Source: Spirirestis rafaelensis WJT71-NPBG6
GTDB taxonomy: Bacteria; Cyanobacteriota; Cyanobacteriia; Cyanobacteriales; Nostocaceae
DNA: 64,000 nt
Direction: 5' to 3'
Assembly: GCA_019359015.1 (NCBI GenBank)
Contig: JAHHID010000020.1
Span: 1 to 64,000 of the forward strand
Under the pieces are notes generated by a model that saw only the letters and a program-made list of their open reading frames with translations, did no database searches and had not been told where the DNA came from. This document shows positions 1 through 64,000 of the stretch, in pieces (the stretch's first letter is position 1; every line of letters begins with the position of its first letter). The position numbers and the translations under genes are program-made.

Positions 1-54
1 TAGGGGTTCTAGGATTATCCACTCTTCGTCTGTGAGGCTGCTAGAGTATGGCAT
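1..54 (-). mobile_element. IS5-family transposase, N-terminal fragment cut by window edge
   Basis: Reading the minus strand from the ATG at 54 gives MPYSSSLTDEEWIILEPL, the typical opening of IS5-group (DUF4096-type) transposases. The frame is open to the window edge, so only 18 residues are visible and it cannot be judged whether the transposase is intact. The element probably ends between this ATG and the stop of the neighbouring LRAT-like gene at 118. No convincing terminal inverted repeat can be assigned because the other end lies outside the window. Confidence 0.7.
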
Positions 55-117
55 AACTGTTGGATACAACTTTTGCGCTAACTTTACTTCAACACAGTAA
101 AAGATGTCAAATGGGTT

Positions 118-465
118 CTATAAATACTTCGCTGTCTTCTCATGCGCTTCGTTGACTTGTTTACTTTTGTGCTTACCCGTTTTACACCATTCAGCAAAAT
201 GCTCGCAGTTATTAAAAACAAAATTATAGTTTTTTTCACCTAATCTTTTCTTCGCACGTTTAACAACACGCGATGATGCATAAGACTCTTTATACTTTTT
301 AATATGAATGGTCTTTCCGCATATAAATTTACTTTTTGTTGTCTTCCTAACTTTATTACCCCAGTAATGAATTACCTTGTCATTGCCAATATAAATGCCA
401 TGATGTGTAAATTTAAAACCAGAGTCATGCTTAAGATATATATAAATATGCTCTCCTGCTTTCAT
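118..465 (-). CDS. LRAT-like (NlpC/P60 superfamily) small protein
   Basis: This 115-residue protein carries the lecithin:retinol acyltransferase signature: HHGIYIG (His21/His22), a second His in VIHYWG (His33), and NNCEHFAEWC with the nucleophilic Cys at 87. In this family Cys and His form a circularly permuted papain-like active site that transfers or cleaves acyl groups on lipids; bacterial members are mostly uncharacterised. No signal peptide is visible. The C-terminus is very basic (KTGKHKSK), which could aid membrane contact (inference). It is the only gene between the IS5 edge and the next operon, and base composition is AT-rich, so it may be accessory DNA. The last codons lie close to the insertion element, so the natural C-terminus could have been altered. 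Confidence 0.75.
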   Translation of the reverse strand: MKAGEHIYIYLKHDSGFKFTHHGIYIGNDKVIHYWGNKVRKTTKSKFICGKTIHIKKYKESYASSRVVKRAKKRLGEKNYNFVFNNCEHFAEWCKTGKHKSKQVNEAHEKTAKYL

Positions 466-799
466 GTGTTATATAATTTAAATTCTCAGAATAATTATGT
501 TATAAGCAAATTCTTATAATTGTGGTTCAGTGAATTCTCTTATAAAATCTTTTAAAAGCCATTGGCGAATATAATTCGCTGCTACATAAACAAACCGCCC
601 TCAGACTGGAAGTCTGGGGCTACACGAACAAAGTCCGCCTGCGCGGACTTCAATTTTTTGAAATCTGCACTCATCTGGTTTTGTACGCGCAACGCCGCGA
701 ATGGGTGTCGTTAGGCACATAAATTGTATGAGTTGAGGAAACGCGATCGCCTCGAATTTTTAGGCAAAATAGAGGTGGTGGCATTCTGAGGCAATAAAA
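466..799. other. Intergenic region with palindromic repeats
   Basis: No gene is supported here. Two adjacent hairpins are visible. One at 599-619 has arms CCTCAGACT and AGTCTGGGG, with one G-T wobble. The other at 631-650 is perfect: AAGTCCGC, loop CTGC, GCGGACTT. Similar short palindromes recur elsewhere in the window, so these look like dispersed repeats rather than a gene-specific terminator. Most of the rest is AT-rich without clear structure. Confidence 0.6.
631..650. repeat. Perfect 8-bp-stem palindrome
   Basis: AAGTCCGC and GCGGACTT flank a CTGC loop. It sits directly after a related imperfect hairpin at 599-619. Dispersed palindromes of this design are common between genes in filamentous cyanobacteria. 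Confidence 0.6.
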
Positions 800-1027
800 A
801 TGACTGCACAAGGCAAAAATCAGCGAATTCAAATAAATTTGGATTTGTCACCAGAACTTTATCAGACATTGAACAATCTCGCTGAAAAGATTAATGGAGA
901 CAACGCTGAGGTGCTTCTGAAGGCGATCGCACTCTTTGAGATAGCAGTAGAAGCAAAGCAAAAAGATAAGCATATTTGGATTGCAGACCAGAACCAAAAT
1001 CTTGAAACTGAAATTGTTGGCATTTAG
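800..1027 (+). CDS. Small ribbon-helix-helix-like protein
   Basis: A 75-residue protein whose first half reads RIQINLDLSPELYQTLNNLA, a β-strand followed by a helix as in ribbon-helix-helix (Arc/CopG-like) DNA-binding proteins. A second helix follows (AEVLLKAIALFEIAVEAK). Such proteins bind DNA as dimers through the strand, often as autoregulators. The start ATG has a weak GAGG-type site about 10 bases upstream. The next gene begins 5 bases after the stop, so the two are almost certainly co-transcribed. The function of the pair is unknown; a regulator/effector or antitoxin-like role is possible but only inferred. Confidence 0.65.
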   Translation: MTAQGKNQRIQINLDLSPELYQTLNNLAEKINGDNAEVLLKAIALFEIAVEAKQKDKHIWIADQNQNLETEIVGI

Positions 1028-1031
1028 CAGC

Positions 1032-1286
1032 ATGGCTGATCTAATAGATTTATCGAAGATAATTGCCAAAAAAGGTGATAAGCCGCTGCTTCTGTCATCA
1101 GTCAACTTACAATCACAAGAAGATGCAGTGCTTGAGCGAAAGCTACGGGAACTCAAGTCTAAACAGGAATTAAGGAAAGATTGGATTTTATTTCTTTTGA
1201 GGGAAGTAGTAGCATTTTCTGTCACCCGCATTTTCATTTTTAGCGTTGCTGGCTATTTTATATTTACTTTAATAAGAGGTAGCTAA
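1032..1286 (+). CDS. Small membrane protein downstream of RHH-like gene
   Basis: The ATG at 1032, 5 bases after the preceding stop, is preferred to an in-frame upstream start at 981 that overlaps the previous gene. The 84-residue product starts MADLIDLSKIIAKKGDKPLL, has a charged helical middle (EDAVLERKLRELKSKQELRKD) and ends in one hydrophobic segment (FSVTRIFIFSVAGYFIFTLI). It is therefore a predicted single-pass membrane protein with the N-terminus probably cytoplasmic. No known family is recognised. Tight linkage to the RHH-like gene suggests a joint function. Confidence 0.6.
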   Translation: MADLIDLSKIIAKKGDKPLLLSSVNLQSQEDAVLERKLRELKSKQELRKDWILFLLREVVAFSVTRIFIFSVAGYFIFTLIRGS

Positions 1287-1966
1287 TATCAAGATTAAAA
1301 CAATTTTACTACCTCAGTTGTGATTTAAAAGTAACAGCTTAGCTACAATTTTTCTATATTTAATTGTTATCAACCTTTTCTGTAATTTTTCTGAATAATT
1401 ATGTTTAAATGCCCTGAATACTTTAAGCAAAAACTTAGTTTATTAATAATTTGCCAGTAATACTAATTCAGCTTTTCTATCAACCGAAATCTGTAAATTA
1501 AATATCTAACAGCGTAGATAGCGAAAATACTTTTTACCACAGGGTAGCTCTTGCTTCATAAGTCTAGCTACAATGGTAACGGGTTAATCTGGGGGACTTG
1601 TCGAGTATTCAGAAGCGAGATATTTAAAATGCTTCTAAGCTGAGAAAATGGATAATAAAGTTAGTTTATTTAAGCAAATCTCATATTTTTGTCTATTTTT
1701 TCTCAATTGGCGTTGATAAAATAAGCTTTTTAAGCTAGATGACATAACACCAGCTACGTATACTTTTTATCATTCTTTTTTCAATCAGATAAGCAGTTTG
1801 CCCAGACAATAATATTTGATATTTCATTTTATTACAAAATGAATGTATCAGAATTTACATTAAGTTGATTTTACGTAAACTTGATAAAATGCAAAATTAG
1901 CGGATTTTAGATAATGACGATTGTTATATAATACTAAACAACTCTTTTCGCGAGGATGGGAAAGCT
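1287..1966. other. AT-rich intergenic region, nothing recognised
   Basis: About 680 bases without a supported gene, RNA or strong hairpin. Composition is strongly AT-rich. It presumably contains the promoter of the gene starting at 1967, but no clear promoter motif could be assigned. Confidence 0.5.
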
Positions 1967-2686
1967 GTGAGGGATGATTTACAAGGCTTGGAGATTAGCC
2001 AAAAGCAACTACAAAAATTAACAAATTTACCTGTGAAAGACGAACTAAGGATAATTGTTAATCCTATCAAAAGATTGGGACAGATATTTATAGAAAAAAT
2101 CAAAGGTTCTGAAGGTGCAACTGTAGTATTCATTGGATTTTCTATATTTGTTTTTAGCTATCTGATATTGGATGTAATCCTTAAGGTATTTGCTACATGG
2201 GTAACGATTCCCTCATGGATATTATTTATAATATTGACTTTGGTTGGAGGTGGTATAACGCAAACTATATTATACTTTTGGTGGAAAAAAAGAATTAAAT
2301 TTTTGAGAAAGAACATTACACCATCTTTAGAAATTCTTTTAAATGATGTTGACAGATATAATTCTGTAATTAAAGCAATAGATATTAACGACCAAATAGA
2401 AGAAGCTGGCAATCCTGGAGTAACTTTAAAGGAAAGAGAGAAGGTACTTGACGCACTTAAGCTAACCAGAAATGATTTGATTCGCGCTTTGAAAACTGAA
2501 AGAGTTTTAAGAGAAAATAAAAATTTTATTATCAAAAATACAGATCTATTTGCCAATAATTTACCGACTCTATCCGCAATGCAAGTTAGTGAACAAGCTA
2601 CTGAGCATGGAAGGTTATTAAATGAAGCATTGGAAATTGCCTTAGACGTGCAACTTGAAATGAGAAGGTTGCAGAGTCAGGGATAA
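1967..2686 (+). CDS. Two-TM membrane protein with helical C-terminal domain, unknown function
   Basis: A 239-residue protein with a GTG start; an ATG 11 bases upstream is out of frame. Two hydrophobic segments lie at about residues 51-73 and 81-106. They are preceded by a charged N-terminus and followed by WWKKRIKFLRKN, a basic cytoplasmic anchor. Residues 120-239 are hydrophilic and helical (LKEREKVLDALKLTRNDLIRALK; ALEIALDVQLEMRRLQ), likely coiled-coil. The family is not recognised. The sequence is AT-rich like its upstream neighbours. It is separated from them by 680 bases and so is probably its own transcription unit. Confidence 0.55.
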   Translation: MRDDLQGLEISQKQLQKLTNLPVKDELRIIVNPIKRLGQIFIEKIKGSEGATVVFIGFSIFVFSYLILDVILKVFATWVTIPSWILFIILTLVGGGITQTILYFWWKKRIKFLRKNITPSLEILLNDVDRYNSVIKAIDINDQIEEAGNPGVTLKEREKVLDALKLTRNDLIRALKTERVLRENKNFIIKNTDLFANNLPTLSAMQVSEQATEHGRLLNEALEIALDVQLEMRRLQSQG

Positions 2687-2730
2687 AAGTCAAAACTCAA
2701 AAGTAAGATATTTTGCCTTTAACCTTGCCT

Positions 2731-2762
2731 CCACTCCCCCACTCCCCCACTTTCCCACTCCT
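2731..2762. repeat. Heptameric tandem repeat (CCCACTC)n
   Basis: Tandem copies of a CCCACTC-type heptamer follow the membrane-protein gene. This is a classic cyanobacterial short tandem repeat; related arrays occur at 31776, 56171 and elsewhere in the window. Confidence 0.75.
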
Positions 2763-2834
2763 CTTTTCTATGACACTCCAGCCGCGCAAGGTCTAATATA
2801 AAGAAACATTAAATTAGAGCGATCGCCCATTGGT

Positions 2835-3602
2835 ATGGACTGGAAAGAAATTCAAGGCAATTGGGTGTTAATTCCCCGAAATCCCATTGGTATCATCCAT
2901 TTTCTGGGTGGTGCATTTGTCGCTACAGCACCTCACCTGACTTACCGCTGGTTATTAGAACAACTAGCGGAAAAAGGCTATGTTGTAATTGCTACGCCAT
3001 TTGTCAACACACTGGATCATATAGCGATCGCTAAATCTGTACAGCTAAATTTTGATCGCGTTATCGAACGCTTACACGATTCTTCTGTATTACGCAAGCG
3101 CTACCTCCCAACCTACGGATTGGGACACAGCATGGGTTGTAAACTCCACTTACTCATCGGCAGTACCTTGAGTGTAGAACGCGCAGGTAATATCCTTATA
3201 TCCTTCAACAACTACGCCGCACGGGATGCTATCCCCTTAGTGGAACAATTTAACACTAGCTTTGCGATCGAGTTTAGCCCTTCACCCCTGGAAACTAACA
3301 AACTTGTTCAAGAGCGCTACAACGTCCGCCGGAACTTGTTAATAAAATTTAGCAATGACACCCTTGACCAATCGGCAGCTTTAAAGGAAATATTACAACA
3401 ACGCTTTCCGGAAATGGTGACAGCACAAACCCTGCCAGGAAACCATGTTACACCCTTAGGTCAAGATGTTAAATGGCAGCCTGGAGCATCCTTTACTCCT
3501 ATTGATGCCCTAGGACAGTGGTTTAAGCAAGAAGTGTACCGCGACTTGAACCAACTAAAACGCGCTATGCTCTTGTGGCTGAATCCCCTTTCACCGCCAT
3601 AA
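2835..3602 (+). CDS. DUF1350 family, α/β-hydrolase-like protein
   Basis: This 255-residue protein matches the DUF1350 family conserved in cyanobacteria and plastids. It begins with WVLIPRNPIGIIHFLGGAFV and carries GLGHSMG at about residues 95-101. The latter is a GxSxG-like nucleophile elbow (G97-H-S99-M-G101) typical of α/β-hydrolases. A distal GNHVTP near the end could supply the catalytic His. The substrate is unknown; a lipase or esterase role is possible by fold only. The length is normal and no signal peptide is present. It stands alone, with repeats on both sides, and several HIP1-type sites fall inside the gene as in the neighbouring housekeeping genes. Confidence 0.8.
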   Translation: MDWKEIQGNWVLIPRNPIGIIHFLGGAFVATAPHLTYRWLLEQLAEKGYVVIATPFVNTLDHIAIAKSVQLNFDRVIERLHDSSVLRKRYLPTYGLGHSMGCKLHLLIGSTLSVERAGNILISFNNYAARDAIPLVEQFNTSFAIEFSPSPLETNKLVQERYNVRRNLLIKFSNDTLDQSAALKEILQQRFPEMVTAQTLPGNHVTPLGQDVKWQPGASFTPIDALGQWFKQEVYRDLNQLKRAMLLWLNPLSPP

Positions 3603-4082
3603 TGTTTTATGACTGTAAAAAATTGGTAATAACGCGACATGCGTGACTGTCAGCACAGCCGACGGCAGGTGTGGGACTAGTAGGGATCGCGAAGTTAAGC
3701 GTGCCTGCGGCAAGCCGAAGGGCTTAGTGCAGAGCCGACACATACTCCTTCAAAGAAGCAGTAGCTAACGTAGCGTCTTTTTTGAGGAGAGGGAAACCAG
3801 GGGAATTGCGCTGCTGAAAGGCAAAGCGTCTACGCTCCTAACCTGCGCGAGAGACAACTCTTTGCAACGCACTGCCGATGGCAGACACACTGCTCAAGTC
3901 CAGCAACTGCGCTAGATCACCGCTAGAAGCAACAGCCTTTGCATCTGGCGAACCTGCCCACGTAGGTATCCTTCCCCAACGCAGTGGCTCTCCTTTTCGG
4001 CTTTTCAAATTCCCATTACCCATTCCTAATACCATATTTTAATTTTACAAAAATTATTATTTACTATTACCCGTCATTTCCC
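3603..4082. other. Intergenic region with dispersed repeats
   Basis: No gene is supported. The stretch at 3637-3671 (ACATGCGTGACTGTC, then GCCGACGGCAG) recurs with small changes at 56286-56320. The fragment ending CCAACGCAGTGGCTC near 3990 also recurs at 56360. These are dispersed repeats that look like coding sequence only by chance. Confidence 0.6.
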
Positions 4083-5219
4083 ATGTTTCAAATCGTAGTA
4101 ATTGATGATGACCGTTCAGTACAAATCCTTTTGAAAAGGATGTTGCAAAAACAGGGTTATGACGTAATCGCTGCCAGCAATGGCGAAGAAGGGATTGCAA
4201 AAGCACTTGCTTGCCAGCCGGCACTAATTATTTGTGATTGGATTATGCCCGGATTGAGCGGGCTGGAAGTCTGCCATTACATCAAGACAGATCCGAATTT
4301 ATCAACAACATTCTTTATTTTATTAACATCTTTAGATTCCGTAGCCGATCGCGTTAAGGGGCTAGATGCTGGTGCCGATGATTTTATTACCAAACCTATC
4401 GAGCAGAATGAATTGCAAGCGCGGGTAAGAGCAGGATTGCGTCTGCATCAATTAAGTCGGGATTTACAATCTCAAAAGCTACTTTTAGAAACAGAAATGG
4501 CAGAAGCTGCCGAATATGTGCGTTCTCTTTTGCCTCTACCGATGTCACAACTGCTGACCATCAATTATCGCTTTATTCCCTCACGACAACTCGGCGGCGA
4601 TTGTTTCGATTACTACTGGCTTGATCCTGATTATATGGCAATTTATTTACTAGATACCGCCGGACATGGACTCAAAGCCACTCTTCCCTCTATATCTGTG
4701 CTGAATTTACTTCGTTCGCGTGCTCTCAAAGGTCTAAATTACTATCAACCGAGTGAGGTACTCAGAGCGTTAAACGATACTTTCCAGATGAGTTATCAAA
4801 ATGACAAATACTTTACAATCTGGTATGGAGTTTATAACCGCATCAAGGGTCAGCTAATTTATGCTAGTGCTGGTCATCCTCCAGCAATATTAGTATCGAG
4901 CAAATCTCTTAACGTTACCGAAGTCAAGCAATTAAGAACCCCCGGAATGCCAGTTGGAATGTTTCCGGAAGCAAAATACGTTGATGGACTTTGCAATATT
5001 GAAGAGTCCAGCACTCTTTATATCTTTAGTGATGGTGTTTACGAAATCACTAAATCAGATGGAACACTTTGGAGTTTAGATGCTTTCATTCAGATGCTGA
5101 TCGAGTTACAACAGCCCGGTGAAAGCCAGCTCGACGAGGTACTAAATTATCTAACCGATTTAAACTCCAAAGAAGCTTTTGATGATGACTTATCTATCCT
5201 CCAGATAAAGTTTGATTAA
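4083..5219 (+). CDS. Response regulator with PP2C/SpoIIE-type phosphatase domain (RsbU-like)
   Basis: The ATG at 4083 is chosen because the receiver domain begins immediately (MFQIVVIDDDRSVQ); 33 upstream in-frame codons lie in repeat DNA. The 378-residue protein has a CheY-like receiver (acidic D8/D9, phospho-acceptor D52 in CDWIMPG, T82, K104), a linker helix, then a PPM/SpoIIE phosphatase domain. The phosphatase carries metal ligands in GGDCFDYYWLD (D173) and DTAGHG (D191), plus FSDGVYE and the terminal DDDLSILQIK. Members dephosphorylate STAS-domain anti-sigma antagonists when the receiver is activated. Its stop directly abuts that of a convergent STAS gene, the likely substrate (inference). 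No kinase partner is encoded nearby. Confidence 0.88.
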   Translation: MFQIVVIDDDRSVQILLKRMLQKQGYDVIAASNGEEGIAKALACQPALIICDWIMPGLSGLEVCHYIKTDPNLSTTFFILLTSLDSVADRVKGLDAGADDFITKPIEQNELQARVRAGLRLHQLSRDLQSQKLLLETEMAEAAEYVRSLLPLPMSQLLTINYRFIPSRQLGGDCFDYYWLDPDYMAIYLLDTAGHGLKATLPSISVLNLLRSRALKGLNYYQPSEVLRALNDTFQMSYQNDKYFTIWYGVYNRIKGQLIYASAGHPPAILVSSKSLNVTEVKQLRTPGMPVGMFPEAKYVDGLCNIEESSTLYIFSDGVYEITKSDGTLWSLDAFIQMLIELQQPGESQLDEVLNYLTDLNSKEAFDDDLSILQIKFD

Positions 5220-5546
5220 CTAAATTCTGGAGAGTACACTCTGATTAAATTCTTCTTGACTGGGAAATATTTCAAATACCTGATCCATAGCAGTCAGTTC
5301 AAATAATATCCTTACTTGTTCATTAATCGAGCAGATAACAAGTTTAATGTCCGCAGATCGTAGAGCCTTGAATGCTAATACTAAAGCGCCCAGCCCGGAA
5401 CTATCCATAAAAGTAACATTTTTAAAATCAACTAAGACGATTTTCGCACCGCTGTCTGCAATTTTAGTAATTTCTTGGCGAAACTCTTGCGATTCGCTGG
5501 CATCTAAAATTCCGCTGGGTTGAAAAACTTTGACTAAAGGACTCAT
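5220..5546 (-). CDS. STAS-domain anti-sigma factor antagonist
   Basis: The 108-residue product is a single STAS domain of the SpoIIAA/RsbV type. The phosphorylation loop FMDSSGLGAL gives D48-S49-S50, and the second Ser corresponds to the one phosphorylated in SpoIIAA. Unphosphorylated antagonists bind the anti-sigma kinase and release its target. The gene converges on the receiver-phosphatase gene with no bases between the two stop codons, which supports a partner-switching pair. No RsbW-type kinase is present in the window, so the third component must be elsewhere. The length is typical and the start is an ATG. Confidence 0.88.
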   Translation of the reverse strand: MSPLVKVFQPSGILDASESQEFRQEITKIADSGAKIVLVDFKNVTFMDSSGLGALVLAFKALRSADIKLVICSINEQVRILFELTAMDQVFEIFPSQEEFNQSVLSRI

Positions 5547-6022
5547 AATATTTCAGGAGTTGTTGGTATAAATTATACAGGTTTTGGCTTGACTTGTATG
5601 TACTAATGATAATTCATTTCAAGAAATGTTGCAAAATCAAAATAATTAATGAATAATTAACAGCGAAGATTTTCAATAATAAATAATCAAGCAGCCGTCA
5701 TTAACTACACTTTTCAGCACGAATTAAAATCACTTTTTTCCAGCCGTTTTTTTAAAGTGAATTGAATGAATTAATAATAGTCAATAGAAAATAACTAAAC
5801 TGTAAGCAGTGATATTTAATTACATTTATCTCATTAAAAATTATATAATTTTAACTTAATAACACTAATTATCAACTGAGAACTACTACCTCCTAGGTAT
5901 GATATTTTTCATTTAAAGTTATGCACGCTTAAAGAATTTTATAGAAAAGCTTTGATGTTACTACCGTAATTTTATCTTCCAATTAAGTAATTTGGTAGAG
6001 ATTAGGTAATAAATTATTCTTT
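5547..6022. other. AT-rich intergenic region, nothing recognised
   Basis: About 475 bases of very AT-rich sequence between the STAS gene start and the kinase remnant. No ORF, RNA or strong hairpin is supported. It should contain the STAS promoter. Confidence 0.5.
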
Positions 6023-6337
6023 TCATAAACGAATTGGAATCACCAACTCAGCGCCGGCTCCTGGCTGTGAAATACATTCCAAACAGCCGCCATGCCGATC
6101 GCTCATAATTGGGTAGCTAACCAAAAGCGCCATAGCTGTACCTTTCCCAATCGCGTTGGTGGTAAAGAATGGGTCAAATAGTCGCGCTTTTATGGCTTTT
6201 GGTATTCCCAATACATTATCGGCAATGCCAATGATGACGCGATCGCCCGCAATTAGTTCCGTACAAATACGGCTCTGCCAGGTTATTAATTTTTTAGAGC
6301 CATTTACTAATGACTCTGCACTTCCACTTTGTCTCAA
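6023..6337 (-). pseudogene. Histidine-kinase ATPase-domain remnant
   Basis: The reading frame encodes only the end of a HATPase_c domain. Recognisable are ADNVLGIP (the G1 box, normally DNGPGIP, so one Gly is lost), RLFDPFFTT (F box), GKGTAMALLVS (the G2 box, normally GKGTGLGLxxS), and HGGCLECISQPGAGAELVIPI. The N box, the dimerisation/His-phosphoacceptor region and all sensor domains are missing. The only start is a TTG overlapping the stop of the upstream gene by 4 bases, and a TAA lies just before it. The altered G boxes and missing N-terminus argue for a decayed kinase. A small ATP-binding fragment still being made cannot be excluded. Confidence 0.75.
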
Positions 6338-6993
6338 ACTGGACTGACTTTAGCTCGATAAAGCAGCTTATCACCTTGACGGTAGCCTGTGTAACGTATC
6401 TTGACTTTTTCTCCTGGTCGTGCATTGCCTTCCATCAATTGATGTATCTGCGGATCGTAGGGTAATTCTGCTCCCACGGGTGCGATCGCTTCCACTTTCC
6501 ATTGTTGTAATAATTTTTCTAAAGGTTTTTGTACCAAAGGTAATATTTTTACCGCTGCTAGCTGCGGATTCTCTTGCGCTTTGTGTGCTGCGGTGGGAAA
6601 TTGCAATAACAAAGACTCTAGTAGTTGCAAACTCGTCTGTTGAAACTCAGAAAGCAAAATTTCTCGCTGTTGCTCTAATTGCACAAGCGATCGCTGATAC
6701 TCTGTTTTTAAATTTGTTATTTCTTGTAACAATTCTTGATTTGATGCAGTCTCTTTCACCAACTCTACCTGAGAAAAAGTTGCTATCAATTCACTTAAGG
6801 GCATCTGTAATACTTGCGATAGTTTGAGCAATACATCCACTCGCATCTGCGTCGCTTCTCCCCGTCGCAACCGCAAAATTTGCCGCTCTGAAACAGCAGC
6901 AGTTTGACTCAAAGCTTTAAAACTAGAAACACCCACACGTTGCATTAAGTTTTGCAACGCATGGGTGAAGTTTAATGAAAATGCCTCATTCAT
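6334..6993 (-). CDS. HTH protein with coiled coil and GrpE-like C-terminal domain
   Basis: The start at 6993 (MNEAFSLNFTHALQNLM) is used; upstream in-frame codons are translated tandem repeats and are not protein. The 219-residue product opens with an XRE-like helix-turn-helix (FKALSQTAAVSERQILRLRRGEATQMRVDVLLKLSQVL). A long coiled coil follows (LVKETASNQELLQEI, YQRSLVQLEQQREILLSEFQ). It ends with LPYDPQIHQLMEGNARPGEKV and TGYRQGDKLLYRAKV, resembling the β-domain of GrpE (FDPxxHEAV...GYxxxxRVLRPAxV). This suggests a DNA-binding protein with a nucleotide-exchange-factor-like tail, perhaps contacting DnaK (inference). The canonical GrpE is a different protein. It overlaps the kinase remnant by 4 bases. 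Confidence 0.7.
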   Translation of the reverse strand: MNEAFSLNFTHALQNLMQRVGVSSFKALSQTAAVSERQILRLRRGEATQMRVDVLLKLSQVLQMPLSELIATFSQVELVKETASNQELLQEITNLKTEYQRSLVQLEQQREILLSEFQQTSLQLLESLLLQFPTAAHKAQENPQLAAVKILPLVQKPLEKLLQQWKVEAIAPVGAELPYDPQIHQLMEGNARPGEKVKIRYTGYRQGDKLLYRAKVSPV

Positions 6994-7008
6994 AAGAATT
7001 GGGAATTG

Positions 7009-7118
7009 AGAATTGGGCAATTGTTTAATGGGCATTGGGCATTGGGCATTGGGCATTGGTAATAATTCTTTTTCTAGTCCAAGCGTCCCCATTCCCCATT
7101 CTCCAATGCCCCATGCCC
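7009..7118. repeat. Composite GGGCATT repeat with 33-bp core
   Basis: Four direct copies of a GGGCATT heptamer (about 7029-7058) are followed by a 33-bp unique core at 7058-7090, then inverted-type heptamers (CCCCATT, GCCCCAT). The core is present as an exact reverse complement at 58592-58624, also flanked by the same heptamers. The whole can fold into a hairpin and lies between the GrpE-like gene and dps. Confidence 0.8.
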
Positions 7119-7124
7119 TAATTA

Positions 7125-7616
7125 TTATTCTTCCAGCAAACTTCTCAACATCCAAGCAGTCTTTTCATGTACCTGCATCCGCTGAGTCAATAAATCCGCT
7201 GTAGGTTCGTCGTTCACTTCTTCCACCACAGGAAAAATAGAACGTGCAGTTCGCACTACAGCTTCTTGTCCTTCCACTAACAAACGAATCATGTCGGTAG
7301 CTTTAGGAACTCCAGGAGTTTCTGCAATCGAACTCAGTTTGGCATATTCGCTGTAAGTTCCCGGTGCAGGATAACCAAGCGCTCTGATGCGTTCGGCAAT
7401 TAAATCGACTGCTAGAGCTAACTCTGTATACTGTGTCTCAAACATGAGATGCAAAGTTTGAAACATTGGTCCTTTGACATTCCAGTGGAAGTTGTGAGTT
7501 TTCAGATACAGCGTGTAAGTGTCAGCTAAAAGCCGAGACAACCCCTCGGCAATTTTAGCCCGACTGGTATCATCAATGCCGATATTTACGTTTTTGCCTG
7601 TTTCTTGCGTTTGCAT
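7125..7616 (-). CDS. dps: Dps-family ferritin-like DNA-protection protein
   Basis: The 163-residue protein has the Dps intersubunit ferroxidase signature: HNFHWNVKG (His41, His44), then [12 protein letters not shown] (His56, Glu60, Glu65). The family forms hollow dodecamers that oxidise Fe(II) with peroxide and store the iron, protecting DNA. The length and ATG start are normal. The next gene upstream on the same strand, 278 bases away, is sulfiredoxin, which fits a peroxide-defence neighbourhood, although the repeats between them make one operon unlikely. Cyanobacteria often carry several Dps paralogues with different metal preference, which cannot be told apart here. Confidence 0.93.
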
Positions 7617-7894
7617 AAAACTCTCCGGATTATTGGTTGATTGTTAGGGGTTAGTTGATAGTTGTTACTGGTTAGTTCTTAGTTGTTAGTGGTCAAAGAA
7701 TATCGACGCTCCACCCTTAGGCTTGGCTCGTTCGATTATCTCCCCGAACCCTTGAAGACTCGAAGAGAGCAACTCTTGGAGACCAAGGCGATTGTTGGGT
7801 AACCAAGAGCGCAACGCACGGACGCACCAACGTACTGACTCACCAACAGGTAACAACTAACAAACAACAACTATCAATTAACAATTATTAAACT

Positions 7895-8158
7895 TTACGC
7901 CAAGTGCATCTTCAAAACACTCTTGGGTGCTTTGCGGACTCTGGCTAAGACTGTTTCTTTACCTAAACGCTGGCAAGCTTCGTAACGATGGCAACCTGAA
8001 AAGCCATAATACTGTCCATCTACTTCTAGGACATCTATCGGTTCTTGCTGCCCGATCGCCTGAATTGATTCCATTAAGGCTTGCACTTTTTGCGGATCGT
8101 TGGCACGGGGTAAAGGACGTTTTATCTGATTGAGTGGAATTTCTTGTACCCTAACCAT
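7895..8158 (-). CDS. srxA: Sulfiredoxin
   Basis: An 87-residue ParB/sulfiredoxin-fold protein with the diagnostic FSGCHRYEA motif (catalytic Cys56-His57-Arg58) and the length typical of cyanobacterial Srx. It reduces the sulfinic form of 2-Cys peroxiredoxins in an ATP-dependent reaction. A ParB-like identity is rejected because the single-domain length and the GCHR motif are sulfiredoxin-specific. A near-perfect 7-1-7 palindrome about 45 bases upstream (8203-8217) resembles a PerR/FurC box. In Anabaena, FurC (PerR) is known to control peroxide-stress genes including srxA, so repression by PerR is likely here (inference). Confidence 0.93.
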   Translation of the reverse strand: MVRVQEIPLNQIKRPLPRANDPQKVQALMESIQAIGQQEPIDVLEVDGQYYGFSGCHRYEACQRLGKETVLARVRKAPKSVLKMHLA

Positions 8159-8202
8159 AAGGGATATCCTTGTCTAGTTCTTTTTCTGTGTTTCTACATA
8201 AA

Positions 8203-8217
8203 TCATAATCGTTATGA
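8203..8217. promoter_or_regulatory. Candidate PerR/FurC operator upstream of srxA
   Basis: TCATAAT-C-GTTATGA is a 7-1-7 inverted repeat with one mismatch, close to the PerR consensus TTATAATnATTATAA. It lies 45-59 bases upstream of the srxA start, between srxA and the divergent SpoIID-like gene. The match and the peroxide-related target support a PerR-type site, but binding is inferred. Confidence 0.5.
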
Positions 8218-8219
8218 CT

Positions 8220-8248
8220 TTGTTTTGCAAGTTTTTCATGCAAAACAA
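8220..8248. promoter_or_regulatory. 10-bp inverted repeat between srxA and SpoIID-like gene
   Basis: TTGTTTTGCA and TGCAAAACAA are separated by 9 bases, about 25 bases before the SpoIID-like start. It could be an operator or a leader hairpin; no T-run follows, so a terminator is unlikely. Confidence 0.4.
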
Positions 8249-8271
8249 GCAATGATATCATTAGGTAGCTC

Positions 8272-9942
8272 ATGCGACAAAACCACTACGCTGTAAAGCA
8301 AATCGCTCATCCACCCCAAAGCCAGACTGGGGGCATCAAGTTAGTTGCCAAGAAAATCACCCTATGGCGTTTTTCTTACGCTGTACTGACGACATTTTGC
8401 TTATTGGGGCTGACTGGTGCATCAAGTCCTGAGAGCAAAACAAAAGATGTAGAACTAAGAATTGGGATTGTGCAGCGATTTGGAAATAAACCCACAGAGC
8501 AGCTGCAACTAGAGCCGACAAAAGGCGATCGCTTAAAACTGAAATTTACAGCGAACCAAACACAGCAAACCCTAGTCACTACTAACCCGGTAAAACTGGA
8601 AACAGTTATGCAACCTTTACCTCAACCGATAGTTGAGGAGAAAGTAGTTTTAGGTACTTTCCGTACCTTTGAAACTGCGGAAGACAACGCCAAAAGCTGG
8701 CGTGACAAAGGAATACAAGTAGAAATAGCCCAGCCAGAACGTTGGGAAGTTTGGGGGAAACGTGATGTATACAAGACTCCGTTATTGCGGCGCTTGCTAT
8801 TGCAAAGCGTGCAAAAGAATACAAAGGGAACAACTGTATTTATTGACACCCAAATTATCAAACAAGTGCCGCGAGTAAGTTGGGTAGTAAATGGCAAGCG
8901 CTACAGCCCAAATAATTTAGAAATTAGCACCGATAAAAACTTGATTCGGGTGAATGAAGGTAAAAAGCCAGAAAATGCTCGTCTTTATCCAGGGCGGTTG
9001 GAGTTACAATCAAATGCTTATGGCACTTATACTTTAGTTAACGAAGTGCCTCTAGAAACTTATTTGCGCGGGGTTGTGCCTTATGAAATTGGCAATTCAG
9101 CGCCTGTAGCCTCATTAGAGGCACAAGCGATTCTGGCGCGGACTTATGTTTTGCGGAATGTACGGAGATTTGAAGTAGATAATTATCAATTGTGTGCGGA
9201 CACTCACTGCCAAGTTTATTATGGGCTGAATGATGTTTCTCCCGCCACAGATAAAGCGATCGCTTCCACAAGGGGGATGGTACTAACTTATCAAAATCAG
9301 CTAGTGGATGCATTATATTCCTCGACTACAGGGGGTGTGACTGCTTCCTTCAGCGATGTTTGGAATGGTGACGATCGCCCATATTTACGACCGGTGCTGG
9401 ATGCAGCGGTTAATTTTTGGAGTTTATCGGATGAGAGTTTAGCTTCAGAAGAGAATTTTCAGCGGTTTATCACTCGCAAGGAAGGATTCAACGAAAGCGA
9501 TCGCGACCTGTTTCGCTGGCGCAAAGAAAGCAGCCTAGAAGACATTACCAAAGGCTTGCAGAAATTTCTGGCAGTGAAAAAGAGTCCCTTTGCCAAGTTT
9601 AAAACCATTAAAGAAATGACGGTAGTAGAGCGCAGTAAAAGCGGACGCATACTCAAACTAAATGTCAAAACTGATATTGGCACTTTTAGTTTATATAAAG
9701 ATGAAGTTCGCAGCGCCTTTGCCGCACCCAGAAGTACACTTTTTTATCTGCAACCGCTGAATAAAGGCAAACCCGATCTGTGGGGATATGCTTTTGTCGG
9801 GGGTGGGTTAGGACATGGAGTTGGTTTGAGTCAAACTGGCGCTCAAAGTTTAGCTAAACTGGGTTGGGCAAGTGCAAAAATTCTCCAGTTTTACTATCCC
9901 GACACTCAAATTCAAATTTTGAGCAACCAGATTAAGCCTTAG
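8272..9942 (+). CDS. SpoIID/LytB-domain protein
   Basis: A 556-residue protein with an N-terminal hydrophobic anchor (about residues 32-50, FSYAVLTTFCLLGLTG). A SPOR-like stretch follows (VVLGTFRTFETAEDNAKSWRDKGIQV), then a SpoIID domain (GRLELQSNAYGTYTLVNEVP, YLRGVVPYEIGNSAPVASLE, AQAILARTYVLRN). The C-terminus is GGGLGHGVGLSQTGAQSLA. SpoIID proteins are lytic transglycosylases acting on denuded glycan strands. Cyanobacterial homologues are thought to act in cell-wall remodelling or septal peptidoglycan processing. It is likely periplasmic and membrane-anchored. It is divergent from srxA and followed by repeats, hence monocistronic. Confidence 0.85.
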   Translation: MRQNHYAVKQIAHPPQSQTGGIKLVAKKITLWRFSYAVLTTFCLLGLTGASSPESKTKDVELRIGIVQRFGNKPTEQLQLEPTKGDRLKLKFTANQTQQTLVTTNPVKLETVMQPLPQPIVEEKVVLGTFRTFETAEDNAKSWRDKGIQVEIAQPERWEVWGKRDVYKTPLLRRLLLQSVQKNTKGTTVFIDTQIIKQVPRVSWVVNGKRYSPNNLEISTDKNLIRVNEGKKPENARLYPGRLELQSNAYGTYTLVNEVPLETYLRGVVPYEIGNSAPVASLEAQAILARTYVLRNVRRFEVDNYQLCADTHCQVYYGLNDVSPATDKAIASTRGMVLTYQNQLVDALYSSTTGGVTASFSDVWNGDDRPYLRPVLDAAVNFWSLSDESLASEENFQRFITRKEGFNESDRDLFRWRKESSLEDITKGLQKFLAVKKSPFAKFKTIKEMTVVERSKSGRILKLNVKTDIGTFSLYKDEVRSAFAAPRSTLFYLQPLNKGKPDLWGYAFVGGGLGHGVGLSQTGAQSLAKLGWASAKILQFYYPDTQIQILSNQIKP

Positions 9943-10377
9943 GAAAAATTCGTAGTCAGGGTTTGGGGGCTGTGATACAGCCCTCTTGGTAGGGTATTCC
10001 TCCCCTCGAAGGAGGCGCTACGCTAGCTAGCGCTTGTTTAGACCTCTTGCACTCCTTCCCCAAAACCCCACCCCCAAACCCTCCCCGCCTGCGGGGAGGG
10101 GAGACTTTGACGTAAGTTAAAGGCGGGGTGGGGTTCTTCTTTTTGATTTATGCAAGAAGTCTTTTGAAGGAATACGTGTCGGCTCTGCGAACCCGAACGC
10201 TCCGCAGCGTAGTAGTGCGATTGAGAAGGGCTTCTGGCATAGCACTGAATAGACACAGAAAGCAGACACAATAGAGGGATTATTTTTCCTCATTTGTGCT
10301 GCTTCTTTTATTTACCAGTGTCTACAACGTGTGTGATTGCAATGTTATTTATCGTTGATTACTGAAGCGCCAAACTC
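9943..10377. other. Intergenic region with nested GC-rich hairpins
   Basis: No gene is supported. A short hairpin at 9967-9983 (GGGCTGT/ACAGCCC) follows the SpoIID-like stop but lacks a T-run. Further on, a 10-bp perfect palindrome lies at 10079-10100 (CCCTCCCCGC, CT, GCGGGGAGGG). It sits inside an outer inverted repeat with arms AACCCCACCCC at 10064-10074 and GGGGTGGGGTT at 10125-10135. The nested arrangement looks like a small dispersed palindromic element. Confidence 0.6.
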
Positions 10378-10680
10378 TTAGTAAAGTTCTTCTTCTTTGT
10401 GGGTTTCGATTGTGCAGTCTCCGGTTGGGTAAGCGACACAAGTCAGGATATATCCAGCTTCCATTTGGTCGTCGTCTAAGAAAGACTGGTCAGACTGGTC
10501 TGGAGCAGAACCCGATGTCAGCTTACCTGCACAGGTAGAACAAGCACCAGCGCGACAAGAATAAGGCAGGTCAAGACCGGCTTCTTCAGCAGCGTCTAGA
10601 ATATAGGTATCATCATCAACGTCGATGGTCTGGTTAATACCTTCAGCTTCGCTGACGAGTGTCACTTTAAAAGTTGCCAT
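10378..10680 (-). CDS. petF: Plant-type [2Fe-2S] ferredoxin
   Basis: The 100-residue protein has the complete cluster motif CRAGACSTC (Cys42, Cys47, Cys50) and the distal Cys81 in ILTCVAYP. It also has the acidic surface and C-terminal EEELY typical of photosynthetic ferredoxin I. It carries electrons from photosystem I to FNR, nitrite reductase, thioredoxin reductase and others in the cytosol. The ATG is preceded by GAGAGGA, a good ribosome site. The heterocyst type (FdxH) is less likely because the sequence around the cluster follows the vegetative form. Long flanking spacers indicate a single-gene unit. Confidence 0.93.
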
Positions 10681-11078
10681 TTTTTAATCCTCTCTTTTGC
10701 AGACCGTATAAGTTATCCTAAAGCAAACTGTCGGCTGTACTTATAAGGTCAGCCGTTTATTCAAATTTGCTTCAATTCTGATACTACGAGAAAAACTAAA
10801 CGATGTAACTGGAATTTGAACGCGATTAGTAATGAAATTTAGTTAGTTAATCCTGATAAGCTTTACTTATATATTTTTCCTTATATCGACGCTCCCAGAA
10901 AGGACTATAATCTGGAAAAATCTGGAATTTATCAATAAATCACTTTCGTTTACGCAAGTGAATTGAACTTGTGAGCGTTACTGAGAGGTTTAAACGTTTA
11001 CCAAGCGCTATACACGGCAAAAGCAGTTTACTCAGTCTTATACAGAAAGATAAACAGAATTGGTGAGGATAATGTACG
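10681..11078. other. Divergent promoter region petF/bvdR
   Basis: About 400 bases between the divergent petF and bvdR genes. It is AT-rich with no strong hairpin or recognised binding site. It must hold both promoters, but no -10/-35 pair could be assigned with confidence. Confidence 0.5.
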
Positions 11079-12086
11079 ATGAGAGCGGCTTTTTTGGAAA
11101 AAGCAAGTGTGGGCGTGGGTTTGATTGGTACTGGGTATGTGGCAAAATTAAGGGCTGAAGCATTTCTTCATCACGAGCGATCGCATTTAGTCGCCATTGT
11201 CGGTAACACAAAAGAAAAAACAGCAGCTTTAGCTTCAGACTACCAAGCAGAAGCGATGAGTTCTTGGCAACAGCTAGTAGAGCGCGATGATATAGATTTG
11301 GTAGTAATTTGTAATGTAAATCGAGATCATGGAGCGATCGCCAAAAAAGCACTGCAAGCAGGCAAACATGTAATTGTCGAATATCCCCTGTCTTTAGATG
11401 TAGTAGAAGCAGAAGAACTGATTGCTTTAGCCAAAGCTCAAAATAAACTTCTCCATGTCGAACATATTGAACTTTTAGGCGGTTTGCATTTAGCTTTAAA
11501 GCAATACTTACCGCAACTTGGGGGATTATTTTATGTGCGCTACAGCACCATCAAGCCGGAACACCCTGCACCGCGCAAATGGACTTTTAACCATGATTTA
11601 TTCGGTTTTCCCTTAATGGGTGCGTTGTCGAGATTACATCGATTTACCGATTTATTTGGTAAAGTTACTACCGTTAACTGCCATCAACGATTTTGGGGAA
11701 TAGACGAGGAATTTTACCAAAGCTGTTTTTGCATTAGTCAACTGTCGTTCAACAGCGGGCTTTTAGGGCAAGTAGTTTATGGCAAAGGTGAAACTTTATG
11801 GCAAGCAGAACGCAAGTTTGAAGTTCATGGCGAAAACGGCGGATTAATTTTTGAGGGTGATAAAGGAGTTTTAATAGAAAATGGGAAAACAACGCCGATA
11901 GAGGTTGGTACAAAACGGGGTTTATTTGCCAAAGATACAAACATGGTGTTAGATCGTCTTTTTAATGGCACTCCTTTGTACGTTCGCCCAGAAGAAAGCT
12001 TGTACACTTTAAAGGTTGCTGATGCTGCAAGGCAAGCAGCCGAGACTGGTTTAACTATGTATATGGGTCGTGTAGATAACACATAA
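11079..12086 (+). CDS. bvdR: Biliverdin reductase (Gfo/Idh/MocA fold)
   Basis: A 335-residue Gfo/Idh/MocA-type oxidoreductase with an N-terminal Rossmann motif (GVGLIGTGYVAKLRAEAF). The motifs HVIVEYPLSL, LLHVEHIELLGGLH, VRYSTIKPEHPAPRKW and FGFPLMGALSRLHRFTDLFG match cyanobacterial BvdR closely. BvdR reduces biliverdin IXα to bilirubin with NAD(P)H and influences phycobilisome content in Synechocystis. An ATG follows GTGAGGAT at good spacing. A sugar-dehydrogenase identity was considered, but the HVEHIELLGG block favours BvdR. It stands next to map, separated by a tandem repeat. Confidence 0.88.
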   Translation: MRAAFLEKASVGVGLIGTGYVAKLRAEAFLHHERSHLVAIVGNTKEKTAALASDYQAEAMSSWQQLVERDDIDLVVICNVNRDHGAIAKKALQAGKHVIVEYPLSLDVVEAEELIALAKAQNKLLHVEHIELLGGLHLALKQYLPQLGGLFYVRYSTIKPEHPAPRKWTFNHDLFGFPLMGALSRLHRFTDLFGKVTTVNCHQRFWGIDEEFYQSCFCISQLSFNSGLLGQVVYGKGETLWQAERKFEVHGENGGLIFEGDKGVLIENGKTTPIEVGTKRGLFAKDTNMVLDRLFNGTPLYVRPEESLYTLKVADAARQAAETGLTMYMGRVDNT

Positions 12087-12093
12087 AAATCTC

Positions 12094-12132
12094 TCTTCCC
12101 TAGTCCCCAGTCCTTAGTCCCTAGTCCCCAGT
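12094..12132. repeat. Heptameric tandem repeat (TAGTCCC type)
   Basis: Repeated CTAGTCC/CCAGTCC/TTAGTCC units lie between bvdR and map. The same family occurs at 25867-25963 and 36282-36312. Confidence 0.75.
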
Positions 12133-12145
12133 TAAATTAAATTAT

Positions 12146-12919
12146 ATGAAAAGCGAAACCATCGTTCTTTTATCTCACAGAGAAATAGACAAAATGCGTC
12201 AAGCCGGACGTTTAGCAGCCGAATTATTACACCATCTTGAACCAATGGTCAAGCCGGGAGTTAGCACTTTGCAACTCAATGATGAAGCGGAACGTTGGAC
12301 GCAAGCTCATAAGGCAAAAAGCGCACCTTTAGGTTACAGGGGTTTTCCCAAGTCAATTTGCACCAGTGTAAATGAAGTAGTTTGTCACGGCATACCTAAC
12401 GCCAAACAAATCCTCAAAGAAGGTGACATTATTAATATTGATGTTACACCACTAGTTGAAGGCTACCACGGCGATACATCGAAAACATTCTTCGTCGGTA
12501 CGCCATCGCCAAAAGCGAAAAAGCTGGTTGAGGTGACACAAGAGTGCCTCAGACTAGGTATTGCTGAGGTGAAGCCAGGGGCACGAGTTGGCGATATTGG
12601 TGCGGCAATTCAAGAGTATGCTGAAGCGCAAGGCTTTTCTGTAGTGCGAGACTTTGCCGGACATGGTGTGAGTAACGTTTTCCACACTGCACCGGAAATT
12701 CTTCATTATGGCACGCGGGGCAAAGGCAAGCGTCTCAGAGCGGGGATGGTTTTTACTATCGAGCCAATGATTAACGAAGGCACTTGGGAAGTTGAGGTTC
12801 TCAGCGATAAATGGACAGCTGTCACACGCGATCGCAAACTTTCCGCTCAATTTGAGCATACCTTAGCTGTGACTGAAGACGGCGTAGAAATCCTCACTCT
12901 ACGCGAAAGCGAAACGTAA
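12146..12919 (+). CDS. map: Methionine aminopeptidase, type I
   Basis: The 257-residue enzyme has all five metal ligands of type I MetAP. They lie in NIDVTPLVEGYHGDTSKTF (two Asp), FAGHGVSNVFHTAPEILHYG (His), FTIEPMINEG (Glu) and SAQFEHTLAVTEDGVEIL (Glu). It removes the initiator Met from nascent chains in the cytosol. There is no N-terminal SH3-type extension. The length matches the bacterial enzyme. Cyanobacteria usually have several map genes, so it need not be the only copy. A palindromic repeat follows 15 bases after the stop and invades the convergent LysR gene. Confidence 0.95.
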   Translation: MKSETIVLLSHREIDKMRQAGRLAAELLHHLEPMVKPGVSTLQLNDEAERWTQAHKAKSAPLGYRGFPKSICTSVNEVVCHGIPNAKQILKEGDIINIDVTPLVEGYHGDTSKTFFVGTPSPKAKKLVEVTQECLRLGIAEVKPGARVGDIGAAIQEYAEAQGFSVVRDFAGHGVSNVFHTAPEILHYGTRGKGKRLRAGMVFTIEPMINEGTWEVEVLSDKWTAVTRDRKLSAQFEHTLAVTEDGVEILTLRESET

Positions 12920-12933
12920 TCTTCTTTTTAACC

Positions 12934-12984
12934 GTAGTGAGGACTTCAGTCCTCCTCCGGAACAAGGACTGAAGTCCTTACTAC
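12934..12984. repeat. 20-bp-arm palindromic repeat inside the lysR 3' end
   Basis: The left arm at 12934-12953 (GTAGTGAGGACTTCAGTCCT) pairs with 12965-12984 at 19 of 20 positions around an 11-base loop. Related GTAGTGAG-type palindromes lie at 24119-24149. The lysR stop codon (12946-12948) lies in the left arm. The element may act as a bidirectional terminator for map and lysR. Confidence 0.8.
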
Positions 12985-13869
12985 AAACTCGAAGGTTACT
13001 GCAAGTCTTGCGATCTGCAAAAACTTCTGTACGGTGGCAGATCTATCGTTTTGTCGCCAAATTATAGCGATCGCTGTTTTCGGAGTCGGTTCTTGGATAA
13101 TTTTATATACTACCCCAGTTCGTTGCAGATTTTGCAGAGATTCTGGGACAATCGCAATACCCAAACCACCTGCGACTAAGCTGACGATCGTTTGCATTTG
13201 AATCGCTTCTTGTGTCACGTTGGGACTAAAACCTGCTTGCTGACAAAGACTGATAATTAAATCGTAGAGTCCAGGTGCTAACAAACGCGGAAATAAAATG
13301 AAAGGCTCATTTTTAAGCGATCGCAAACAAACATCAGATTGATTTGCTAGCAGATGTGTATCAGGTAATGCTACCATCAATGACTCTTGAAAAATTGTCT
13401 CAAAGTTAAATGTGTCTTCTACAGGTGGACGCACAAACCCTACATCAATTCGACTTTCCCGCAACCATCGGAACTGTTCATTTGTGGTTAGTTCGTGCAA
13501 CTCTAATCTCACTTCTGGAACGCTGCTACGAAATGACCGTAATATTTTTGGTAAAATATTATACGGGGCAGAGCTAACAAAGCCAACAACCAGCTGTCCC
13601 ATTTCCCCCCTACTGGTTTGGCGTCCAACTTGAATAGCCTGTTCTAATTGCTTGAATATTTGCTGCACTTCATCTAGAAAAACTTGTCCAGCTTCAGTTA
13701 ACTGCACTTTTCGTTTGGTGCGGTGAAACAATTCAAAGCCTAATTCTGTCTCGAGTTGACGGATTTGTTGACTTAAAGGTGGTTGGGCAATATGCAACCG
13801 TTCCGCTGCGCGTCCAAAGTGGAGTTCCTCGGCTAAAGTCACAAAGTAGCGTAGATGCCGTAGTTCCAT
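12946..13869 (-). CDS. LysR-family transcriptional regulator
   Basis: A 307-residue LTTR starting MELRHLRYFVTLAEELHFGRA. The winged HTH spans about residues 1-60 (AAERLHIAQPPLSQQIRQLE), followed by the linker helix and a substrate-binding domain (GFVSSAPYNILPKILRSFR...). These regulators bind DNA as tetramers and respond to a small effector, which cannot be named here. The last 12 codons (roughly FVVRTSVLVPEE) and the stop are made of a palindromic repeat, so the native C-terminus was replaced; this region is usually dispensable. The nearest genes (map convergent, methyltransferase divergent) are candidate targets only by proximity. Confidence 0.88.
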   Translation of the reverse strand: MELRHLRYFVTLAEELHFGRAAERLHIAQPPLSQQIRQLETELGFELFHRTKRKVQLTEAGQVFLDEVQQIFKQLEQAIQVGRQTSRGEMGQLVVGFVSSAPYNILPKILRSFRSSVPEVRLELHELTTNEQFRWLRESRIDVGFVRPPVEDTFNFETIFQESLMVALPDTHLLANQSDVCLRSLKNEPFILFPRLLAPGLYDLIISLCQQAGFSPNVTQEAIQMQTIVSLVAGGLGIAIVPESLQNLQRTGVVYKIIQEPTPKTAIAIIWRQNDRSATVQKFLQIARLAVTFEFVVRTSVLVPEED

Positions 13870-14038
13870 TGCACACCATAACTCATATCTTTTAAATATT
13901 AATTGAAGCTAAAAAATATATTGGACATAATTAAAAATCTTTTCTATCGTAATGATTAAGCTGTCATCAACCTAGTGTGCAAGGTAGAGGGCAAGCAATG
14001 CACACTCTGTAATTTCACTACTTATAGGGTATCTTTTG

Positions 14039-14803
14039 ATGATAGAAAATAATTGGAATGCTACCCTTTATGAAAATAAACATGCTTTTGTGTGGCAGTA
14101 TGGCGAAGATTTGCTGCAACTATTAAACCCGAAGCAAGGAGAACGCATTTTAGATTTAGGTTGTGGTACTGGGCAATTAACAGAAAAAATTGGTACGTCT
14201 GGTGCCGTTGTTATGGGAATTGATAATGCACCGGCGATGATTGAAAAAGCAAAACAAAACTATCCCGATCTTAGATTTGATGTTGCTGATGGAAGAAACT
14301 TTCAAGTAGAACAGCCTTTGGATGCGGTTTTTTCTAATGCAGCACTGCACTGGATTAAAGAACCAGATGCGGTAATTAATTGTGTTCATCAAGCGCTGAA
14401 ACCGGGGGGACGTTTTGTGGTTGAATTTGGTGGTAAGGGAAATGTGCAAGCAATTACCACAGCTTTAGAAAGTGCTTTAGAACAGATAGGAATTTCCCAA
14501 CCACAAGTACTGAATCCTTGGTATTATCCGAGTATTGGCGAGTATGCGACTCGCTTAGAAAAGCATGGTTTTGATGTCAATTATGCTGTTTTATTTGCGC
14601 GTCCTACACCATTAGCAGACGCAGATGCAGGGATGGCGAACTGGATAAAAATGTTTGCGATCGCATACTTGGCAGAACTTTCCGAACAGCAACAAATGCA
14701 AGTAATTAGCAAAGTTGAAGAAAGCTTAAAATCAACACTTTATCAAGATAAAACTTGGATGGCAGATTACCGCAGAATTCGCATTGTTGCTTTTAAACTT
14801 TAG
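14039..14803 (+). CDS. Class I SAM-dependent methyltransferase
   Basis: The ATG at 14039 is preferred over the TTG just before it. The 254-residue protein shows SAM motif I (ILDLGCGTGQLTEKI), an acidic motif II (GIDNAPAMIEKA) and AVFSNAALHWIKEPDAV, the pattern of trans-aconitate/malonyl-ACP-type methyltransferases. The HWI motif after the Rossmann core is shared with Tam and BioC. The substrate cannot be fixed. TauE-like permease follows after 12 bases, so the two form an operon. It is divergent from the LysR gene. Confidence 0.82.
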   Translation: MIENNWNATLYENKHAFVWQYGEDLLQLLNPKQGERILDLGCGTGQLTEKIGTSGAVVMGIDNAPAMIEKAKQNYPDLRFDVADGRNFQVEQPLDAVFSNAALHWIKEPDAVINCVHQALKPGGRFVVEFGGKGNVQAITTALESALEQIGISQPQVLNPWYYPSIGEYATRLEKHGFDVNYAVLFARPTPLADADAGMANWIKMFAIAYLAELSEQQQMQVISKVEESLKSTLYQDKTWMADYRRIRIVAFKL

Positions 14804-14815
14804 ATTTTAGAATTT

Positions 14816-15568
14816 GTGGAAATATTATTTTTGTGTACTGCGGCTTTATTAGCTGGAGTTATGAATGGTGTTGCCGGCGGTGGTGGTTTAATCGTCTTTC
14901 CGGCACTTTTGTTAGTTGGAGTAGAACCGATTCATGCAAACGCGACAAGTACAGCCGCACTCTGGTTTGGAACAGTTGCAAGTAGCGTTGCTTATCGTCA
15001 CGAACTCTCAACCCAACGCCAAGAATTATTTTTACTTAGCAGCACCAGCGTTTTTGGCGGAATTTTTGGTTCATATTTATTACTACATACATCTAGTAAG
15101 AATTTTACGGCTTTAATTCCATATTTAATGTTAGTTGCAACTGTGTTATTTGCAATTAATCAACCACTAATGAAGTGGCTTAAGGGTAGCAATAACATAT
15201 CAAATATTCGTTTGCCAATATTTGTAATTATGTTTTTGCAGTTGATTATAGCAACTTATGGCGGTTATTTCGGAGGTGGTGCCGGTATCTTGATGCTTGC
15301 GGTTTTAAATATCATGGGTATTGAAAACATCCACAAAATGAATGCTTTTAAAAGTTGGTTAGCGACTTGTATAAATGCTGTAGCGATCGCTTATTTTATT
15401 TTCGCCCAAAAAATTGTTTGGTTTGAAGCGATTATGATGGCAGTTACGGCTGTAATTGGTGGTTATGCCAGTGCTGATATTGCTCGCAAACTTCCTCCCT
15501 CTTTAATACAATATTTTATTACTGGTGTCGGTTTGAGTATGACTGTATACTTTTTTAGTAATAAATAA
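14816..15568 (+). CDS. TauE/SafE-family permease
   Basis: A 250-residue membrane protein with a GTG start 12 bases after the methyltransferase stop. It has about eight hydrophobic segments and the two inverted-repeat glycine motifs of the family: VMNGVAGGGGLIVFPALLLVGV near the N-terminus and YGGYFGGGAGILMLAVLNIMG in the middle. Family members export sulfite, sulfoacetate or other small organic anions, or import some of them; the substrate is not predictable. Translational proximity to the methyltransferase suggests co-expression, not necessarily a shared pathway. Confidence 0.85.
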   Translation: MEILFLCTAALLAGVMNGVAGGGGLIVFPALLLVGVEPIHANATSTAALWFGTVASSVAYRHELSTQRQELFLLSSTSVFGGIFGSYLLLHTSSKNFTALIPYLMLVATVLFAINQPLMKWLKGSNNISNIRLPIFVIMFLQLIIATYGGYFGGGAGILMLAVLNIMGIENIHKMNAFKSWLATCINAVAIAYFIFAQKIVWFEAIMMAVTAVIGGYASADIARKLPPSLIQYFITGVGLSMTVYFFSNK

Positions 15569-15671
15569 AACTAGCCGAAGTTTAGATACATTACATAAAT
15601 ATTTACAGAAAATCGGCGCTCGATTGCCCACTCCTTCTAGGGGTGGGATGAACTGTCATATTAGTTAGTCT

Positions 15672-15740
15672 TAGAGGCAGAGCCTCATGAGGGTGCATTC
15701 CCGCGCAGAGCGCAGGAACGAGAAACGAGAAAAACCTGCT
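15672..15740. repeat. Dispersed repeat with GAGGCAGAGCCTC palindrome
   Basis: The 263-base gap after the permease gene holds no gene. It contains the self-complementary GAGGCAGAGCCTC followed by GTGCATTCCCGCGCAGAGCGC, a short repeat type common in filamentous cyanobacteria. Confidence 0.5.
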
Positions 15741-15831
15741 TCAAGACCCCCGCTTCATAAAAGTGGTCTTAAATTGGGTGGGGTCGCAATTACCGAGTCC
15801 AATTTCTTTACCCCTTCCCCTTTTCCCCTCT

Positions 15832-16881
<1,050 letters not shown>

Positions 16882-17033
16882 CTAAAATTGGCGCCCGATA
16901 GTGATTATAGCCGTCATCTACTAGACGCGCCGCTTTCCATGATTATGCCTTTTGAATGATGCGTTTTTGGCTGTTGAGTGGTTTTATGCTATTCTTTTGG
17001 AAATATCTAAAATAAATATCATACTAAGGGAAG

Positions 17034-17975
17034 ATGCCAGACTGTATGAAAATAATACTCAGCCTAGAAGCCGAATTATTTTTTCAGCAAGGATTGCGCC
17101 AAAACAAAGCAGAAAAGTTTGAAGAGGCGATCGCTAATTTCGACAAAGCCCTCAGATGTAAGTCAAATTATCCTGAAGCTTTATCTCAAAAAGGTTTTGC
17201 TTTAGGTTGCTTGGGTCAGCATACGGCTGCGATCGCTTGTTTTGACTTAACGCTAGAATTACGAGCAGATGCTTGCTGGGTTTGGCACAACCGCGCTATT
17301 GCTCTGGGAAAGGTAGAACGCCACGATGAAGCTCTCAACAGCTTCGACCGTGCCCTTGAGTTTAACTTCAATTCCCCCACTATTTGGCATAATCGCGGTA
17401 TTACCTTGTGCGACTTGGGACATTATGAAAAGGCAATTATCAGCTTTGATCGCACTATAAACTTGCAACCAGATGCTTATTGGGCATGGAACAATAAAGG
17501 TAATGCCTTGAAACAGCTAGGATGCCATGAAGAAGCTGTTAACAACTACGATCGCGCTATTGAATTCGACCCTAACAACGTTATGGCTTGGCATAATCGA
17601 GGCACGAGTTTGAGTAAGTGGGGACGTTATGAAAAGGCAATCGTCAGCTTAGACCGCGCTTTAGCAATTCAACCAGATTATTATAAAGCTTGGTTAAATC
17701 GGGGCATAACTTGGGAAAAATTACAGCGTTACGAAGAAGCGATCGACAGTTACAATCGCGCTATCGAGTTGCAACCCAACGATCACATAGTCTGGTACAA
17801 CAAAGCTCGCTGTTACGCCTTACAAAATAATATCGAAAGCGCAATTGAAAACTTGCAACAAGCAATTATTATCTGTCCAGAACAATATTGGCATACGATC
17901 CAAACTCACTCAGATTTTGACAAAATCCGTGAGGATGGACGCTTTCAGGCTTTGATTCAACAACCAAATCATTAA
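17034..17975 (+). CDS. Tetratricopeptide-repeat protein
   Basis: A 313-residue protein built of about eight TPR units (for example AIACFDLTLELRADACWVWH, EALNSFDRALEFNFNSPTIW). The W/N-rich WxNRGxxLxxLGxYEKAI consensus is typical of cyanobacterial TPR proteins. The C-terminal DFDKIREDGRFQALI block often ends such proteins. There is no signal peptide or membrane segment, so a cytosolic scaffold is likely; the partner is unknown. The ATG follows AAGGGA. No linked gene on either side points to a role. Confidence 0.85.
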   Translation: MPDCMKIILSLEAELFFQQGLRQNKAEKFEEAIANFDKALRCKSNYPEALSQKGFALGCLGQHTAAIACFDLTLELRADACWVWHNRAIALGKVERHDEALNSFDRALEFNFNSPTIWHNRGITLCDLGHYEKAIISFDRTINLQPDAYWAWNNKGNALKQLGCHEEAVNNYDRAIEFDPNNVMAWHNRGTSLSKWGRYEKAIVSLDRALAIQPDYYKAWLNRGITWEKLQRYEEAIDSYNRAIELQPNDHIVWYNKARCYALQNNIESAIENLQQAIIICPEQYWHTIQTHSDFDKIREDGRFQALIQQPNH

Positions 17976-18006
17976 TTAAGGGAAAGGGGAACAGGGAAGA
18001 ACCTGA

Positions 18007-18726
18007 TCAACAGGCAACTAATACCTCTAAACTAGCCCAACGTTCACGCAGTATTCCCGCGAGTACACGTAAACCCCAGACTTCACTACGACGGTGCCCA
18101 ATAGCGATCGCTGCAATTTTACTTTCCTGCATCGCTTGTTCGGCTGGCTGTCGCAATTGTCCTGTTATATAAACTTCAGCACCTCTATTTGCTGCTTCAC
18201 GTACCAGTAAGTCTGTCATTGCGCCAACAACAGCAATTCGTGATACTTCATTCTGTTGTGCCGCCAGTACTTGCTCGTATCCTCCAAAAATTTGACTTAT
18301 ACAATTACATAAATTATTAAAACTTTGCATCGGTATCTCTCCAATCATACCGATCGCTCTGGAATCTTTCTCTCCTAATACTTCTATACCTGAAATTCCC
18401 AAAACTTCCGCCAAGCGAGAATTGTAACTCAACGTCAAATACTCATCAAACGGTAGATGATAAGCAATTACCCCGATATTCGGCGTAAGTTGTTGTGGTT
18501 GAAGTTTCCACGGTCGATGTAAGAATAGCGCATCTAGATTTTGGGCGATCGCCCATTCTGATAAATCTGTCCAAGGTTCTAGCGCCAAACCCAAACGTTT
18601 GATACCAAAGGATGAGGGCAAATATACACCGCCTCTTTCAGCTTGAGTATAGCGCTCAACCCCAAACAGGCGATCAAGAAATTCTGCTATTTGTGGTAAA
18701 AAAATCAAATTGCATTCAGTCGTCAT
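18007..18726 (-). CDS. NIF3/DUF34 family dinuclear-metal protein
   Basis: The 239-residue protein matches the NIF3-like family: an N-terminal helix with FLDRLFGVERY, LDALFLHRPWKL at the first metal site, RIAVVGAMTDLLVREAANRGAEVYITGQLRQPAEQAM, and GHRRSEVWGLRVLAGIL at the C-terminal metal site. Members form hexameric toroids with two metals per subunit. They are misannotated as GTP cyclohydrolase 1 type 2; the true role is unsettled. The usual HHP at the first site reads LHRP here, a small departure. It is convergent with the TPR gene. Confidence 0.83.
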   Translation of the reverse strand: MTTECNLIFLPQIAEFLDRLFGVERYTQAERGGVYLPSSFGIKRLGLALEPWTDLSEWAIAQNLDALFLHRPWKLQPQQLTPNIGVIAYHLPFDEYLTLSYNSRLAEVLGISGIEVLGEKDSRAIGMIGEIPMQSFNNLCNCISQIFGGYEQVLAAQQNEVSRIAVVGAMTDLLVREAANRGAEVYITGQLRQPAEQAMQESKIAAIAIGHRRSEVWGLRVLAGILRERWASLEVLVAC

Positions 18727-18764
18727 AAATAATTATTTGATTTTAAACACCTGATCGGTGTCAC

Positions 18765-18864
18765 CCCAATACGGTTCGGTTAGGAAAGTTATCTCTTTAG
18801 GGGTGCAGGGGGTGCGCTTGGGTTGCAGGGGGAGAGAAAAAAGGCTTATCCGAACCGTATTGGG
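18765..18864. repeat. MITE-like element with 15-bp perfect inverted ends
   Basis: CCCAATACGGTTCGG (18765-18779) and its exact reverse complement (18850-18864) bound a 100-bp element. The interior is rich in GGGGTGC/GGGTTGC units and carries no ORF. It lies 39 bases upstream of the NIF3-like start. No clear target-site duplication is seen. Confidence 0.65.
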
Positions 18865-18958
18865 TCTCACCCTAACACGATAAAGGTGGCTACGGAAAAA
18901 GTATAATATTAGTAATTAACAATATTCTTCTCAATTAGCAAGATAATTTGCATTAAAC

Positions 18959-19177
18959 ATGACTAAGTATCCGTTTAATGATGAAATTTCTTTGGCAGAA
19001 CAAGCAGAAGCTTTAGCAAAAAAAGCTTTGAAATTAGGACTTATCCCTAGCTTTGTTGTGCATCACTTTCCTGATAGTTGGGAATTTTACATTCCCGACA
19101 AGAGTAAGTCTCAAGCACTAACCCCAGAAGAAGCGTATTTACAATTGAAGAATATAGTGGAAAAATCAAGTGGATAG
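18959..19177 (+). CDS. Small conserved-looking protein of unknown function
   Basis: A 72-residue protein, MTKYPFNDEISLAEQAEAL..., with an N-terminal helix, a β-like middle (PSFVVHHFPDSWEFYIPDKS) and a C-terminal helix (TPEEAYLQLKNIVEK). There are no membrane segments and no recognised family. It starts about 95 bases after the MITE-like element and is followed by a 340-base gap. The balanced composition and lack of repeats support a real gene, but not strongly. Confidence 0.55.
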   Translation: MTKYPFNDEISLAEQAEALAKKALKLGLIPSFVVHHFPDSWEFYIPDKSKSQALTPEEAYLQLKNIVEKSSG

Positions 19178-19520
19178 CTATCCTCTAGCCCACTATAATT
19201 TCCAACATTGCTCGACATCATAAGGCACAAATAAACTTTGTAGCATGCAGCGCGAACGCACTACGTTCGTTTAAGAATCTGCTAAAAGACAGAAAAATTG
19301 TTTTGATCCCCGCTGACATTGGTTATAGGCTAAAAATTGGAAACATTGCTATTAAAAAGTGTGTCCTTAGTAAGTAGTCAATTTAAAATTTAATATTTTA
19401 GATTAAGGAATTGAGGATAGTCTAAAAAATGTAATGGGTAATGGGTTTTGAAGAATTTATAAAAACCTATTACCCTGTGGCACTTTGAGGATTAATCTCA
19501 AATCGAACAGGGTATAAGTT
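19178..19520. other. Intergenic region with a hairpin near its end
   Basis: No gene is supported. A 14-bp inverted repeat lies at 19436-19449 and 19462-19475 (GGGTAATGGGTTTT / AAAACCTATTACCC, one G-T wobble). It is about 45 bases before the secreted-protein start and could be a leader hairpin or dispersed repeat. Confidence 0.5.
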
Positions 19521-20057
19521 ATGCGTAAACATAAAGTAAGCGATCGCAAGTTATTACTTAGACTATTCTTAGGCATCAGCCTCACCACGATTTCCGTTTT
19601 CTCAACCCAGCCATCAACAGCGCAAACTCAAGCATCTATACCACCCGCTTCTGATGCTCCTTTAGAACTAAATTTATTGAATAATCCAAAAGGTGTAATT
19701 ACAGCTAACACCATTAACCAAGGGCAATTAACTGTTCCTAGTTTATGGTGGGCAAAACAAAACTCCGAAAACAAGTTGCTAGATAACTGGATAGCGTATC
19801 CAGCAGAAGGTACACAACCTGCACGAGTTGATGTTCTTGTCAACCAGCAATTTTGGAGTATTTTAGACTATTTAGAACGATACAACTTCGTGAATCGTGT
19901 AGGGAGCCTTGCCAGGAATTACGGTTACAATATCCGGGTTTTTAACTATCAACAAGAACGTTTAGCAACTTATACTTGTAACTTTAATACAAATCCAAGT
20001 TTATGTAGGATAAATATTGATACTCAGAATAAGCTAGGGTTAGGGCGCTCTTTATAG
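19521..20057 (+). CDS. Secreted protein of unknown function
   Basis: The 178-residue product has a signal peptide: a basic start MRKHKVSDRKLLLR, a hydrophobic LFLGISLTTISVF, and a likely cut after STAQT near residue 35. The mature part is small and polar, with LTVPSLWWAKQNSENKLLDNWIAYPAEG. It has two Cys near the end (TYTCNFNTNPSLCR) that may form a disulfide. The family is not recognised, though similar periplasmic proteins are common in cyanobacteria. It converges on the solute-binding-protein gene with 12 bases between stops. Confidence 0.65.
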   Translation: MRKHKVSDRKLLLRLFLGISLTTISVFSTQPSTAQTQASIPPASDAPLELNLLNNPKGVITANTINQGQLTVPSLWWAKQNSENKLLDNWIAYPAEGTQPARVDVLVNQQFWSILDYLERYNFVNRVGSLARNYGYNIRVFNYQQERLATYTCNFNTNPSLCRINIDTQNKLGLGRSL

Positions 20058-20069
20058 AAAAAGAGTTCC

Positions 20070-21218
20070 TTATGCTTCATTTTTGATTCTGGCAAACAAA
20101 TCTTGGTACTGCTTTTGGGTTGATTGAGATAAAGGCAGTAAATATTCATTTTTATCGAACAACTGAGAATTACTCACTAAAAGATTGCGTAATGGTTTTT
20201 GGATGTCAGATGTCCCAATATCGGTAGGAATTGGCGAATTAGTTTTAGTCAGCAGAGAAATTTGCTTGGCGATGTTAGGAGTCAAACAAAAATTAATCCA
20301 CTCAGATGATAAAGCACTTTTTTCCCCAACTGGACGCACCCACAAATCTGCCCACATTGCAGTTCCTGACTGAGGGATAATTACTGCAAGTTCTGGATAA
20401 CGTGCCAGTATCCGCACTACGTCGCTAGACCAAGCAACTGCTAGCCAAGTATCGCCAATGATTAAGGGTTCGAGATACTTATTAGAAGCGTAAAACTTCA
20501 CCTGTTGGTTTAAGGTTCGTAATTCCTTTTCCAAATCTGGCACTTTATCAAGATTTTCTGTGTTGTAAGATTTCCCTAACTTCTTTAAAACTAGACCAAT
20601 CACTTCTCGTGGTTGATCGAGCAGAGAAATGCGATCGCGCAATTCACTTCGCCATAAATCAGCCCAATCTGTCGGTGTCCAACCCAATTCTTTAAATTTA
20701 TCGCGACGATAAACAATCACCGTACTACCCCAGCGGTAAGGTGCAGCCCAAATTTTTCCTTGAGCATCTAAGTTACCTTGGTCATTACGTCTCACCAATT
20801 CTTGCCAGCGTTTCGGCAAAACAGACCACTGCTTTAACTGCGACTCTTCGAGTGGTTGAATCAGTTTCTGCTCAATTGCCTCTTTTAGTCTGTAATCAGC
20901 CAACGTTACCAAATCGGCTACAGCGGTTTTTTGGAATTGCGGTAAGCGTAACGAGGGAAGCCATCCCTTACCATCAGTACCTTTGGTTTTTCCCTGCCAA
21001 GCTTGTAATTCCTTAAATAAATCCTCTAACTGCCCTACTGGAGCAAACTTTAATTGTGCTTTTTGCTGTAAAGTCTTGCCAAATTGATTCACCACCTGTC
21101 CGGGGATAGAGCCTTTCAACAGCTGCACGTTTAATTTCGCCTGATTGTTGCCAGCACACCCAACAAGCAGTTGCGATGCCAGTGCGCTTGTACCCAGTAA
21201 AAAAGACCGTCTATCCAT
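20070..21218 (-). CDS. Periplasmic solute-binding lipoprotein, PotD/family 1-like
   Basis: The ATG at 21218 (MDRRSFLLGTSALASQLLVGCAG) is preferred over a TTG one codon upstream. It shows a twin-arginine-like RRSFLLG, a hydrophobic core and a lipobox LVGC, so the mature 360-residue protein is probably a lipoprotein. The body has the periplasmic binding protein fold (KIWAAPYRWGSTVIVYRRDKF; DTWLAVAWSSDVVRILARYP; WINFCLTPNIAKQISLLT), as in spermidine/putrescine-binding PotD. No ABC permease or ATPase is nearby, so the transporter must be elsewhere or the protein is an orphan. Confidence 0.78.
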   Translation of the reverse strand: MDRRSFLLGTSALASQLLVGCAGNNQAKLNVQLLKGSIPGQVVNQFGKTLQQKAQLKFAPVGQLEDLFKELQAWQGKTKGTDGKGWLPSLRLPQFQKTAVADLVTLADYRLKEAIEQKLIQPLEESQLKQWSVLPKRWQELVRRNDQGNLDAQGKIWAAPYRWGSTVIVYRRDKFKELGWTPTDWADLWRSELRDRISLLDQPREVIGLVLKKLGKSYNTENLDKVPDLEKELRTLNQQVKFYASNKYLEPLIIGDTWLAVAWSSDVVRILARYPELAVIIPQSGTAMWADLWVRPVGEKSALSSEWINFCLTPNIAKQISLLTKTNSPIPTDIGTSDIQKPLRNLLVSNSQLFDKNEYLLPLSQSTQKQYQDLFARIKNEA

Positions 21219-21800
21219 CAATTTTAAATTTTAAATTTTGCAGCCACTTACGTGCAGCTGGCATCGAAGTAGCGTGATTTGGAATTATATCTATATTAGA
21301 CTTACGATTCCTCGCTTCATGTGTTGGCATTGGGCATTGGGGAGCGCTAGTACTCGACCAAGCCAATTTTGACGGGTGAAGGCAAGCAGGGGAAGCAGGG
21401 GGGAAAGAACTTGATTTTCTTACCATAAACCCTGCACGCGTTGCCTTGGCAGACTACTAGTTTCGTGCGGTGAAACATCGGCGCGGTTGCCTTAACCGTC
21501 CCGCACTCCGAAGTTGAACCCGTTCGCGTTCGTCCTTCCTTGGCGTTGCCGCAGGCTAGCGTCTCCCTAAGGAGAAGGGAAGTGCCCTCCGTTCTTCACG
21601 CAGCGTCTCCGGCAGAAGAGGCAACTGGCGCCATTGGGCACGCTCACATAGGGCATGAAGCATTGGGCAGGGAGACTTGGGGAAATTTCTTCCCTTGCCC
21701 CCCTGCCCCCCTGCTCCCCTCTCCCCCTCTCCCCCCTCCCCTCTTGACAAAGTACCTACAATCGCTTATGGTCATTCGCAAATACTATTTCCGGAACATT
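21219..21800. other. Intergenic region rich in dispersed and tandem repeats
   Basis: No gene is supported across about 580 bases. It contains a GGGCATTGGGGA fragment near 21325, a chain of dispersed motifs (CGTCTCCCTAAGGAG, CAGCGTCTCCGGC), and C-rich tandem units (CCCCCTG, CCCCTCT) at about 21690-21745. Frames across it are low-complexity artefacts. Confidence 0.65.
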
Positions 21801-22382
21801 TTATGCTTTGGTTAAGACAAACACGCTACCTTCATTACCTCGACCAATACGCAGATCGTTATCTATATAAGTGATATCCAACCAGCCTTGTTGTTCACCG
21901 CTTTTAATAGGAAAATCAATCGCAGTGAATTTTTTACCAGCTTCAATTTGTTGGATAAAAGTTTCCGGATTACTGTAACCTATTAAGTTTTTCAAGCCGA
22001 TGATAGACCGCTCAAATTTGACTTTGATGCGGCGCTCGGAAACTGGTTCAAATTTAGCAGCCACGCTCACCAAACCTTGGAGTAATGGCAAGCCATAAAT
22101 TTCGGCTATGTTGTAAACACTGTTAGTTTCTACGCGAATACACTGGTAAATTTGACCAACTTTAGACAAGGGTATGCGATCGAGGTTTAATAGCCCAATA
22201 CTAGTGGTGTATAGCAGTCGCCAATTGCCATTGAGCAAATGAACAGCTTCAAGTGGACGAGGTGTAGGGTTTAAGTCTTCTAAGTTAGCGATCGCAGCTT
22301 GGATAACCTGTTTTTCTGTTTCAGTTGCAAGTATTCCTCGATTTGTAGAAGCAATTGCACCGATTAAATCTGCCTTTGTCAT
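21801..22382 (-). CDS. PAP/fibrillin (plastid lipid-associated) family protein
   Basis: The 193-residue protein matches the PAP/fibrillin domain: LNGNWRLLYTTSIGLLNLDRIPLSKVGQIYQCI near the N-terminal half and DITYIDNDLRIGRGNEGSVFVL at the C-terminal lipocalin-like end. In plastids and cyanobacteria these proteins associate with thylakoids or plastoglobule-like bodies and bind lipids or isoprenoids; the exact ligand is unknown. There is no signal peptide and the length is typical. It is divergent from the DUF3134 gene and stands alone. Confidence 0.88.
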   Translation of the reverse strand: MTKADLIGAIASTNRGILATETEKQVIQAAIANLEDLNPTPRPLEAVHLLNGNWRLLYTTSIGLLNLDRIPLSKVGQIYQCIRVETNSVYNIAEIYGLPLLQGLVSVAAKFEPVSERRIKVKFERSIIGLKNLIGYSNPETFIQQIEAGKKFTAIDFPIKSGEQQGWLDITYIDNDLRIGRGNEGSVFVLTKA

Positions 22383-22611
22383 GATGTGTCATTACCTCAA
22401 AAGATATCAGTATTAACTAAATATTAATTTTCTATGTATAGACCCATAACATTAATTGAGAATCGGCAACTGCGATCGCTTACCTTTATTAAATAAAAAT
22501 TTTTTCACGGATTTTTCTATGACAGAGTTGAATGATGAACAAAAGAACGCCTATATCAAGTGATAGACTCTTAATGTCTAGTTACTGTAGCCTTTTCGTG
22601 CTTTCGTAGAT

Positions 22612-22851
22612 ATGTTGAATTCTCCATTACGTGAAGAACCCCGCAACCAACGAGCCGCCGTAATTCCATTAAAGCAAGAGTCCTCACTCTTGGACTGGTT
22701 GCACTCAAATAATCGTTTGATAGCGCGTGAAGTTCAAGAAGCGGAATTCTCATCTGGCGAAGATGATGTCGAAGCTTTGATGGGTGTAGAAGATGGCGGA
22801 ATTGATTATGATATCGATGACGACGACGATATCGTCGTAGAAGAGGATTAA
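22612..22851 (+). CDS. DUF3134 family small acidic protein
   Basis: A 79-residue protein matching the cyanobacterial DUF3134 family: LREEPRNQRAAVIPLKQESSLLDWLHSNNRLI, then an extremely acidic tail of Asp/Glu residues (about 62-79). The function is unknown. The poly-acidic tail suggests interaction with a basic partner or metal (inference). It starts 76 bases upstream of mraY, so the two may be transcribed together. Confidence 0.8.
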   Translation: MLNSPLREEPRNQRAAVIPLKQESSLLDWLHSNNRLIAREVQEAEFSSGEDDVEALMGVEDGGIDYDIDDDDDIVVEED

Positions 22852-22926
22852 TTTGTTTTGGTATGGGGCTGAGTGGCATACTCCCCGTAGTTTAGTTTTG
22901 TAAGTGTGGAGTGAAGGGAAATATCC

Positions 22927-24024
22927 GTGGACGCTAAATTATCTCCTGACCAAGGGTTAAACATTTCTGGCATCGGTCTAGTCTCTTTATTGGGTGCAGG
23001 ACTCAGTGTTACAGCACTAATTTTAGATTCGATGGGCAATCGGTTGCCTTGGCAGGGTATGTCGCTTACCCTGCCACTATTGTTGTCTGCGCTATTGTCG
23101 GGTGTGGTCGGCTTTTGGGTAATACCGTGGCTGCAAGCACTCAAAGCAGGGCAAATAATCCGTGAGGATGGTCCCCAAGCGCATTTGAAAAAGGCAGGCA
23201 CACCAACAATGGGCGGCATTTTCTTTGTGCCTGTGGCGGTGATTATTGCTTGTATATGGTCTAACTTTGCAACAGAAGTACTTGCGGTTTCCGCATTAAC
23301 ATTAAGTTACGGTTTGATTGGCTGGATTGACGATTGGGAAATTCTCCGCCGTAAATCTAATAAAGGTATATCGCCAAAGATGAAACTGGCTTTGCAAGTA
23401 GGTTTTGCAGCACTGTTTTGTCTGTGGCTAATGTTTAATCAGCCTTCTAATATTACGAATATTGCTTTGCCTTTTGCTGGTCTTTCACTACCTCTAGGAT
23501 TTCTATTCTGGCCCCTAGCTGGTTTTGTTTTAGTAGCCGAAAGTAATGCCACTAATTTAACTGATGGAATTGATGGGTTAGCAGCCGGAACAGTAGCGAT
23601 CGCTATATTCGCATTAGGTGTTATCATTGCCCCCACCTCGCTTCCTTTAATGGTTTTCTGTGCTGCTGTAAGTGGCAGTTGCTTAGGGTTTTTAGCTCAT
23701 AATCGCAACCCGGCTCGCGTTTTCATGGGAGATACTGGTTCCCTAGCGCTGGGAGGCGCTCTGGCAGCCGTAGGATTGATGACTAATAGCTTGGTAGCAC
23801 TATTTATTATTAGCGGTATCTTCTTCGTCGAAACCCTTTCAGTAATGGCGCAAGTTGGTTACTACAAAGCCACAAAAGGTCCTGATGGTAAAGGTAAGCG
23901 GTTGTTCAAAATGGCACCCCTACACCATCATTTAGAACTTACTGGTTGGTCAGAACAGCAAGTAGTTGCGGTGTTCTATGTTATCGCTGCCATTTTGTCT
24001 GTAATCAGTTTGGCGTTAGCGTAG
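22927..24024 (+). CDS. mraY: Phospho-N-acetylmuramoyl-pentapeptide transferase
   Basis: A 365-residue polytopic enzyme with a GTG start (MDAKLSPDQGLNISGIG). The diagnostic MraY blocks are present: HLKKAGTPTMGGIFFVPVAV, LIGWIDDWEILRRKSNKGISPKMK (catalytic Asp pair), SNATNLTDGIDGLAAG, and APLHHHLELTGWSE (His box). It links UDP-MurNAc-pentapeptide to undecaprenyl phosphate, forming lipid I at the membrane. About ten TM segments are visible. The last codons and TAG stop run into a dispersed repeat (GCGTAGCCTCTCCTACGGAGA), but all known motifs precede it. A strong terminator follows. Confidence 0.95.
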   Translation: MDAKLSPDQGLNISGIGLVSLLGAGLSVTALILDSMGNRLPWQGMSLTLPLLLSALLSGVVGFWVIPWLQALKAGQIIREDGPQAHLKKAGTPTMGGIFFVPVAVIIACIWSNFATEVLAVSALTLSYGLIGWIDDWEILRRKSNKGISPKMKLALQVGFAALFCLWLMFNQPSNITNIALPFAGLSLPLGFLFWPLAGFVLVAESNATNLTDGIDGLAAGTVAIAIFALGVIIAPTSLPLMVFCAAVSGSCLGFLAHNRNPARVFMGDTGSLALGGALAAVGLMTNSLVALFIISGIFFVETLSVMAQVGYYKATKGPDGKGKRLFKMAPLHHHLELTGWSEQQVVAVFYVIAAILSVISLALA

Positions 24025-24085
24025 CCTCTCCTACGGAGAATCGCTCAATTTTAATACGTTGAAAAAATAATTCAATAAAATCTCG

Positions 24086-24117
24086 CAACCCCTTATATCT
24101 AAAGGGGTTGTTTTTTT
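24086..24117 (+). terminator. Rho-independent terminator after mraY
   Basis: CAACCCCTT (24086-24094) pairs with AAGGGGTTG (24102-24110) and is followed by seven T residues (24111-24117). It lies 62 bases past the mraY stop. Confidence 0.85.
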
Positions 24118-24118
24118 C

Positions 24119-24149
24119 GTAGTGAGCGGTTCACCGCTCAAAGTACTAC
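24119..24149. repeat. GTAGTGAGCGGT-type palindrome
   Basis: An inner perfect stem TGAGCGGT/ACCGCTCA lies at 24123-24140 within outer GTAGT...ACTAC ends. The outer GTAGTGAG is shared with the repeat at 12934. It lies directly after the mraY terminator and just beyond the end of moaB. Confidence 0.65.
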
Positions 24150-24162
24150 ATTCAGTCCACGA

Positions 24163-24663
24163 TTATTTCCGCATTTGGCTAACTAAATGCACCAGTTCCG
24201 GTAAAATTAACTTGGACATCGCCAGTCGGACAGCATTGCTAGAACCAGGAACAGAAAAGATTAATTTATTTTGATAAATACCAGCAACAGCGCGAGATGC
24301 GATCGCTCGCGAACCAATTTCTTGATAACTTAAAAAGCGAAACAACTCGCCAAATCCGGATAAGGTTTTTGAGAGTAATTTCTCAATTGCATCGTAGGTA
24401 GTATCCCTCGGTGCAATCCCTGTGCCACCATTGAAAATTATTACATCTAAATTTGCGTCTTTACCCAGCAATTCAATTTGCTCTTGAATCTGTGCTGGTT
24501 CATCCTTGATAATTGTGTAAGCTCCGACAGCATGATTAGCATTGAAGAGTAATTGCTGAATTAGCTGTCCACTTTTGTCTGTTTCACTTGTGCGTGTATC
24601 GCTAACTGTAACGACACCACAAGTTACTGACATTTCTGGTGAATCAGGATGAGGTTGTTGCAT
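24163..24663 (-). CDS. moaB: MoaB/Mog-family molybdopterin biosynthesis protein
   Basis: The 166-residue protein has the MoCF signature: [10 protein letters not shown] at the start, [24 protein letters not shown] (nucleotide/MPT-binding GGTG), [28 protein letters not shown], and [14 protein letters not shown]. Members of this fold adenylylate molybdopterin (Mog) or have an unclear role (MoaB). The single-domain length and sequence favour the MoaB type. No other molybdenum-cofactor gene is nearby. It is convergent with mraY. Confidence 0.88.
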
Positions 24664-24973
24664 ATATTTTGCTAATGGGCAATTTCAGAGGGGGAAAGGG
24701 GAAAGGGGAAAGGGGCTTTTTGAAGAAGGGGAAAGGGGGAAGGGGAAAAGCCCATTGCCCAATGACGCCAGATGCTTCTCCTGTGGGAGACGCTGCGCGA
24801 ACAACGCGCTTAACCCGACGCCAGATGCCTCAACGTTCGTGACCTCCCTTCTCAGATGCGGAGACGCTGCGCGAACGGGTTCAACACTTTGGCGGGACGG
24901 TAGAGGCAACCGCCAAGTGTTGAACCGCAACGCACTGGCTCCCCAATGCCCAATTCCCAATGCCCAATTTTGA
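24664..24973. other. Repeat-filled intergenic region
   Basis: No gene. GGGGAAAG tandem units at about 24690-24750 are followed by dispersed motifs (GCCAGATGC twice, GACGCTGCGCGAAC twice), and CCCAATGCCCAATTCCCAATG heptamers end at 24968. The end of psb28 directly adjoins the repeat. Confidence 0.65.
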
Positions 24974-25309
24974 TTAAGCTTTATTTAACTCTAATCCATT
25001 TTCCTCGCCGTACCGCGTCATAAAGCGTATAAAACGATCCCATTCCTGGCTAGATTTCATTATATAGATAGCTTCTAATGCTTCTGGTTTGCCGTTGATA
25101 AATTTAGCTTTGACTTCACGAGTGATGATTTCTCCTTCCTCGTCAATCATATACATGCCGGTAATATCTTCAGTAACGCCTTGATCCAAAGCTTTAGGAT
25201 TGTTGAAAATAAACGTTGCTGTACCACTGTCGCCAGTACGCGATCGCGTTAACCGCACGTCTGGAATGACATCTTCATTAATACCTCTAGAAAACTGGAT
25301 CTTAGCCAT
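24974..25309 (-). CDS. psb28: Photosystem II assembly protein Psb28
   Basis: The 111-residue protein matches Psb28 along its full length: [51 protein letters not shown], and [19 protein letters not shown]. Psb28 (formerly PsbW/Psb13) binds the cytoplasmic face of CP47-containing PSII assembly intermediates and affects chlorophyll supply to the complex. There are no transmembrane segments, as expected. Cyanobacteria may have a second copy (Psb28-2); this one looks like the main form. It is monocistronic, with a short gap to dtd upstream. Confidence 0.95.
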
Positions 25310-25412
25310 GATGAGAGAGTTTAAACTTTTGTGATGGTTAGTTTAATATTCTCTCATCATTTAGAACTGCTTAGTATAGCGTTTCTTATATTTATTAACT
25401 ACGTATAAACCC

Positions 25413-25865
25413 TTATATTGCTTCTCGCTCTAGTAATAAGGTAACCGGACCGTCATTTTCAATAGACACTTGCATCATCGCGCCAAATTGACCAGTTTCT
25501 ACCCGCAAACCAGTTTCTTGCAACTTAGCGACAAAGCGATTATATAAATCTTTGGCTAATGTTGGAGCGGCTGAACGGTCAAACGAGGGACGGCGACCTT
25601 TGCGACAGTCGCCGTAAAGGGTGAACTGACTAATTACTAGTAACTCGCCGTTAATTTCTTGCACCGATTTTTGCCATCTGTCTCCCCCCTCTTCATCAGG
25701 AAACAGCCGCAAATCCAAACACTTACGCACCATCCAGTCGATTTCGACATGACTATCAGTATCGGCAATACCTACAAGCAAGTTTAACCCTCGCCCAATT
25801 TTGCCGACAATTTCATCGTTTACAGTAACTTGAGATGATTTAACTCGCTGGATGATAACGCGCAT
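25413..25865 (-). CDS. dtd: D-aminoacyl-tRNA deacylase
   Basis: The 150-residue enzyme has both DTD motifs: [21 protein letters not shown] (SQFTLxG, with the invariant Thr) and [19 protein letters not shown] (a variant of the NxGPVT motif with the cross-subunit Gly-Pro). It hydrolyses D-aminoacyl-tRNAs, and glycyl-tRNA-Ala mischarges, preventing D-residue incorporation. The length is normal and the start begins [15 protein letters not shown] as in most homologues. It is separated from the COG0523 gene upstream by an inverted tandem-repeat pair. Confidence 0.95.
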
Positions 25866-25866
25866 A

Positions 25867-25963
25867 ATTAGGGATTAGGGATTAGGGACTAGGGAAATAA
25901 GGAGACAAGAAAGAAAATTATAAAATATTAATTTCCTAGTCTCTAGCCCCTAGCCCCTAATCA
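25867..25963. repeat. Inverted pair of heptameric repeats (TTAGGGA / CCCTAGT)
   Basis: TTAGGGA-type units (25867-25895) and CTAGCCC/CTAATCA units (25940-25963) are mirror-image heptamers around an AT-rich centre. They lie between dtd and the COG0523 gene and can form a long imperfect hairpin. Confidence 0.7.
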
Positions 25964-27070
25964 CTATTTTCCAAATCCTTTACCGCGACTTGTGGAAGGA
26001 ATACAGATGCACTTTTCTAGCTGTTCTAGCAACTGATTTTGATTTAAATTTTGACCAATTAGAACTAGCTGATTTTTCTTTTCACCTTTCCACTCATCAT
26101 CGTCCATAGTAAAGCGCTTACCGCAAAGGTGGAAAATATGACGGTTTGGACTTTCATCAAACCACATAATTCCCTTGGCACGGAAGATATTATCAGTTAA
26201 CTGGTTATCTAAGAAATATTGAAACTTCCTAATAGAAAATGGTTTGTCAATTTGGAAAGATATTGAGGTAAAGCCATCATTTTCTAAATGGTCGGAATGA
26301 TGGTGATGTTCATGATGATCATGGTCGTGATGGTCGTGACCGCATGTAGAATGGTCGTGGTCGTCGTGGTCGTGATGGTCATGAGCGTGGTCGTGCTCAT
26401 CAACAGCGTCAAAATACTTATCAGACTCAAACAGACCAACGCTGAGAATTAAAGGCAGTGGTACTTGCGATCGCGTGGTGCGAAGAATTCTTGCTCCTTC
26501 TTTAACTTCGCCTATTTTTTTCTCCAACTCATTTAAAGTGGCTTCATCAACTAAATCAGTTTTGTTGAGAACAATCACATCACCATAAGCAATTTGACTG
26601 TAAGCTGCTTGTGAGTTGAATAAATCCAAGCTGTAATTTGCCGCGTCTACTACCGTAATAATCGAATCAAGACGAGTCAAATCGCGTAATTCTGTACCCA
26701 AAAATGTCAACGCGACTGGTAGCGGATCTGCTAATCCGGTTGTTTCTACAACTAGATAATCTAGCCTTTCTTCGCGTTCTAAAACTTTGTAAACGGCATC
26801 AACCAAATCATTATTAATGGTGCAGCAAATACAACCATTACTCAGTTCCACCATGTTTTCGCCAGTGGAAACAATTAATTCATTGTCGATGCCAATTTCG
26901 CCAAATTCATTCACTAAAACAGCGGTTTTCAAACCCTGTTGATTAGTCAGGATATGATTAAGTAAAGTCGTCTTTCCACTACCGAGAAAACCAGTAATAA
27001 TTGTTACAGGCAAGCCTTTTTTCGGCGCATCCATTGCTTGAGATTGGTCAGGAGTAACTGCTGATTGCAT
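25964..27070 (-). CDS. COG0523 (CobW/ZNG-type) metal-handling GTPase, His-rich
   Basis: A 368-residue G3E P-loop GTPase: Walker A GFLGSGKTT (27-35), the CxCC metal motif NGCICCTI (Cys80/82/83), an NKTD GTP-specificity motif (169-172) and a CobW C-terminal domain. Between them is a His/Asp-rich run at about 225-261 with over 15 His, a likely metal reservoir. Members act as zinc, cobalt or nickel chaperones or insertases. A Zn role is common for His-rich forms, but the metal is not fixed here. Upstream on the same strand lies a DUF4198 protein, a family linked to metal uptake, which supports a metal-homeostasis pairing. Confidence 0.88.
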   Translation of the reverse strand: MQSAVTPDQSQAMDAPKKGLPVTIITGFLGSGKTTLLNHILTNQQGLKTAVLVNEFGEIGIDNELIVSTGENMVELSNGCICCTINNDLVDAVYKVLEREERLDYLVVETTGLADPLPVALTFLGTELRDLTRLDSIITVVDAANYSLDLFNSQAAYSQIAYGDVIVLNKTDLVDEATLNELEKKIGEVKEGARILRTTRSQVPLPLILSVGLFESDKYFDAVDEHDHAHDHHDHDDHDHSTCGHDHHDHDHHEHHHHSDHLENDGFTSISFQIDKPFSIRKFQYFLDNQLTDNIFRAKGIMWFDESPNRHIFHLCGKRFTMDDDEWKGEKKNQLVLIGQNLNQNQLLEQLEKCICIPSTSRGKGFGK

Positions 27071-27275
27071 AGTTTGACCGTCACCAGGTTAAGAAAAACG
27101 TTATAAAAATACTACGCTCAAATTACTAATTTAGCGCACGCAATCGCCTGATCCTGGTTTCCTAAGTTTAAATAAGGCTTTCAAAATTAAAATAGTCAGT
27201 CTCAGCCCTACAGTAGAAGCTTAGTGTGCCAGAGTCACCCTTGGCATCGACTGACCGTTATCGTCCTCAACTCCA

Positions 27276-27330
27276 GCTAATGGCGGAATCTCTGCTGTGA
27301 TAACGCCATTAGCAACGGCAGAGATTTTTT
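27276..27330. terminator. Two interleaved hairpins between COG0523 and DUF4198 genes
   Basis: GCTAATGGCG (27276-27285) pairs perfectly with CGCCATTAGC (27304-27313). AATCTCTGC (27287-27295) pairs perfectly with GCAGAGATT (27318-27326), followed on the plus strand by TTTT. The two stems interlock and cannot form as simple hairpins together, so they are alternatives or a pseudoknot. The position, just past the DUF4198 stop, fits a terminator on the minus strand too. Confidence 0.6.
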
Positions 27331-27334
27331 AAAG

Positions 27335-28138
27335 CTAGCGATCGCTTGAGAGTGCTAATTTAAACTTTTTAGACTGCTGCAAAGCAAACCCCAGTGTAGC
27401 AAGCATACCCAAACCAAGCAGTGCCGAAGGCTCAGGAATACGTTCTGCGGTTAATGTGGTAGCGTACTCAACACGAGGATTAGTTGCGGTGGGGCTGAAG
27501 TAGCTTGCTTCGATTGGTTGCAGTCCAGAGTCGCCGATGGGCACATAAGCAATGCCATTTGGATCTAGTGAGAGGGTTTGTCCCAGATATTCCACTAACG
27601 GGTCAGTTATCGTGTTACCCTCAAACAAAACCTGAATTGGCAAGGTTTCTCCTACCGCTACCTCAAAGGGATTCCGCAAAGCCTGAATCTCAAGTGGAAG
27701 ACCAAACGGTTGGGAAATCGCTTCTGACCAGTCATAGAGAGCCTTGGTGGACTTCAAATAATTAGAGACATTGACGTAATTAAGTGCCTCTGCCTCAGCT
27801 TGTGAAATGTTGCGAGAACTAGTATCACCAGGGTTTCTCAAATAGAAACCATTATCATAAGTGGCGGTCAGCGCGGCAATCTTTCCTTGGGGAACAACAG
27901 ACACACCATCTTTGATGACAATTTCAGCCGGCACCTGCTGTTTGTTGATATCGTAGGCTGTAGCTGACCGGAATTTGCCTACATCATAGGGTTCTGGACC
28001 TTCTTCTGGATGACCGAACACCAGCTGGTATTGTTTGTCCTGGCTATCAAACCAGATTGCATGAGCAAATGCAGGTTGCACAAGCATAGGTAAAAGAGCA
28101 ACAGCCAAAAGCAATTCTTTTAACCGTTTGGTAATCAT
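27335..28138 (-). CDS. DUF4198 family protein with signal peptide and PEP-CTERM-like tail
   Basis: The start at 28138 (MITKRLKELLLAVALLPMLVQPAFAHAIW) yields a clear signal peptide cut after AFA; the mature N-terminus begins HAIWF, a likely metal ligand. The 267-residue body (VFGHPEEGPEPYDVGKFRSA; QVLFEGNTITDPLVEYLGQ) matches DUF4198, a family often encoded with nickel/cobalt uptake genes. It ends with IPEPSALLGLGMLATLGFAL and a basic tail, the PEP-CTERM sorting signal. The unused N-terminal codons are not homologous-looking. A Fur-like box lies about 150 bases upstream, and a COG0523 metal chaperone follows on the same strand. Confidence 0.78.
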   Translation of the reverse strand: MITKRLKELLLAVALLPMLVQPAFAHAIWFDSQDKQYQLVFGHPEEGPEPYDVGKFRSATAYDINKQQVPAEIVIKDGVSVVPQGKIAALTATYDNGFYLRNPGDTSSRNISQAEAEALNYVNVSNYLKSTKALYDWSEAISQPFGLPLEIQALRNPFEVAVGETLPIQVLFEGNTITDPLVEYLGQTLSLDPNGIAYVPIGDSGLQPIEASYFSPTATNPRVEYATTLTAERIPEPSALLGLGMLATLGFALQQSKKFKLALSSDR

Positions 28139-28285
28139 GTTGTTTCTTCTTGTTGGTAGATGCATGGTTTTGATTTGCGTGCAATAAACGAAAACAAACA
28201 GACATCGCAATCTGCCAGTGCGCTTACTTTTTTTTTGGCACTGGGTCAAACTAAAATCCTGACAATTGTTACAATGCGTAATTAT

Positions 28286-28300
28286 TGAGAATGAGTCTTA
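28286..28300. promoter_or_regulatory. Candidate Fur/Zur-type box upstream of DUF4198 gene
   Basis: TGAGAAT-G-AGTCTTA matches the 7-1-7 Fur-family consensus TGAtAATnATTaTCA/TGAGAATnATTCTCA at the left arm fully and the right arm at 5 of 7. It lies about 150 bases upstream of the DUF4198 start and a similar distance before cysS. The metal-linked target supports it; regulator identity is not determined. Confidence 0.4.
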
Positions 28301-28445
28301 TTTCTTCAACTCGCTAAAACTTTAGTATGAGAATAATTTCCAAAAATCACACCAAGGGGTGTTTTGTTTAATAGGAGTAGACGTGCTATAGACTGGAAAA
28401 TCTACAATGGCTTAATAGATGCACTTTATTTCTTAAGTTATAAGA

Positions 28446-29909
28446 ATGACCCTAAGCGTTTACAACACTCTCAGCCGTCGTCAGGAACCCTTTGAAACAG
28501 TCGAGCCAGGAAAGGTTAAGATGTATTACTGCGGCGTGACGGTTTACGATTATTGCCATTTGGGTCATGCCAGAGCTTGTATAGTTTGGGATGTAGTACG
28601 TCGATACCTGCAATTTGTTGGCTATGAAGTGCGCTACGTCCAGAATTTTACTGATGTTGATGATAAGATTTTGAATCGAGCGCGGCAAGAACATTCCTCG
28701 ATGGAAGCTGTATCTGAGCGCTTTATCAAAGCATATTTTGAGGATATGGCACGGCTGAATGTCAAAGAAGCCTCGGAATATCCCCGCGCTACCCACACAA
28801 TGAATGGCATAACTCGGCTAATTCACGAGTTAGAGAACAAAGGCTACGCTTACGCAAATCAGGGTGATGTTTACTATGCGGTGCGTCAGTTTCCTGAGTA
28901 TGGCAAGCTTTCTGGACGCAAATTAGAAAATTCCCAAGCTGGTGCGAGTGGACGAGTTGATTTAGAAGATCCAGAGTATCAGAAGAAAAAAGATTCGGTT
29001 GATTTTGCTTTGTGGAAAGCTGCAAAACCGGGAGAACCCGCTTGGGAATCAGTTTGGGGTAAAGGTCGTCCCGGATGGCATATTGAATGTAGTGCGATGG
29101 TACGCGATCGCCTTGGCGAAACAATCGACATTCACGCCGGCGGAGAAGATTTAATTTTCCCCCATCATGAAAATGAAATTGCTCAATCTGAAGCAGTCAC
29201 AGGCAAACCGTTATCTCGATACTGGATGCATAACGGCATGGTCAAGGTGGATGGCGAAAAGATGTCCAAATCTTTAGGTAACTTTACCACCATTCGCGAC
29301 TTACTGGATCGAGGCGTTGACCCGATGGCAGTGCGCTTATTTGTCCTGATGGCGCAATATCGTACACCAATTGATTTTACTGACGAAGCAATTCAGGCAG
29401 CAACAAATGGTTGGCACACCTTGAAAAAAGGTTTGCTTTTTGGGTATCAATACGGTGAAAAATTCGGATGGGGAAAAGGAGGGCAAGGAAATAATTTTTC
29501 CTCCCCAGTGCCCAATTCCTATATTGAACGTTTTCAAGAAGCTGTAAATAATGACTTTAATTTCCCTGGTGGTTTAATAGTGCTATTTGAATTAGCTAAA
29601 GAACTACACCGCGAAGGAAATATTTTAGTTCATGAAGGAAAAACCGAAATACCACCGGATGAGTTACTCAAACAATGGCATACACTTGTCACTTTAGCTG
29701 GAGTTTTAGGTTTAGAAGCCGAGATGGAAGCGGAGAATTCCACGAGTGATAATTTAAGCGATGCCCAAATTGAAGCGAAAATTCAGGAAAGACAAGAAGC
29801 GCGTTTAGCGAAGAATTTTGTTTTGAGCGATCGCATTCGTGATGAACTGCTTCAATGCGGAATTACCCTAATTGATAACCGTGACGGAACCCGCTGGCAC
29901 AGAAATTAA
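28446..29909 (+). CDS. cysS: Cysteinyl-tRNA synthetase
   Basis: A 487-residue class I synthetase: Zn ligand Cys29 in YYCGVTVYDYCHLGHA (HIGH-type HLGH 38-41), HIECSAM and GGEDLIFPHHENEIAQSEA (remaining Zn ligands), and GEKMSKSLGNF (KMSKS). It charges tRNA-Cys in the cytosol. After LLFGYQYGEKFGWGKGG there is a short insert (about QGNNFSSPVPNS) whose DNA looks like tandem-repeat sequence; it lies in a loop between the catalytic core and the anticodon domain and is probably tolerated. The start and the rest of the length are normal. Confidence 0.95.
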   Translation: MTLSVYNTLSRRQEPFETVEPGKVKMYYCGVTVYDYCHLGHARACIVWDVVRRYLQFVGYEVRYVQNFTDVDDKILNRARQEHSSMEAVSERFIKAYFEDMARLNVKEASEYPRATHTMNGITRLIHELENKGYAYANQGDVYYAVRQFPEYGKLSGRKLENSQAGASGRVDLEDPEYQKKKDSVDFALWKAAKPGEPAWESVWGKGRPGWHIECSAMVRDRLGETIDIHAGGEDLIFPHHENEIAQSEAVTGKPLSRYWMHNGMVKVDGEKMSKSLGNFTTIRDLLDRGVDPMAVRLFVLMAQYRTPIDFTDEAIQAATNGWHTLKKGLLFGYQYGEKFGWGKGGQGNNFSSPVPNSYIERFQEAVNNDFNFPGGLIVLFELAKELHREGNILVHEGKTEIPPDELLKQWHTLVTLAGVLGLEAEMEAENSTSDNLSDAQIEAKIQERQEARLAKNFVLSDRIRDELLQCGITLIDNRDGTRWHRN

Positions 29910-29927
29910 ATTCAAAATTCACGCATT

Positions 29928-30293
29928 ATGAGCAACTATAAAGCAATAAATGATAGAACGTTTGATTTTTCCATTCGTATCATCAACCTTTGCAAGGTAT
30001 TAGATGAATCTTCGGGAGTAGCGCGAACACTTTCTAAGCAGTTGCTTCGCTCTGGCACATCAATTGGGGCAAACGTTGAAGAATCTCAATCAGCCCAGAG
30101 TACTGCCGACTTTGTTCATAAGCTAGAAATTGCTTTAAAAGAAGGCAGGGAAACTAGATACTGGCTAAGACTTTTGATAGCTACTGAGTTAATGTCAGAA
30201 AACCGTCTGCTACCGCTTCTGGGTGAAATCAATGAGTTAATTAAGATAATTGCAGCAATTGTCGTCAAAACCAAACAAAATCGTCAACAATAA
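29928..30293 (+). CDS. Four-helix-bundle protein (23S rRNA intervening-sequence type)
   Basis: The 121-residue protein matches the TIGR02436-like four-helix-bundle family first found in 23S rRNA intervening sequences: FDFSIRIINLCKVLDESSGVART, LSKQLLRSGTSIGANVEESQSAQS, FVHKLEIALKEGRETRYWLRLL, and a C-terminal helix. Members form pentameric bundles of unknown function and are common in cyanobacterial chromosomes. It begins 18 bases after cysS and may be read through from it. It is not inside an rRNA here. Confidence 0.88.
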   Translation: MSNYKAINDRTFDFSIRIINLCKVLDESSGVARTLSKQLLRSGTSIGANVEESQSAQSTADFVHKLEIALKEGRETRYWLRLLIATELMSENRLLPLLGEINELIKIIAAIVVKTKQNRQQ

Positions 30294-30330
30294 AGTCTTC
30301 ATTTTGAATTTTGAATTTTGAATTAAACTT

Positions 30331-31770
30331 ATGTGGTCTGAATTAACAAAGGCGATCGCTTCTCTAAATATCCCCGCTGATTGGATTGGTATTAGAGCCG
30401 TAAAGGAAAACAAGTATAACTGTTATGTTCGAGATGCCTTACCTCAAACAAACGGCAAATCCTCCACTATGGGAGTGATGTTGGAAGTTTTGGTTAATGG
30501 TTGTCTCGGTTACGCTGCTACGAATTCTTTGGATCTTGTCAGCTTGCAAGATGCTGCGGAAAAAGCTTATAAACAGGCACTAGTCGCAAGTGAATGGTGG
30601 ATATATCCCTTCAGTGTAAAAGAACGTCCCAAAGTAGTTGGTGAATATATTTCTCCATTTCTCAAACCGTTAGATGCACTGAGTCCAAGAGAAATAAACG
30701 ATATACTTATCCGCATTTGCAAAACCTTAAAAGTTGACGATAAAATCGTCCAAACCACAGCCACCACCACCACCACCGAAAAAGAAACTTGGTTTGTCAG
30801 CAGTAACGGCTCAGAGGTGTATCAAAAAATCTTGTCTTTAGGCACTCATTACGGAGCTACGGCACAAGATGGAGCGATCGTGCAGCAGCGCAGCAATAAT
30901 GGCTGGCAAGCACACTGTTACCAAGGTGGCATGGAACTGTTAAGAGAAGAAGAATTATGGCAACAAGTGCAGAAAATTGGTGAACAAGCAATAGAACTAT
31001 TGACAGCAGAGGAATGCCCGTCCACGCGCACGAACTTAGTTTTAGCACCAGACCAAATGATGCTACAAATTCATGAAAGTGTCGGACATCCTTTAGAAAT
31101 CGATCGCATTTTAGGAGATGAACGCAACTACGCCGGCGGCAGCTTTGTCAACAAAAGTGACTTTGGAAACTTAGTATACGGTTCTAAGTTAATGAACATC
31201 ACCTTTGATCCCACCGTTGCCGGAGAATTTGCCAGCTATAACTTTGATGACACCGGGGCAGTCGCAACACGGGAATACTTAATTAAAGAAGGCGTACTTC
31301 AGCGCGGTGTGGGCAGTTTAGAAAGCCAAGCTAGAGCCGGTGTGCCAGGAGTTGCTTGTGCGCGTGCTTGTTCATGGAATAGACCAGCGATTGATCGCAT
31401 GGCAAACTTGAATTTAGAGCCAGGAAACGCCACCTTTGACGAAATCATCGCTGACATAGAACACGGCGTTTACATGGAATCTAACCGTTCTTGGTCAATT
31501 GATGACCAACGTTATAAATTTCAGTTTGGCTGCGAGTATGCCAAATTGATAGAAAACGGCAAACTCACCAAAACCCTCCGCAATCCCAACTATCGAGCCA
31601 CTACACCAGAATTTTGGCAAAGCTTAATCAAACTAGGAAACTCCTCTAATTGGCAAATGTACGGCACAGCTTACTGTGGCAAAGGAGAACCAAATCAGGC
31701 GATTTCCGTAGGACACGGTTCACCCATATGTTTATTTGCTAACGTCGAAGTCTTTGGCGGTGGAGCCTGA
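30331..31770 (+). CDS. tldD: TldD-type zinc metalloprotease subunit
   Basis: A 479-residue TldD/PmbA-family protein carrying the catalytic HESVGH motif (His248, Glu249, His253) in LQIHESVGHPLEIDRI, and the family blocks YNFDDTGAVATREYLIKEGVL and GVYMESNRSWSIDDQRYKF. TldD pairs with TldE to form a heterodimeric protease that degrades unfolded or modified peptides, such as antitoxins and microcin precursors in enterobacteria. A run of Thr (TATTTTTE) from a CCACCACC repeat lies at about 143-149. The tldE gene follows after a tandem-repeat spacer. Confidence 0.9.
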   Translation: MWSELTKAIASLNIPADWIGIRAVKENKYNCYVRDALPQTNGKSSTMGVMLEVLVNGCLGYAATNSLDLVSLQDAAEKAYKQALVASEWWIYPFSVKERPKVVGEYISPFLKPLDALSPREINDILIRICKTLKVDDKIVQTTATTTTTEKETWFVSSNGSEVYQKILSLGTHYGATAQDGAIVQQRSNNGWQAHCYQGGMELLREEELWQQVQKIGEQAIELLTAEECPSTRTNLVLAPDQMMLQIHESVGHPLEIDRILGDERNYAGGSFVNKSDFGNLVYGSKLMNITFDPTVAGEFASYNFDDTGAVATREYLIKEGVLQRGVGSLESQARAGVPGVACARACSWNRPAIDRMANLNLEPGNATFDEIIADIEHGVYMESNRSWSIDDQRYKFQFGCEYAKLIENGKLTKTLRNPNYRATTPEFWQSLIKLGNSSNWQMYGTAYCGKGEPNQAISVGHGSPICLFANVEVFGGGA

Positions 31771-31775
31771 GAATT

Positions 31776-31913
31776 CAGGAGTTAGGAGTCAGGAGTCAGG
31801 AGTCAAGATTCCCTCTTGTCTCCCCTGCCTCCCCTGCAACCCAAGCGTTTCCTCTGTCTCCCTTGTCCCCTTGTCCCACTCCCCCACTCCCCCACTCCCT
31901 CATCTCCCCAGAA
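31776..31913. repeat. Tandem heptamers GTCAGGA and CCCACTC between tldD and tldE
   Basis: GTCAGGAGTCAGGA units (31777-31805), then C-rich units with CCCACTC (31870-31900). An open frame across them upstream of tldE is a repeat artefact. Confidence 0.75.
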
Positions 31914-31914
31914 A

Positions 31915-33267
31915 ATGCCGATGAAAATTGACGAATTATCGAATTTAGAAATCAGCTTTAATAGATTGATTGAAACTCTGCTAAGTAAAAAAATAGAGAG
32001 CGAATACTTCACAATAAAACTACACAGCGAACGCAGTCAATTTACACGGTTCAATCACGCCAAAGTGCGGCAAACTGGTTGTGTTGCTGATGGTTGGATC
32101 GAACTGAATTTGATGCAAGATCAGCGCAATAGTTTTCGGCAGTTTCCCTTTACTGGAAATTGGGAAATAGATTGGCAAGCAGCATACAACGCTTTGAAAG
32201 AACTAAGGGAAGAACTGCCCTATTTACCCGTCGATCCTTATCTAGTTTTGCCATCAGGAACAAATACCAGTCGGGAAATACATTCGGGAAAATTGTTGGC
32301 GGCAGAAGCGGTAGTACCAACCGTACTAGAACAAGTTGCCGAATTGGATTTTGCCGGGATATATGCTGGAGGCTCGGTAATTCAAGGTTATGGTGATTCT
32401 AGCGGTCAAAAACATTTATTTGCAACCGATACTTTTACCTTAGATTATTCTATTTTCACGACTTCGGGACAAGCTGTAAAAGGCACTTTTGCCGGGAGTG
32501 ATTGGGATTCCACTGCTTATACGGCGAAAATCAGTGACGCGAAAAGGCAAATAAAACTGCTTTCAAATTTGCCAAAACAATTGCCACGAGGAAATTACAA
32601 AACTTATTTTGCGCCGGCGGCTGTTTCTGATTTATTAATGATGCTTTCTTGGGGTGGTGTCAGCGAAGCTGATATTCAACAAGGAAATAGTGCAATGGCT
32701 GCGATATGGCGTCAAGAAAAGCAACTTTCTCGCTTATTTAATTTGAAAGAAAACTTTCAACGGGGGTTAGTGCCGCGATTTAATGAATGGGGAGAAATGG
32801 CAGCGCCGGAAATACCTATAATTGAAAAAGGTATATTAGTAAATACCTTGGTGAATTCTCGCACTGCCAAGGAATATGAAAAAAATGCTAATGGCGCGAA
32901 TGGAAATGAGTCATTACGTGCGCCAGAAGTGAGTATGGGAAATTTAGCATTTGAGCAGATTTTGCCTAGTTTAGATACAGGGTTATATGTATCGAATTTA
33001 CATTACTTGAATTGGAGCGATCGCCCAACTGGTAGAATCACAGGTATGACTCGTTATGCTTGTTTTTGGGTGGAAAAGGGAGAAATTATTGCCCCAATTG
33101 AAAATCTGCGTTTTGATGACAGTCTCTATCGCTTTTGGGGAGAAAATTTGATTGACCTAACCAATTTTCAAGAATTCATTCCTGAAGTTGGAACATACGA
33201 AAGTCGTCAACTTGGGGGTAGTATGGTTCCCGGTATGTTGGTTGAAGATTTTACTTATACTCTTTAA
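31915..33267 (+). CDS. tldE: TldE/PmbA-type partner subunit
   Basis: Start at 31915 (MPMKIDELSN) or 31921; upstream in-frame codons are tandem-repeat translation. The roughly 450-residue protein is a TldD/PmbA-family member but lacks the HExxxH motif of its upstream neighbour, as expected for TldE (PmbA), the non-catalytic partner. Family blocks are KVRQTGCVADGWIELN, YAGGSVIQGYGDSSGQKHLF, GKGILVNTLVNSRTAKEY-like IIEKGILVNTLVNSR, and MVPGMLVEDFTYTL. The co-directional pair supports a TldD-TldE complex. A perfect palindrome follows its stop. Confidence 0.88.
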   Translation: MPMKIDELSNLEISFNRLIETLLSKKIESEYFTIKLHSERSQFTRFNHAKVRQTGCVADGWIELNLMQDQRNSFRQFPFTGNWEIDWQAAYNALKELREELPYLPVDPYLVLPSGTNTSREIHSGKLLAAEAVVPTVLEQVAELDFAGIYAGGSVIQGYGDSSGQKHLFATDTFTLDYSIFTTSGQAVKGTFAGSDWDSTAYTAKISDAKRQIKLLSNLPKQLPRGNYKTYFAPAAVSDLLMMLSWGGVSEADIQQGNSAMAAIWRQEKQLSRLFNLKENFQRGLVPRFNEWGEMAAPEIPIIEKGILVNTLVNSRTAKEYEKNANGANGNESLRAPEVSMGNLAFEQILPSLDTGLYVSNLHYLNWSDRPTGRITGMTRYACFWVEKGEIIAPIENLRFDDSLYRFWGENLIDLTNFQEFIPEVGTYESRQLGGSMVPGMLVEDFTYTL

Positions 33268-33300
33268 AAGCTTCGCGCAAAGTTGCAAACCACACATATA

Positions 33301-33328
33301 GTAGAGACGTTACATGTAACGTCTCTAC
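33301..33328. repeat. 28-bp perfect palindrome (GTAGAGACG family)
   Basis: GTAGAGACGTTACA is followed by its exact reverse complement. The centre is TACATGTA. A relative with a different core lies at 47012-47031. It lies 33 bases after tldE and 23 bases before the end of the ycf66 remnant, so it may serve as a terminator for both. Confidence 0.85.
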
Positions 33329-33351
33329 TATGGTTCCTGCATAAGGTGATA

Positions 33352-33702
33352 TTACCTATTGCGGTAAACTGCATTAATTACAATATCTTTAATAGCAAAA
33401 TAAATAATTATGAGAAATGATAGAAATTGCCCAAACTGAAGAATTGGATCTAAGCGCCAACCTTGAAAAATTAAAATTACCCCAGATAAAAACATCAAAA
33501 CTGGGATAAATATCGCCTGGATAATATAAAGTGACAAAGCCCAATTAGTCAATCTAGTTGCTCTTTGAACTAGAAAAAATACCATTATAATTAAGTAAAT
33601 TGCACCCAAGAAAACATAAATAATTCCTAATAAGCTTGCTATATTTAATCCAAATAAGCTTCCTATATCTAATCCAATATTAACTTGGGCTTAAGTAAAC
33701 AT
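33352..33702 (-). pseudogene. ycf66: Ycf66-type membrane protein with damaged start
   Basis: The frame encodes SGVILIFQGWRLDPILQFGQFL, the hallmark of Ycf66, with several hydrophobic segments. In-frame codons continue upstream to give AQVNIGLDIGSLFGLNIASL, the expected Ycf66 N-terminus, but without any ATG/GTG/TTG there. An upstream ATG (33700-33702) is cut by a TAA at codon 4 (33691-33693). The GLDIGSLF/GLNIASLL segment is an in-frame 24-bp tandem duplication. The first available start is a TTG at 33609, giving 85 residues without the conserved N-terminus. Hence decay or very unusual initiation. Ycf66 function is poorly known. Confidence 0.7.
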
Positions 33703-33768
33703 TTATTAATAATCCTGTTTAATTAAAGCCAATTGTGGTAAAGCAACCTAATACTTTTATTAACTTAC

Positions 33769-34461
33769 TCATTTCTTCTTGCCGGGTGATGAATTGCGTT
33801 GTGGTGGCGTGTCTGGGTACAGTTGTTCGCGTCCGTTGCGGATGACTCGCAACATATCGGTGAGGTTTTGCTCAATATTTTCTAGGACGCTATCAGCATA
33901 AGTATCGGCGCCATTTTCAATTTCTTGAGCTTGGGCGATCGCTTGTTGCCGAATTTCCTCCAACTCTTGCTGACAAGCACGTCGCTTGCGCTCAATTTCC
34001 GCCAGGGTGTCTTCCATCATCGCATCACATTCTTGCTGCACTTGTTGCCGAAGCATCTGTCCCTCTCTTTCTGCTTGTCGGATAATGTCACTTTCAGCTA
34101 GAATTTGCGCTCTTTTGGCTTGTGCAGCCTCTACAACTTGCTGTCCATACTCTTCCGCTTCCAGAAGAATTTCTTGCTTTTGTTGGATAATCGCGGCAGC
34201 TTCTTGAAAAACAGATGGCAAAGAAACTCGGATAAAATCAAGCTGATCGAGCAGCTTTTCTTCATCCACTAACGTGCGTCGCGTCAGGGGAATGTGGAAA
34301 CTAGAAAGAATCATTTCCTCTAAGCGGTTGAGTTCCTGCTCAATTTCTACACTTCCCATTCCTGAAACGTCTCCATAGGAGTTTCCGTCGGCAAACTCCT
34401 GAGATTCTGGGTTGCTTCCGTTTTGATTGGGTTCGATACTGTCTGTTGGTGAGCGTAGCAT
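33769..34461 (-). CDS. cdv3: DivIVA-like coiled-coil protein, probable Cdv3
   Basis: A protein of up to 230 residues with an acidic N-terminal third, then [49 protein letters not shown] long coiled coil follows ([22 protein letters not shown]...), and a basic C-terminus. It resembles the cyanobacterial DivIVA-like division protein Cdv3, which in several genomes lies beside coaD. The start is uncertain: MLRSPTDS at 34461 overlaps coaD by 115 bases, while MGSVEIEQ at 34359 reduces the overlap to 13. Cell-division involvement is inferred from family and neighbourhood. Confidence 0.72.
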
Positions 34462-34922
34462 TGGTATATATCTAGGGCGACGTGCGGGGGAACAAGATGA
34501 TCAATAGAGCCACCAAACCTTGCAATCTCTTTTACCACACTACTACTTAAAAAACTATACTCGTTTGAGGTAGCTAGAAAAACAGTTTCTATTTGAGTAG
34601 AAAGGGTTTTATTAGTATGAGCCATCTGTAGCTCTACTTCAAAGTCGGAAACCGCCCGTAAACCCCTCAGCAGAACTTGTGCTTGCTGCATTTGGGCATA
34701 ATTGACGGTTAGACCATCGAAACTGTCTACTTCTACATTAGGTAGATGTTTTGTTGAAAGACGAATCTGTTCTTGGCGTTGTTGCACGCTAAACAGTGGC
34801 ATTTTGTTTGGGTTACGCAACACAGCCACAATCACACCCTCAAACAACCGACTACCACGTTGGATCAAGTCAAGGTGCCCTAAGGTGATGGGGTCGAAAC
34901 TACCTGGATAAATGGCAATCAC
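34347..34922 (-). CDS. coaD: Phosphopantetheine adenylyltransferase
   Basis: A 191-residue protein with a GTG start ([20 protein letters not shown], nucleotidyltransferase TxGH motif), [23 protein letters not shown], and [25 protein letters not shown]. It makes dephospho-CoA from 4'-phosphopantetheine and ATP. The enzyme core ends near residue 160; the extra tail (about 30 residues, [25 protein letters not shown]) runs through the start region of the downstream cdv3-like gene. An SD-like overlap suggests translational coupling (inference). Confidence 0.92.
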
Positions 34923-35420
34923 AATCGAAGAAGCCTCACAGTTGTTTAGGTGATTATATCGAAACTCAATTGATATCTAGCGAACCCCTATTTTTACTTT
35001 AGAAATAAAGGTGATAATTTTGCGCCTAAGACCTTTAGACTAGAAGTCTGATGAAGCAATAAATATCCTAAAGCCGAAAATTCAAACTTAGTTTTGCTTT
35101 GATTGCCTATCCTATTTTGTCAACCCAAGGCGACTTAAAATCAATTCTATGGATAAGAACAGAATACTTCGCTTGCGTCAACCTCTGATATATAAATGCT
35201 CATCAACTAAGAGCATAGACTTAAGAAAAATATATTCTTTAGTTAACTTAGGGGTTGTGCAAAAATAAATTGGTCAGCCGTGTATTGAAAAAACTCGTTA
35301 GGATCGCGGATCTAGGTGGGACGGCTGACCAATTTATTCAAGCAAGAGTGCTTAGGCAGATCCAACTCTTGCCTACTGTAATGCACACACTGATTATTAT
35401 CATTTTTTAGGTACTTTTGC
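34923..35420. other. Divergent spacer coaD/lgt with a large inverted repeat
   Basis: No gene is supported. The upstream half is AT-rich. A 75-bp element at 35264-35338 has perfect 18-bp inverted ends (AATAAATTGGTCAGCCGT and its complement). It lies about 80 bases before the lgt start. It could be a MITE-like repeat or a structured RNA. Confidence 0.6.
35264..35338. repeat. 75-bp element with 18-bp perfect inverted ends
   Basis: The left arm 35264-35281 and right arm 35321-35338 are exact complements; the 39-base interior contains GATCGCGGATC. No ORF. This is a MITE-like or structured-RNA candidate. Confidence 0.65.
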
Positions 35421-36302
35421 ATGTCACTGGATTTTTTCGCCTTGCCTTTGGCGTTTCAATTTACTTCTCCAGGACCGATTCTGGTTAAAATCGGATTTTT
35501 AACTATCCGCTGGTATGGCTTATTGATTGCCTCAGCCGTGCTAATTGGCGTTAGCCTCTCTCAGTACTTGGCAAAGCGCCGTAATGTTAATCCAGAGTTG
35601 CTCAGTGATTTGTCAATTTGGCTGGTAATTGGAGCAATTCCTGCCGCACGGATATATTACGTTTTGTTTCAGTGGGCAGAATATGCCCAGCACCCAGAAC
35701 GCATTGTTGCCATTTGGCAAGGAGGTATTGCGATTCATGGTGCAATTATTGGTGGGGTTGTGGCGGCGTTAATTTTTGCTAAACTCAAGCAAATTTCTTT
35801 CTGGCAATTGGCAGATTTAGTAGCACCTTCCCTGATTTTAGGACAAGCGATCGGGCGCTGGGGCAATTTTTTCAATTCTGAAGCTTTTGGCGGTCCTACC
35901 AATTTACCTTGGAAGCTATACATTCCGCCAGAACGTCGTCCCCCAGAATTGGCTAGTTTTGAGTATTTTCATCCCACCTTTCTCTACGAATCTCTATGGG
36001 ATTTAATGGTTTTCGCTTTACTAATAACTTTGTTTTTTAGGAGTTTGCGCTCGAAACCACGCCTAAAAATAGGTACTTTGTTTATGGTTTACTGGGTAGC
36101 TTATAGCTTAGGACGCTTTTGGATCGAAGGTCTAAGGACTGATAGCTTGATGCTAGGACCCCTAAGAATCGCACAATTGGTAAGTTTAACGGGAATTCTC
36201 TTCGGATTAGCTGGGCTAGCTTGGCTTTACTTAGCGAAACGTCCTTTGCCGGATGTAGTTTCCACACCCAATGAAGATGAGGGACTAGGGACGAGGGAAT
36301 AG
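35421..36302 (+). CDS. lgt: Prolipoprotein diacylglyceryl transferase
   Basis: A 293-residue, roughly seven-TM protein with the Lgt signature [36 protein letters not shown] (the HGxxGG motif with the essential His), and [10 protein letters not shown]. It transfers diacylglycerol from phosphatidylglycerol to the lipobox Cys of prolipoproteins, such as the solute-binding lipoprotein at 20070. The last residues (EDEGLGTRE) run into a GGGACTAGGG tandem repeat, so the native C-terminus may be shorter or was modified. The ATG start and core are normal. Confidence 0.94.
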
Positions 36303-36384
36303 GGACTAGGGATGGGGAGAGTAGACAACTACCAACTAACTCCGTGCCTCCTGACTTCTGACTCCTGACTTCTGACTCCTGACT
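36282..36384. repeat. Tandem heptamers after lgt
   Basis: GGGACTA/GGGACGA units (36282-36315) followed by GACTTCT/GACTCCT units (36352-36384). The lgt stop lies within the first array. Confidence 0.75.
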
Positions 36385-36460
36385 AAAAATAAAAAATGCC
36401 CCAGAGTTTTCTCTAGGGCTTAACCAGGGTGCATCTACCACTCATCTCTACTAGGCAAAG
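36385..36460 (-). ncRNA. Candidate minus-strand small RNA with strong terminator
   Basis: On the minus strand, GCCCTAGAG-AAAA-CTCTGGGGC (36398-36419) forms a 9-bp stem with one wobble and a 4-base loop. It is followed at 36385-36397 by a T-rich tract (ATTTTTTATTTTT), a textbook intrinsic terminator. No protein gene on the minus strand leads into it; lgt and cobM are both on the plus strand. A -10-like TATAAT on the minus strand lies at 36539-36544, and another AT-rich site lies near 36465. A short RNA of about 70-150 nt is inferred. Confidence 0.4.
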
Positions 36461-36531
36461 AGTATTTATCCGGAAGGATGCTGAAAAAATGCCAAAAAAA
36501 ATTTTTTACTAAATTATCTTGTGCCTGATTT

Positions 36532-37371
36532 ATGAGTGATTATACTGCAAACATAAGTAACAAAGAATATGAAAAATTTTTAATACCAGCAGTATATATT
36601 GTGGGGGCAGGTCCCGGCGATCCTGATTTGCTAACGGTAAAAGCGCAGAAACTGCTAAACCGTGCTGATGTGATTTTATTTGCAGATTCTTTAGTCCCCG
36701 AAGAAATTTTAGAACTTTGCCGAGAAGATGCGGAGATTATTCAAACGGCGAATAAGACTTTAGAAGAGATTTTGCCAATCATGATAGAACGAGTGCGATC
36801 GCATAAATCTGTCGTTCGTCTTCATTCTGGCGATCCGAGTTTATATAGTGCCATCCATGAACAAATGCAGCTTTTGGCAGAGGCAGATATTCCCTTTGAA
36901 GTCATACCAGGTATCAGCGCCTTTCAAGCTGCTGCTGCTAAACTTAAAGTTGAGTTAACCGTTCCTGGCTTAGTCCAAACTATCATCCTCACCCGCATCA
37001 GCGGACGTACAGTAGTTCCCCCCACAGAAGAATTAGCCAGTCTCGCGGCACACCAAGCTAGCCTTTGTTTGTATCTAAGTGCCCGTCACGTCGCAAATGC
37101 CCAAGCCAAATTACTAGAACACTACCCAAATGATACGCTAGTAGCAATTTGCTATCGAATTGGCTGGCAAGATGAAAAAATTCTGGTTGTTGCCCTTGAC
37201 AAAATGGCAGATTGTACAATCGAGGAAAATCTGATTCGCACTACATTATACGTAATTAGTCCTGCACTTTCGCAAGTAAAAGGCGAAGCGCGATACTCCA
37301 AAGGAGTCGCTTTGCGCTCGCATTTATATCATCCCGAACACAATCATCTGTTTCGCTCGTCTTTGCAGTGA
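36532..37371 (+). CDS. cobM: Precorrin-4 C11-methyltransferase
   Basis: A 279-residue tetrapyrrole methylase: VYIVGAGPGDPDLLTVKAQKLL at the N-terminus, VRLHSGDPSLYSAIHEQM, PFEVIPGISAFQAAAAKL and TIILTRISGRT. These blocks are typical of CobM/CbiF, which methylates C11 in corrin-ring synthesis. It belongs to cobalamin (pseudocobalamin in cyanobacteria) biosynthesis. The first about 16 residues (MSDYTANISNKEYEKF) are a non-conserved lead. No cobalamin riboswitch was seen upstream. G-rich and GACTAAC tandem units follow at about 37375-37442. Confidence 0.9.
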   Translation: MSDYTANISNKEYEKFLIPAVYIVGAGPGDPDLLTVKAQKLLNRADVILFADSLVPEEILELCREDAEIIQTANKTLEEILPIMIERVRSHKSVVRLHSGDPSLYSAIHEQMQLLAEADIPFEVIPGISAFQAAAAKLKVELTVPGLVQTIILTRISGRTVVPPTEELASLAAHQASLCLYLSARHVANAQAKLLEHYPNDTLVAICYRIGWQDEKILVVALDKMADCTIEENLIRTTLYVISPALSQVKGEARYSKGVALRSHLYHPEHNHLFRSSLQ

Positions 37372-37453
37372 GGAGGGGAGGAGGGGGAGAGGGGGAGACA
37401 AGGAGAGTAGTATTTTAACAACGACTAACGACTAACAACTAACAAATTTGATT

Positions 37454-37807
37454 ATGCCTTTAATTAAAGTACAAACTTCTGTATCTGCGCCGGCAAAAGC
37501 TGAAGTTGAAGCAATGCTCAAAAGTTTATCAGCTAAGTTAGCCAAGCATACAGGCAAACCGGAGTCTTATATCATGACAGCTTTTGAAGCTGAAATTCCC
37601 ATGACCTTTGCTGGTAATACAGACCCAGTTTGCTACATTGAAATTAAGAGCGTCGGCACGATGAAATCAGAGCAAACTCAAGCGATGAGTCAGGATTTTT
37701 GCCAAGAAATTGACTCTGCGCTAGGTGTACCGAAAAATCGCACTTATATTGAGTTTGCGGATGCTAAAGGTTATATGTGGGGCTGGAACGGCTCAACTTT
37801 TGGTTAA
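37454..37807 (+). CDS. MIF-like tautomerase
   Basis: The ATG at 37454 is right because the product must begin MPLIKVQTS: Pro2 is the catalytic base after Met removal; a TTG two codons earlier is rejected. The 117-residue protein aligns with macrophage migration inhibitory factor/phenylpyruvate tautomerase (KHTGKPESYIMTAFEAEIPMTFAG, DSALGVPKNRTYIEFADAKGYMWGWNGSTFG). The NxxTF-like C-terminus is typical. Cyanobacterial MIF homologues trimerise; the physiological substrate is unknown. It is monocistronic between cobM and rlmN. Confidence 0.9.
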   Translation: MPLIKVQTSVSAPAKAEVEAMLKSLSAKLAKHTGKPESYIMTAFEAEIPMTFAGNTDPVCYIEIKSVGTMKSEQTQAMSQDFCQEIDSALGVPKNRTYIEFADAKGYMWGWNGSTFG

Positions 37808-37926
37808 TTTATTTGTAGCGTTTAGGTGAGTAGCGATCGCTTTTTAAACGATTTTTCGGTAAACCGCCTCGGCACTAACACAGGCGATCGCCTACCATAT
37901 AGATCTCATGCCAATTTCTAAATGTT

Positions 37927-38991
37927 ATGTCTGCTAACTCTGCCTCTGCCACTATCACAACTCCCCAAGCACAAATCTCAATTCCGCCACTGTTGGGCGC
38001 TTCTTTGGAGGAATTGACGGTTTGGGTGCAGCAACAAAAACAACCTGCTTACAGAGGAAAGCAGCTGCACGATTGGATATATAACAAGGGCGTGCGATCG
38101 CTTAATGATATCTCTGTCTTTTCTAAACAATGGCGGGCAGAAGTTGCAGAAATACCGATTGGACGCTCAACTTTACATTACCGCTCTGTTGCACCTGATG
38201 GCACTGTCAAGTATCTTTTGCGATTGGCAGATGGTCAAATTATTGAAACTGTTGGTATTCCTTCAGATAAGCGTCTCACAGTTTGCGTCTCTACGCAAGT
38301 GGGTTGCCCGATGGCGTGTGATTTCTGCGCCACTGGTAAGGGAGGCTACAAGCGCAATTTAGGACGGCATGAAATTGTCGATCAAGTGCTAACTGTGCAA
38401 GAAGATTTTCAACAACGAGTTAGCCATGTGGTGTTTATGGGTATGGGCGAACCGTTGTTAAATGTAGATAATGTTTTAGGTGCGATCAAATCTTTAAATA
38501 AAGATGTGGGAATTGGACAGCGATCGCTTACTTTATCTACTGTCGGAATACGCGATCGCATTCGTCAGTTAGCCGAACACCATCTGCAAGTGACCCTCGC
38601 TGTTAGTCTCCACGCACCTAATCAAACACTGCGAGAACAACTCATTCCCAGCGCACATTCTTACAAAATTGAAGATTTGCTGGCTGAATGTCGCGAATAT
38701 GTAGAAATTACCGGGCGTCGCGTTAGTTTTGAATACGTTCTCCTGGCTGGGGTGAACGACTTACCAGAACACGCATTACAATTAGCAAAACGTCTGCGAG
38801 GGTTTCAAAGCCACGTTAATTTGATTCCTTACAATCCTATCAGCGAAGTAGATTACAAACGCCCAAATAACGAGCGCATATCTGCTTTTCTTACTGTTCT
38901 CAAGGAGCAAAACATTGCTGTTAGCGTCCGCTATTCTCGTGGGTTAGAAGCTGATGCTGCTTGTGGACAATTAAGAACAAGTAAAAACTAA
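37927..38991 (+). CDS. rlmN: 23S rRNA (adenine-2503-C2)/tRNA methyltransferase RlmN
   Basis: A 354-residue radical-SAM enzyme with the CxxxCxxC cluster motif [15 protein letters not shown] (Cys127, Cys131, Cys134), [14 protein letters not shown], and the C-terminal catalytic Cys346 in [10 protein letters not shown]. It methylates C2 of A2503 in 23S rRNA and A37 of some tRNAs. The N-terminal HhH-like accessory region ([16 protein letters not shown]) is present and the length is normal. The other catalytic Cys of the family is in the radical SAM half. A long hairpin follows its stop. Confidence 0.95.
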
Positions 38992-39003
38992 AAACTAAAA
39001 AGG

Positions 39004-39054
39004 TAAAAGTTAGAAGTTAGAAGTGATTTTCTAACTTCTAACTTCTAACTTTTA
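39004..39054. terminator. Bidirectional 20-bp hairpin between rlmN and zinc-ribbon gene
   Basis: TAAAAGTTAGAAGTTAGAAG (39004-39023) and its exact complement (39035-39054) flank an 11-base loop. It separates the convergent rlmN and zinc-ribbon genes. It is built of GAAGTTA heptamers, so it is both a tandem-repeat pair and a likely terminator. Confidence 0.65.
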
Positions 39055-39057
39055 CTT

Positions 39058-39237
39058 TTACCTTTTAGCAAGAATACCTGGCGCATAAGCCTCAATTACT
39101 TTACCCGTGCGGGTGCAAGATACCATTAAGTAGTCACAAGTCGGGCATTGTGTCCGAGTCAATTGACTATGAGAAATATAATGCCTTTCACCTTCGCTGC
39201 CGCAGTTTGGGCAACGAATTTTTTGTACTAATTGCAT
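39058..39237 (-). CDS. 59-residue zinc-ribbon protein, PriA-like annotation
   Basis: On the minus strand, from the ATG at 39237 to the TAA at 39058-39060, a 59-residue protein reads MQLVQKIRCPNCGSEGERHY and continues TQCPTCDYLMVSC. Two CPxC knuckles (CPNC, CPTC) give a four-Cys zinc ribbon. Short proteins of this type are conserved in cyanobacteria and are often labelled as replication-restart PriA fragments. This is not a helicase: no ATPase motifs exist. The role is unknown, possibly RNA or DNA binding. It is too short for usual length cut-offs but has good codon structure. Confidence 0.78.
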   Translation of the reverse strand: MQLVQKIRCPNCGSEGERHYISHSQLTRTQCPTCDYLMVSCTRTGKVIEAYAPGILAKR

Positions 39238-39814
39238 TTTAAAATTCCTTGATCTAGTAATTTTTTATGGGTAAAAACCGTCAAAAAAGTAATTATTCTG
39301 GGTTGAGGCAAATCCGAAAAAAGTGTCAATTAAACCAGTAAATGTTGTGGTTTGACACAATCTAACAAAAGCGACTATATTGTGTCATCATCTTCAAGCA
39401 AATTTTAAATTCATAAATGTTCTTGTGGTTTTATTATCTTAATCATTAGGCACTTAACACATCCAACTTTAGACATATAAATTACTTTTGTCAAATGTAT
39501 AACGCTTCTATATCGGCTGATCCCCATCAATAAAGCTTTGAGACTAAGTAATTTGCAGTAATTTTAACTTTTTTTACTGTGACATCAGACATCAACTTTC
39601 AGGATAATTAGTATTTGCAGTGAAAAGTTAAAATTACCAAATAACTGTATTATTAGTGACAATAATATTTATCTTAATATTTACTTAAGCTTTGGGTAAT
39701 AGATTGAGAATTAATTTTGAAGATAAATTGATAGCGATTTTAAAATAAATAAATAGATTGTACGCAAAGCTCTTTTATAGGCTGGTAAAGTCAAATATAT
39801 GTGGAGGCGTTACT
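39238..39814. other. Intergenic region with one imperfect hairpin
   Basis: About 575 bases without a gene. An imperfect inverted repeat lies at about 39323-39358 (GTGTCAATTAAACC against GGTTTGACAC), upstream of the zinc-ribbon gene. The rest is AT-rich with no recognised element. Confidence 0.45.
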
Positions 39815-40429
39815 ATGACCCAAACCTTACCCAAACTCGTAACCTATGAAAAATTTATCGAGTGGCTCCCTAACGACGGTAAGCGTTACGAGCTACATGA
39901 TGGAGTGATTGTTGAAATGTCGCAGCCAACGGGGAAACACGAAAAAGTCACAAGCTTTTTAACCTTAGAGCTAGCTGTGCAAGTTAGGACTCTGGGGGTT
40001 CCCTATCTACTTCTCAAAACTGCATTAGTCAAACCTGCTGAAAAAGATTCGGGATACTTCCCTGATGTTTTGTTGGTAAATTCTGATAATCTTTCTAATG
40101 AACCTTTATGGGAAAAAGAGTCAACAGTTACCCAAGGAGCATCAATTCCTTTAGTAATTGAAGTTGTCTCAACAAACTGGCGCGACGACTACCACAAAAA
40201 GTTTGCCGATTATGAAGAGATGGGCATCCCCGAATATTGGATAGCGGATTATGCAGCATTGGGCGGACGCGATTTTCTCGGCAATCCCAAACAGCCCGCT
40301 CTTTTTGTGTGCGAACTTGTGGATGGTGAATATGTCAGAACATTGTTCCGGGGCAACACCCCAATAGTCTCTCCAACTTTCCCCAAACTGAACCTTACCG
40401 CCCAACAGGTTTTTGATACGGCTTTGTAA
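39815..40429 (+). CDS. Uma2-family (DUF820) putative restriction endonuclease-like protein
   Basis: The ATG at 39815 is preceded by GGAGG (39803-39807), so the 19 upstream codons are rejected. The 204-residue product has the DUF820/Uma2 PD-(D/E)XK-like core: YFPDVLLVN (Asp84), LVIEVVSTNW (Glu116) and HKKFADYEEMGIPEYWIADY (Lys128). The N-terminal YEKFIEWLPNDGKRYELHDGVIVEM is also typical. The family is greatly expanded in cyanobacteria; its biological role is unknown despite the nuclease fold. It is a stand-alone gene convergent with uvrC. Confidence 0.9.
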   Translation: MTQTLPKLVTYEKFIEWLPNDGKRYELHDGVIVEMSQPTGKHEKVTSFLTLELAVQVRTLGVPYLLLKTALVKPAEKDSGYFPDVLLVNSDNLSNEPLWEKESTVTQGASIPLVIEVVSTNWRDDYHKKFADYEEMGIPEYWIADYAALGGRDFLGNPKQPALFVCELVDGEYVRTLFRGNTPIVSPTFPKLNLTAQQVFDTAL

Positions 40430-40610
40430 TTTATGCTTATTTTGGACGAATTACAAACTAGGTGGTTCGCTTACAGTTTCGGTTTTAACTTTAATTAAAA
40501 ATGCTCAGACTGTAAATTAACAGCATGAGCTATTTTAGCTAAATTTCTTTATTGGTAATCGGCAATAAATTTTCCCAATTATCAATTTGCCATACCCTAT
40601 ATAATCCCTC

Positions 40611-42488
40611 TTACGACGGATGAAAGTAATCGTAAATCTCTTGCGCTAAACGCGGACCAATTCCCGAAACCTCAGCTAGTTGTGCGGGTGTGGCTTGCCG
40701 GATATAATCAACAGAGCGAAAATGTCCTAAAAGCTGCTTTTGTCGATGGTGTCCCAAACCGGGAATTTCATCTAAACGTGATCGCTTTAATTTATCACTG
40801 CGTTGCTGACGATGAAAACTAACTGCAAATCGATGCGCTTCATCCCGCAACCGTCGCAATAACTGCACTCCTGGTTGTTCAGCTTCAGTTTGCAATGGTG
40901 CGGATTCTCCAGGAAGAAAAATCTCTTCTCGCTGCTTTGCTAAACTGACGACTCGCAAGTCTTCTAATAAATTCATTTCTTGCAAAACAGCAACAACTGA
41001 AGATAATTGACCTTTACCACCATCAATCATGATTAAATCAGGGAAATCTGGATTACCCTGTCTTAATAACTCCGGATCTTCACCATACTTGCGAAAGCGA
41101 CGCTGAATGACTTCAGCCAAACTCGCAAAATCATCTGAATGTCCTGCTGTGACTGTGGGATTTTTGATTTTGTAGTGACGATAATGCTGGTTAGCGCTGA
41201 TTCCGTCGATAAACACGACTTGGGAAGCTACTGCATTTGAACCTTGAATATGTGAGATGTCGTAACCTTCGATGCGGTGAGGTAAATCGGGTAAATCGAG
41301 AATAGCAGCTAAATCTTGCATGGCTTGTTGATTGCGATCGCCCAATTTTTGCATTCTTTGCAATTCATATTGAGCATTTCGCTCGACCATCTCAATTAAT
41401 TCTGCCTTAGTTTGCCGCTGCGGAGCCAAAATTGTGACTTTTCGTTGTTTGCGTTGAGTTAAGACATCGGCTAATATTTCTGCATCTGGTAACTCATGCT
41501 GTACCAAAATCTCTGTAGGAATTTCCACCGCGTCGGCGGTTTGATAATGTTCCTCCAAAACTCGTTGTAAAATAGCTCCAGGTTCAGCGTGAGTATCGGC
41601 AACGAAACCCAAGCGTCCGACAAGTTGCCCAGCGCGAATCTGAAATAATTGAATACAAGCGTGTTTATCATTACCCGCCAGAGCGATCGCATCCCGCGAA
41701 ACGGTATCATCAGGTAAGGCAACTTTTTGATTTGCATTCAGCGACTTCAAACCAGCGATTTGATCGCGAATTCTTGCCGCAGACTCAAAATTCAGCGCTT
41801 CCGCCGATTTTTGCATTTGTTGTGTCAAGATATCAATTAGTTCCTGAGTTCGACCTTGGAATAGCATCGCTACTTTTTGCACAGTTTTGCGGTATTCTTC
41901 TGGTGAAATCAGCTTTTGACACACACCCGGACAGCGACCTAAATCGTAATTTAAGCAAGGACGGTCTTTGAAAAGTGGTTGTGGTCGTTGTTTCAGGGCA
42001 AAGATGCGCTTAGATATGCGTAATATTTCCCGTAAGAGGTGAGAATCAGTATAAGGACCATAAAACTTATCCTTTTCTTTACCGATTCCCCGTTTGCGGG
42101 TAATAAAAATGCGCGGATACTCTTCAGACCAAGTTATACAGACGTAAGGATATTTTTTATCATCCTTTAGCAGCACATTGAAGTATGGCTGGTGCTGCTT
42201 GATCAAGTTTGCTTCTAGCGCTAATGCTTCAGCTTCTGTATCGGTGACGATAAATTCAATTTCCGTCACCTGCTTTACCATTGTCGCGATGCGTTCGCTT
42301 AATCTTTGCGAATCGCGGAAATATGAACGAACACGCGATCGCAATTTCCGCGATTTACCTATATAGATTATGCGATCGCTCGCGTCGCGCATGAAATAAA
42401 CCCCAGGTTCCGGTGGAATTTCCACCAGACGGTTTTCCAGACGTTCTGGATCTTTAAGCAGCGGTACTATTTGAGCAGATGTTGTCAC
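40611..42488 (-). CDS. uvrC: Excinuclease ABC subunit C
   Basis: A 625-residue protein with a GTG start ([20 protein letters not shown]). The GIY-YIG nuclease is at the N-terminus ([30 protein letters not shown]). A UVR motif ([29 protein letters not shown]) follows, then an RNase H-like C-nuclease ([39 protein letters not shown]), and tandem helix-hairpin-helix motifs ([33 protein letters not shown]). It makes both incisions in nucleotide excision repair. Full length and complete. Confidence 0.96.
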
Positions 42489-42996
42489 AACTATGAGGTA
42501 GTTTCACAAATATACCTATCTCTATTTTAAGAAAAATTACTAGAAATGTGTTCTTTTCATGAACTATTTATCTACTAAATATTGATTTTATAGGAGACTT
42601 TATTTCTTTACATTCATACTCGGCATTTATTAAATATATTCTTTTTGGTTTGAAGCTTTGATAAATTTATAATTTTTTTACTATCTATTTTATCAGTTAT
42701 TATTCTAAGCTTGATTTTTCTGCTACATGACTTCTTATTTATTTTAACTTATCCTCCTCCCATTAATTTTAACTTTTATTGACCATTACGAAAGTAAAGT
42801 TTATTATTATTTTCACCCTATCAATACTTGTGTGAGATATCTTTGGAGATGTTTTTATGTACTTTATTAATAAATAAGCAAGATTTCTGAGTTTAACTTG
42901 AGCGTCAAGATTAAGCGAATTAACGGATTTAGCAATTTCAGCATATTGATTATGATTGAAACTGTAATATATCCGATTTCAGACGCAAGAAAAACA
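42489..42996. other. AT-rich intergenic region, nothing recognised
   Basis: About 500 bases upstream of uvrC and the following small gene. It is strongly AT-rich with no supported gene, hairpin or repeat. An in-frame extension of the next gene back to 42898 is possible but looks non-coding. Confidence 0.45.
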
Positions 42997-43176
42997 ATGA
43001 ATCTGCAAGATTTTGAATCTCAATATCGTCACGGTATGGATGAAACACTCAACGAACTGCAAACAGCAATGTTGCTGGTAGTACAAGCTCAACGTAAAAT
43101 TTCCGAAATTGGTAATAATGTGCAAAACCTGAGTCAAATTGTTGAAGAGTTTATTACCAGCCAAGAATCTGAATAA
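42997..43176 (+). CDS. Small helical protein of unknown function
   Basis: The ATG at 42997 (MNLQDFESQYRHGMDETLNEL) gives 59 residues that form one or two amphipathic helices (TAMLLVVQAQRKISEIGNNVQNLSQIVEEFITSQ). In-frame upstream codons from 42898 (92 residues) look less protein-like but cannot be excluded. It resembles small coiled-coil proteins common in cyanobacteria; the family is not recognised. It converges on a stand-alone receiver protein with 21 bases between the stops. Confidence 0.5.
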   Translation: MNLQDFESQYRHGMDETLNELQTAMLLVVQAQRKISEIGNNVQNLSQIVEEFITSQESE

Positions 43177-43197
43177 ACTTACACCAACCATGAAAGT

Positions 43198-43620
43198 TTA
43201 TTTACTGTTCAAAGCCAACTCTTCTTCAATTGCTTGAATCAAATCAATTAGATTTACAGGTTTAACAAAGTAGCGACAAGCACCTAAATCTATAGCTCGT
43301 TTTTGATCTGCCTTAAAAGCAAAAGCTGAAACTATAATAACAGGGATGTTAAGGTAATCTGATTTATTCTGCATTTTTTCTAGCAGTAAATAACCATCAA
43401 TATCTGGTAATTTTAAATCTAATAAAATTAAATTGGGCTGGAATTGTTCTATAGTTAAGAAAAAAGTAGAACCTTCAGATAAACTTTCGACATCATAACC
43501 AAAATATTTTAGATAATCATTTAGCAATATTCGATTAACATCATTATCTTCAATTAGCAAAATTTTTTTAGACTGATGTAATTGAAATTGGTGCTCTATC
43601 TTCAATAATCTCGGTGTCAT
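43198..43620 (-). CDS. Stand-alone response-regulator receiver (CheY-like)
   Basis: A 140-residue protein that is one receiver domain: acidic pair Glu24-Asp25 (LLIEDNDVNR), phospho-acceptor Asp68 (LILLDLKLPDIDGYLLLEK), Ser97 (VSAFAFK) and Lys119 (YFVKPVNL). It has no output domain, so it relays phosphate or acts by protein contact. The DNDVNR start resembles receiver domains of hybrid kinases. No kinase is linked. The N-terminal 17 residues are an unconserved lead. Confidence 0.9.
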   Translation of the reverse strand: MTPRLLKIEHQFQLHQSKKILLIEDNDVNRILLNDYLKYFGYDVESLSEGSTFFLTIEQFQPNLILLDLKLPDIDGYLLLEKMQNKSDYLNIPVIIVSAFAFKADQKRAIDLGACRYFVKPVNLIDLIQAIEEELALNSK

Positions 43621-44287
43621 TTCTATCTATGGTTTAATGTCACAAATAAAAAAAGATTGCCATAAAATAAAGTAGAAATACATAAAAATGATGAATTAAG
43701 GGAAAAATTGGGATTAGGGAATGCAGCTATAATTATTAAATTAAGTTTCTCTGCACTACCATACCCAATTAATTAAATTTTTCAATTAAAAAATTTAAAG
43801 TGAAGTAAAAATTAAGGTTGTTTCCAACTAAACAATAAAAAATTTATGATTTTTTTAGTTTCGGAAGCGAAATATTGCAGGAACGTGTAGCTATCAGCTA
43901 TTAGGCAAAGCTGGTAGGTAAGTAGAAATAAAAAAGCTAACTGCTGTTTTGTTTTATGTATGATGTCCAAACCGCATTCTTAATATCTATAACTTTGCTC
44001 TAAAAGTTGTACTTATACAACTTTTTCAAAGCATTCCCACTATTATGAGCCATATTTGGTGGCTCTTATCTAGATATCACATTTTACAAAACTAGTAAAC
44101 CTAGTTAAGTAAAGCTTCTGTAGATTATTGATTAACTGTGCCTAAAAATATAATAAATTTTCCAAAACAATTATCAGTAAAAATACTTAAAATAGGTACT
44201 TTTGCAATTAATACAATAAATAAAACTAATTATTTCTTACATACATAAACTAACGTTTATAACCTCAGATGAAAATAATTCTTATCC
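43621..44287. other. AT-rich intergenic region with a short hairpin
   Basis: About 665 bases without a supported gene. A 6-bp stem GAGCCA/TGGCTC lies at 44047-44065 and could be the terminator of the PEP-CTERM gene on the minus strand, though it lies over 220 bases past the stop. Nothing else is recognised. Confidence 0.45.
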
Positions 44288-44956
44288 TTAGCCTATTTTC
44301 ATCTTTTGGCGCTGGGTGACAAACAAACTAGCGATCGCTATTAGCCCTAATATTGTCGAGGGTTCTGGTATCGTTCTTTTAGGGGGAGACGCAGGCGCTT
44401 TCCAAGTATTAGTATATGTATGCGTATTTGGGGTTATATTTGTATCCCCACGAGAAATAAAGAAAGTTTTGCCGTCTATTGTCTGACTTGACACTTCACT
44501 AGCTTGAATAATTTCTTGTATATTGGTTCCTGCTTTTTGCAGCAATTGTGAAACTTGATTATCAGTTGTATATTTCTCAGCCAAAATTGTCTGTGTATTA
44601 AAATCGTATGGTTGAACTCGGTTCAATTTAAACTGATCTATAGCTTCGTTGGCAGTAAGTTTTGTTTTAGTCCCATCCAGTTCTAAGTTCAAGCTGCTGT
44701 GATTATCATCCAATGAATTTACTGAAGAGTTGTTGATGAAGTTGTCAGTTTTAAATGCCAAGGCTGACGCTGGGATACCAGCAATCGTCAATCCAACAAC
44801 GGCAACAAAAATCGCCATGAATCGTGTCTGTAGTAGCCACGGTGCTAGGTAAAATTGCCACGGAACCATTTTCAATGTCGAATTTTGAGATAAGTTTGAG
44901 CGTCTGCTTTTGGCGCTCATAACCTTGGTAATTTTGAATTGCTTAGTTACTGTCAT
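44288..44956 (-). CDS. PEP-CTERM-type exported protein, unknown function
   Basis: The 222-residue product begins with a long basic lead (MTVTKQFKITKVMSAKSRRS), then a hydrophobic export segment (FMAIFVAVVGLTIAGIPASALAF). It ends in PKRTIPEPSTILGLIAIASLFVTQRQKMKIG, a clear PEP-CTERM anchor (PEP motif, hydrophobic helix, basic tail). The middle is polar and unrecognised. Such proteins are sorted by exosortase-like systems in exopolysaccharide producers; no exosortase gene is in the window. Its neighbour at 27335 ends in the same type of tail. Confidence 0.72.
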   Translation of the reverse strand: MTVTKQFKITKVMSAKSRRSNLSQNSTLKMVPWQFYLAPWLLQTRFMAIFVAVVGLTIAGIPASALAFKTDNFINNSSVNSLDDNHSSLNLELDGTKTKLTANEAIDQFKLNRVQPYDFNTQTILAEKYTTDNQVSQLLQKAGTNIQEIIQASEVSSQTIDGKTFFISRGDTNITPNTHTYTNTWKAPASPPKRTIPEPSTILGLIAIASLFVTQRQKMKIG

Positions 44957-45195
44957 GTAAGCCGCGTCCTTGACTTTTGAAGCTACGATTTTAGCTCAAC
45001 GCTGACTAAATATACTTTTTTATAGTAGTTTTTAGTATTATCTTCTATGTAATTTTACCCGTAGTCTCCGAAGAAACTACAGGTATTCAAGGCTGAAACG
45101 ATAAATTTATCGTTAATTAGAGATAAAGAGTTAATAAATTGCTTACAGAGGAGGGGGAAAGGGTGCGGGACAAGTTTCCCCTTTACCCCTCTTTT

Positions 45196-46467
45196 TCATA
45201 GAAACTTAGCTATTCTCTCCACAGCAGTGGTTAATATAGTTGGCTCATGCACTAAAGCAAAGCGAACATACCCTTCGCCAGATTTACCAAAGCCTGCACC
45301 CGGAGAAGCCGCAACACCAGTTTGTTCGACTAACTCAGTACAAAAATCTATAGAATTTTGACTCCAATGTGGCGGCAACTTTGCCCAAATATACATTGTT
45401 GCTTGGGGGGTAGGAACTTGCCAACCAATGCCGTGTAAAGCGTTAATGAAAGCATCTCGACGTTGTTTGAAGGTAGCAACAGCAGCGTTCACCCCAGCTT
45501 GAGGACCAGTAAGAGCCGCGATCGCACCATTCAAAATTCCCCGATACTGATTAAAATCAACTGCTGCTTTTACCTGACGTAAGGCGTGAATCAACTCAGC
45601 ATTACCAATGGCGTAGCCAATACGGAAGCCACCCATATTATATGACTTGGACAAAGTGAAAAACTCAATCGAGACGCTTTTATCTGGGTCAGCTTGGAAA
45701 ATTGAAGGAGCGAGAGGGGAGGAGGGGGGGAGGGGGGGAGGGGGGGAAGATGGGGAAGCAAATTCCCTCAAGTCTCCTTGTCTCCTTGTCTCCTTGTCTC
45801 CCTGTCCTCCTTGTCCGTCCCCAGTTTCCTCAAATACCAAATCTACGTAGGGGAAATCGTGAACGAGGACGAGATTATTAGCTTGACAAAATGCTACAGC
45901 TTCTTGAAAGAAAGATAATGGCGCGATCGCACTGGTAGGATTGTGAGGATAGCTCAATACCATCATCCGCGACTGTGCCAAAACAGGGGCGGGAATCTCG
46001 CTAAATACTGGTAAAAAATTGTTTTCTTCCCGGAGTGGCATCGGGTAAATTTGACCGCTGGCTAAGTACACTCCACCTGCATGAGAAGGATAGCCCGGAT
46101 CGAGTAATAAGGCAAAATCTCCAGGATTTAGCACTGCTAGAGGTAAATGTGCCGTCCCTTCTTGAGAGCCTATGAGGGGTAGCACTTCGGTTTCCGGGTC
46201 TACTTTTATGCCGAATTTTTGCTCGTACCAGTTAGCTGCGGCTTGCCGAAACGCTTGAGTACCGTTAAACAGCAAGTAGCCGTGAGTACTTTGATCGCTT
46301 AAAGACTGAGCGATCGCTTCAATAACGTGCGCGTCAGCTGGTAAATCAGAAGACCCCAGCGACAGATCTATCAACTGTTGTCCAGCAGCCTTAGCTTTTG
46401 CTTTGGCTCTGTCCATCTCAGCAAATACATTGAATTGCAGGGGTTGTAAACGTTTCGCAAACTGCAT
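45196..46467 (-). CDS. Class I/II PLP aminotransferase with in-frame repeat insertion
   Basis: A 423-residue fold-type I aminotransferase like LL-diaminopimelate/aspartate aminotransferases: LSLGSSDLPADAHVIEA, LPLIGSQEGTAHLPLAVLNPGD, PHNPTSAI, and FFTLSKSYNMGGFRIGYAIGN (PLP Lys274). Residues 216-256 (GDGQGGQGDKETRRQGD..., then Ser/Pro-rich) are low-complexity. Their DNA (45700-45822) is GGAGACAAGG and G-rich tandem repeat, so about 40 codons of repeat were inserted between the strand ending HDFPYVDLVFEE and the PLP helix. The rest is complete. The substrate is not certain. Confidence 0.85.
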   Translation of the reverse strand: MQFAKRLQPLQFNVFAEMDRAKAKAKAAGQQLIDLSLGSSDLPADAHVIEAIAQSLSDQSTHGYLLFNGTQAFRQAAANWYEQKFGIKVDPETEVLPLIGSQEGTAHLPLAVLNPGDFALLLDPGYPSHAGGVYLASGQIYPMPLREENNFLPVFSEIPAPVLAQSRMMVLSYPHNPTSAIAPLSFFQEAVAFCQANNLVLVHDFPYVDLVFEETGDGQGGQGDKETRRQGDLREFASPSSPPPPLPPSSPLAPSIFQADPDKSVSIEFFTLSKSYNMGGFRIGYAIGNAELIHALRQVKAAVDFNQYRGILNGAIAALTGPQAGVNAAVATFKQRRDAFINALHGIGWQVPTPQATMYIWAKLPPHWSQNSIDFCTELVEQTGVAASPGAGFGKSGEGYVRFALVHEPTILTTAVERIAKFL

Positions 46468-46473
46468 TTTAGT

Positions 46474-46543
46474 TAGGGGGCAGGAGTCAGGAGCCAGGGA
46501 TCAGGAGTCAGGAGTTAGGAGTCAGGAGTCAGGAGTCAGAGAA
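46474..46543. repeat. Tandem heptamers GTCAGGA between aminotransferase and trx
   Basis: About nine GTCAGGA/GTTAGGA units directly upstream of the aminotransferase start. Related arrays occur at 31776 and 36352. Confidence 0.75.
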
Positions 46544-46550
46544 CTTTGGA

Positions 46551-46886
46551 CTAATTATTGTTTAAATGAGTATCCAGGAAGCTGAGTAATTTATCCTTAC
46601 CGATGACTCCTTCACTAGAAGCTAAGACAGTGTTTCCTTGAAATAGCCTGAGCGCGGGTACACCTTCAACCTGATATTCTTTAACAGTCTGTGGGTTAGG
46701 ATCTATTTCCATTTTGACGATTTTCAGGCGATCGCTGTATGTATTGGCAGCTGAGTTAATTACTGGTGACATCAATTGACAAGGTCCGCACCAAGAAGCC
46801 CAAAAGTAAACCAATACAGGTTGTTCGGCTTTCAAAACTTCGGTTTCAAACTCAGCATCGGTTATGGTCGTTACACCCTTACTCAT
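46551..46886 (-). CDS. trxA: Thioredoxin
   Basis: The ATG at 46886 (MSKGVTTITDAEFETEVLKA) is used; the 13 upstream codons overlap repeat-like DNA. The 111-residue protein carries the active site FWASWCGPCQLMSP (Cys33-Gly-Pro-Cys36), the cis-Pro VEGVPALRLFQ, and normal thioredoxin length. It reduces protein disulfides in the cytosol, supplied by ferredoxin- or NADPH-dependent reductase. Which cyanobacterial subtype (m, x, y or TrxB-like) cannot be settled from sequence alone. Confidence 0.93.
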   Translation of the reverse strand: MSKGVTTITDAEFETEVLKAEQPVLVYFWASWCGPCQLMSPVINSAANTYSDRLKIVKMEIDPNPQTVKEYQVEGVPALRLFQGNTVLASSEGVIGKDKLLSFLDTHLNNN

Positions 46887-47011
46887 TGCAGTCTCCATCC
46901 GGTGGCACGATTTATATTGGCACACAAAATACTCTATCCCAAAGTCGTCAATAGTCCAAAGTCAATAGTCAATAATCCAGAGTTTAAACTTAATTGACCA
47001 TTGACTCGTAC

Positions 47012-47031
47012 AGACGCGATATATCGCGTCT
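47012..47031. repeat. 20-bp perfect palindrome (AGACGCGATA family)
   Basis: AGACGCGATA is followed by its exact complement and flanked by GTA/TAC-like ends, related to the GTAGAGACG palindrome at 33301. A second hairpin, TCCCACG/CGTGGGA, lies at 47066-47088, about 30 bases beyond the pspA-like stop, and could be its terminator. Confidence 0.7.
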
Positions 47032-47117
47032 CTACAACTCTTGAATAAATCATTTTGACGCGAAATCCCACGACCAAAAGGCGTGGGACTGTTGATGTGA
47101 AGATTTTTCTGATAATG

Positions 47118-47894
47118 TTACATTTGATCCAATTGCTTGCGTAGCGATTCGATCTCGGCATCAACCACTTCCGGTTGCTGATTAGTTTTGGGAGTGGTGG
47201 TTTCTTGTGGCAATAAAGGTTGATTTGGTGGACTAGCTGGTGCGAGGGACGCTTTTAAAGCTGCCAATTCATCATCAACATCGCTACCAGCTTCCAATTT
47301 GGCAAATTGGGTTTCTAAATCGGCACCTGCTAACTCTCCTGCCGATTGAGCGCGAGCTTCTTGCATCAAGACTTTTTCTTCCATCCGCTCGAAAGCTGAC
47401 ATTGCGCTGCTGGTATTCATCCCGCGCACCATGCCTTGAAGTTGCTCTTGAGCCTTAGCGGTGGTGATCCGCGCTTTGAGCATTTCTTTCTTGGTTTTTG
47501 CTTCAGAAATTTTGCTTTCTAGCTGGATTAAGTTGCGCTTGAGAGTTTCTACCTGAACACTTTGCTGATCTAGGCTGGTTTTAAGGGCAGTGCCGGTGTC
47601 TGTGTAAGTCTTTTTACGCTCTAGTGCTTGGCGTGCAAGGTTTTCATCACCTTTTTGCAGCGCTAGCTGGGCATTACGTTGCCACTTATTTATTTCATTT
47701 TGGGCATCATTATACTGTTTTTCTGTACGTTTTTGAGCAGCAATTGTCTGGGCGACTCCTTGACGCAGCTGTACCAAGTCTTCCTGCATTTCCAGGATGG
47801 CTTGTTCCAGCATTTTTTCTGGATCTTCGGCTTTACTTACTAGGTCATTAAGGTTAGCACCAACTACTCGTCTAATGCGATCAAATAATCCCAT
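47118..47894 (-). CDS. PspA/IM30-family protein, paralogue 1
   Basis: A 258-residue PspA/IM30 member: MGLFDRIRRVVGANLNDLVSKAEDPEKMLEQAILEMQEDLVQLR (amphipathic helix 0 then coiled-coil hairpin), the central coiled coil and a flexible C-terminus rich in Pro/Gln. IM30 (Vipp1) forms ring or rod ESCRT-III-like assemblies that protect or remodel thylakoid and plasma membranes. A C-terminal Vipp1 tail would mark true IM30; here residues after about 210 (PASPPNQPLLPQETTTPK...) are variable, so PspA versus IM30 is not settled. Its paralogue lies 179 bases upstream on the same strand. Confidence 0.9.
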   Translation of the reverse strand: MGLFDRIRRVVGANLNDLVSKAEDPEKMLEQAILEMQEDLVQLRQGVAQTIAAQKRTEKQYNDAQNEINKWQRNAQLALQKGDENLARQALERKKTYTDTGTALKTSLDQQSVQVETLKRNLIQLESKISEAKTKKEMLKARITTAKAQEQLQGMVRGMNTSSAMSAFERMEEKVLMQEARAQSAGELAGADLETQFAKLEAGSDVDDELAALKASLAPASPPNQPLLPQETTTPKTNQQPEVVDAEIESLRKQLDQM

Positions 47895-48073
47895 AACTTT
47901 GTTTTTCCTTTTGCGATTTACGCGCTTTGAACGGATACTTAGCTTTTTTACTGTTTAATAGCTACCTATTTCAATTTAAACTTTTCGCTTTGAATTGGTA
48001 GCTTTACACAACCCTTAATTTCTAAGATATGCTTTAGTCAGAGTAATTGCCCAATCTTTACGGTTCGTGACTT

Positions 48074-48790
48074 TTAGCTATTTGCGCTCTTTGAATTTAA
48101 ATCATTGCCGGGGTGTGGTACGTTTTCTGTGCCATTTAAAAGCTGCACTTTCATTGCTGCTAGTTCCCCATCAATACTATTGTTAGATTCTAAAGAGGTA
48201 AATTGCTGCTGTAAGTCATCGCTGTCAAGTTGTGCTATTGCTTCTGATTTGGCTTCGAGTTGCAAAACTTTTTCTTCCATCCGTTCAAAAGCGTTTAGGC
48301 TGCTGGTGGTAGATGAACTGCTCAACATTTCTTGAAGTCGATAAGAGGCTTCAGCAGAACGAGCGCGAGCGATGAACATATCTTTTTTGGTTTTCGCTTC
48401 GCTAATTTTCAATTCTAGCGATCGCATATCTTGTTTCATTTTAGCTATCAGACTGTTTTGCTGCTGCATTTGGGCTGCAAGAGCATCATGTGTTTCTTGA
48501 TAGGCTCGACGTTTGGTAAGAGCTTCTCTAGCGAGAGGTTCATTATTGGCTTGTAACGCCAATTGAGCGCGACGATACCATTCCTCTGCTGTTGACTTAG
48601 CCTGAGCTGTTTGTCGTTCGGTGCGTTTTTGGGTAGCGATCGCTTGTGCTACTGCTTGTCGCAATTGCACCAAATTACTTTGCATCTCTATAACGGCTTG
48701 CTCCAGAATCTTTTCTGGATCTTCCGCACTGCCCGTCCTACTATTGAGATTAGCGCGAATCACCCGTTGGATACGCTTGATCAGTTCCAT
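48074..48790 (-). CDS. PspA/IM30-family protein, paralogue 2
   Basis: A 238-residue PspA/IM30 paralogue (MELIKRIQRVIRANLNSRTGSAEDPEKILEQAVIEMQSNLVQLRQ...). It shows the same helix 0 and coiled-coil hairpin as the downstream copy, with shared FERMEEKVLQLEAKSEA and DGELAAMKVQLL blocks. The Pro-rich tail is shorter. Tandem, same-strand arrangement and clear similarity indicate local duplication. The two may form hetero-oligomers (inference). A 180-base spacer separates them, so separate transcripts are possible. Confidence 0.9.
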   Translation of the reverse strand: MELIKRIQRVIRANLNSRTGSAEDPEKILEQAVIEMQSNLVQLRQAVAQAIATQKRTERQTAQAKSTAEEWYRRAQLALQANNEPLAREALTKRRAYQETHDALAAQMQQQNSLIAKMKQDMRSLELKISEAKTKKDMFIARARSAEASYRLQEMLSSSSTTSSLNAFERMEEKVLQLEAKSEAIAQLDSDDLQQQFTSLESNNSIDGELAAMKVQLLNGTENVPHPGNDLNSKSANS

Positions 48791-48900
48791 TTCGGCTCTC
48801 CATTCACTTGCGTGCTCATTAGACCGATTAGCTCACAGTGTCAACAGCTAGGGGTTAGTTAAGTAGATGTTTTTTTCATGGTATCGTAGATTTTCGCTTC

Positions 48901-50136
48901 TTAAGGTTGCTGCACCCGCGCTTTAATTCCTTTTGACTGTAATAGTTCGATCTGTTGTTTTACTTGCTCTTTGGTTTTCAGGGCACCCAAATAAATCAAT
49001 TTTCCTTCAGGTGATAAATAAGCATCGGGGACTACTTGCCGTGCAGAGGCGAAAGTGTTATCGCCTTCATTATCTATGACAACATGATAAAATCCATCTG
49101 CTGAAGGTTTCACTTCCGAAAGCGGTTTTTCTGGCACTGTCGCGGATGATGGCGAAGTTGTCGCTTTTGGGTTTGGCGGTAAATTTAATCCAGGCAAGGG
49201 TTGCGCCTGTTGTATTGGCGTTAAAGGTGGATTTGCTGGTATTTGTGCCGCCACAGGGCTTGGTAGTGCTCTAGGAGTCGGTTTGGGTTTGGGTTTTAAG
49301 CCAACTACGTCATTAGGATCGTTCACTTCCGGAAATTCATCTCTTGCAAGATTAGGATATTTAGGTATGGGCGTAGTCGGTGTTTCCGGTTTCGCTACCT
49401 CAGTATTTTTTACATTATTTGTCGATGCCGTTGGTTGCGAATTTTGCTCAGACTTGCCACCAGAAAGAAACACAGACAAGCTTTCCGGATTAAATAGCAC
49501 GTATCCTAAGGTGATACTTACTACTAAAAGCAATAACATTGAGCCAATCCCCAAAGGCGATAAAATACTGTCGTTGTTAGTTGGCTTTCTTTTTTCTGGT
49601 TGTTCTTCTGCCAAACTTCGCAGCAGTGCTTCAGATGATTCCAAGTAATCGTCTGGCTGTTTGGGGGCGTCATCTGATGGGGTATTTTCGGTTGTCTCAG
49701 ATTTTACAACCGCAGGCACAATACTGGCATTTTCCGAAGAAGGCGTATCTGTTTTATCTATAATCTCAACGGTTGGAGATTTTGATGGCTCAGTATTTAC
49801 CGTTGTAGCCGCTGGCATTTCCTGAGGAGTTTCAACTTCAACAGATGCGGGTGGGGTATTGGGTTGAAGAACGGGCTGTTCTTCTTGTATTAGAGAACTT
49901 GGAGTTGATATCGGTTTTCTGCGAGCGATCATGGCGATCGCACTCTGCTGGGGTTGACCGGTGCTACTACTGGCACGGCTTTGGTTAGGTGTGTTATACC
50001 CGGTTCGTGTACGTCGGTATCGGGCTAACTCTTGATCTAGTTGCACTTCTAAACAAGCTAGTGCTGCCGCTAGTGGTGGCTTCAACCCAGGTATTTTCGA
50101 CGATTGAGTACCCAAAAGTTGGGGGTTCTGACTCAT
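48901..50136 (-). CDS. Single-TM protein with Pro-rich linker and SPOR-like C-terminus
   Basis: A 411-residue protein with one TM segment at about residues 192-212 (LSPLGIGSMLLLLVVSITLGYVLF). The cytoplasmic Ser/Thr/Pro-rich half begins KIPGLKPPLAAALACLEVQLDQELARYRR, and the outer half is Pro-rich. The C-terminal about 60 residues (FYHVVIDNEGDNTFASARQVVPDAYLSPEGKLIYLGALKTKEQVKQQIELLQSKGIKARVQ) have the length and strand-helix pattern of a SPOR domain. SPOR domains bind denuded septal peptidoglycan, so a division or wall role is possible. It is divergent from the DciA-like gene. Confidence 0.68.
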   Translation of the reverse strand: MSQNPQLLGTQSSKIPGLKPPLAAALACLEVQLDQELARYRRTRTGYNTPNQSRASSSTGQPQQSAIAMIARRKPISTPSSLIQEEQPVLQPNTPPASVEVETPQEMPAATTVNTEPSKSPTVEIIDKTDTPSSENASIVPAVVKSETTENTPSDDAPKQPDDYLESSEALLRSLAEEQPEKRKPTNNDSILSPLGIGSMLLLLVVSITLGYVLFNPESLSVFLSGGKSEQNSQPTASTNNVKNTEVAKPETPTTPIPKYPNLARDEFPEVNDPNDVVGLKPKPKPTPRALPSPVAAQIPANPPLTPIQQAQPLPGLNLPPNPKATTSPSSATVPEKPLSEVKPSADGFYHVVIDNEGDNTFASARQVVPDAYLSPEGKLIYLGALKTKEQVKQQIELLQSKGIKARVQQP

Positions 50137-50267
50137 AGCCTGTCTGCCTCAAAGGTAGATTACTGGATTAATTTAAAATACATGTGTGCCAATCCTAACG
50201 AAAATTCAAAGAATAGATTTTATAGTTCCTGTAGCAAGTTAAAATTTTTGCTCAAGGTTTACGCGAG

Positions 50268-50822
50268 ATGTCTTTAAAATCAGTTAATGATATTTTAAGT
50301 CTTCCGGAAATTCAGATATTATTGCACCAGCAGCCATTTCCCCGCTTGCTCAAGTGTTGGGCTGAAGTGGTTGGCACAGTGATTGCTGCTCATACTCAAC
50401 CATTGTCGATTCAGCGTGATGTATTGCGGGTGGCAACTTCTAGCGCTGCTTGGGCGCAAAACTTGACTTTCGAGCGCCAGCGGCTGCTTGTAAAATTGAA
50501 TGAAAAACTGCCCGATCCTTTGGTAGATATTCGCTTCTCTACTGCTGGTTGGAAGCGTCCCCAAGATAAAGCAAACCAGCAAAAAACGCTTTCGCTGCGT
50601 GAGCATCCCAGTTACGTTGGCGATGAGACAAGCGTCAGAGGGGATCGCGCATCAAAGAGCGAAAATGCGAATGTTGCTTTTGAAAATTGGGCTAAAGCTA
50701 TGCAAGCGCGATCGCATAATTTACCTGTTTGTCCTCAATGTCAATCTCCTACCCCACCAGGCGAAATTCAGCGTTGGGGTGTCTGTTGTGTCTGTGCTAC
50801 CAAGCAGTTTTCTAATATTTGA
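50268..50822 (+). CDS. DUF721/DciA-like protein with Cys-rich tail
   Basis: The 184-residue protein contains a DUF721 domain (DILSLPEIQILLHQQPFPRLLKCWAEVVGTVIAAHTQP, LRVATSSAAWAQNLTFERQRLLVKLN), the domain of DciA helicase loader/regulator found in bacteria without DnaC. The C-terminus has CPQCQSPTPPGEIQRWGVCCVCA, four or five Cys forming a possible zinc ribbon, a feature of cyanobacterial members. A role in DnaB loading is inferred from the family; the zinc part could aid DNA contact. It has an ATG start and is monocistronic. Confidence 0.82.
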   Translation: MSLKSVNDILSLPEIQILLHQQPFPRLLKCWAEVVGTVIAAHTQPLSIQRDVLRVATSSAAWAQNLTFERQRLLVKLNEKLPDPLVDIRFSTAGWKRPQDKANQQKTLSLREHPSYVGDETSVRGDRASKSENANVAFENWAKAMQARSHNLPVCPQCQSPTPPGEIQRWGVCCVCATKQFSNI

Positions 50823-50940
50823 GCAAAACAAAAAACTAGATGAACGTAGTAGGCGTAAATAGCGCCTATTTACAGCACTCTTCGTGCTGACGTGCGAAAA
50901 AAGCTTATTTAGGCTGTGATATTTATTCTTTCAACGATTT

Positions 50941-52375
50941 GACACTCCCCCCTTTATAAAAGGGGGGATTCTTGGTTCCTTGACTCGCCATTAGACAGCA
51001 GGCTTGCGCCAACTCTCCAAGAGGGCAAATCTCCCCGAGCGTAGCTTCCGGTGTGCCCCACCGTAGTTAGTCCTAATTTAAGAATATTGATACTAGCGTT
51101 AACGTCTCTATCCTCTACGTAGTTACAATGTGGACAAACATGAGTCCTTGTAGATAGAGACTTTTTCACCTTCAAGCCACAGTTAGAACAATTTTGGCTG
51201 GTGTTATGGGGAGCAACAGCAACCGTTATCTTCCCATATTTGTAACCAAAGTATTCTAACCACTGCCTGAAAGTTGACCAGCCAGCGTCAGATATTGATT
51301 TAGCTAGATGTCGGTTTTTTACCATGTTCTTCACATTTAAGTCTTCATAGGCTACCAAGTCGTTAGATTGGATAACGGAGTATGCAACACGCTTGCAATA
51401 CTCTTTTCGTTGCCTACTTACTCTCAAGTGCTTACGAGCATACGTATTTCTAGCTTTGCGGTAGTTGGAGGATTGGCGAATCTTCGCTTTCTTCTTGGCA
51501 GGATCGTACTTTTTAGAATATGAGCGATTAGCTCGGTTTAACTGCTTAAGAGACTTTTGGTAAAACCTAGGGGATGGTTCTACATTGCCTTTACTGTCGG
51601 CAATAAAATACTTTAACCCCATGTCGATACCGACAATCTGATTAGTTGGTTGAGTTTCTACTTTTAAGTCAATATCAATTGCAAATTGAGCATAATACCC
51701 ATCGGCACGACGTACTAAACGGACACGCTTAATCTGTTTGATGTTGTAATGATTAAGGTCATAAGTCCCTTTTAATTTAAGAGTACCTATTCCCTTTTTG
51801 TCTCTAAAAGTAATCGCCTTCCTGTTTTGCGAAAGTGCCCATCCAGAAGTCTTGTACTCAACTGAACGGCAATTGTTTTTAAACTTTGGAAAACCTTTCT
51901 TGCCTTTAAGTTTCTTCTTGCAGTTATCGAAAAACCGAGCTATTGCAGACCACGCACGCTCTGCCGCAGATTGTCTCGCCATTGAATTAAGCTCGTCAGC
52001 AAAAGGAAATTCAGCCGCAAGTATAGCGCAATATTTATTAAGGTCATATTTAGTTAACCCTTTAATATCCATCCACAGCCTTAGACACTTGTTCTGAATG
52101 AATTGAGATGTGCGAATAGCATCATCTATTGCACTGTACTGCTTGTCTTTTCCTTTAACTTTGAACTCGTAAATTATCATTTGGCTCTCCTGCGGAGACG
52201 CTACGCGAACGACCAACCAACTATTTCTTTATAATAACCCAATTAGCATAAGAGTGCCAAATAAATTTGGTGAGGCAGTGCGTTCCTGTCGCCTTGCGTC
52301 GGAAAGCAACTGCCGAACCCGAAGGGCAATTCGCTTATATCCCCTGCCTGAAGGCGAGGGGTTTTACGCATCACG
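50941..52375 (-). mobile_element. IS200/IS605-type (IS1341-like) element, tnpB only
   Basis: A tnpB gene lies between two subterminal hairpins. At the 3' side, CCCCCCTTT/AAAGGGGGG (50947-50967) has a 9-bp stem and 3-base loop. At the 5' side, an imperfect CCCCTGCCT/AGGCGAGGGG stem (52339-52359) is followed by TTTTACGC, typical of this family. No tnpA is present, so movement would need a transposase in trans. Exact ends are estimates. The stop codon of tnpB lies in the 3' hairpin, where the ωRNA (reRNA) of such elements normally ends. Confidence 0.75.
50954..52180 (-). CDS. tnpB: TnpB RNA-guided nuclease, IS605 accessory
   Basis: Start at 52180 (MIIYEFKVKGKDKQYSAIDDAI), giving 408 residues. 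A WED/REC-like helical N-terminus is followed by a RuvC nuclease with catalytic Asp186 (VGIDMGLKYF), Glu279 (LVAYEDLNVKNM) and Asp359 (EDRDVNASINIL). The zinc ribbon Cys331/334/349/352 (CSNCG...CPHC) is complete. All catalytic residues are intact, so activity is plausible. TnpB uses an RNA made from the element's 3' end as guide and cuts DNA beside a short TAM; it favours element retention. The 5' in-frame codons before 52180 are in repeat DNA. Confidence 0.93.
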   Translation of the reverse strand: MIIYEFKVKGKDKQYSAIDDAIRTSQFIQNKCLRLWMDIKGLTKYDLNKYCAILAAEFPFADELNSMARQSAAERAWSAIARFFDNCKKKLKGKKGFPKFKNNCRSVEYKTSGWALSQNRKAITFRDKKGIGTLKLKGTYDLNHYNIKQIKRVRLVRRADGYYAQFAIDIDLKVETQPTNQIVGIDMGLKYFIADSKGNVEPSPRFYQKSLKQLNRANRSYSKKYDPAKKKAKIRQSSNYRKARNTYARKHLRVSRQRKEYCKRVAYSVIQSNDLVAYEDLNVKNMVKNRHLAKSISDAGWSTFRQWLEYFGYKYGKITVAVAPHNTSQNCSNCGLKVKKSLSTRTHVCPHCNYVEDRDVNASINILKLGLTTVGHTGSYARGDLPSWRVGASLLSNGESRNQESPLL

Positions 52376-52746
52376 CCTCATAAAAATTCTATTTATCAAG
52401 TAGTACTGCTCTAGATATACTTATCGAAATTCTTCCTAATTTCCCTCTTAATTTCTGCCAGCCATGTTGTTTAACATTCTTTGAGCTTAATTTAACACGC
52501 TGACTAAATGAAAAACATAAGGCTTAACCTTGATCCCTAATGCTTTTGAGCCTGATATTGCTATATTTACGGTAGTTGGATTATTGCCAAATATGACACA
52601 AATATAAAAACTTCCTAAAGTTAATATTTTCATCGGGATCGCTAGAACATATACACAATAATGGGTTTCTGGCTTCAATAGGTATTTATATGTAGAGCAG
52701 AATTGAAAGTAGAAATCAGCCCTAACGGGATTTAAGATGAACCCAG
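52376..52746. other. Intergenic region after the IS element, nothing recognised
   Basis: AT-rich. A possible minus-strand frame at 52487-52678 has no homologous-looking features and is not accepted. No hairpin or repeat is clear. Confidence 0.45.
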
Positions 52747-53058
52747 ATGAAACCCATTAAATTCTTGACTTCTGCCTGTCGATATTGTCGTCATTACAAG
52801 CCAGAAGGACGCCGTGGCGGACTTTGCCAACAGTTGGGAGCGCCAGTTCTCGGAAGTTGGAAGGCTTGCTCTTTCGCGCTCCCACCCTTTGCACCTACGT
52901 GGGAAACTTTGGAAGACGTTTGGAGTTTGCCGGATGCAACACCAGTTTTGGCTTCTAGTTCTTTAGGTTCTAGTTTAGATAAAATTGGAGTTGCTTGTGT
53001 TACCCAAACAGCCGTCTGCACTACTGAACAGGCACAAGCTCAGGCAGTTTTAATTTAG
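52747..53058 (+). CDS. Small Cys-rich protein with probable zinc site
   Basis: A 103-residue protein with CRYCRHYKPEGRRGGLCQQLGAPVLGSWKACSF: four Cys (positions 11, 14, 27, 41) and a His arranged as a CxxC plus distal Cys pair, probably binding zinc or an iron-sulfur cluster. The rest is Ala/Thr-rich. Similar small proteins are conserved in cyanobacteria without assigned function. There is no signal peptide. A strong terminator follows at 53150-53183, shared with the convergent menB. Confidence 0.6.
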   Translation: MKPIKFLTSACRYCRHYKPEGRRGGLCQQLGAPVLGSWKACSFALPPFAPTWETLEDVWSLPDATPVLASSSLGSSLDKIGVACVTQTAVCTTEQAQAQAVLI

Positions 53059-53149
53059 GGGCTGATCGTTACCGAACTCGCAAAATTAATCTGCCCAAAA
53101 GAAATTTGGTTTTAACATTTGTTGATCTGTAAAGAATCTTCACATTTTC

Positions 53150-53183
53150 AAAAATCGCATCTTTGCTCAAAGGTGCGATTTTT
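53150..53183. terminator. Bidirectional terminator between Cys-rich gene and menB
   Basis: AAAAATCGCA (53150-53159) pairs with TGCGATTTTT (53174-53183), and the inner CTTTG/CAAAG extends the stem around a 2-base loop with one T-G wobble. T-runs occur on both strands. Confidence 0.85.
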
Positions 53184-53188
53184 GAGTT

Positions 53189-54022
53189 TTAAGGAAGCCA
53201 GGGAAAGTCCCGAAAATTTGGCGGACGCTTTTCGAGAAAAGCTTGTTTGCCTTCGGAACCTTCTTGGGTCATGTAATAAAGTAAAGTGGCATTACCTGCG
53301 AGTTCTTGCAAACCAGCTTGTCCATCACAATCGGCGTTGAATGCAGCTTTGAGACAGCGAATAGCGATCGGACTTTTTTCTAAAATCTCTTGTGCCCACT
53401 GAATTCCTTCTGCCTCTAGTTGTTCTATTGGTACGACACAATTAACTAAACCCATTTCCTCGGCTTGTTGTGCAGTATATTGGCGGCAGAGAAACCAAAT
53501 TTCTCGCGCTTTTTTTTGTCCGACGATGCGAGCGAGATAACTTGCGCCAAAACCACCATCAAAACTGCCGACTTTGGGACCAGTCTGCCCGAAAATGGCG
53601 TTATCGGCGGCGATGGTGAGATCGCAAATCAAGTGTAGGACATGTCCACCACCGATCGCATATCCAGCTACCAAAGCAATTACTACTTTCGGCATCGAAC
53701 GAATCAGGCGTTGTAAATCCAGCACATTCAAACGAGGTACGCCATCATCATCTATATAACCGGCGTGTCCCCGCACACTTTGATCGCCGCCAGCACAAAA
53801 GGCGTATTTACCATCTGTGTGCGGTCCTGCTCCAGTAAATAGTACGACACCAATAGTGGTATCTTCACGGACATTGGAAAAAGCATCGTAAAGTTCAAAG
53901 ACAGTTTTTGGACGAAAAGCGTTGCGTTTGTGGGGACGATTGATGGTGATTTTCGCAATACCGTCGGCTTTGTGGTAAAAAATATCTTCGTAGGTTTTGG
54001 CAGTTTCCCAGTTGATTTGCAT
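53189..54022 (-). CDS. menB: 1,4-dihydroxy-2-naphthoyl-CoA synthase
   Basis: The ATG at 54022 ([41 protein letters not shown]) gives 277 residues; the 16 codons before it look non-coding. This is a crotonase-fold enzyme with the MenB-specific [68 protein letters not shown] and [16 protein letters not shown]. It cyclises o-succinylbenzoyl-CoA in phylloquinone synthesis (the PSI quinone in cyanobacteria). Full length. The GSFDGGFG motif distinguishes it from enoyl-CoA hydratases. Confidence 0.96.
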
Positions 54023-54297
54023 AGCTGTGGAGTGCGTTGTGCTTGAGAATTTTATCGCAGTTGAAAGCACAAGCGATCGCTTAAATGCAAGGAGCGAGGT
54101 AAGCGTAGTTGCGTTTATTTGTAAAGATGCGCCTAAAGATAAGAAAGAAAACTATGTGAACACATACGCTAGTTAGGACTACCGTATATTAATTCTGAGG
54201 TAGAGATGCGGGAGTTTGGTAATTGTTACTGCTTCTTATAAGCTTGCCCACTTCGGTTGTAAACTACATTTACTACAATTGAAGAGGGTAGAGAACA

Positions 54298-54852
54298 TTG
54301 GAAAAACTGTTAAGAGTTTCTAGAATTATTGATGCTTGCAACGATCGCATTGGTAAACTGACTAGCTGGCTGGTGCTAGTGATGGTAATACTTGGCGTAT
54401 GGAATGTTGTTGGGCGATACTTGGGGAGAATTATCGGCACCAATCTTACCTCTAATGCTTACATCGAAGCGCAATGGTATATATTTGATTTAGTTTTTTT
54501 GTTAGGAGCGGCTTACACGCTCAAGCATAACGAACACGTCCGCGTTGATATTTTTTACAATAATTGGCAGCCTAAGCGTAAAGCAGTTGCAGATTTGCTG
54601 GGAACGATATTTTTTCTGATTCCCTTCTGCATCATGGTAATTATTTTTTCTTGGGATACTATCATTGCTTCGTGGCAAATTCTAGAAACGTCGCCCGATC
54701 CGGGTGGATTGCCGCGTTACCCGATTAAAGCGATGATTATTGTCGCCTGTGTATTGTTGATTTTTCAGGGAATTTCTGAGGCAATCAAAAATTTGGCAAT
54801 TCTTCAAGGCAGACTAGAAACTCAGGAGGAACACCATGACGCTGGCTTATGA
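54298..54852 (+). CDS. dctQ: TRAP transporter small permease (DctQ)
   Basis: A 184-residue protein with four TM segments. The family features are GVWNVVGRYLGRIIG, NAYIEAQWYIFDLVFLLGAAYTLKHNEHVRVDIFYNNW (the DctQ signature), and DPGGLPRYPIKAMIIV. It has a TTG start preceded by AGAGGGTAGAG. It forms the membrane part of a TRAP transporter with DctM, whose start lies 17 bases inside this gene. Such carriers use ion gradients and a periplasmic binding protein. Similarity to the binding protein at 56441 suggests 2-oxoacids or related carboxylates. Confidence 0.93.
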   Translation: MEKLLRVSRIIDACNDRIGKLTSWLVLVMVILGVWNVVGRYLGRIIGTNLTSNAYIEAQWYIFDLVFLLGAAYTLKHNEHVRVDIFYNNWQPKRKAVADLLGTIFFLIPFCIMVIIFSWDTIIASWQILETSPDPGGLPRYPIKAMIIVACVLLIFQGISEAIKNLAILQGRLETQEEHHDAGL

Positions 54853-56173
54853 ATGGCTTGGTCCACTCATGTTTGCGGGTGCTTTGGTGCTGCTGTCGCT
54901 GGGGTATCCGGTAGCTTTTTCGCTGGGTGGTGTGTCGATTTTATTTGGGCTACTAGGAATTGGACTAGGCATATTTGACCCAATATTTATGACTGCGATG
55001 CCACAGCGAATTTTTGGCATCATGGCAAATTATACCTTGCTAGCTATCCCTTACTTCATCTTTATGGGGGCAATGCTGGAGAAATCCGGTATAGCTGAGA
55101 GGCTCTTAGAAACGATGGGGATTTTGTTGGGGCGTTTGCGCGGTGGACTTGCGTTAGCTGTGGTGCTGGTGGGAGCGCTGTTAGCAGCGACAACTGGCGT
55201 AGTGGCAGCGACGGTGGTGGCGATGGGTTTAATTTCGTTGCCGATTATGTTGCGCTATGGCTACAACAAAGAATTAGCAACTGGTGTAATTGCTGCATCA
55301 GGAACTTTGGGACAAATCATTCCGCCGAGTGTGGTATTGGTGGTACTGGGGGATCAGTTGGGTGTATCGGTGGGTGATTTGTTCATCGGTTCGGTGATTC
55401 CTGGTTTGATGATGGCGGGTGCGTTTGCGGCTCATGTGCTGATTGTGTCATTTTTGAAACCAGATGTAGCGCCTGCTTTGCCAGCCGAGGTGAGAGAAAT
55501 AGGTCGTAAAGCTTTGGGAAAGCGAGTCTTTCAAGTGATGCTGCCGCCTTTGGTGTTGATTTTGTTAGTGTTAGGTAGTATCTTTTTTGGCATTGCAACA
55601 CCGACAGAAGCGGGTGCGGTGGGTTGCGCGGGTGCGATCGCTCTTGCTGCTGCTAACCGTCAACTCACTTTAGAATCGTTACGTCAGGTTTGTGATGCGA
55701 CTTTGCGAATCACCAGCATGGTGATTTTTATTCTCTTCGGTTCTACCGCTTTTAGTTTAGTTTTCCGGGGACTGAATGGCGATCAATTTATGTTTGATGT
55801 CCTCTCAAATCTTCCTGGAGGCAAAGTCGGCTTTTTAATCGTCAGCATGGCAGCGGTATTTTTCCTTGGCTTCTTTATCGACTTTTTCGAGATTGCCTTT
55901 ATTGTTATTCCTTTATTTGTCCCGGTTGCCCAGCAGTTAGGTATAGATTTAGTTTGGTACGGTGTCGTCTTGGGAGCAAATTTGCAAACCTCTTTTCTCA
56001 CCCCTCCTTTTGGTTTTGCTTTATTCTACCTACGCGGTGTCGCACCAAAAGAAGTCAGCACAACTGATATTTATCGCGGTGTCATACCGTTTATTTTGCT
56101 TCAGCTGTTGGTTGTAGTTTTAATTATTGCTTTCCCCGGAATAGTTAGTTTTTTACCGTCTTTGGGGGGATGA
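54836..56173 (+). CDS. dctM: TRAP transporter large permease (DctM)
   Basis: A 445-residue, about twelve-TM protein with the DctM motifs IPYFIFMGAMLEKSGIAERLLETMGILLG, VVAATVVAMGLISLPIMLRYGYNKELATGVIAASGTLGQIIPPSVVLVVLG, and ANLQTSFLTPPFGFALFYLRG. The ATG overlaps dctQ by 17 bases and is preceded by AGGAGGA (54824-54830), so translation is coupled. It carries the transport pathway of the TRAP system. G-rich heptamer arrays follow the stop. Complete, normal length. Confidence 0.95.
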   Translation: MTLAYEWLGPLMFAGALVLLSLGYPVAFSLGGVSILFGLLGIGLGIFDPIFMTAMPQRIFGIMANYTLLAIPYFIFMGAMLEKSGIAERLLETMGILLGRLRGGLALAVVLVGALLAATTGVVAATVVAMGLISLPIMLRYGYNKELATGVIAASGTLGQIIPPSVVLVVLGDQLGVSVGDLFIGSVIPGLMMAGAFAAHVLIVSFLKPDVAPALPAEVREIGRKALGKRVFQVMLPPLVLILLVLGSIFFGIATPTEAGAVGCAGAIALAAANRQLTLESLRQVCDATLRITSMVIFILFGSTAFSLVFRGLNGDQFMFDVLSNLPGGKVGFLIVSMAAVFFLGFFIDFFEIAFIVIPLFVPVAQQLGIDLVWYGVVLGANLQTSFLTPPFGFALFYLRGVAPKEVSTTDIYRGVIPFILLQLLVVVLIIAFPGIVSFLPSLGG

Positions 56174-56440
56174 GGAGAGTGGGGGAGTGGGGGAGTGGGG
56201 GAGTGGGGGAGCAGGGGGAGCAGGGGGAGCAGGGGAAGCAGGGGAAGAAATATTTCTTCTTTCTTGTTTTTTACCCTTTAACGCCACATGCGTGACTGTC
56301 GGCAGAGCCGACGGCAGATGCTTCAAGCCGGGAAACCCGTCCAACGCACTGCCTCCCCAACGCAGTGGCTCCCCTTTTCCCTTTCCCCCTCCTCAAATTG
56401 CCCCATGCCCAATGCCCCATGCCCAATGCCCTATGCCCAA
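56171..56440. repeat. G-rich tandem heptamers and dispersed repeats after dctM
   Basis: GGGAGTG and GGGGAGC units (56177-56240), then the dispersed motif at 56286-56320 shared with 3637-3671. CCCATGCCCAATG heptamers follow at about 56400-56440. No gene is supported. It separates the convergent dctM and binding-protein genes. Confidence 0.7.
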
Positions 56441-57541
56441 TCAACTGTTACTAGATGTCACAAAATTGGCAAAGCTCAATTCATTAACGCGGTTCCAGTT
56501 GTAAATCTTCTGGCGGAAGTCTTTCCACTGTTCGTAGACTTGTTTAAAAGTCGCGTCTTTACTAGCATTTTCATCAAATAGTGCAAAGGTAGCTTTCTGT
56601 GCTGCTTGAAGAATATCTTGGCTGTAGGGGGTTAACTTTGTACCACCTGCAACTAATCTCGAAAGTGCTGCGCCATTTAAAGCATCGTATTGAGCAAGCA
56701 TATTTAAGTTAGCTTCAAAAGTCGCTACTTTGAAGATTTCTTGATATTCTTTGGGCAAGCGGTTCCAAGCGTTACGGTTAACTAATATATCTAAGGTTGG
56801 TCCGGGTTCCCACCAGCCGGGGTAATAGTAAAATTTTGCTGCTTTGTTTAAACCGAGTTTCTCGTCATCGTAAGGACCAACCCACTCAGCAGCATCAATC
56901 GCACCTCGATCTAATGATAAATAAATTTCGCCTCCTGGTAAAACTTGCACATTCACCCCCAAACGGGACATTACTTGCCCTCCCAATCCGGGAATCCGCA
57001 TTTTTAAGCCATTAAGGTCAGAAATTGACTTGATTTCCTTTTTAAACCATCCCCCCATCTGCACCCCAGTATTACCGGCGGGAAAGTTAATTACGTTGAA
57101 GTTGCCATAAATTTTCTGTGTGGCTTCTAGTCCACCACCGTGATAATACCAAGCATTCTGCTGTTGGGCATTCAAGCCGAAGGGAACTGTAGTGGCGAAA
57201 GCTAATGCCGGACTTTTGCCAATATAATAATAGCCGGCTGTGTGACCGCATTCTACAGTTCCGGCTTGGACAGCATCAAGTACTTGCAATCCTGGCACTA
57301 ATTCACCGGCGGCAAATGCTGTGATGTTGAAACGTCCGTCGGTCATTTCCTTGACACGCTTGGCGACAGTTTCCGCACCTGCGAAAATTCCTAGAGACTT
57401 GGGCCAACTTGTTGCCATTCGCCACCGGACATTTGGCTGTCCAGTTTTTACACCTGGGGCAGTGCCAGTCCGGGTACAGGAAACTAGTGTAGTAGTTGCT
57501 GTAGCGATCGCAGCTGTAGTAATAATTTCTCGGCGTTTCAT
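56441..57541 (-). CDS. dctP: TRAP solute-binding protein, TakP-like
   Basis: A 366-residue protein with an N-terminal [26 protein letters not shown] (twin Arg and lipobox-like LVSC, so probably a lipoprotein). The DctP body follows: [110 protein letters not shown]. It resembles TakP-type binders of 2-oxo acids, and the TRAP permease genes lie convergent just upstream. The C-terminus overlaps a repeat-rich spacer but is complete. Confidence 0.9.
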
Positions 57542-57750
57542 AATTTTGGTAATTTAAATAGAAAATTTTATTTGATTCAGTTTTAGTATTTTAAAGCCCA
57601 TTTACTAGGAAAATATGGAATTTTTTGGAGTTAGAAAACACACTCAGCACAAATACTTCAATTTGTGAAGATTATTTGCGAATTACTGGTCATCGGTACT
57701 GTAGTCAAGGTAATTAACAATCGGGCACTTTCGGTAATAAAGGTGAATAT

Positions 57751-58551
57751 ATGAATTCCCAGCAGTTAGATCCAGCAGTTTCTAGCGCGATCGCAGATTT
57801 TGAGAAATCCAATGTACCTGGTGTTTGGGCAACTTTAGATAAAAACCAAGTACTTGCGGACATGCGATCGCGTCTTGCTGATCCGTTTCAAGTCAACCAA
57901 GGTGGACAACCATTTTGTGGACCCGCGTCCATTTTATTTGAACTTATTCGCAAACAACCACTGCGTTATGTGCAAGTTTGCCAAAGTATATTTGAAACTG
58001 GCGGTTTTCAAGGACAGACTACACGCATTAAAGCATCGCAAACGCTTGTTAAAAGTCGAGGTAGACTGCGGTTAAGTCAAGCCGATTGGATGGTTTTAGC
58101 AACACTAAGAGAAGCAGAAAATTCTATTTTTAACATTGAAGTAGAAGCGCCAGATATCATCCGTAATTTGTCTGGGATGACAAAATCTTGGGAGATGAAA
58201 GGCTGGACACGAGAAGTATTAGGTTATCGGAAAGTAAAGTATATTCATACATATATATTTGGAGAATACGAGGCTTTAAATGAAGCATCGGCTGTTATCG
58301 ATTCTGGGGGTGTGGCGTTTGGGTTGATTACTGCCTCAGGTTTGCTAGGTGGCAAAAAGCCTTTTTTACCTTACCCAAACCACTGGATTACGATATTAGG
58401 AAATATCTCGTTTAAAGGTGGTTCGTGGTTTGAAGAAGAAAACGGACGTGTAAGCTTGGATATTTATTCTTGGGCGAAAAAATTTCACATCGACCTTGAT
58501 GAAAGACCTTTTGAAGATTATTTCTGGGGAGTTGTTATGGGTTCGATGTGA
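57751..58551 (+). CDS. Papain-like cysteine-peptidase-fold protein, orphan
   Basis: A 266-residue protein with a QPFCGPASILFELI motif (Cys56, with the Gln at 53 as a possible oxyanion residue) and PNHWITILGN (His211). LDIYSWAKKF (Asp237) is a candidate third residue. This C-then-H order is typical of papain/C39-like cysteine peptidases or transglutaminase-like folds. Phytochelatin-synthase identity was considered and rejected for lack of its motifs. No signal peptide is visible. Function unknown; it could be a peptidase, transferase or effector. It is divergent from dctP. Confidence 0.6.
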   Translation: MNSQQLDPAVSSAIADFEKSNVPGVWATLDKNQVLADMRSRLADPFQVNQGGQPFCGPASILFELIRKQPLRYVQVCQSIFETGGFQGQTTRIKASQTLVKSRGRLRLSQADWMVLATLREAENSIFNIEVEAPDIIRNLSGMTKSWEMKGWTREVLGYRKVKYIHTYIFGEYEALNEASAVIDSGGVAFGLITASGLLGGKKPFLPYPNHWITILGNISFKGGSWFEEENGRVSLDIYSWAKKFHIDLDERPFEDYFWGVVMGSM

Positions 58552-58555
58552 TGAT

Positions 58556-58672
58556 TTGGGCATGAGGAATAGGGCATCGGGCATGGGGAATGGGGACGCT
58601 TGGACTAGAAAAAGAATTATTACCGATGCCCCATGCCCATTGCCCATTGCCCATTGCCCAATGCCCAATTAC
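58556..58672. repeat. Composite heptamer element, second copy (inverted)
   Basis: The 33-bp core at 58592-58624 is the exact reverse complement of 7058-7090 and is flanked by GGGCATG/GGGCATC on the left and CCCATTG on the right. It lies between the cysteine-peptidase-like gene and the GST end. Confidence 0.8.
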
Positions 58673-59271
58673 GGCACTTTCATCCCCCGTTGTACTGCTG
58701 GACGCTGTTGGACTGTTTCTACCCAACGTTTGAGATTCGGGTGATTATCTAGTGTTAAACCTTGACTTTCATAAATCGATACCCAAGGAAAGGTGGCTAT
58801 GTCTGCAATCGAATAGTCACCGCAGATAAATTCTTTGTCTGCTAGTTGTTTATCTAATACAGTGTAAAGTCGTAGAGTTTCCTTTTCATAGCGTGCGATC
58901 GCATAAGGAATCTTTTCTGCCGCAAACCGTTTAAAATGGTTGAGTTGCCCAGACATTGGTCCTACACCTCCCATTTGCCACATCAGCCACTCAAGTACTT
59001 CAAAGCGACCTTTTTGATCAATAGGTAGGAATTTACCGGTTTTTTCTGCCAAATAAATTAGAATTGCACCCGATTCAAAAACTTTAATCTCAGTATCTTG
59101 GTCAACAATCGCGGGAATCTTGCTATTGGGATTGATTGCCATATACTCCGGTGTAAACTGCTCGTTTTTGGTAATGTCGATTTTGTGGACGTTCTAGGGA
59201 AGTCCAACTTCCTCCAACATAACCGAAGCCTTGCGTCCGTTGGGTGTGGTGAAGGTGTAAAGGTCAATCAT
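58669..59271 (-). pseudogene. Glutathione S-transferase with premature amber stop
   Basis: Reading the minus strand from 59271 gives MIDLYTFTTPNGRKASVML, EEVGLP, then TAG at codon 26 (59194-59196), then NVHKIDITKNEQFTPEYMAINPNSK and so on in the same frame. The normal family sequence is LPYNVHKIDI, so one Tyr codon (TAT/TAC) became TAG. Without the stop the protein would be 200 residues with an intact N-terminal thioredoxin fold and C-terminal GST domain. Translation could restart at Met44 (59142), giving 157 residues lacking most of the glutathione site. Sequencing error is possible. Confidence 0.88.
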
Positions 59272-59935
59272 GAGGTTATAAGAGTGCCAGTTGCGTAAAT
59301 TTTATTGCCATCTTCGAGGCTAGTGTAGCTCAAAATCAAGTTTCAAAAACTTTTTATACTTTCAATCAATACGCTCGATGTAAGGATGTAGAGGTATAAG
59401 AAGAAAATTGTGTCTTTTAAACAGGAATGAGCGCAAAAACTTTTTGCAACTCTTATTTTTTGGCGGTAGCAGAAGTGCAACCCGCTCCGCTTCTAGGTTT
59501 TTTTATGATTTTGCGCTCATTCTTATTAAATTTAAATTATCTATACCAAAAAATTGTCTTATCTATACCAAAAAATAAAACTATTCGCTAGATGAAAAAA
59601 ATATATGTAATCTTTAAAAATAACATTTAAGTGTTTTTTATTAGTAAAAATCACGATGAACATCTGTGCTTTTAGATAATAGCGTGCAAGAATCGACTGA
59701 TAGACAAATTACGTAAAAGTACAGGATTTACACGGCTATTACATTACCTGATAAATAAAATGTTAGCACAATTTTTGTGCAAATCTTTGCTTGCATAGCA
59801 AAGAGGGTTTCGTTGTTTGTATCAACTGCTAAATAGAAGGCAGAAAGCAAAATTTTGCTTATATATGCTTTCTATAAAGTTGGCATTTTACGTTCAACTT
59901 TTTTTCCTTGTATTTTGAGAAAATTGAGAAAATAT
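59272..59935. other. Intergenic region with a 98-bp MITE-like element
   Basis: No gene is supported. The element at 59425-59522 has perfect 14-bp inverted ends (GAATGAGCGCAAAA and complement) and an inner AGAAG/CTTCT. The rest is AT-rich without recognised sites. Confidence 0.6.
59425..59522. repeat. 98-bp MITE-like element with 14-bp perfect inverted ends
   Basis: The left arm 59425-59438 and right arm 59509-59522 are exact complements. The interior contains T-rich runs, no ORF and a secondary AGAAG/CTTCT stem. Confidence 0.65.
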
Positions 59936-60211
59936 ATGCGCGATCGCCTGAGTATTAAACAAGGCAATTTTCAACTTTCAAACACTGCCAAAATTATGTT
60001 TTTCGCTGCCTTTGTGGCTGTACTACCGACTTCTGGCTTTTGTACAGCTTCTCTAATACTCTCACTTTCCTACGTAGGTTCCACATCTACAGCCGACATC
60101 AGCCACCCAACATCGATTCCTTGGCTGACTGATAAATCTCAATGTCAGCATACCCATAGAATTTGGCGTGATGGCAAATGTTGGGATTATGAACACAATC
60201 CGATGTTTTGA
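59936..60211 (+). CDS. Small exported or membrane protein, Cys/His-rich tail
   Basis: The ATG at 59936 (MRDRLSIKQGNFQLSNTAKIMFFAAFVAV) is preferred; the upstream codons are unlikely protein. The 91-residue product has one hydrophobic segment (about residues 20-44), then a polar end CQHTHRIWRDGKCWDYEHNPMF with two Cys and three His, possibly metal-binding or disulfide-bonded. The family is not recognised; similar WxDGKCWDxEH tails occur in small cyanobacterial proteins. There is no linked operon. Confidence 0.55.
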   Translation: MRDRLSIKQGNFQLSNTAKIMFFAAFVAVLPTSGFCTASLILSLSYVGSTSTADISHPTSIPWLTDKSQCQHTHRIWRDGKCWDYEHNPMF

Positions 60212-60287
60212 TTTTGCTTGTGGAGAGAGGAATAGATTTTGGATAAAAATAAGATGCACCCAAGTAATCAATTGATGCGATTGTTAC

Positions 60288-61757
60288 TTAGACAGTTTGA
60301 CGCCAATGCATTGGTACTTCAACATTATCAGGTAGACGAGTTGTGCGATCGCCTAATGCTCTTCTAATCTGCTGTGGGTCTAAATTTTTCGCACCTGTCA
60401 AAATTGCCCCTTCTAATTTGACATCGCAAAGATTTGCCCCATAAAGGTTGGCTCCCATCAAGTTTGCCTCACAAAGGTTAGCTTCATGAAGGATTGCTCT
60501 TTGCAAATTGGCTCCCATCAAATTTGCTCTATATAAATTAGCTTCGGTCAAGCTTGCACCAGACAGGTTAGCAAACAATATCTCTGCTTGTTGCAGTTTG
60601 GCTGCATTCAAATTTGCGTTACTAAGATTGGCTCCATTCAAGTTTGCTTGCTGCAAGTTGGCTCCAATCAAACCTGTACCCTGCAAGTTAGCTTTACCGA
60701 ACTTGCATGATTGCAAGTTGGCTAAAAACAGCTTTGCACCAGAGAGGTTGGCAACTTTTAAAGTTGCTTGTTGCAAGTTGGCTTTATAAAGGTTGGCATC
60801 GGAGAGATCTGCCGCACGCAAACTTGCACCAGAGAGGTTGGCTGCACGCAAGTTTGCTCCACAAAGCTTAACTTTATTGAGATTGGCTCCGGAAAGGTTG
60901 GCAGCACCCAAGCTGCATGATTGCAAGTTGGCTTCATACAAAATTGAACCACACAGTTGAGCTTTATCGAGGTCTGCACCACACAGATCAGCATTACGCA
61001 AGTCTGCACCACAAAGGTCAGATCCACTTAAATCTGCCCCAGCAAAATCTACTCCACGCAGGTCTGCACGTCTGATGTAAGTATTGCGTAAATCAATTTT
61101 TTGATTTACCGGGTCTTTCTGTGAATCGCGTCTACCGATGACTGTCAAAGCCACTTGAATATCTGTACGGACTTTGGGTGATTCCTCCAGCCAGTTGAAG
61201 TCGTCGGGATGTTCCGGACGGGTGACGCGGGTGTGTCTGCCAAAACGAGGTTCAGAATCTTCCTCGATTTGTTGTCGTTGTTCTACCTGGATGGGAGCAT
61301 TCTCGCGCACAAAAGCTGAGAGAATTTCCATGATTGTCCAGTGTTCTTTAGGAAAATCTTGAGCGACTCGTTCTAAAGCGTAAATTGCACCTGTCCGCGT
61401 TGACACTTTGTCATGTCCAAGCTGTTCAATCGCTGCCATAAAGCGTTCAGCAATCAACCTGTCTTGATTGAGTTTGGTATTTTGAATGCTGAGTTCGATG
61501 TTTCTCTCATCTGCGATCGCACTTTTTTCTAAAGCTTCTGCACGCTTTCCTGCATAATAAGCATTAATCATTCCTGCTAGCCCTAAAAAAACTATTGCAG
61601 AAGTTGTCAATGCTTGATTTCTGTTCTCTATTTGTTGCTGATTAGACGCTTTCTCATTATGAGAAAATGCCAATAAAATTAGAGTCCACGAGAAAGTAAA
61701 TATAACCGATATGGCTATCAAGCGATTCAACAGCGTGTCTGTCTTCTTAGCAGACAT
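60288..61757 (-). CDS. Pentapeptide-repeat membrane protein
   Basis: The ATG at 61757 (MSAKKTDTLLNRLIAISVIF) follows a GAGGA site; a GTG at 61775 is an alternative. About 489 residues: two N-terminal TM segments (SVIFTFSWTLILLAF; TTSAIVFLGLAGMINAYYAG), then a helical domain (LIAERFMAAIEQLGHDKVSTRTGAIYALERVAQDFPKEHWTIMEILSAFVRENAPI). A long A(D/N)LXX pentapeptide β-helix follows from about residue 235. The family is widespread in cyanobacteria with unknown function. A smaller relative lies 177 bases upstream on the same strand. Confidence 0.88.
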   Translation of the reverse strand: MSAKKTDTLLNRLIAISVIFTFSWTLILLAFSHNEKASNQQQIENRNQALTTSAIVFLGLAGMINAYYAGKRAEALEKSAIADERNIELSIQNTKLNQDRLIAERFMAAIEQLGHDKVSTRTGAIYALERVAQDFPKEHWTIMEILSAFVRENAPIQVEQRQQIEEDSEPRFGRHTRVTRPEHPDDFNWLEESPKVRTDIQVALTVIGRRDSQKDPVNQKIDLRNTYIRRADLRGVDFAGADLSGSDLCGADLRNADLCGADLDKAQLCGSILYEANLQSCSLGAANLSGANLNKVKLCGANLRAANLSGASLRAADLSDANLYKANLQQATLKVANLSGAKLFLANLQSCKFGKANLQGTGLIGANLQQANLNGANLSNANLNAAKLQQAEILFANLSGASLTEANLYRANLMGANLQRAILHEANLCEANLMGANLYGANLCDVKLEGAILTGAKNLDPQQIRRALGDRTTRLPDNVEVPMHWRQTV

Positions 61758-61934
61758 AGCAGAAGTATTCCTCACATTTTAGAATTTTTTGGCAAAAAGA
61801 GTATAGCATTTATCTCAAAATTGCAATATGCGCCCCAAGCCTCAATTAATCTTATCTTTGCGATTGACTAATTGCATTGAATGCAATATGTGCTTCAATA
61901 CTATGAGCGTAGATGCTTTACCGACGTAAATAAC

Positions 61935-62579
61935 TCACAAAATATCACCCGATTTCATGTGCTTAAAATCTAGATATTTGGCTTGTTGGATGTCTGTTTC
62001 ATACAGGTTAGCATCCCGTAAGTTTGCCTGATCTAGTTTCGCACCACTGAGATTTGTGTAATGCAAATTCGCTAAAAACAAATTTGCCCTATGCAAATTC
62101 GCTTGATGCAAATTTGCCCCACAGAGGTTGGCTGCATTGAGAATTGACCCTGTTAAGTTAGCGCCACTGAGGTTTGCTTCAGCCAGGTTAGATGCACTTA
62201 AGATTGTACCACTTAAGTTAGCACCTTTGAGATTTGCCCCTGCCAGGTTAACCTGATATAAATTCGCTCCTGCTAAGTTAGCACCATCAAGGTTTACTCC
62301 CTGCATATCCGTATTACTCAAATCAAGTAGCTGATTTTTAGCATCTTTTTCTACATTTATCCTTGCAATCACTGTTAGCGCTGCTTGAATATCTGTACGA
62401 ATTTTCGTTTTTAAGTTGCCTTTTGATTTCTCTTGTGGCAGGTAAGGAGAATTGTTTCGTACAAAAATCGTGAGCATTTCTATGATTTCCCAATGTTTTT
62501 GTGGATCATTCTGGGCGATTTGCTCTAAGTTATAAATTATATCCAGACTGGTTTCTATGTTTTTAACTCCTAGTTGCAT
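61935..62579 (-). CDS. Pentapeptide-repeat protein, short paralogue
   Basis: The 214-residue product begins MQLGVKNIETSLDIIYNLEQIAQNDPQKHWEIIEMLTIFVRNNSPYLPQ. This is the same helical domain as the larger downstream neighbour but without the two TM segments, followed by a pentapeptide β-helix (ANLxx units). It is therefore cytosolic, unlike its relative. Tandem placement and shared domain order suggest duplication with loss of the anchor. The start lies at the domain edge, so N-terminal truncation is possible. Confidence 0.85.
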   Translation of the reverse strand: MQLGVKNIETSLDIIYNLEQIAQNDPQKHWEIIEMLTIFVRNNSPYLPQEKSKGNLKTKIRTDIQAALTVIARINVEKDAKNQLLDLSNTDMQGVNLDGANLAGANLYQVNLAGANLKGANLSGTILSASNLAEANLSGANLTGSILNAANLCGANLHQANLHRANLFLANLHYTNLSGAKLDQANLRDANLYETDIQQAKYLDFKHMKSGDIL

Positions 62580-62921
62580 TAATTACTATTCCTCACCCTT
62601 AATTGGAGCAATTTATGTTGATTTTGTGCGATTCTTTTTTGGTTGACAAGCCTCTAAAGGAGTAATTCCTTTAGAGGCTGTTCTTTATAAAATCTTAACT
62701 TTGTGCTGTTTAATACGTATTATTATTTACTTTCAATACAGCCAATATTTTTACAGCAGTTTTGAGTAATTTATTTATATACTATTTTTTCAGCAAAAGT
62801 TAACATATTTTTAATTTATACGAATAATAATTAAAGTCTACAAAAGAGAAGCTAATGGCTAGGAAAAGAGATTTTTATAAAATTTATCTGTAATTTTTAA
62901 TTCCCTAAAGGGGTTTACCAG
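62580..62921. other. Divergent spacer with a strong hairpin
   Basis: No gene. A perfect 13-bp stem (AGCCTCTAAAGGA / TCCTTTAGAGGCT) with a 5-base loop lies at 62649-62679, about 70 bases before the pentapeptide gene start. The remainder is AT-rich and should hold promoters for both divergent genes. Confidence 0.55.
62649..62679. terminator. 13-bp perfect hairpin, possible terminator or leader
   Basis: AGCCTCTAAAGGA-GTAAT-TCCTTTAGAGGCT followed on the plus strand by GTTCTTT. It lies between divergent starts, so a terminator for read-through or a leader structure are both possible. Confidence 0.5.
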
Positions 62922-64000
62922 ATGCAGCAAGATACACACCCAATTGTCAAAGACTTAGTGCTGATTGGTGGTGGTCATAGCCATGCGATCGCACTCAGAA
63001 TGTTTGCTATGAAACCATTGCCCGGAGTACGGTTAACGTTGATTACCGAAGCTTCAGATACACCTTACTCTGGAATGCTACCCGGACACATTGCCGGATT
63101 TTACACTCATGATGAGTGTCACATCGATTTGCGGCGTTTAGCTCAATTTGCTCAAGCACAATTATACATCGACAAAGTGGTTGGTCTTGACTTAAAAAAT
63201 AATAAAGTTTTTTGTGCTAATCGCCCACCTGTAGCTTTCGATGTGCTGTCAATTGATATTGGTAGCACTCCCGCTACGCTATCTGTATCAGGTGCAGAAT
63301 ATGCAATTCCCGCTAAACCTGTAGCGCAACTGCTGAAACATTGGTATCAGTTACTTGAGGATGTCGCTGAAAAACCAAAAGAATTAATCAGGATTGGGGT
63401 AGTAGGTGGTGGCGCTGGTGGTGTAGAATTGGCGCTATCAATGCAAGCTAATTTACTAAAAATTGGGGATTGGGAAAAGAATTTTTCTCATCTGGAAATT
63501 CATTTATTCCAGCGTGACGCGGAACTGATGCCTCATTATCATCCATCAATGCGGCGTCTAGTTACGCAACTTTTGACTAAGCGCGGGATACAACTGCATT
63601 TGAGGGAAAGTGTGTGTAAAGTTGCACCTAATAACTTTACTTCTACATCTTATGAGCCAGCAGAAAAAGGTGAATTAAATATTATATGCGAATCTGGGTT
63701 GAAAGTGAAATGCGATCGCTTGTTCTGGGTAACTCAAGCATCAGCAACGCAGTGGTTAAAAACAACACAATTGGCAACTGATGACCAAGGCTTTATTTTA
63801 GTTGATGACACATTGCGATCGCTAACACATCCACACGTATTTGCTGCTGGTGACATTGCCACAATGGTAAATCATCCGCGTCCGAAAGCTGGTGTATTTG
63901 CTGTTCGGCAAGGTAAACCTTTATTTGAGAACTTGCAGCGAATTTTATTAGGAAAATCGCCCAAACCTTACAAACCACAGAAACAATATTTAAGTTTAAT
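62922..64000 (+). CDS. FAD-dependent oxidoreductase, probable N-terminal half of SelD fusion (partial)
   Basis: Open from the ATG at 62922 to the window edge (about 359 residues seen). An FAD-binding Rossmann fold opens the protein (DLVLIGGGHSHAIALRMFAM), followed by DTPYSGMLPGHIAGFY, a second nucleotide motif GVVGGGAGGVELALSM, and HPHVFAAGDIATM (the second FAD motif). The end reads PYKPQKQYLSLI. This matches cyanobacterial NDH-2-like oxidoreductases fused to selenide-water dikinase (SelD), but the SelD part lies beyond the window and cannot be confirmed. The fused protein likely supports selenophosphate production for 2-selenouridine or selenoproteins. Confidence 0.75.
   Translation, partial: MQQDTHPIVKDLVLIGGGHSHAIALRMFAMKPLPGVRLTLITEASDTPYSGMLPGHIAGFYTHDECHIDLRRLAQFAQAQLYIDKVVGLDLKNNKVFCANRPPVAFDVLSIDIGSTPATLSVSGAEYAIPAKPVAQLLKHWYQLLEDVAEKPKELIRIGVVGGGAGGVELALSMQANLLKIGDWEKNFSHLEIHLFQRDAELMPHYHPSMRRLVTQLLTKRGIQLHLRESVCKVAPNNFTSTSYEPAEKGELNIICESGLKVKCDRLFWVTQASATQWLKTTQLATDDQGFILVDDTLRSLTHPHVFAAGDIATMVNHPRPKAGVFAVRQGKPLFENLQRILLGKSPKPYKPQKQYLSL

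Follow-up and report, generated by a model that had tools for sequence, protein, structure and literature searches.

A gene for an aminotransferase in Spirirestis rafaelensis WJT71-NPBG6 raises the question of how a run of short tandem repeats came to lie, in frame, inside an enzyme. The gene is on the minus strand of the window, the whole stretch of 64,000 nucleotides that we analyzed. A sequence-only reading had placed a tandem-repeat insert at 45700-45822, predicted a Gly/Arg- and then Ser/Pro-rich loop, and attributed both to short-tandem-repeat expansion within the gene. When re-measured, the insert comprised 41 repeat-built codons in frame at about 45709-45831 on the minus strand, so the earlier coordinates were correct to about 10 bases; the Gly/Arg then Ser/Pro order was apparent in the linker sequence and in the arrays called by Tandem Repeats Finder (TRF). 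The features are as follows:

45196..46467, minus strand: gene for a PRK07366 LL-diaminopimelate aminotransferase-type PLP enzyme (ORF of 423 aa)
about 45709..45831, minus strand: variable linker and in-frame insert of 41 codons (residues 213-253), with flanks HDFPYVDLVF and PSIFQAD
45772..45815, minus strand: G-rich arm, an octamer array, (GGAGACAA)n on the coding strand, encoding a GDKETRRQ-type peptide (TRF)
45748..45771, minus strand: AT-richer core (GAGGGAATTTGCTTCCCC..) of the composite element (sequence inspection)
45714..45747, minus strand: C-rich arm, (TCCCCCCC)n on the coding strand, encoding a Ser/Pro-rich peptide (TRF)

The linker peptide between ..DLVF and PSIFQAD reads EETGDGQGGQGDKETRRQGDLREFASPSSPPPPLPPSSPLA. 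TRF resolved the G-rich arm as a period of 8 (GTCTCCTT; 5.4 copies, score 72), with pattern matches at C20:45776-45801, and the C-rich arm as another period of 8 (GAGGGGGG; 4.2 copies, score 61), while the core between them occupies the place of GAATTTCTT or GAATAATTCTT in other copies. Compared with 200 shuffles of its own sequence, the linker was more periodic than expected by chance (p = 0.005, the lowest value that this number of shuffles allows). A search of positions 45000-47000 against Rfam gave no match at the gathering score, and an intein or intron does not agree with a linker that is open over all 41 codons and has no splicing domain. Other arrays of period 7-8 in the window also overlap predicted ORFs (6996-7063, 31875-31909 and 36280-36312); 9 of the 26 window arrays lie within greedily called ORFs, part of which may be spurious.

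The host protein matched NCBIfam NF005613/PRK07366 in a profile search over residues 1-423, with 731.5 bits against a cut-off of 486. Residues N176, D204, Y207, K274 and R402, which we take to be the catalytic Asn, Asp, Tyr, Lys and Arg of fold-type-I PLP enzymes, were unchanged across 20 aligned aminotransferase orthologues; judged by this invariance, the gene with its insert looks functional. In the numbering of the same alignment, the insert starts 6 residues past Y207 and ends 21 residues ahead of K274. Matched stretches of the homologous structure 2x5d stop at residue 220 and restart at residue 224, so the insert falls at a point that solved relatives cross almost directly. Both observations agree, indirectly, with the earlier suggestion that the loop may lie near the active site. 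An AlphaFold2 model based on the 20-row alignment had a mean pLDDT of 52.5 and was too poor for placing the insert. Immediately upstream, 8.4 tandem copies of the heptamer CAGGAGT (46481-46539) abut the start codon of the aminotransferase.

The insert turned out to be one copy of a composite element, (GGAGACAA)n followed by an AT-richer core and (TCCCCC)n, that is dispersed through the genome. Overlapping matches to GGAGACAAGGAGACAAGG numbered 79 in the window's genome (G000), 150 in G002, 14 in G001 and 9 in G004, and the reversed control sequence had none in these four genomes. The 127-bp insert had at least 52 BLAST matches in G000, where copy numbers are lower bounds given by the best 40 of 141 candidates scored; the best identity to the window copy was about 83% over some 110 bp. 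From 50 regions of this genome we recovered 80 BLAST pieces across 51 loci, including the window's, and scored as full copies those whose query cover ran from at most 30 to at least 85. After removal of one duplicate from overlapping regions, 46 of the 80 pieces were kept, giving at least 46 full composite copies in the examined part of G000 with matched lengths of 75-173 bp (median, 104). Thus, the earlier description as a short-tandem-repeat expansion was right in that a repeat array sits in an enzyme gene, but the array is a copy of a dispersed element and not merely a local product. The folding of the copies as RNA was weak. Against dinucleotide shuffles, mean z scores were -0.98 for the coding copies and -1.61 for the others, with 12 of the 46 below -2 and the window copy at +0.84; stronger values from mononucleotide shuffles (means of -4.5 and -4.8) were set aside after the dinucleotide control. 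Because folding is weak against dinucleotide shuffles, we do not regard these copies as established palindromic elements.

More than half of the full copies (26 of 46) are in frame within 23 ORFs that have 200 aa or more, and the remaining 20 lie elsewhere. Nearly all of the in-frame copies (25 of 26) share the strand of their ORF (binomial p = 8e-7), the exception being a gamma-glutamyltranspeptidase. The ORFs that hold 24 of the 26 have a Pfam or NCBIfam match; the host ORFs L257 and L269 have no family match in these databases. Besides the window aminotransferase and the gamma-glutamyltranspeptidase, the hosts include TrpD, RsgA, PFOR, MutS, RecJ, PEP synthase, EgtB, an LD-carboxypeptidase, MenC, a Methyltransf_28 protein, an alpha-mannosidase, a GH65/HAD protein, a glycogen debranching enzyme, a cyclase, a DUF5682 protein (two copies), an FHA protein, RsmB, a PMT_2 protein (two copies) and an nSTAND1/WD40 protein (two copies). 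The copy lies between two Pfam domain matches in nine hosts (TrpD, PFOR, MutS, PEP synthase, EgtB, MenC, alpha-mannosidase, GH65/HAD and RsmB), with the qualification that the first match runs about 20 residues into the copy in the alpha-mannosidase and spans only part of its profile in PFOR and GH65/HAD; in hosts other than these nine, some copies are inside a domain. Three of the 20 copies found elsewhere are inside smaller ORFs, which leaves 17 non-coding copies. Eleven of the 17 lie 9-48 nt past the stop of a same-strand ORF, counting mechanically called ORFs rather than curated genes, and this position just 3' of same-strand stops makes a link to transcription also possible.

We then followed the aminotransferase linker across the Nostocales using 110 loci from two best-match lists (the best 30 loci of 59 genomes and the best 80 of 296 candidates). 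Both flanking motifs were in a single ORF at 109 of these loci, the other one (L010) being cut by a contig end. After 8 duplicate rows were dropped, the 109 loci yielded 101 distinct linkers of 5-67 aa. The sequence-only reading had proposed checking whether the insert is absent from related orthologues and whether the array varies in length between strains, and both checks came out in its favour. Compact linkers of 5-6 aa occur at L016, L029, L030 and L102, and, within the window's genus, the same composite kind spans 32, 41 and 66 codons in G001, G000 and G002, respectively. G001 is a Tolypothrix brevis assembly, the same contig stretch as L031. These three genomes group together with an SH-aLRT of 100 on a linker-free tree. 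A non-repeat insert of equal length throughout the clade was not observed among the orthologues. Another congener, G003, whose genome is 54% complete, had no full orthologue among the matches listed. The 101 rows with linkers removed (382-384 residues) aligned in 385 columns, which speaks for no other long indel, the rows having been trimmed to at most 212 + 172 residues and being of equal length by construction. One further locus, L379 (G044:C139:14700-16100), has its two halves in different frames, the break lying about 30 codons ahead of a compact linker; it belongs to a distant genome of low quality (86% complete), falls outside the 109-of-110 count and is the single exception that we encountered. 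This break is not a loss of frame caused by a repeat but a sequencing error or a pseudogene.

The linkers differ in their repeats as well as in their length. We named 15 repeat types among the 101 linkers, some of which resemble each other; the units, which vary by species, include AATCCAA (peptide NPKSKIQ), CAATTAC (QLPITNY) and GGGGACT (GDWGLGT), as well as CCCAATA, GGGGAGT, GTCAACC, GGAGCAG and others. Tested against shuffles of themselves, almost half of the linkers (49 of 101) were periodic at p <= 0.01, and the period was 7 in 42 of these; 48 of the 101 contained an exact tandem doublet (period 7-10). Of 5050 stretches of matching length taken from other parts of these ORFs, only 54 (1.1%) held such a doublet, as did 22 of 5050 shuffled linkers. 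The named families account for 49 of the 101 linkers; since the other 52 hold none of them, some of the variation among linkers may be ordinary. The first-named family switches at least 31 times on the gene tree built without linkers (101 rows), a rough figure because support for this tree is weak (starred at 16 of 98 inner branches). Linkers made of AATCCAA only (n = 16) have 17 (six linkers), 19 (two), 24 (seven) or 31 (one) codons, mostly in 21-bp steps, that is, three heptamers. In some linkers, the AATCCAA heptamer arrays contain a second repeat, GTTCGACTGAGC.. or ..GGAGGGAAACCCTCC.., nested within them. Of the linker residues, 74% are of polar or disorder type, compared to 49% in the remainder of the protein.

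Several of these other repeats are dispersed as well. The AATCCAA unit, searched as 3.5 tandem copies, matched 53 times in the L062 genome, 29 times in the L040 genome, 12 times in G007, 5 times in G010 and 3 times in G000. For GTTCGACTGAGC.. there were 12 matches in G010, 10 in the L034 genome, 1 in the L044 genome and 0 in G000 and G007, and for GGAGGGAAACCCTCCTNCA there were 14 in G005, 3 in the L059 genome, 1 in the L044 genome and 0 in G000 and G010. The GGAGGGAAACCCTCCTNCA pattern is not an exact match to the repeat nested in L044 and L059. Because of this mismatch, we read the dispersal of the nested repeat from the PFOR gene of G007, in which AATCCAA-type units hold nearly the same nested repeat as the L044 and L059 aminotransferase linkers.

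Four other hosts (TrpD, MutS, PFOR and PpsA) have the same loops refilled by different repeats. The loci were taken as best matches and may include paralogues. Linkers could be parsed at 28 of 30 TrpD loci (14-73 aa), 28 of 30 MutS loci (directly ahead of MutS_V), 17 of 24 PFOR loci and all 24 PpsA loci (24-55 aa). Exact tandem doublets were present in 8 of 28 TrpD, 13 of 28 MutS, 5 of 17 PFOR and 5 of 24 PpsA linkers, compared to 0.4-2.7% of controls from the same ORFs. The MutS loop is of the GACAAGG type in G000, G001 and G004 and carries a GGGAGTA/CCCCACT array in the congener G002. The PFOR loop is of the GACAAGG type in G000 and G002, a palindrome, GTAGAGACGTTCC..GGAACGTCTC, in the congeners G001 (L345) and G003 (L332), and a GGACGCGG octamer array in G005. 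The solved TrpD 1vqu, presumably that of Nostoc PCC 7120, reads ..SQLPITNSPF.. at the site of the TrpD loop, and QLPITNS is the peptide of a heptamer repeat. Elsewhere in these proteins, matches to PFOR L261 were broken in some relatives at residues about 643-676 and 985-1005, which may be further variable loops. Matches between the PEP synthase L260 and its orthologues in G001:C60, G004:C33 and G010:C1 were split at residues 455/458; these orthologues, with ORFs of 1230-1266 aa, contain more than 1.1 kb of additional sequence in frame, possibly reflecting an intein.

Taken together, we consider it very likely that dispersed repeats repeatedly colonize insertion-tolerant loops, the window insert being one such copy, and that they are filtered for frame and for peptide character. 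Copies would arrive by insertion, or by template switching or gene conversion from other copies, and the arrays would then lengthen and shorten through slipped-strand pairing. Units of 7 or 8 bases cycle through all three frames, so that, whichever frame is read, an array will usually be open and only its total length must divide by three. Purifying selection would keep those changes that are multiples of three and yield a hydrophilic, disordered-type peptide, and such selection may be why the copies nearly always code on the same strand. The coding copies have 2.46 and 2.42 open frames on the two strands, which are thus about equally stop-free, and the strand bias does not come from stop codons. 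By contrast, open frames on the G-rich strand are far more hydrophilic than those on the other (mean hydropathy of -1.23 versus -0.10), and peptide character may therefore explain the bias. The inserted loop itself probably does little.

Local expansion, in which a native G-rich stretch of the linker grew by polymerase slippage in this lineage, would account for congener linkers of 32, 41 and 66 aa at one site, for the 7-codon steps of most AATCCAA linkers and for the nature of the arrays, as octamers and heptamers are typical substrates of slippage. However, the whole composite recurs (at least 52 BLAST matches to the 127-bp insert and at least 46 full copies, many in other genes), and second repeats nested in AATCCAA arrays cannot derive from slippage. 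Because full-length copies are dispersed, local expansion is largely refuted as the whole story and we rate it as quite improbable, with slippage staying as a second step. A more plausible alternative, though still a doubtful one, is that the copies are true miniature mobile elements of the RPE, MITE or REPIN type, moved by a transposase in trans and oriented by insertion rather than by selection. Dispersal into unrelated genes, the alternation at one PFOR site between the GACAAGG type (G000 and G002) and another palindrome (G001 and G003), and the 11 of 17 non-coding copies lying 9-48 nt past a same-strand ORF stop are all consistent with mobility; the copies are, however, tandem octamers of variable number whose best identity to the window copy is about 83% over some 110 bp, and their folding is weak against dinucleotide shuffles.

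The linkers could also be functional disordered regions, selected for binding, condensates or regulation, with the repeats merely supplying raw material. The use of the same loops across an order and the excess of polar and disorder-type residues noted above fit this proposal, but members of one genus already differ in linker length and sequence, some orthologues have a compact linker of 5-6 aa, and we find the proposal unlikely. As to an artefact of assembly or sequencing in a repeat-rich genome, the congener G004 has its aminotransferase gene divided between contigs C160 and C165 at the array, which suggests that arrays of this kind can interrupt an assembly. Yet tandem doublets occur in 48 distinct orthologue linkers, G010 and G007 (both with doublet linkers) hold the gene on contigs of 6.5 and 8.5 Mb, and 109 of the 110 loci from the best-match lists keep a single ORF through the linker, all of which makes an artefact hardly credible. 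The colonization of tolerant loops by dispersed repeats is our preferred explanation.

Several repeat systems resemble the one described here. The STRR heptamers of heterocystous cyanobacteria, reportedly described by Mazel and colleagues in 1990, have a unit of seven bases and are mainly intergenic. Elhai and colleagues reportedly described small dispersed repeats of cyanobacteria in 2008; the GTTCGACTGAGC.. and ..GGAGGGAAACCCTCC.. repeats nested in the heptamer arrays of some linkers are similar in being short and dispersed. The orthologue linkers mostly share the period of 7 of the heptamers (42 of the 49 significantly periodic linkers); the window unit, at 8 bp, differs from the seven-base STRR unit. 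In the available text of a report on G-quadruplex heptamers of Nostoc (PMC4692102), such repeats are over-represented between genes, with 89-93% intergenic in two xanthomonads, and STRR and Nostoc heptamers are, as far as that text goes, treated as mainly intergenic and not as coding for loops. The closest known case is that of the Rickettsia palindromic elements (RPEs), which the accessible portions of two reports describe as dispersed sequences of about 100-150 bp located between genes and in frame in unrelated conserved genes, and as stem-loops with terminal inverted repeats and a reading frame of their own (PMC10969869, PMC2229807). Compared by description only, and within those portions, the cyanobacterial element is likewise dispersed, similar in size and in frame in unrelated conserved genes; it differs in its octamer arrays, its purine and pyrimidine halves, its weak folding and the sharing of host loops by different families across an order. 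By analogy, it may work like an RPE, but we classify it neither as an RPE nor as a MITE. Tandem repeats in ORFs of archaeal Borg elements, as presented in the available part of PMC9879509, also keep the frame and give disordered-type regions. Their units are divisible by three, whereas the units here are mainly of 7 and 8 bp and the array passes through all frames. According to the text available for PMC3733652, two Xanthomonas species carry different REPs at nearly the same position within the coding sequence of recB; that example concerns one gene and two species, in contrast to the five enzymes and many genera examined here.

Rickettsia provides the best-known examples of repeats inserted in frame into working genes; the present examples come from free-living cyanobacteria and are on a comparative scale. 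A literature search, conducted mostly without subscription papers, returned no report of in-frame repeat insertion into cyanobacterial housekeeping genes. Dozens of genera provide natural replicates at the same loops, making it possible to test how proteins gain disordered segments, how strongly selection acts on frame and peptide, and how genes tolerate units whose length does not divide by three. The repeat-coded loops also call for caution in annotation and in structural work on these proteins, as illustrated by the QLPITNS of TrpD 1vqu. It seems that repeats scattered in the genome go on supplying housekeeping proteins with new flexible stretches. Heterocystous cyanobacteria probably have conserved "landing loops", in at least the aminotransferase, TrpD, MutS, PFOR and PpsA, that are recolonized in frame and in one orientation, and the turnover of intergenic-type repeats would thereby be a standing source of disordered regions in ancient proteins.
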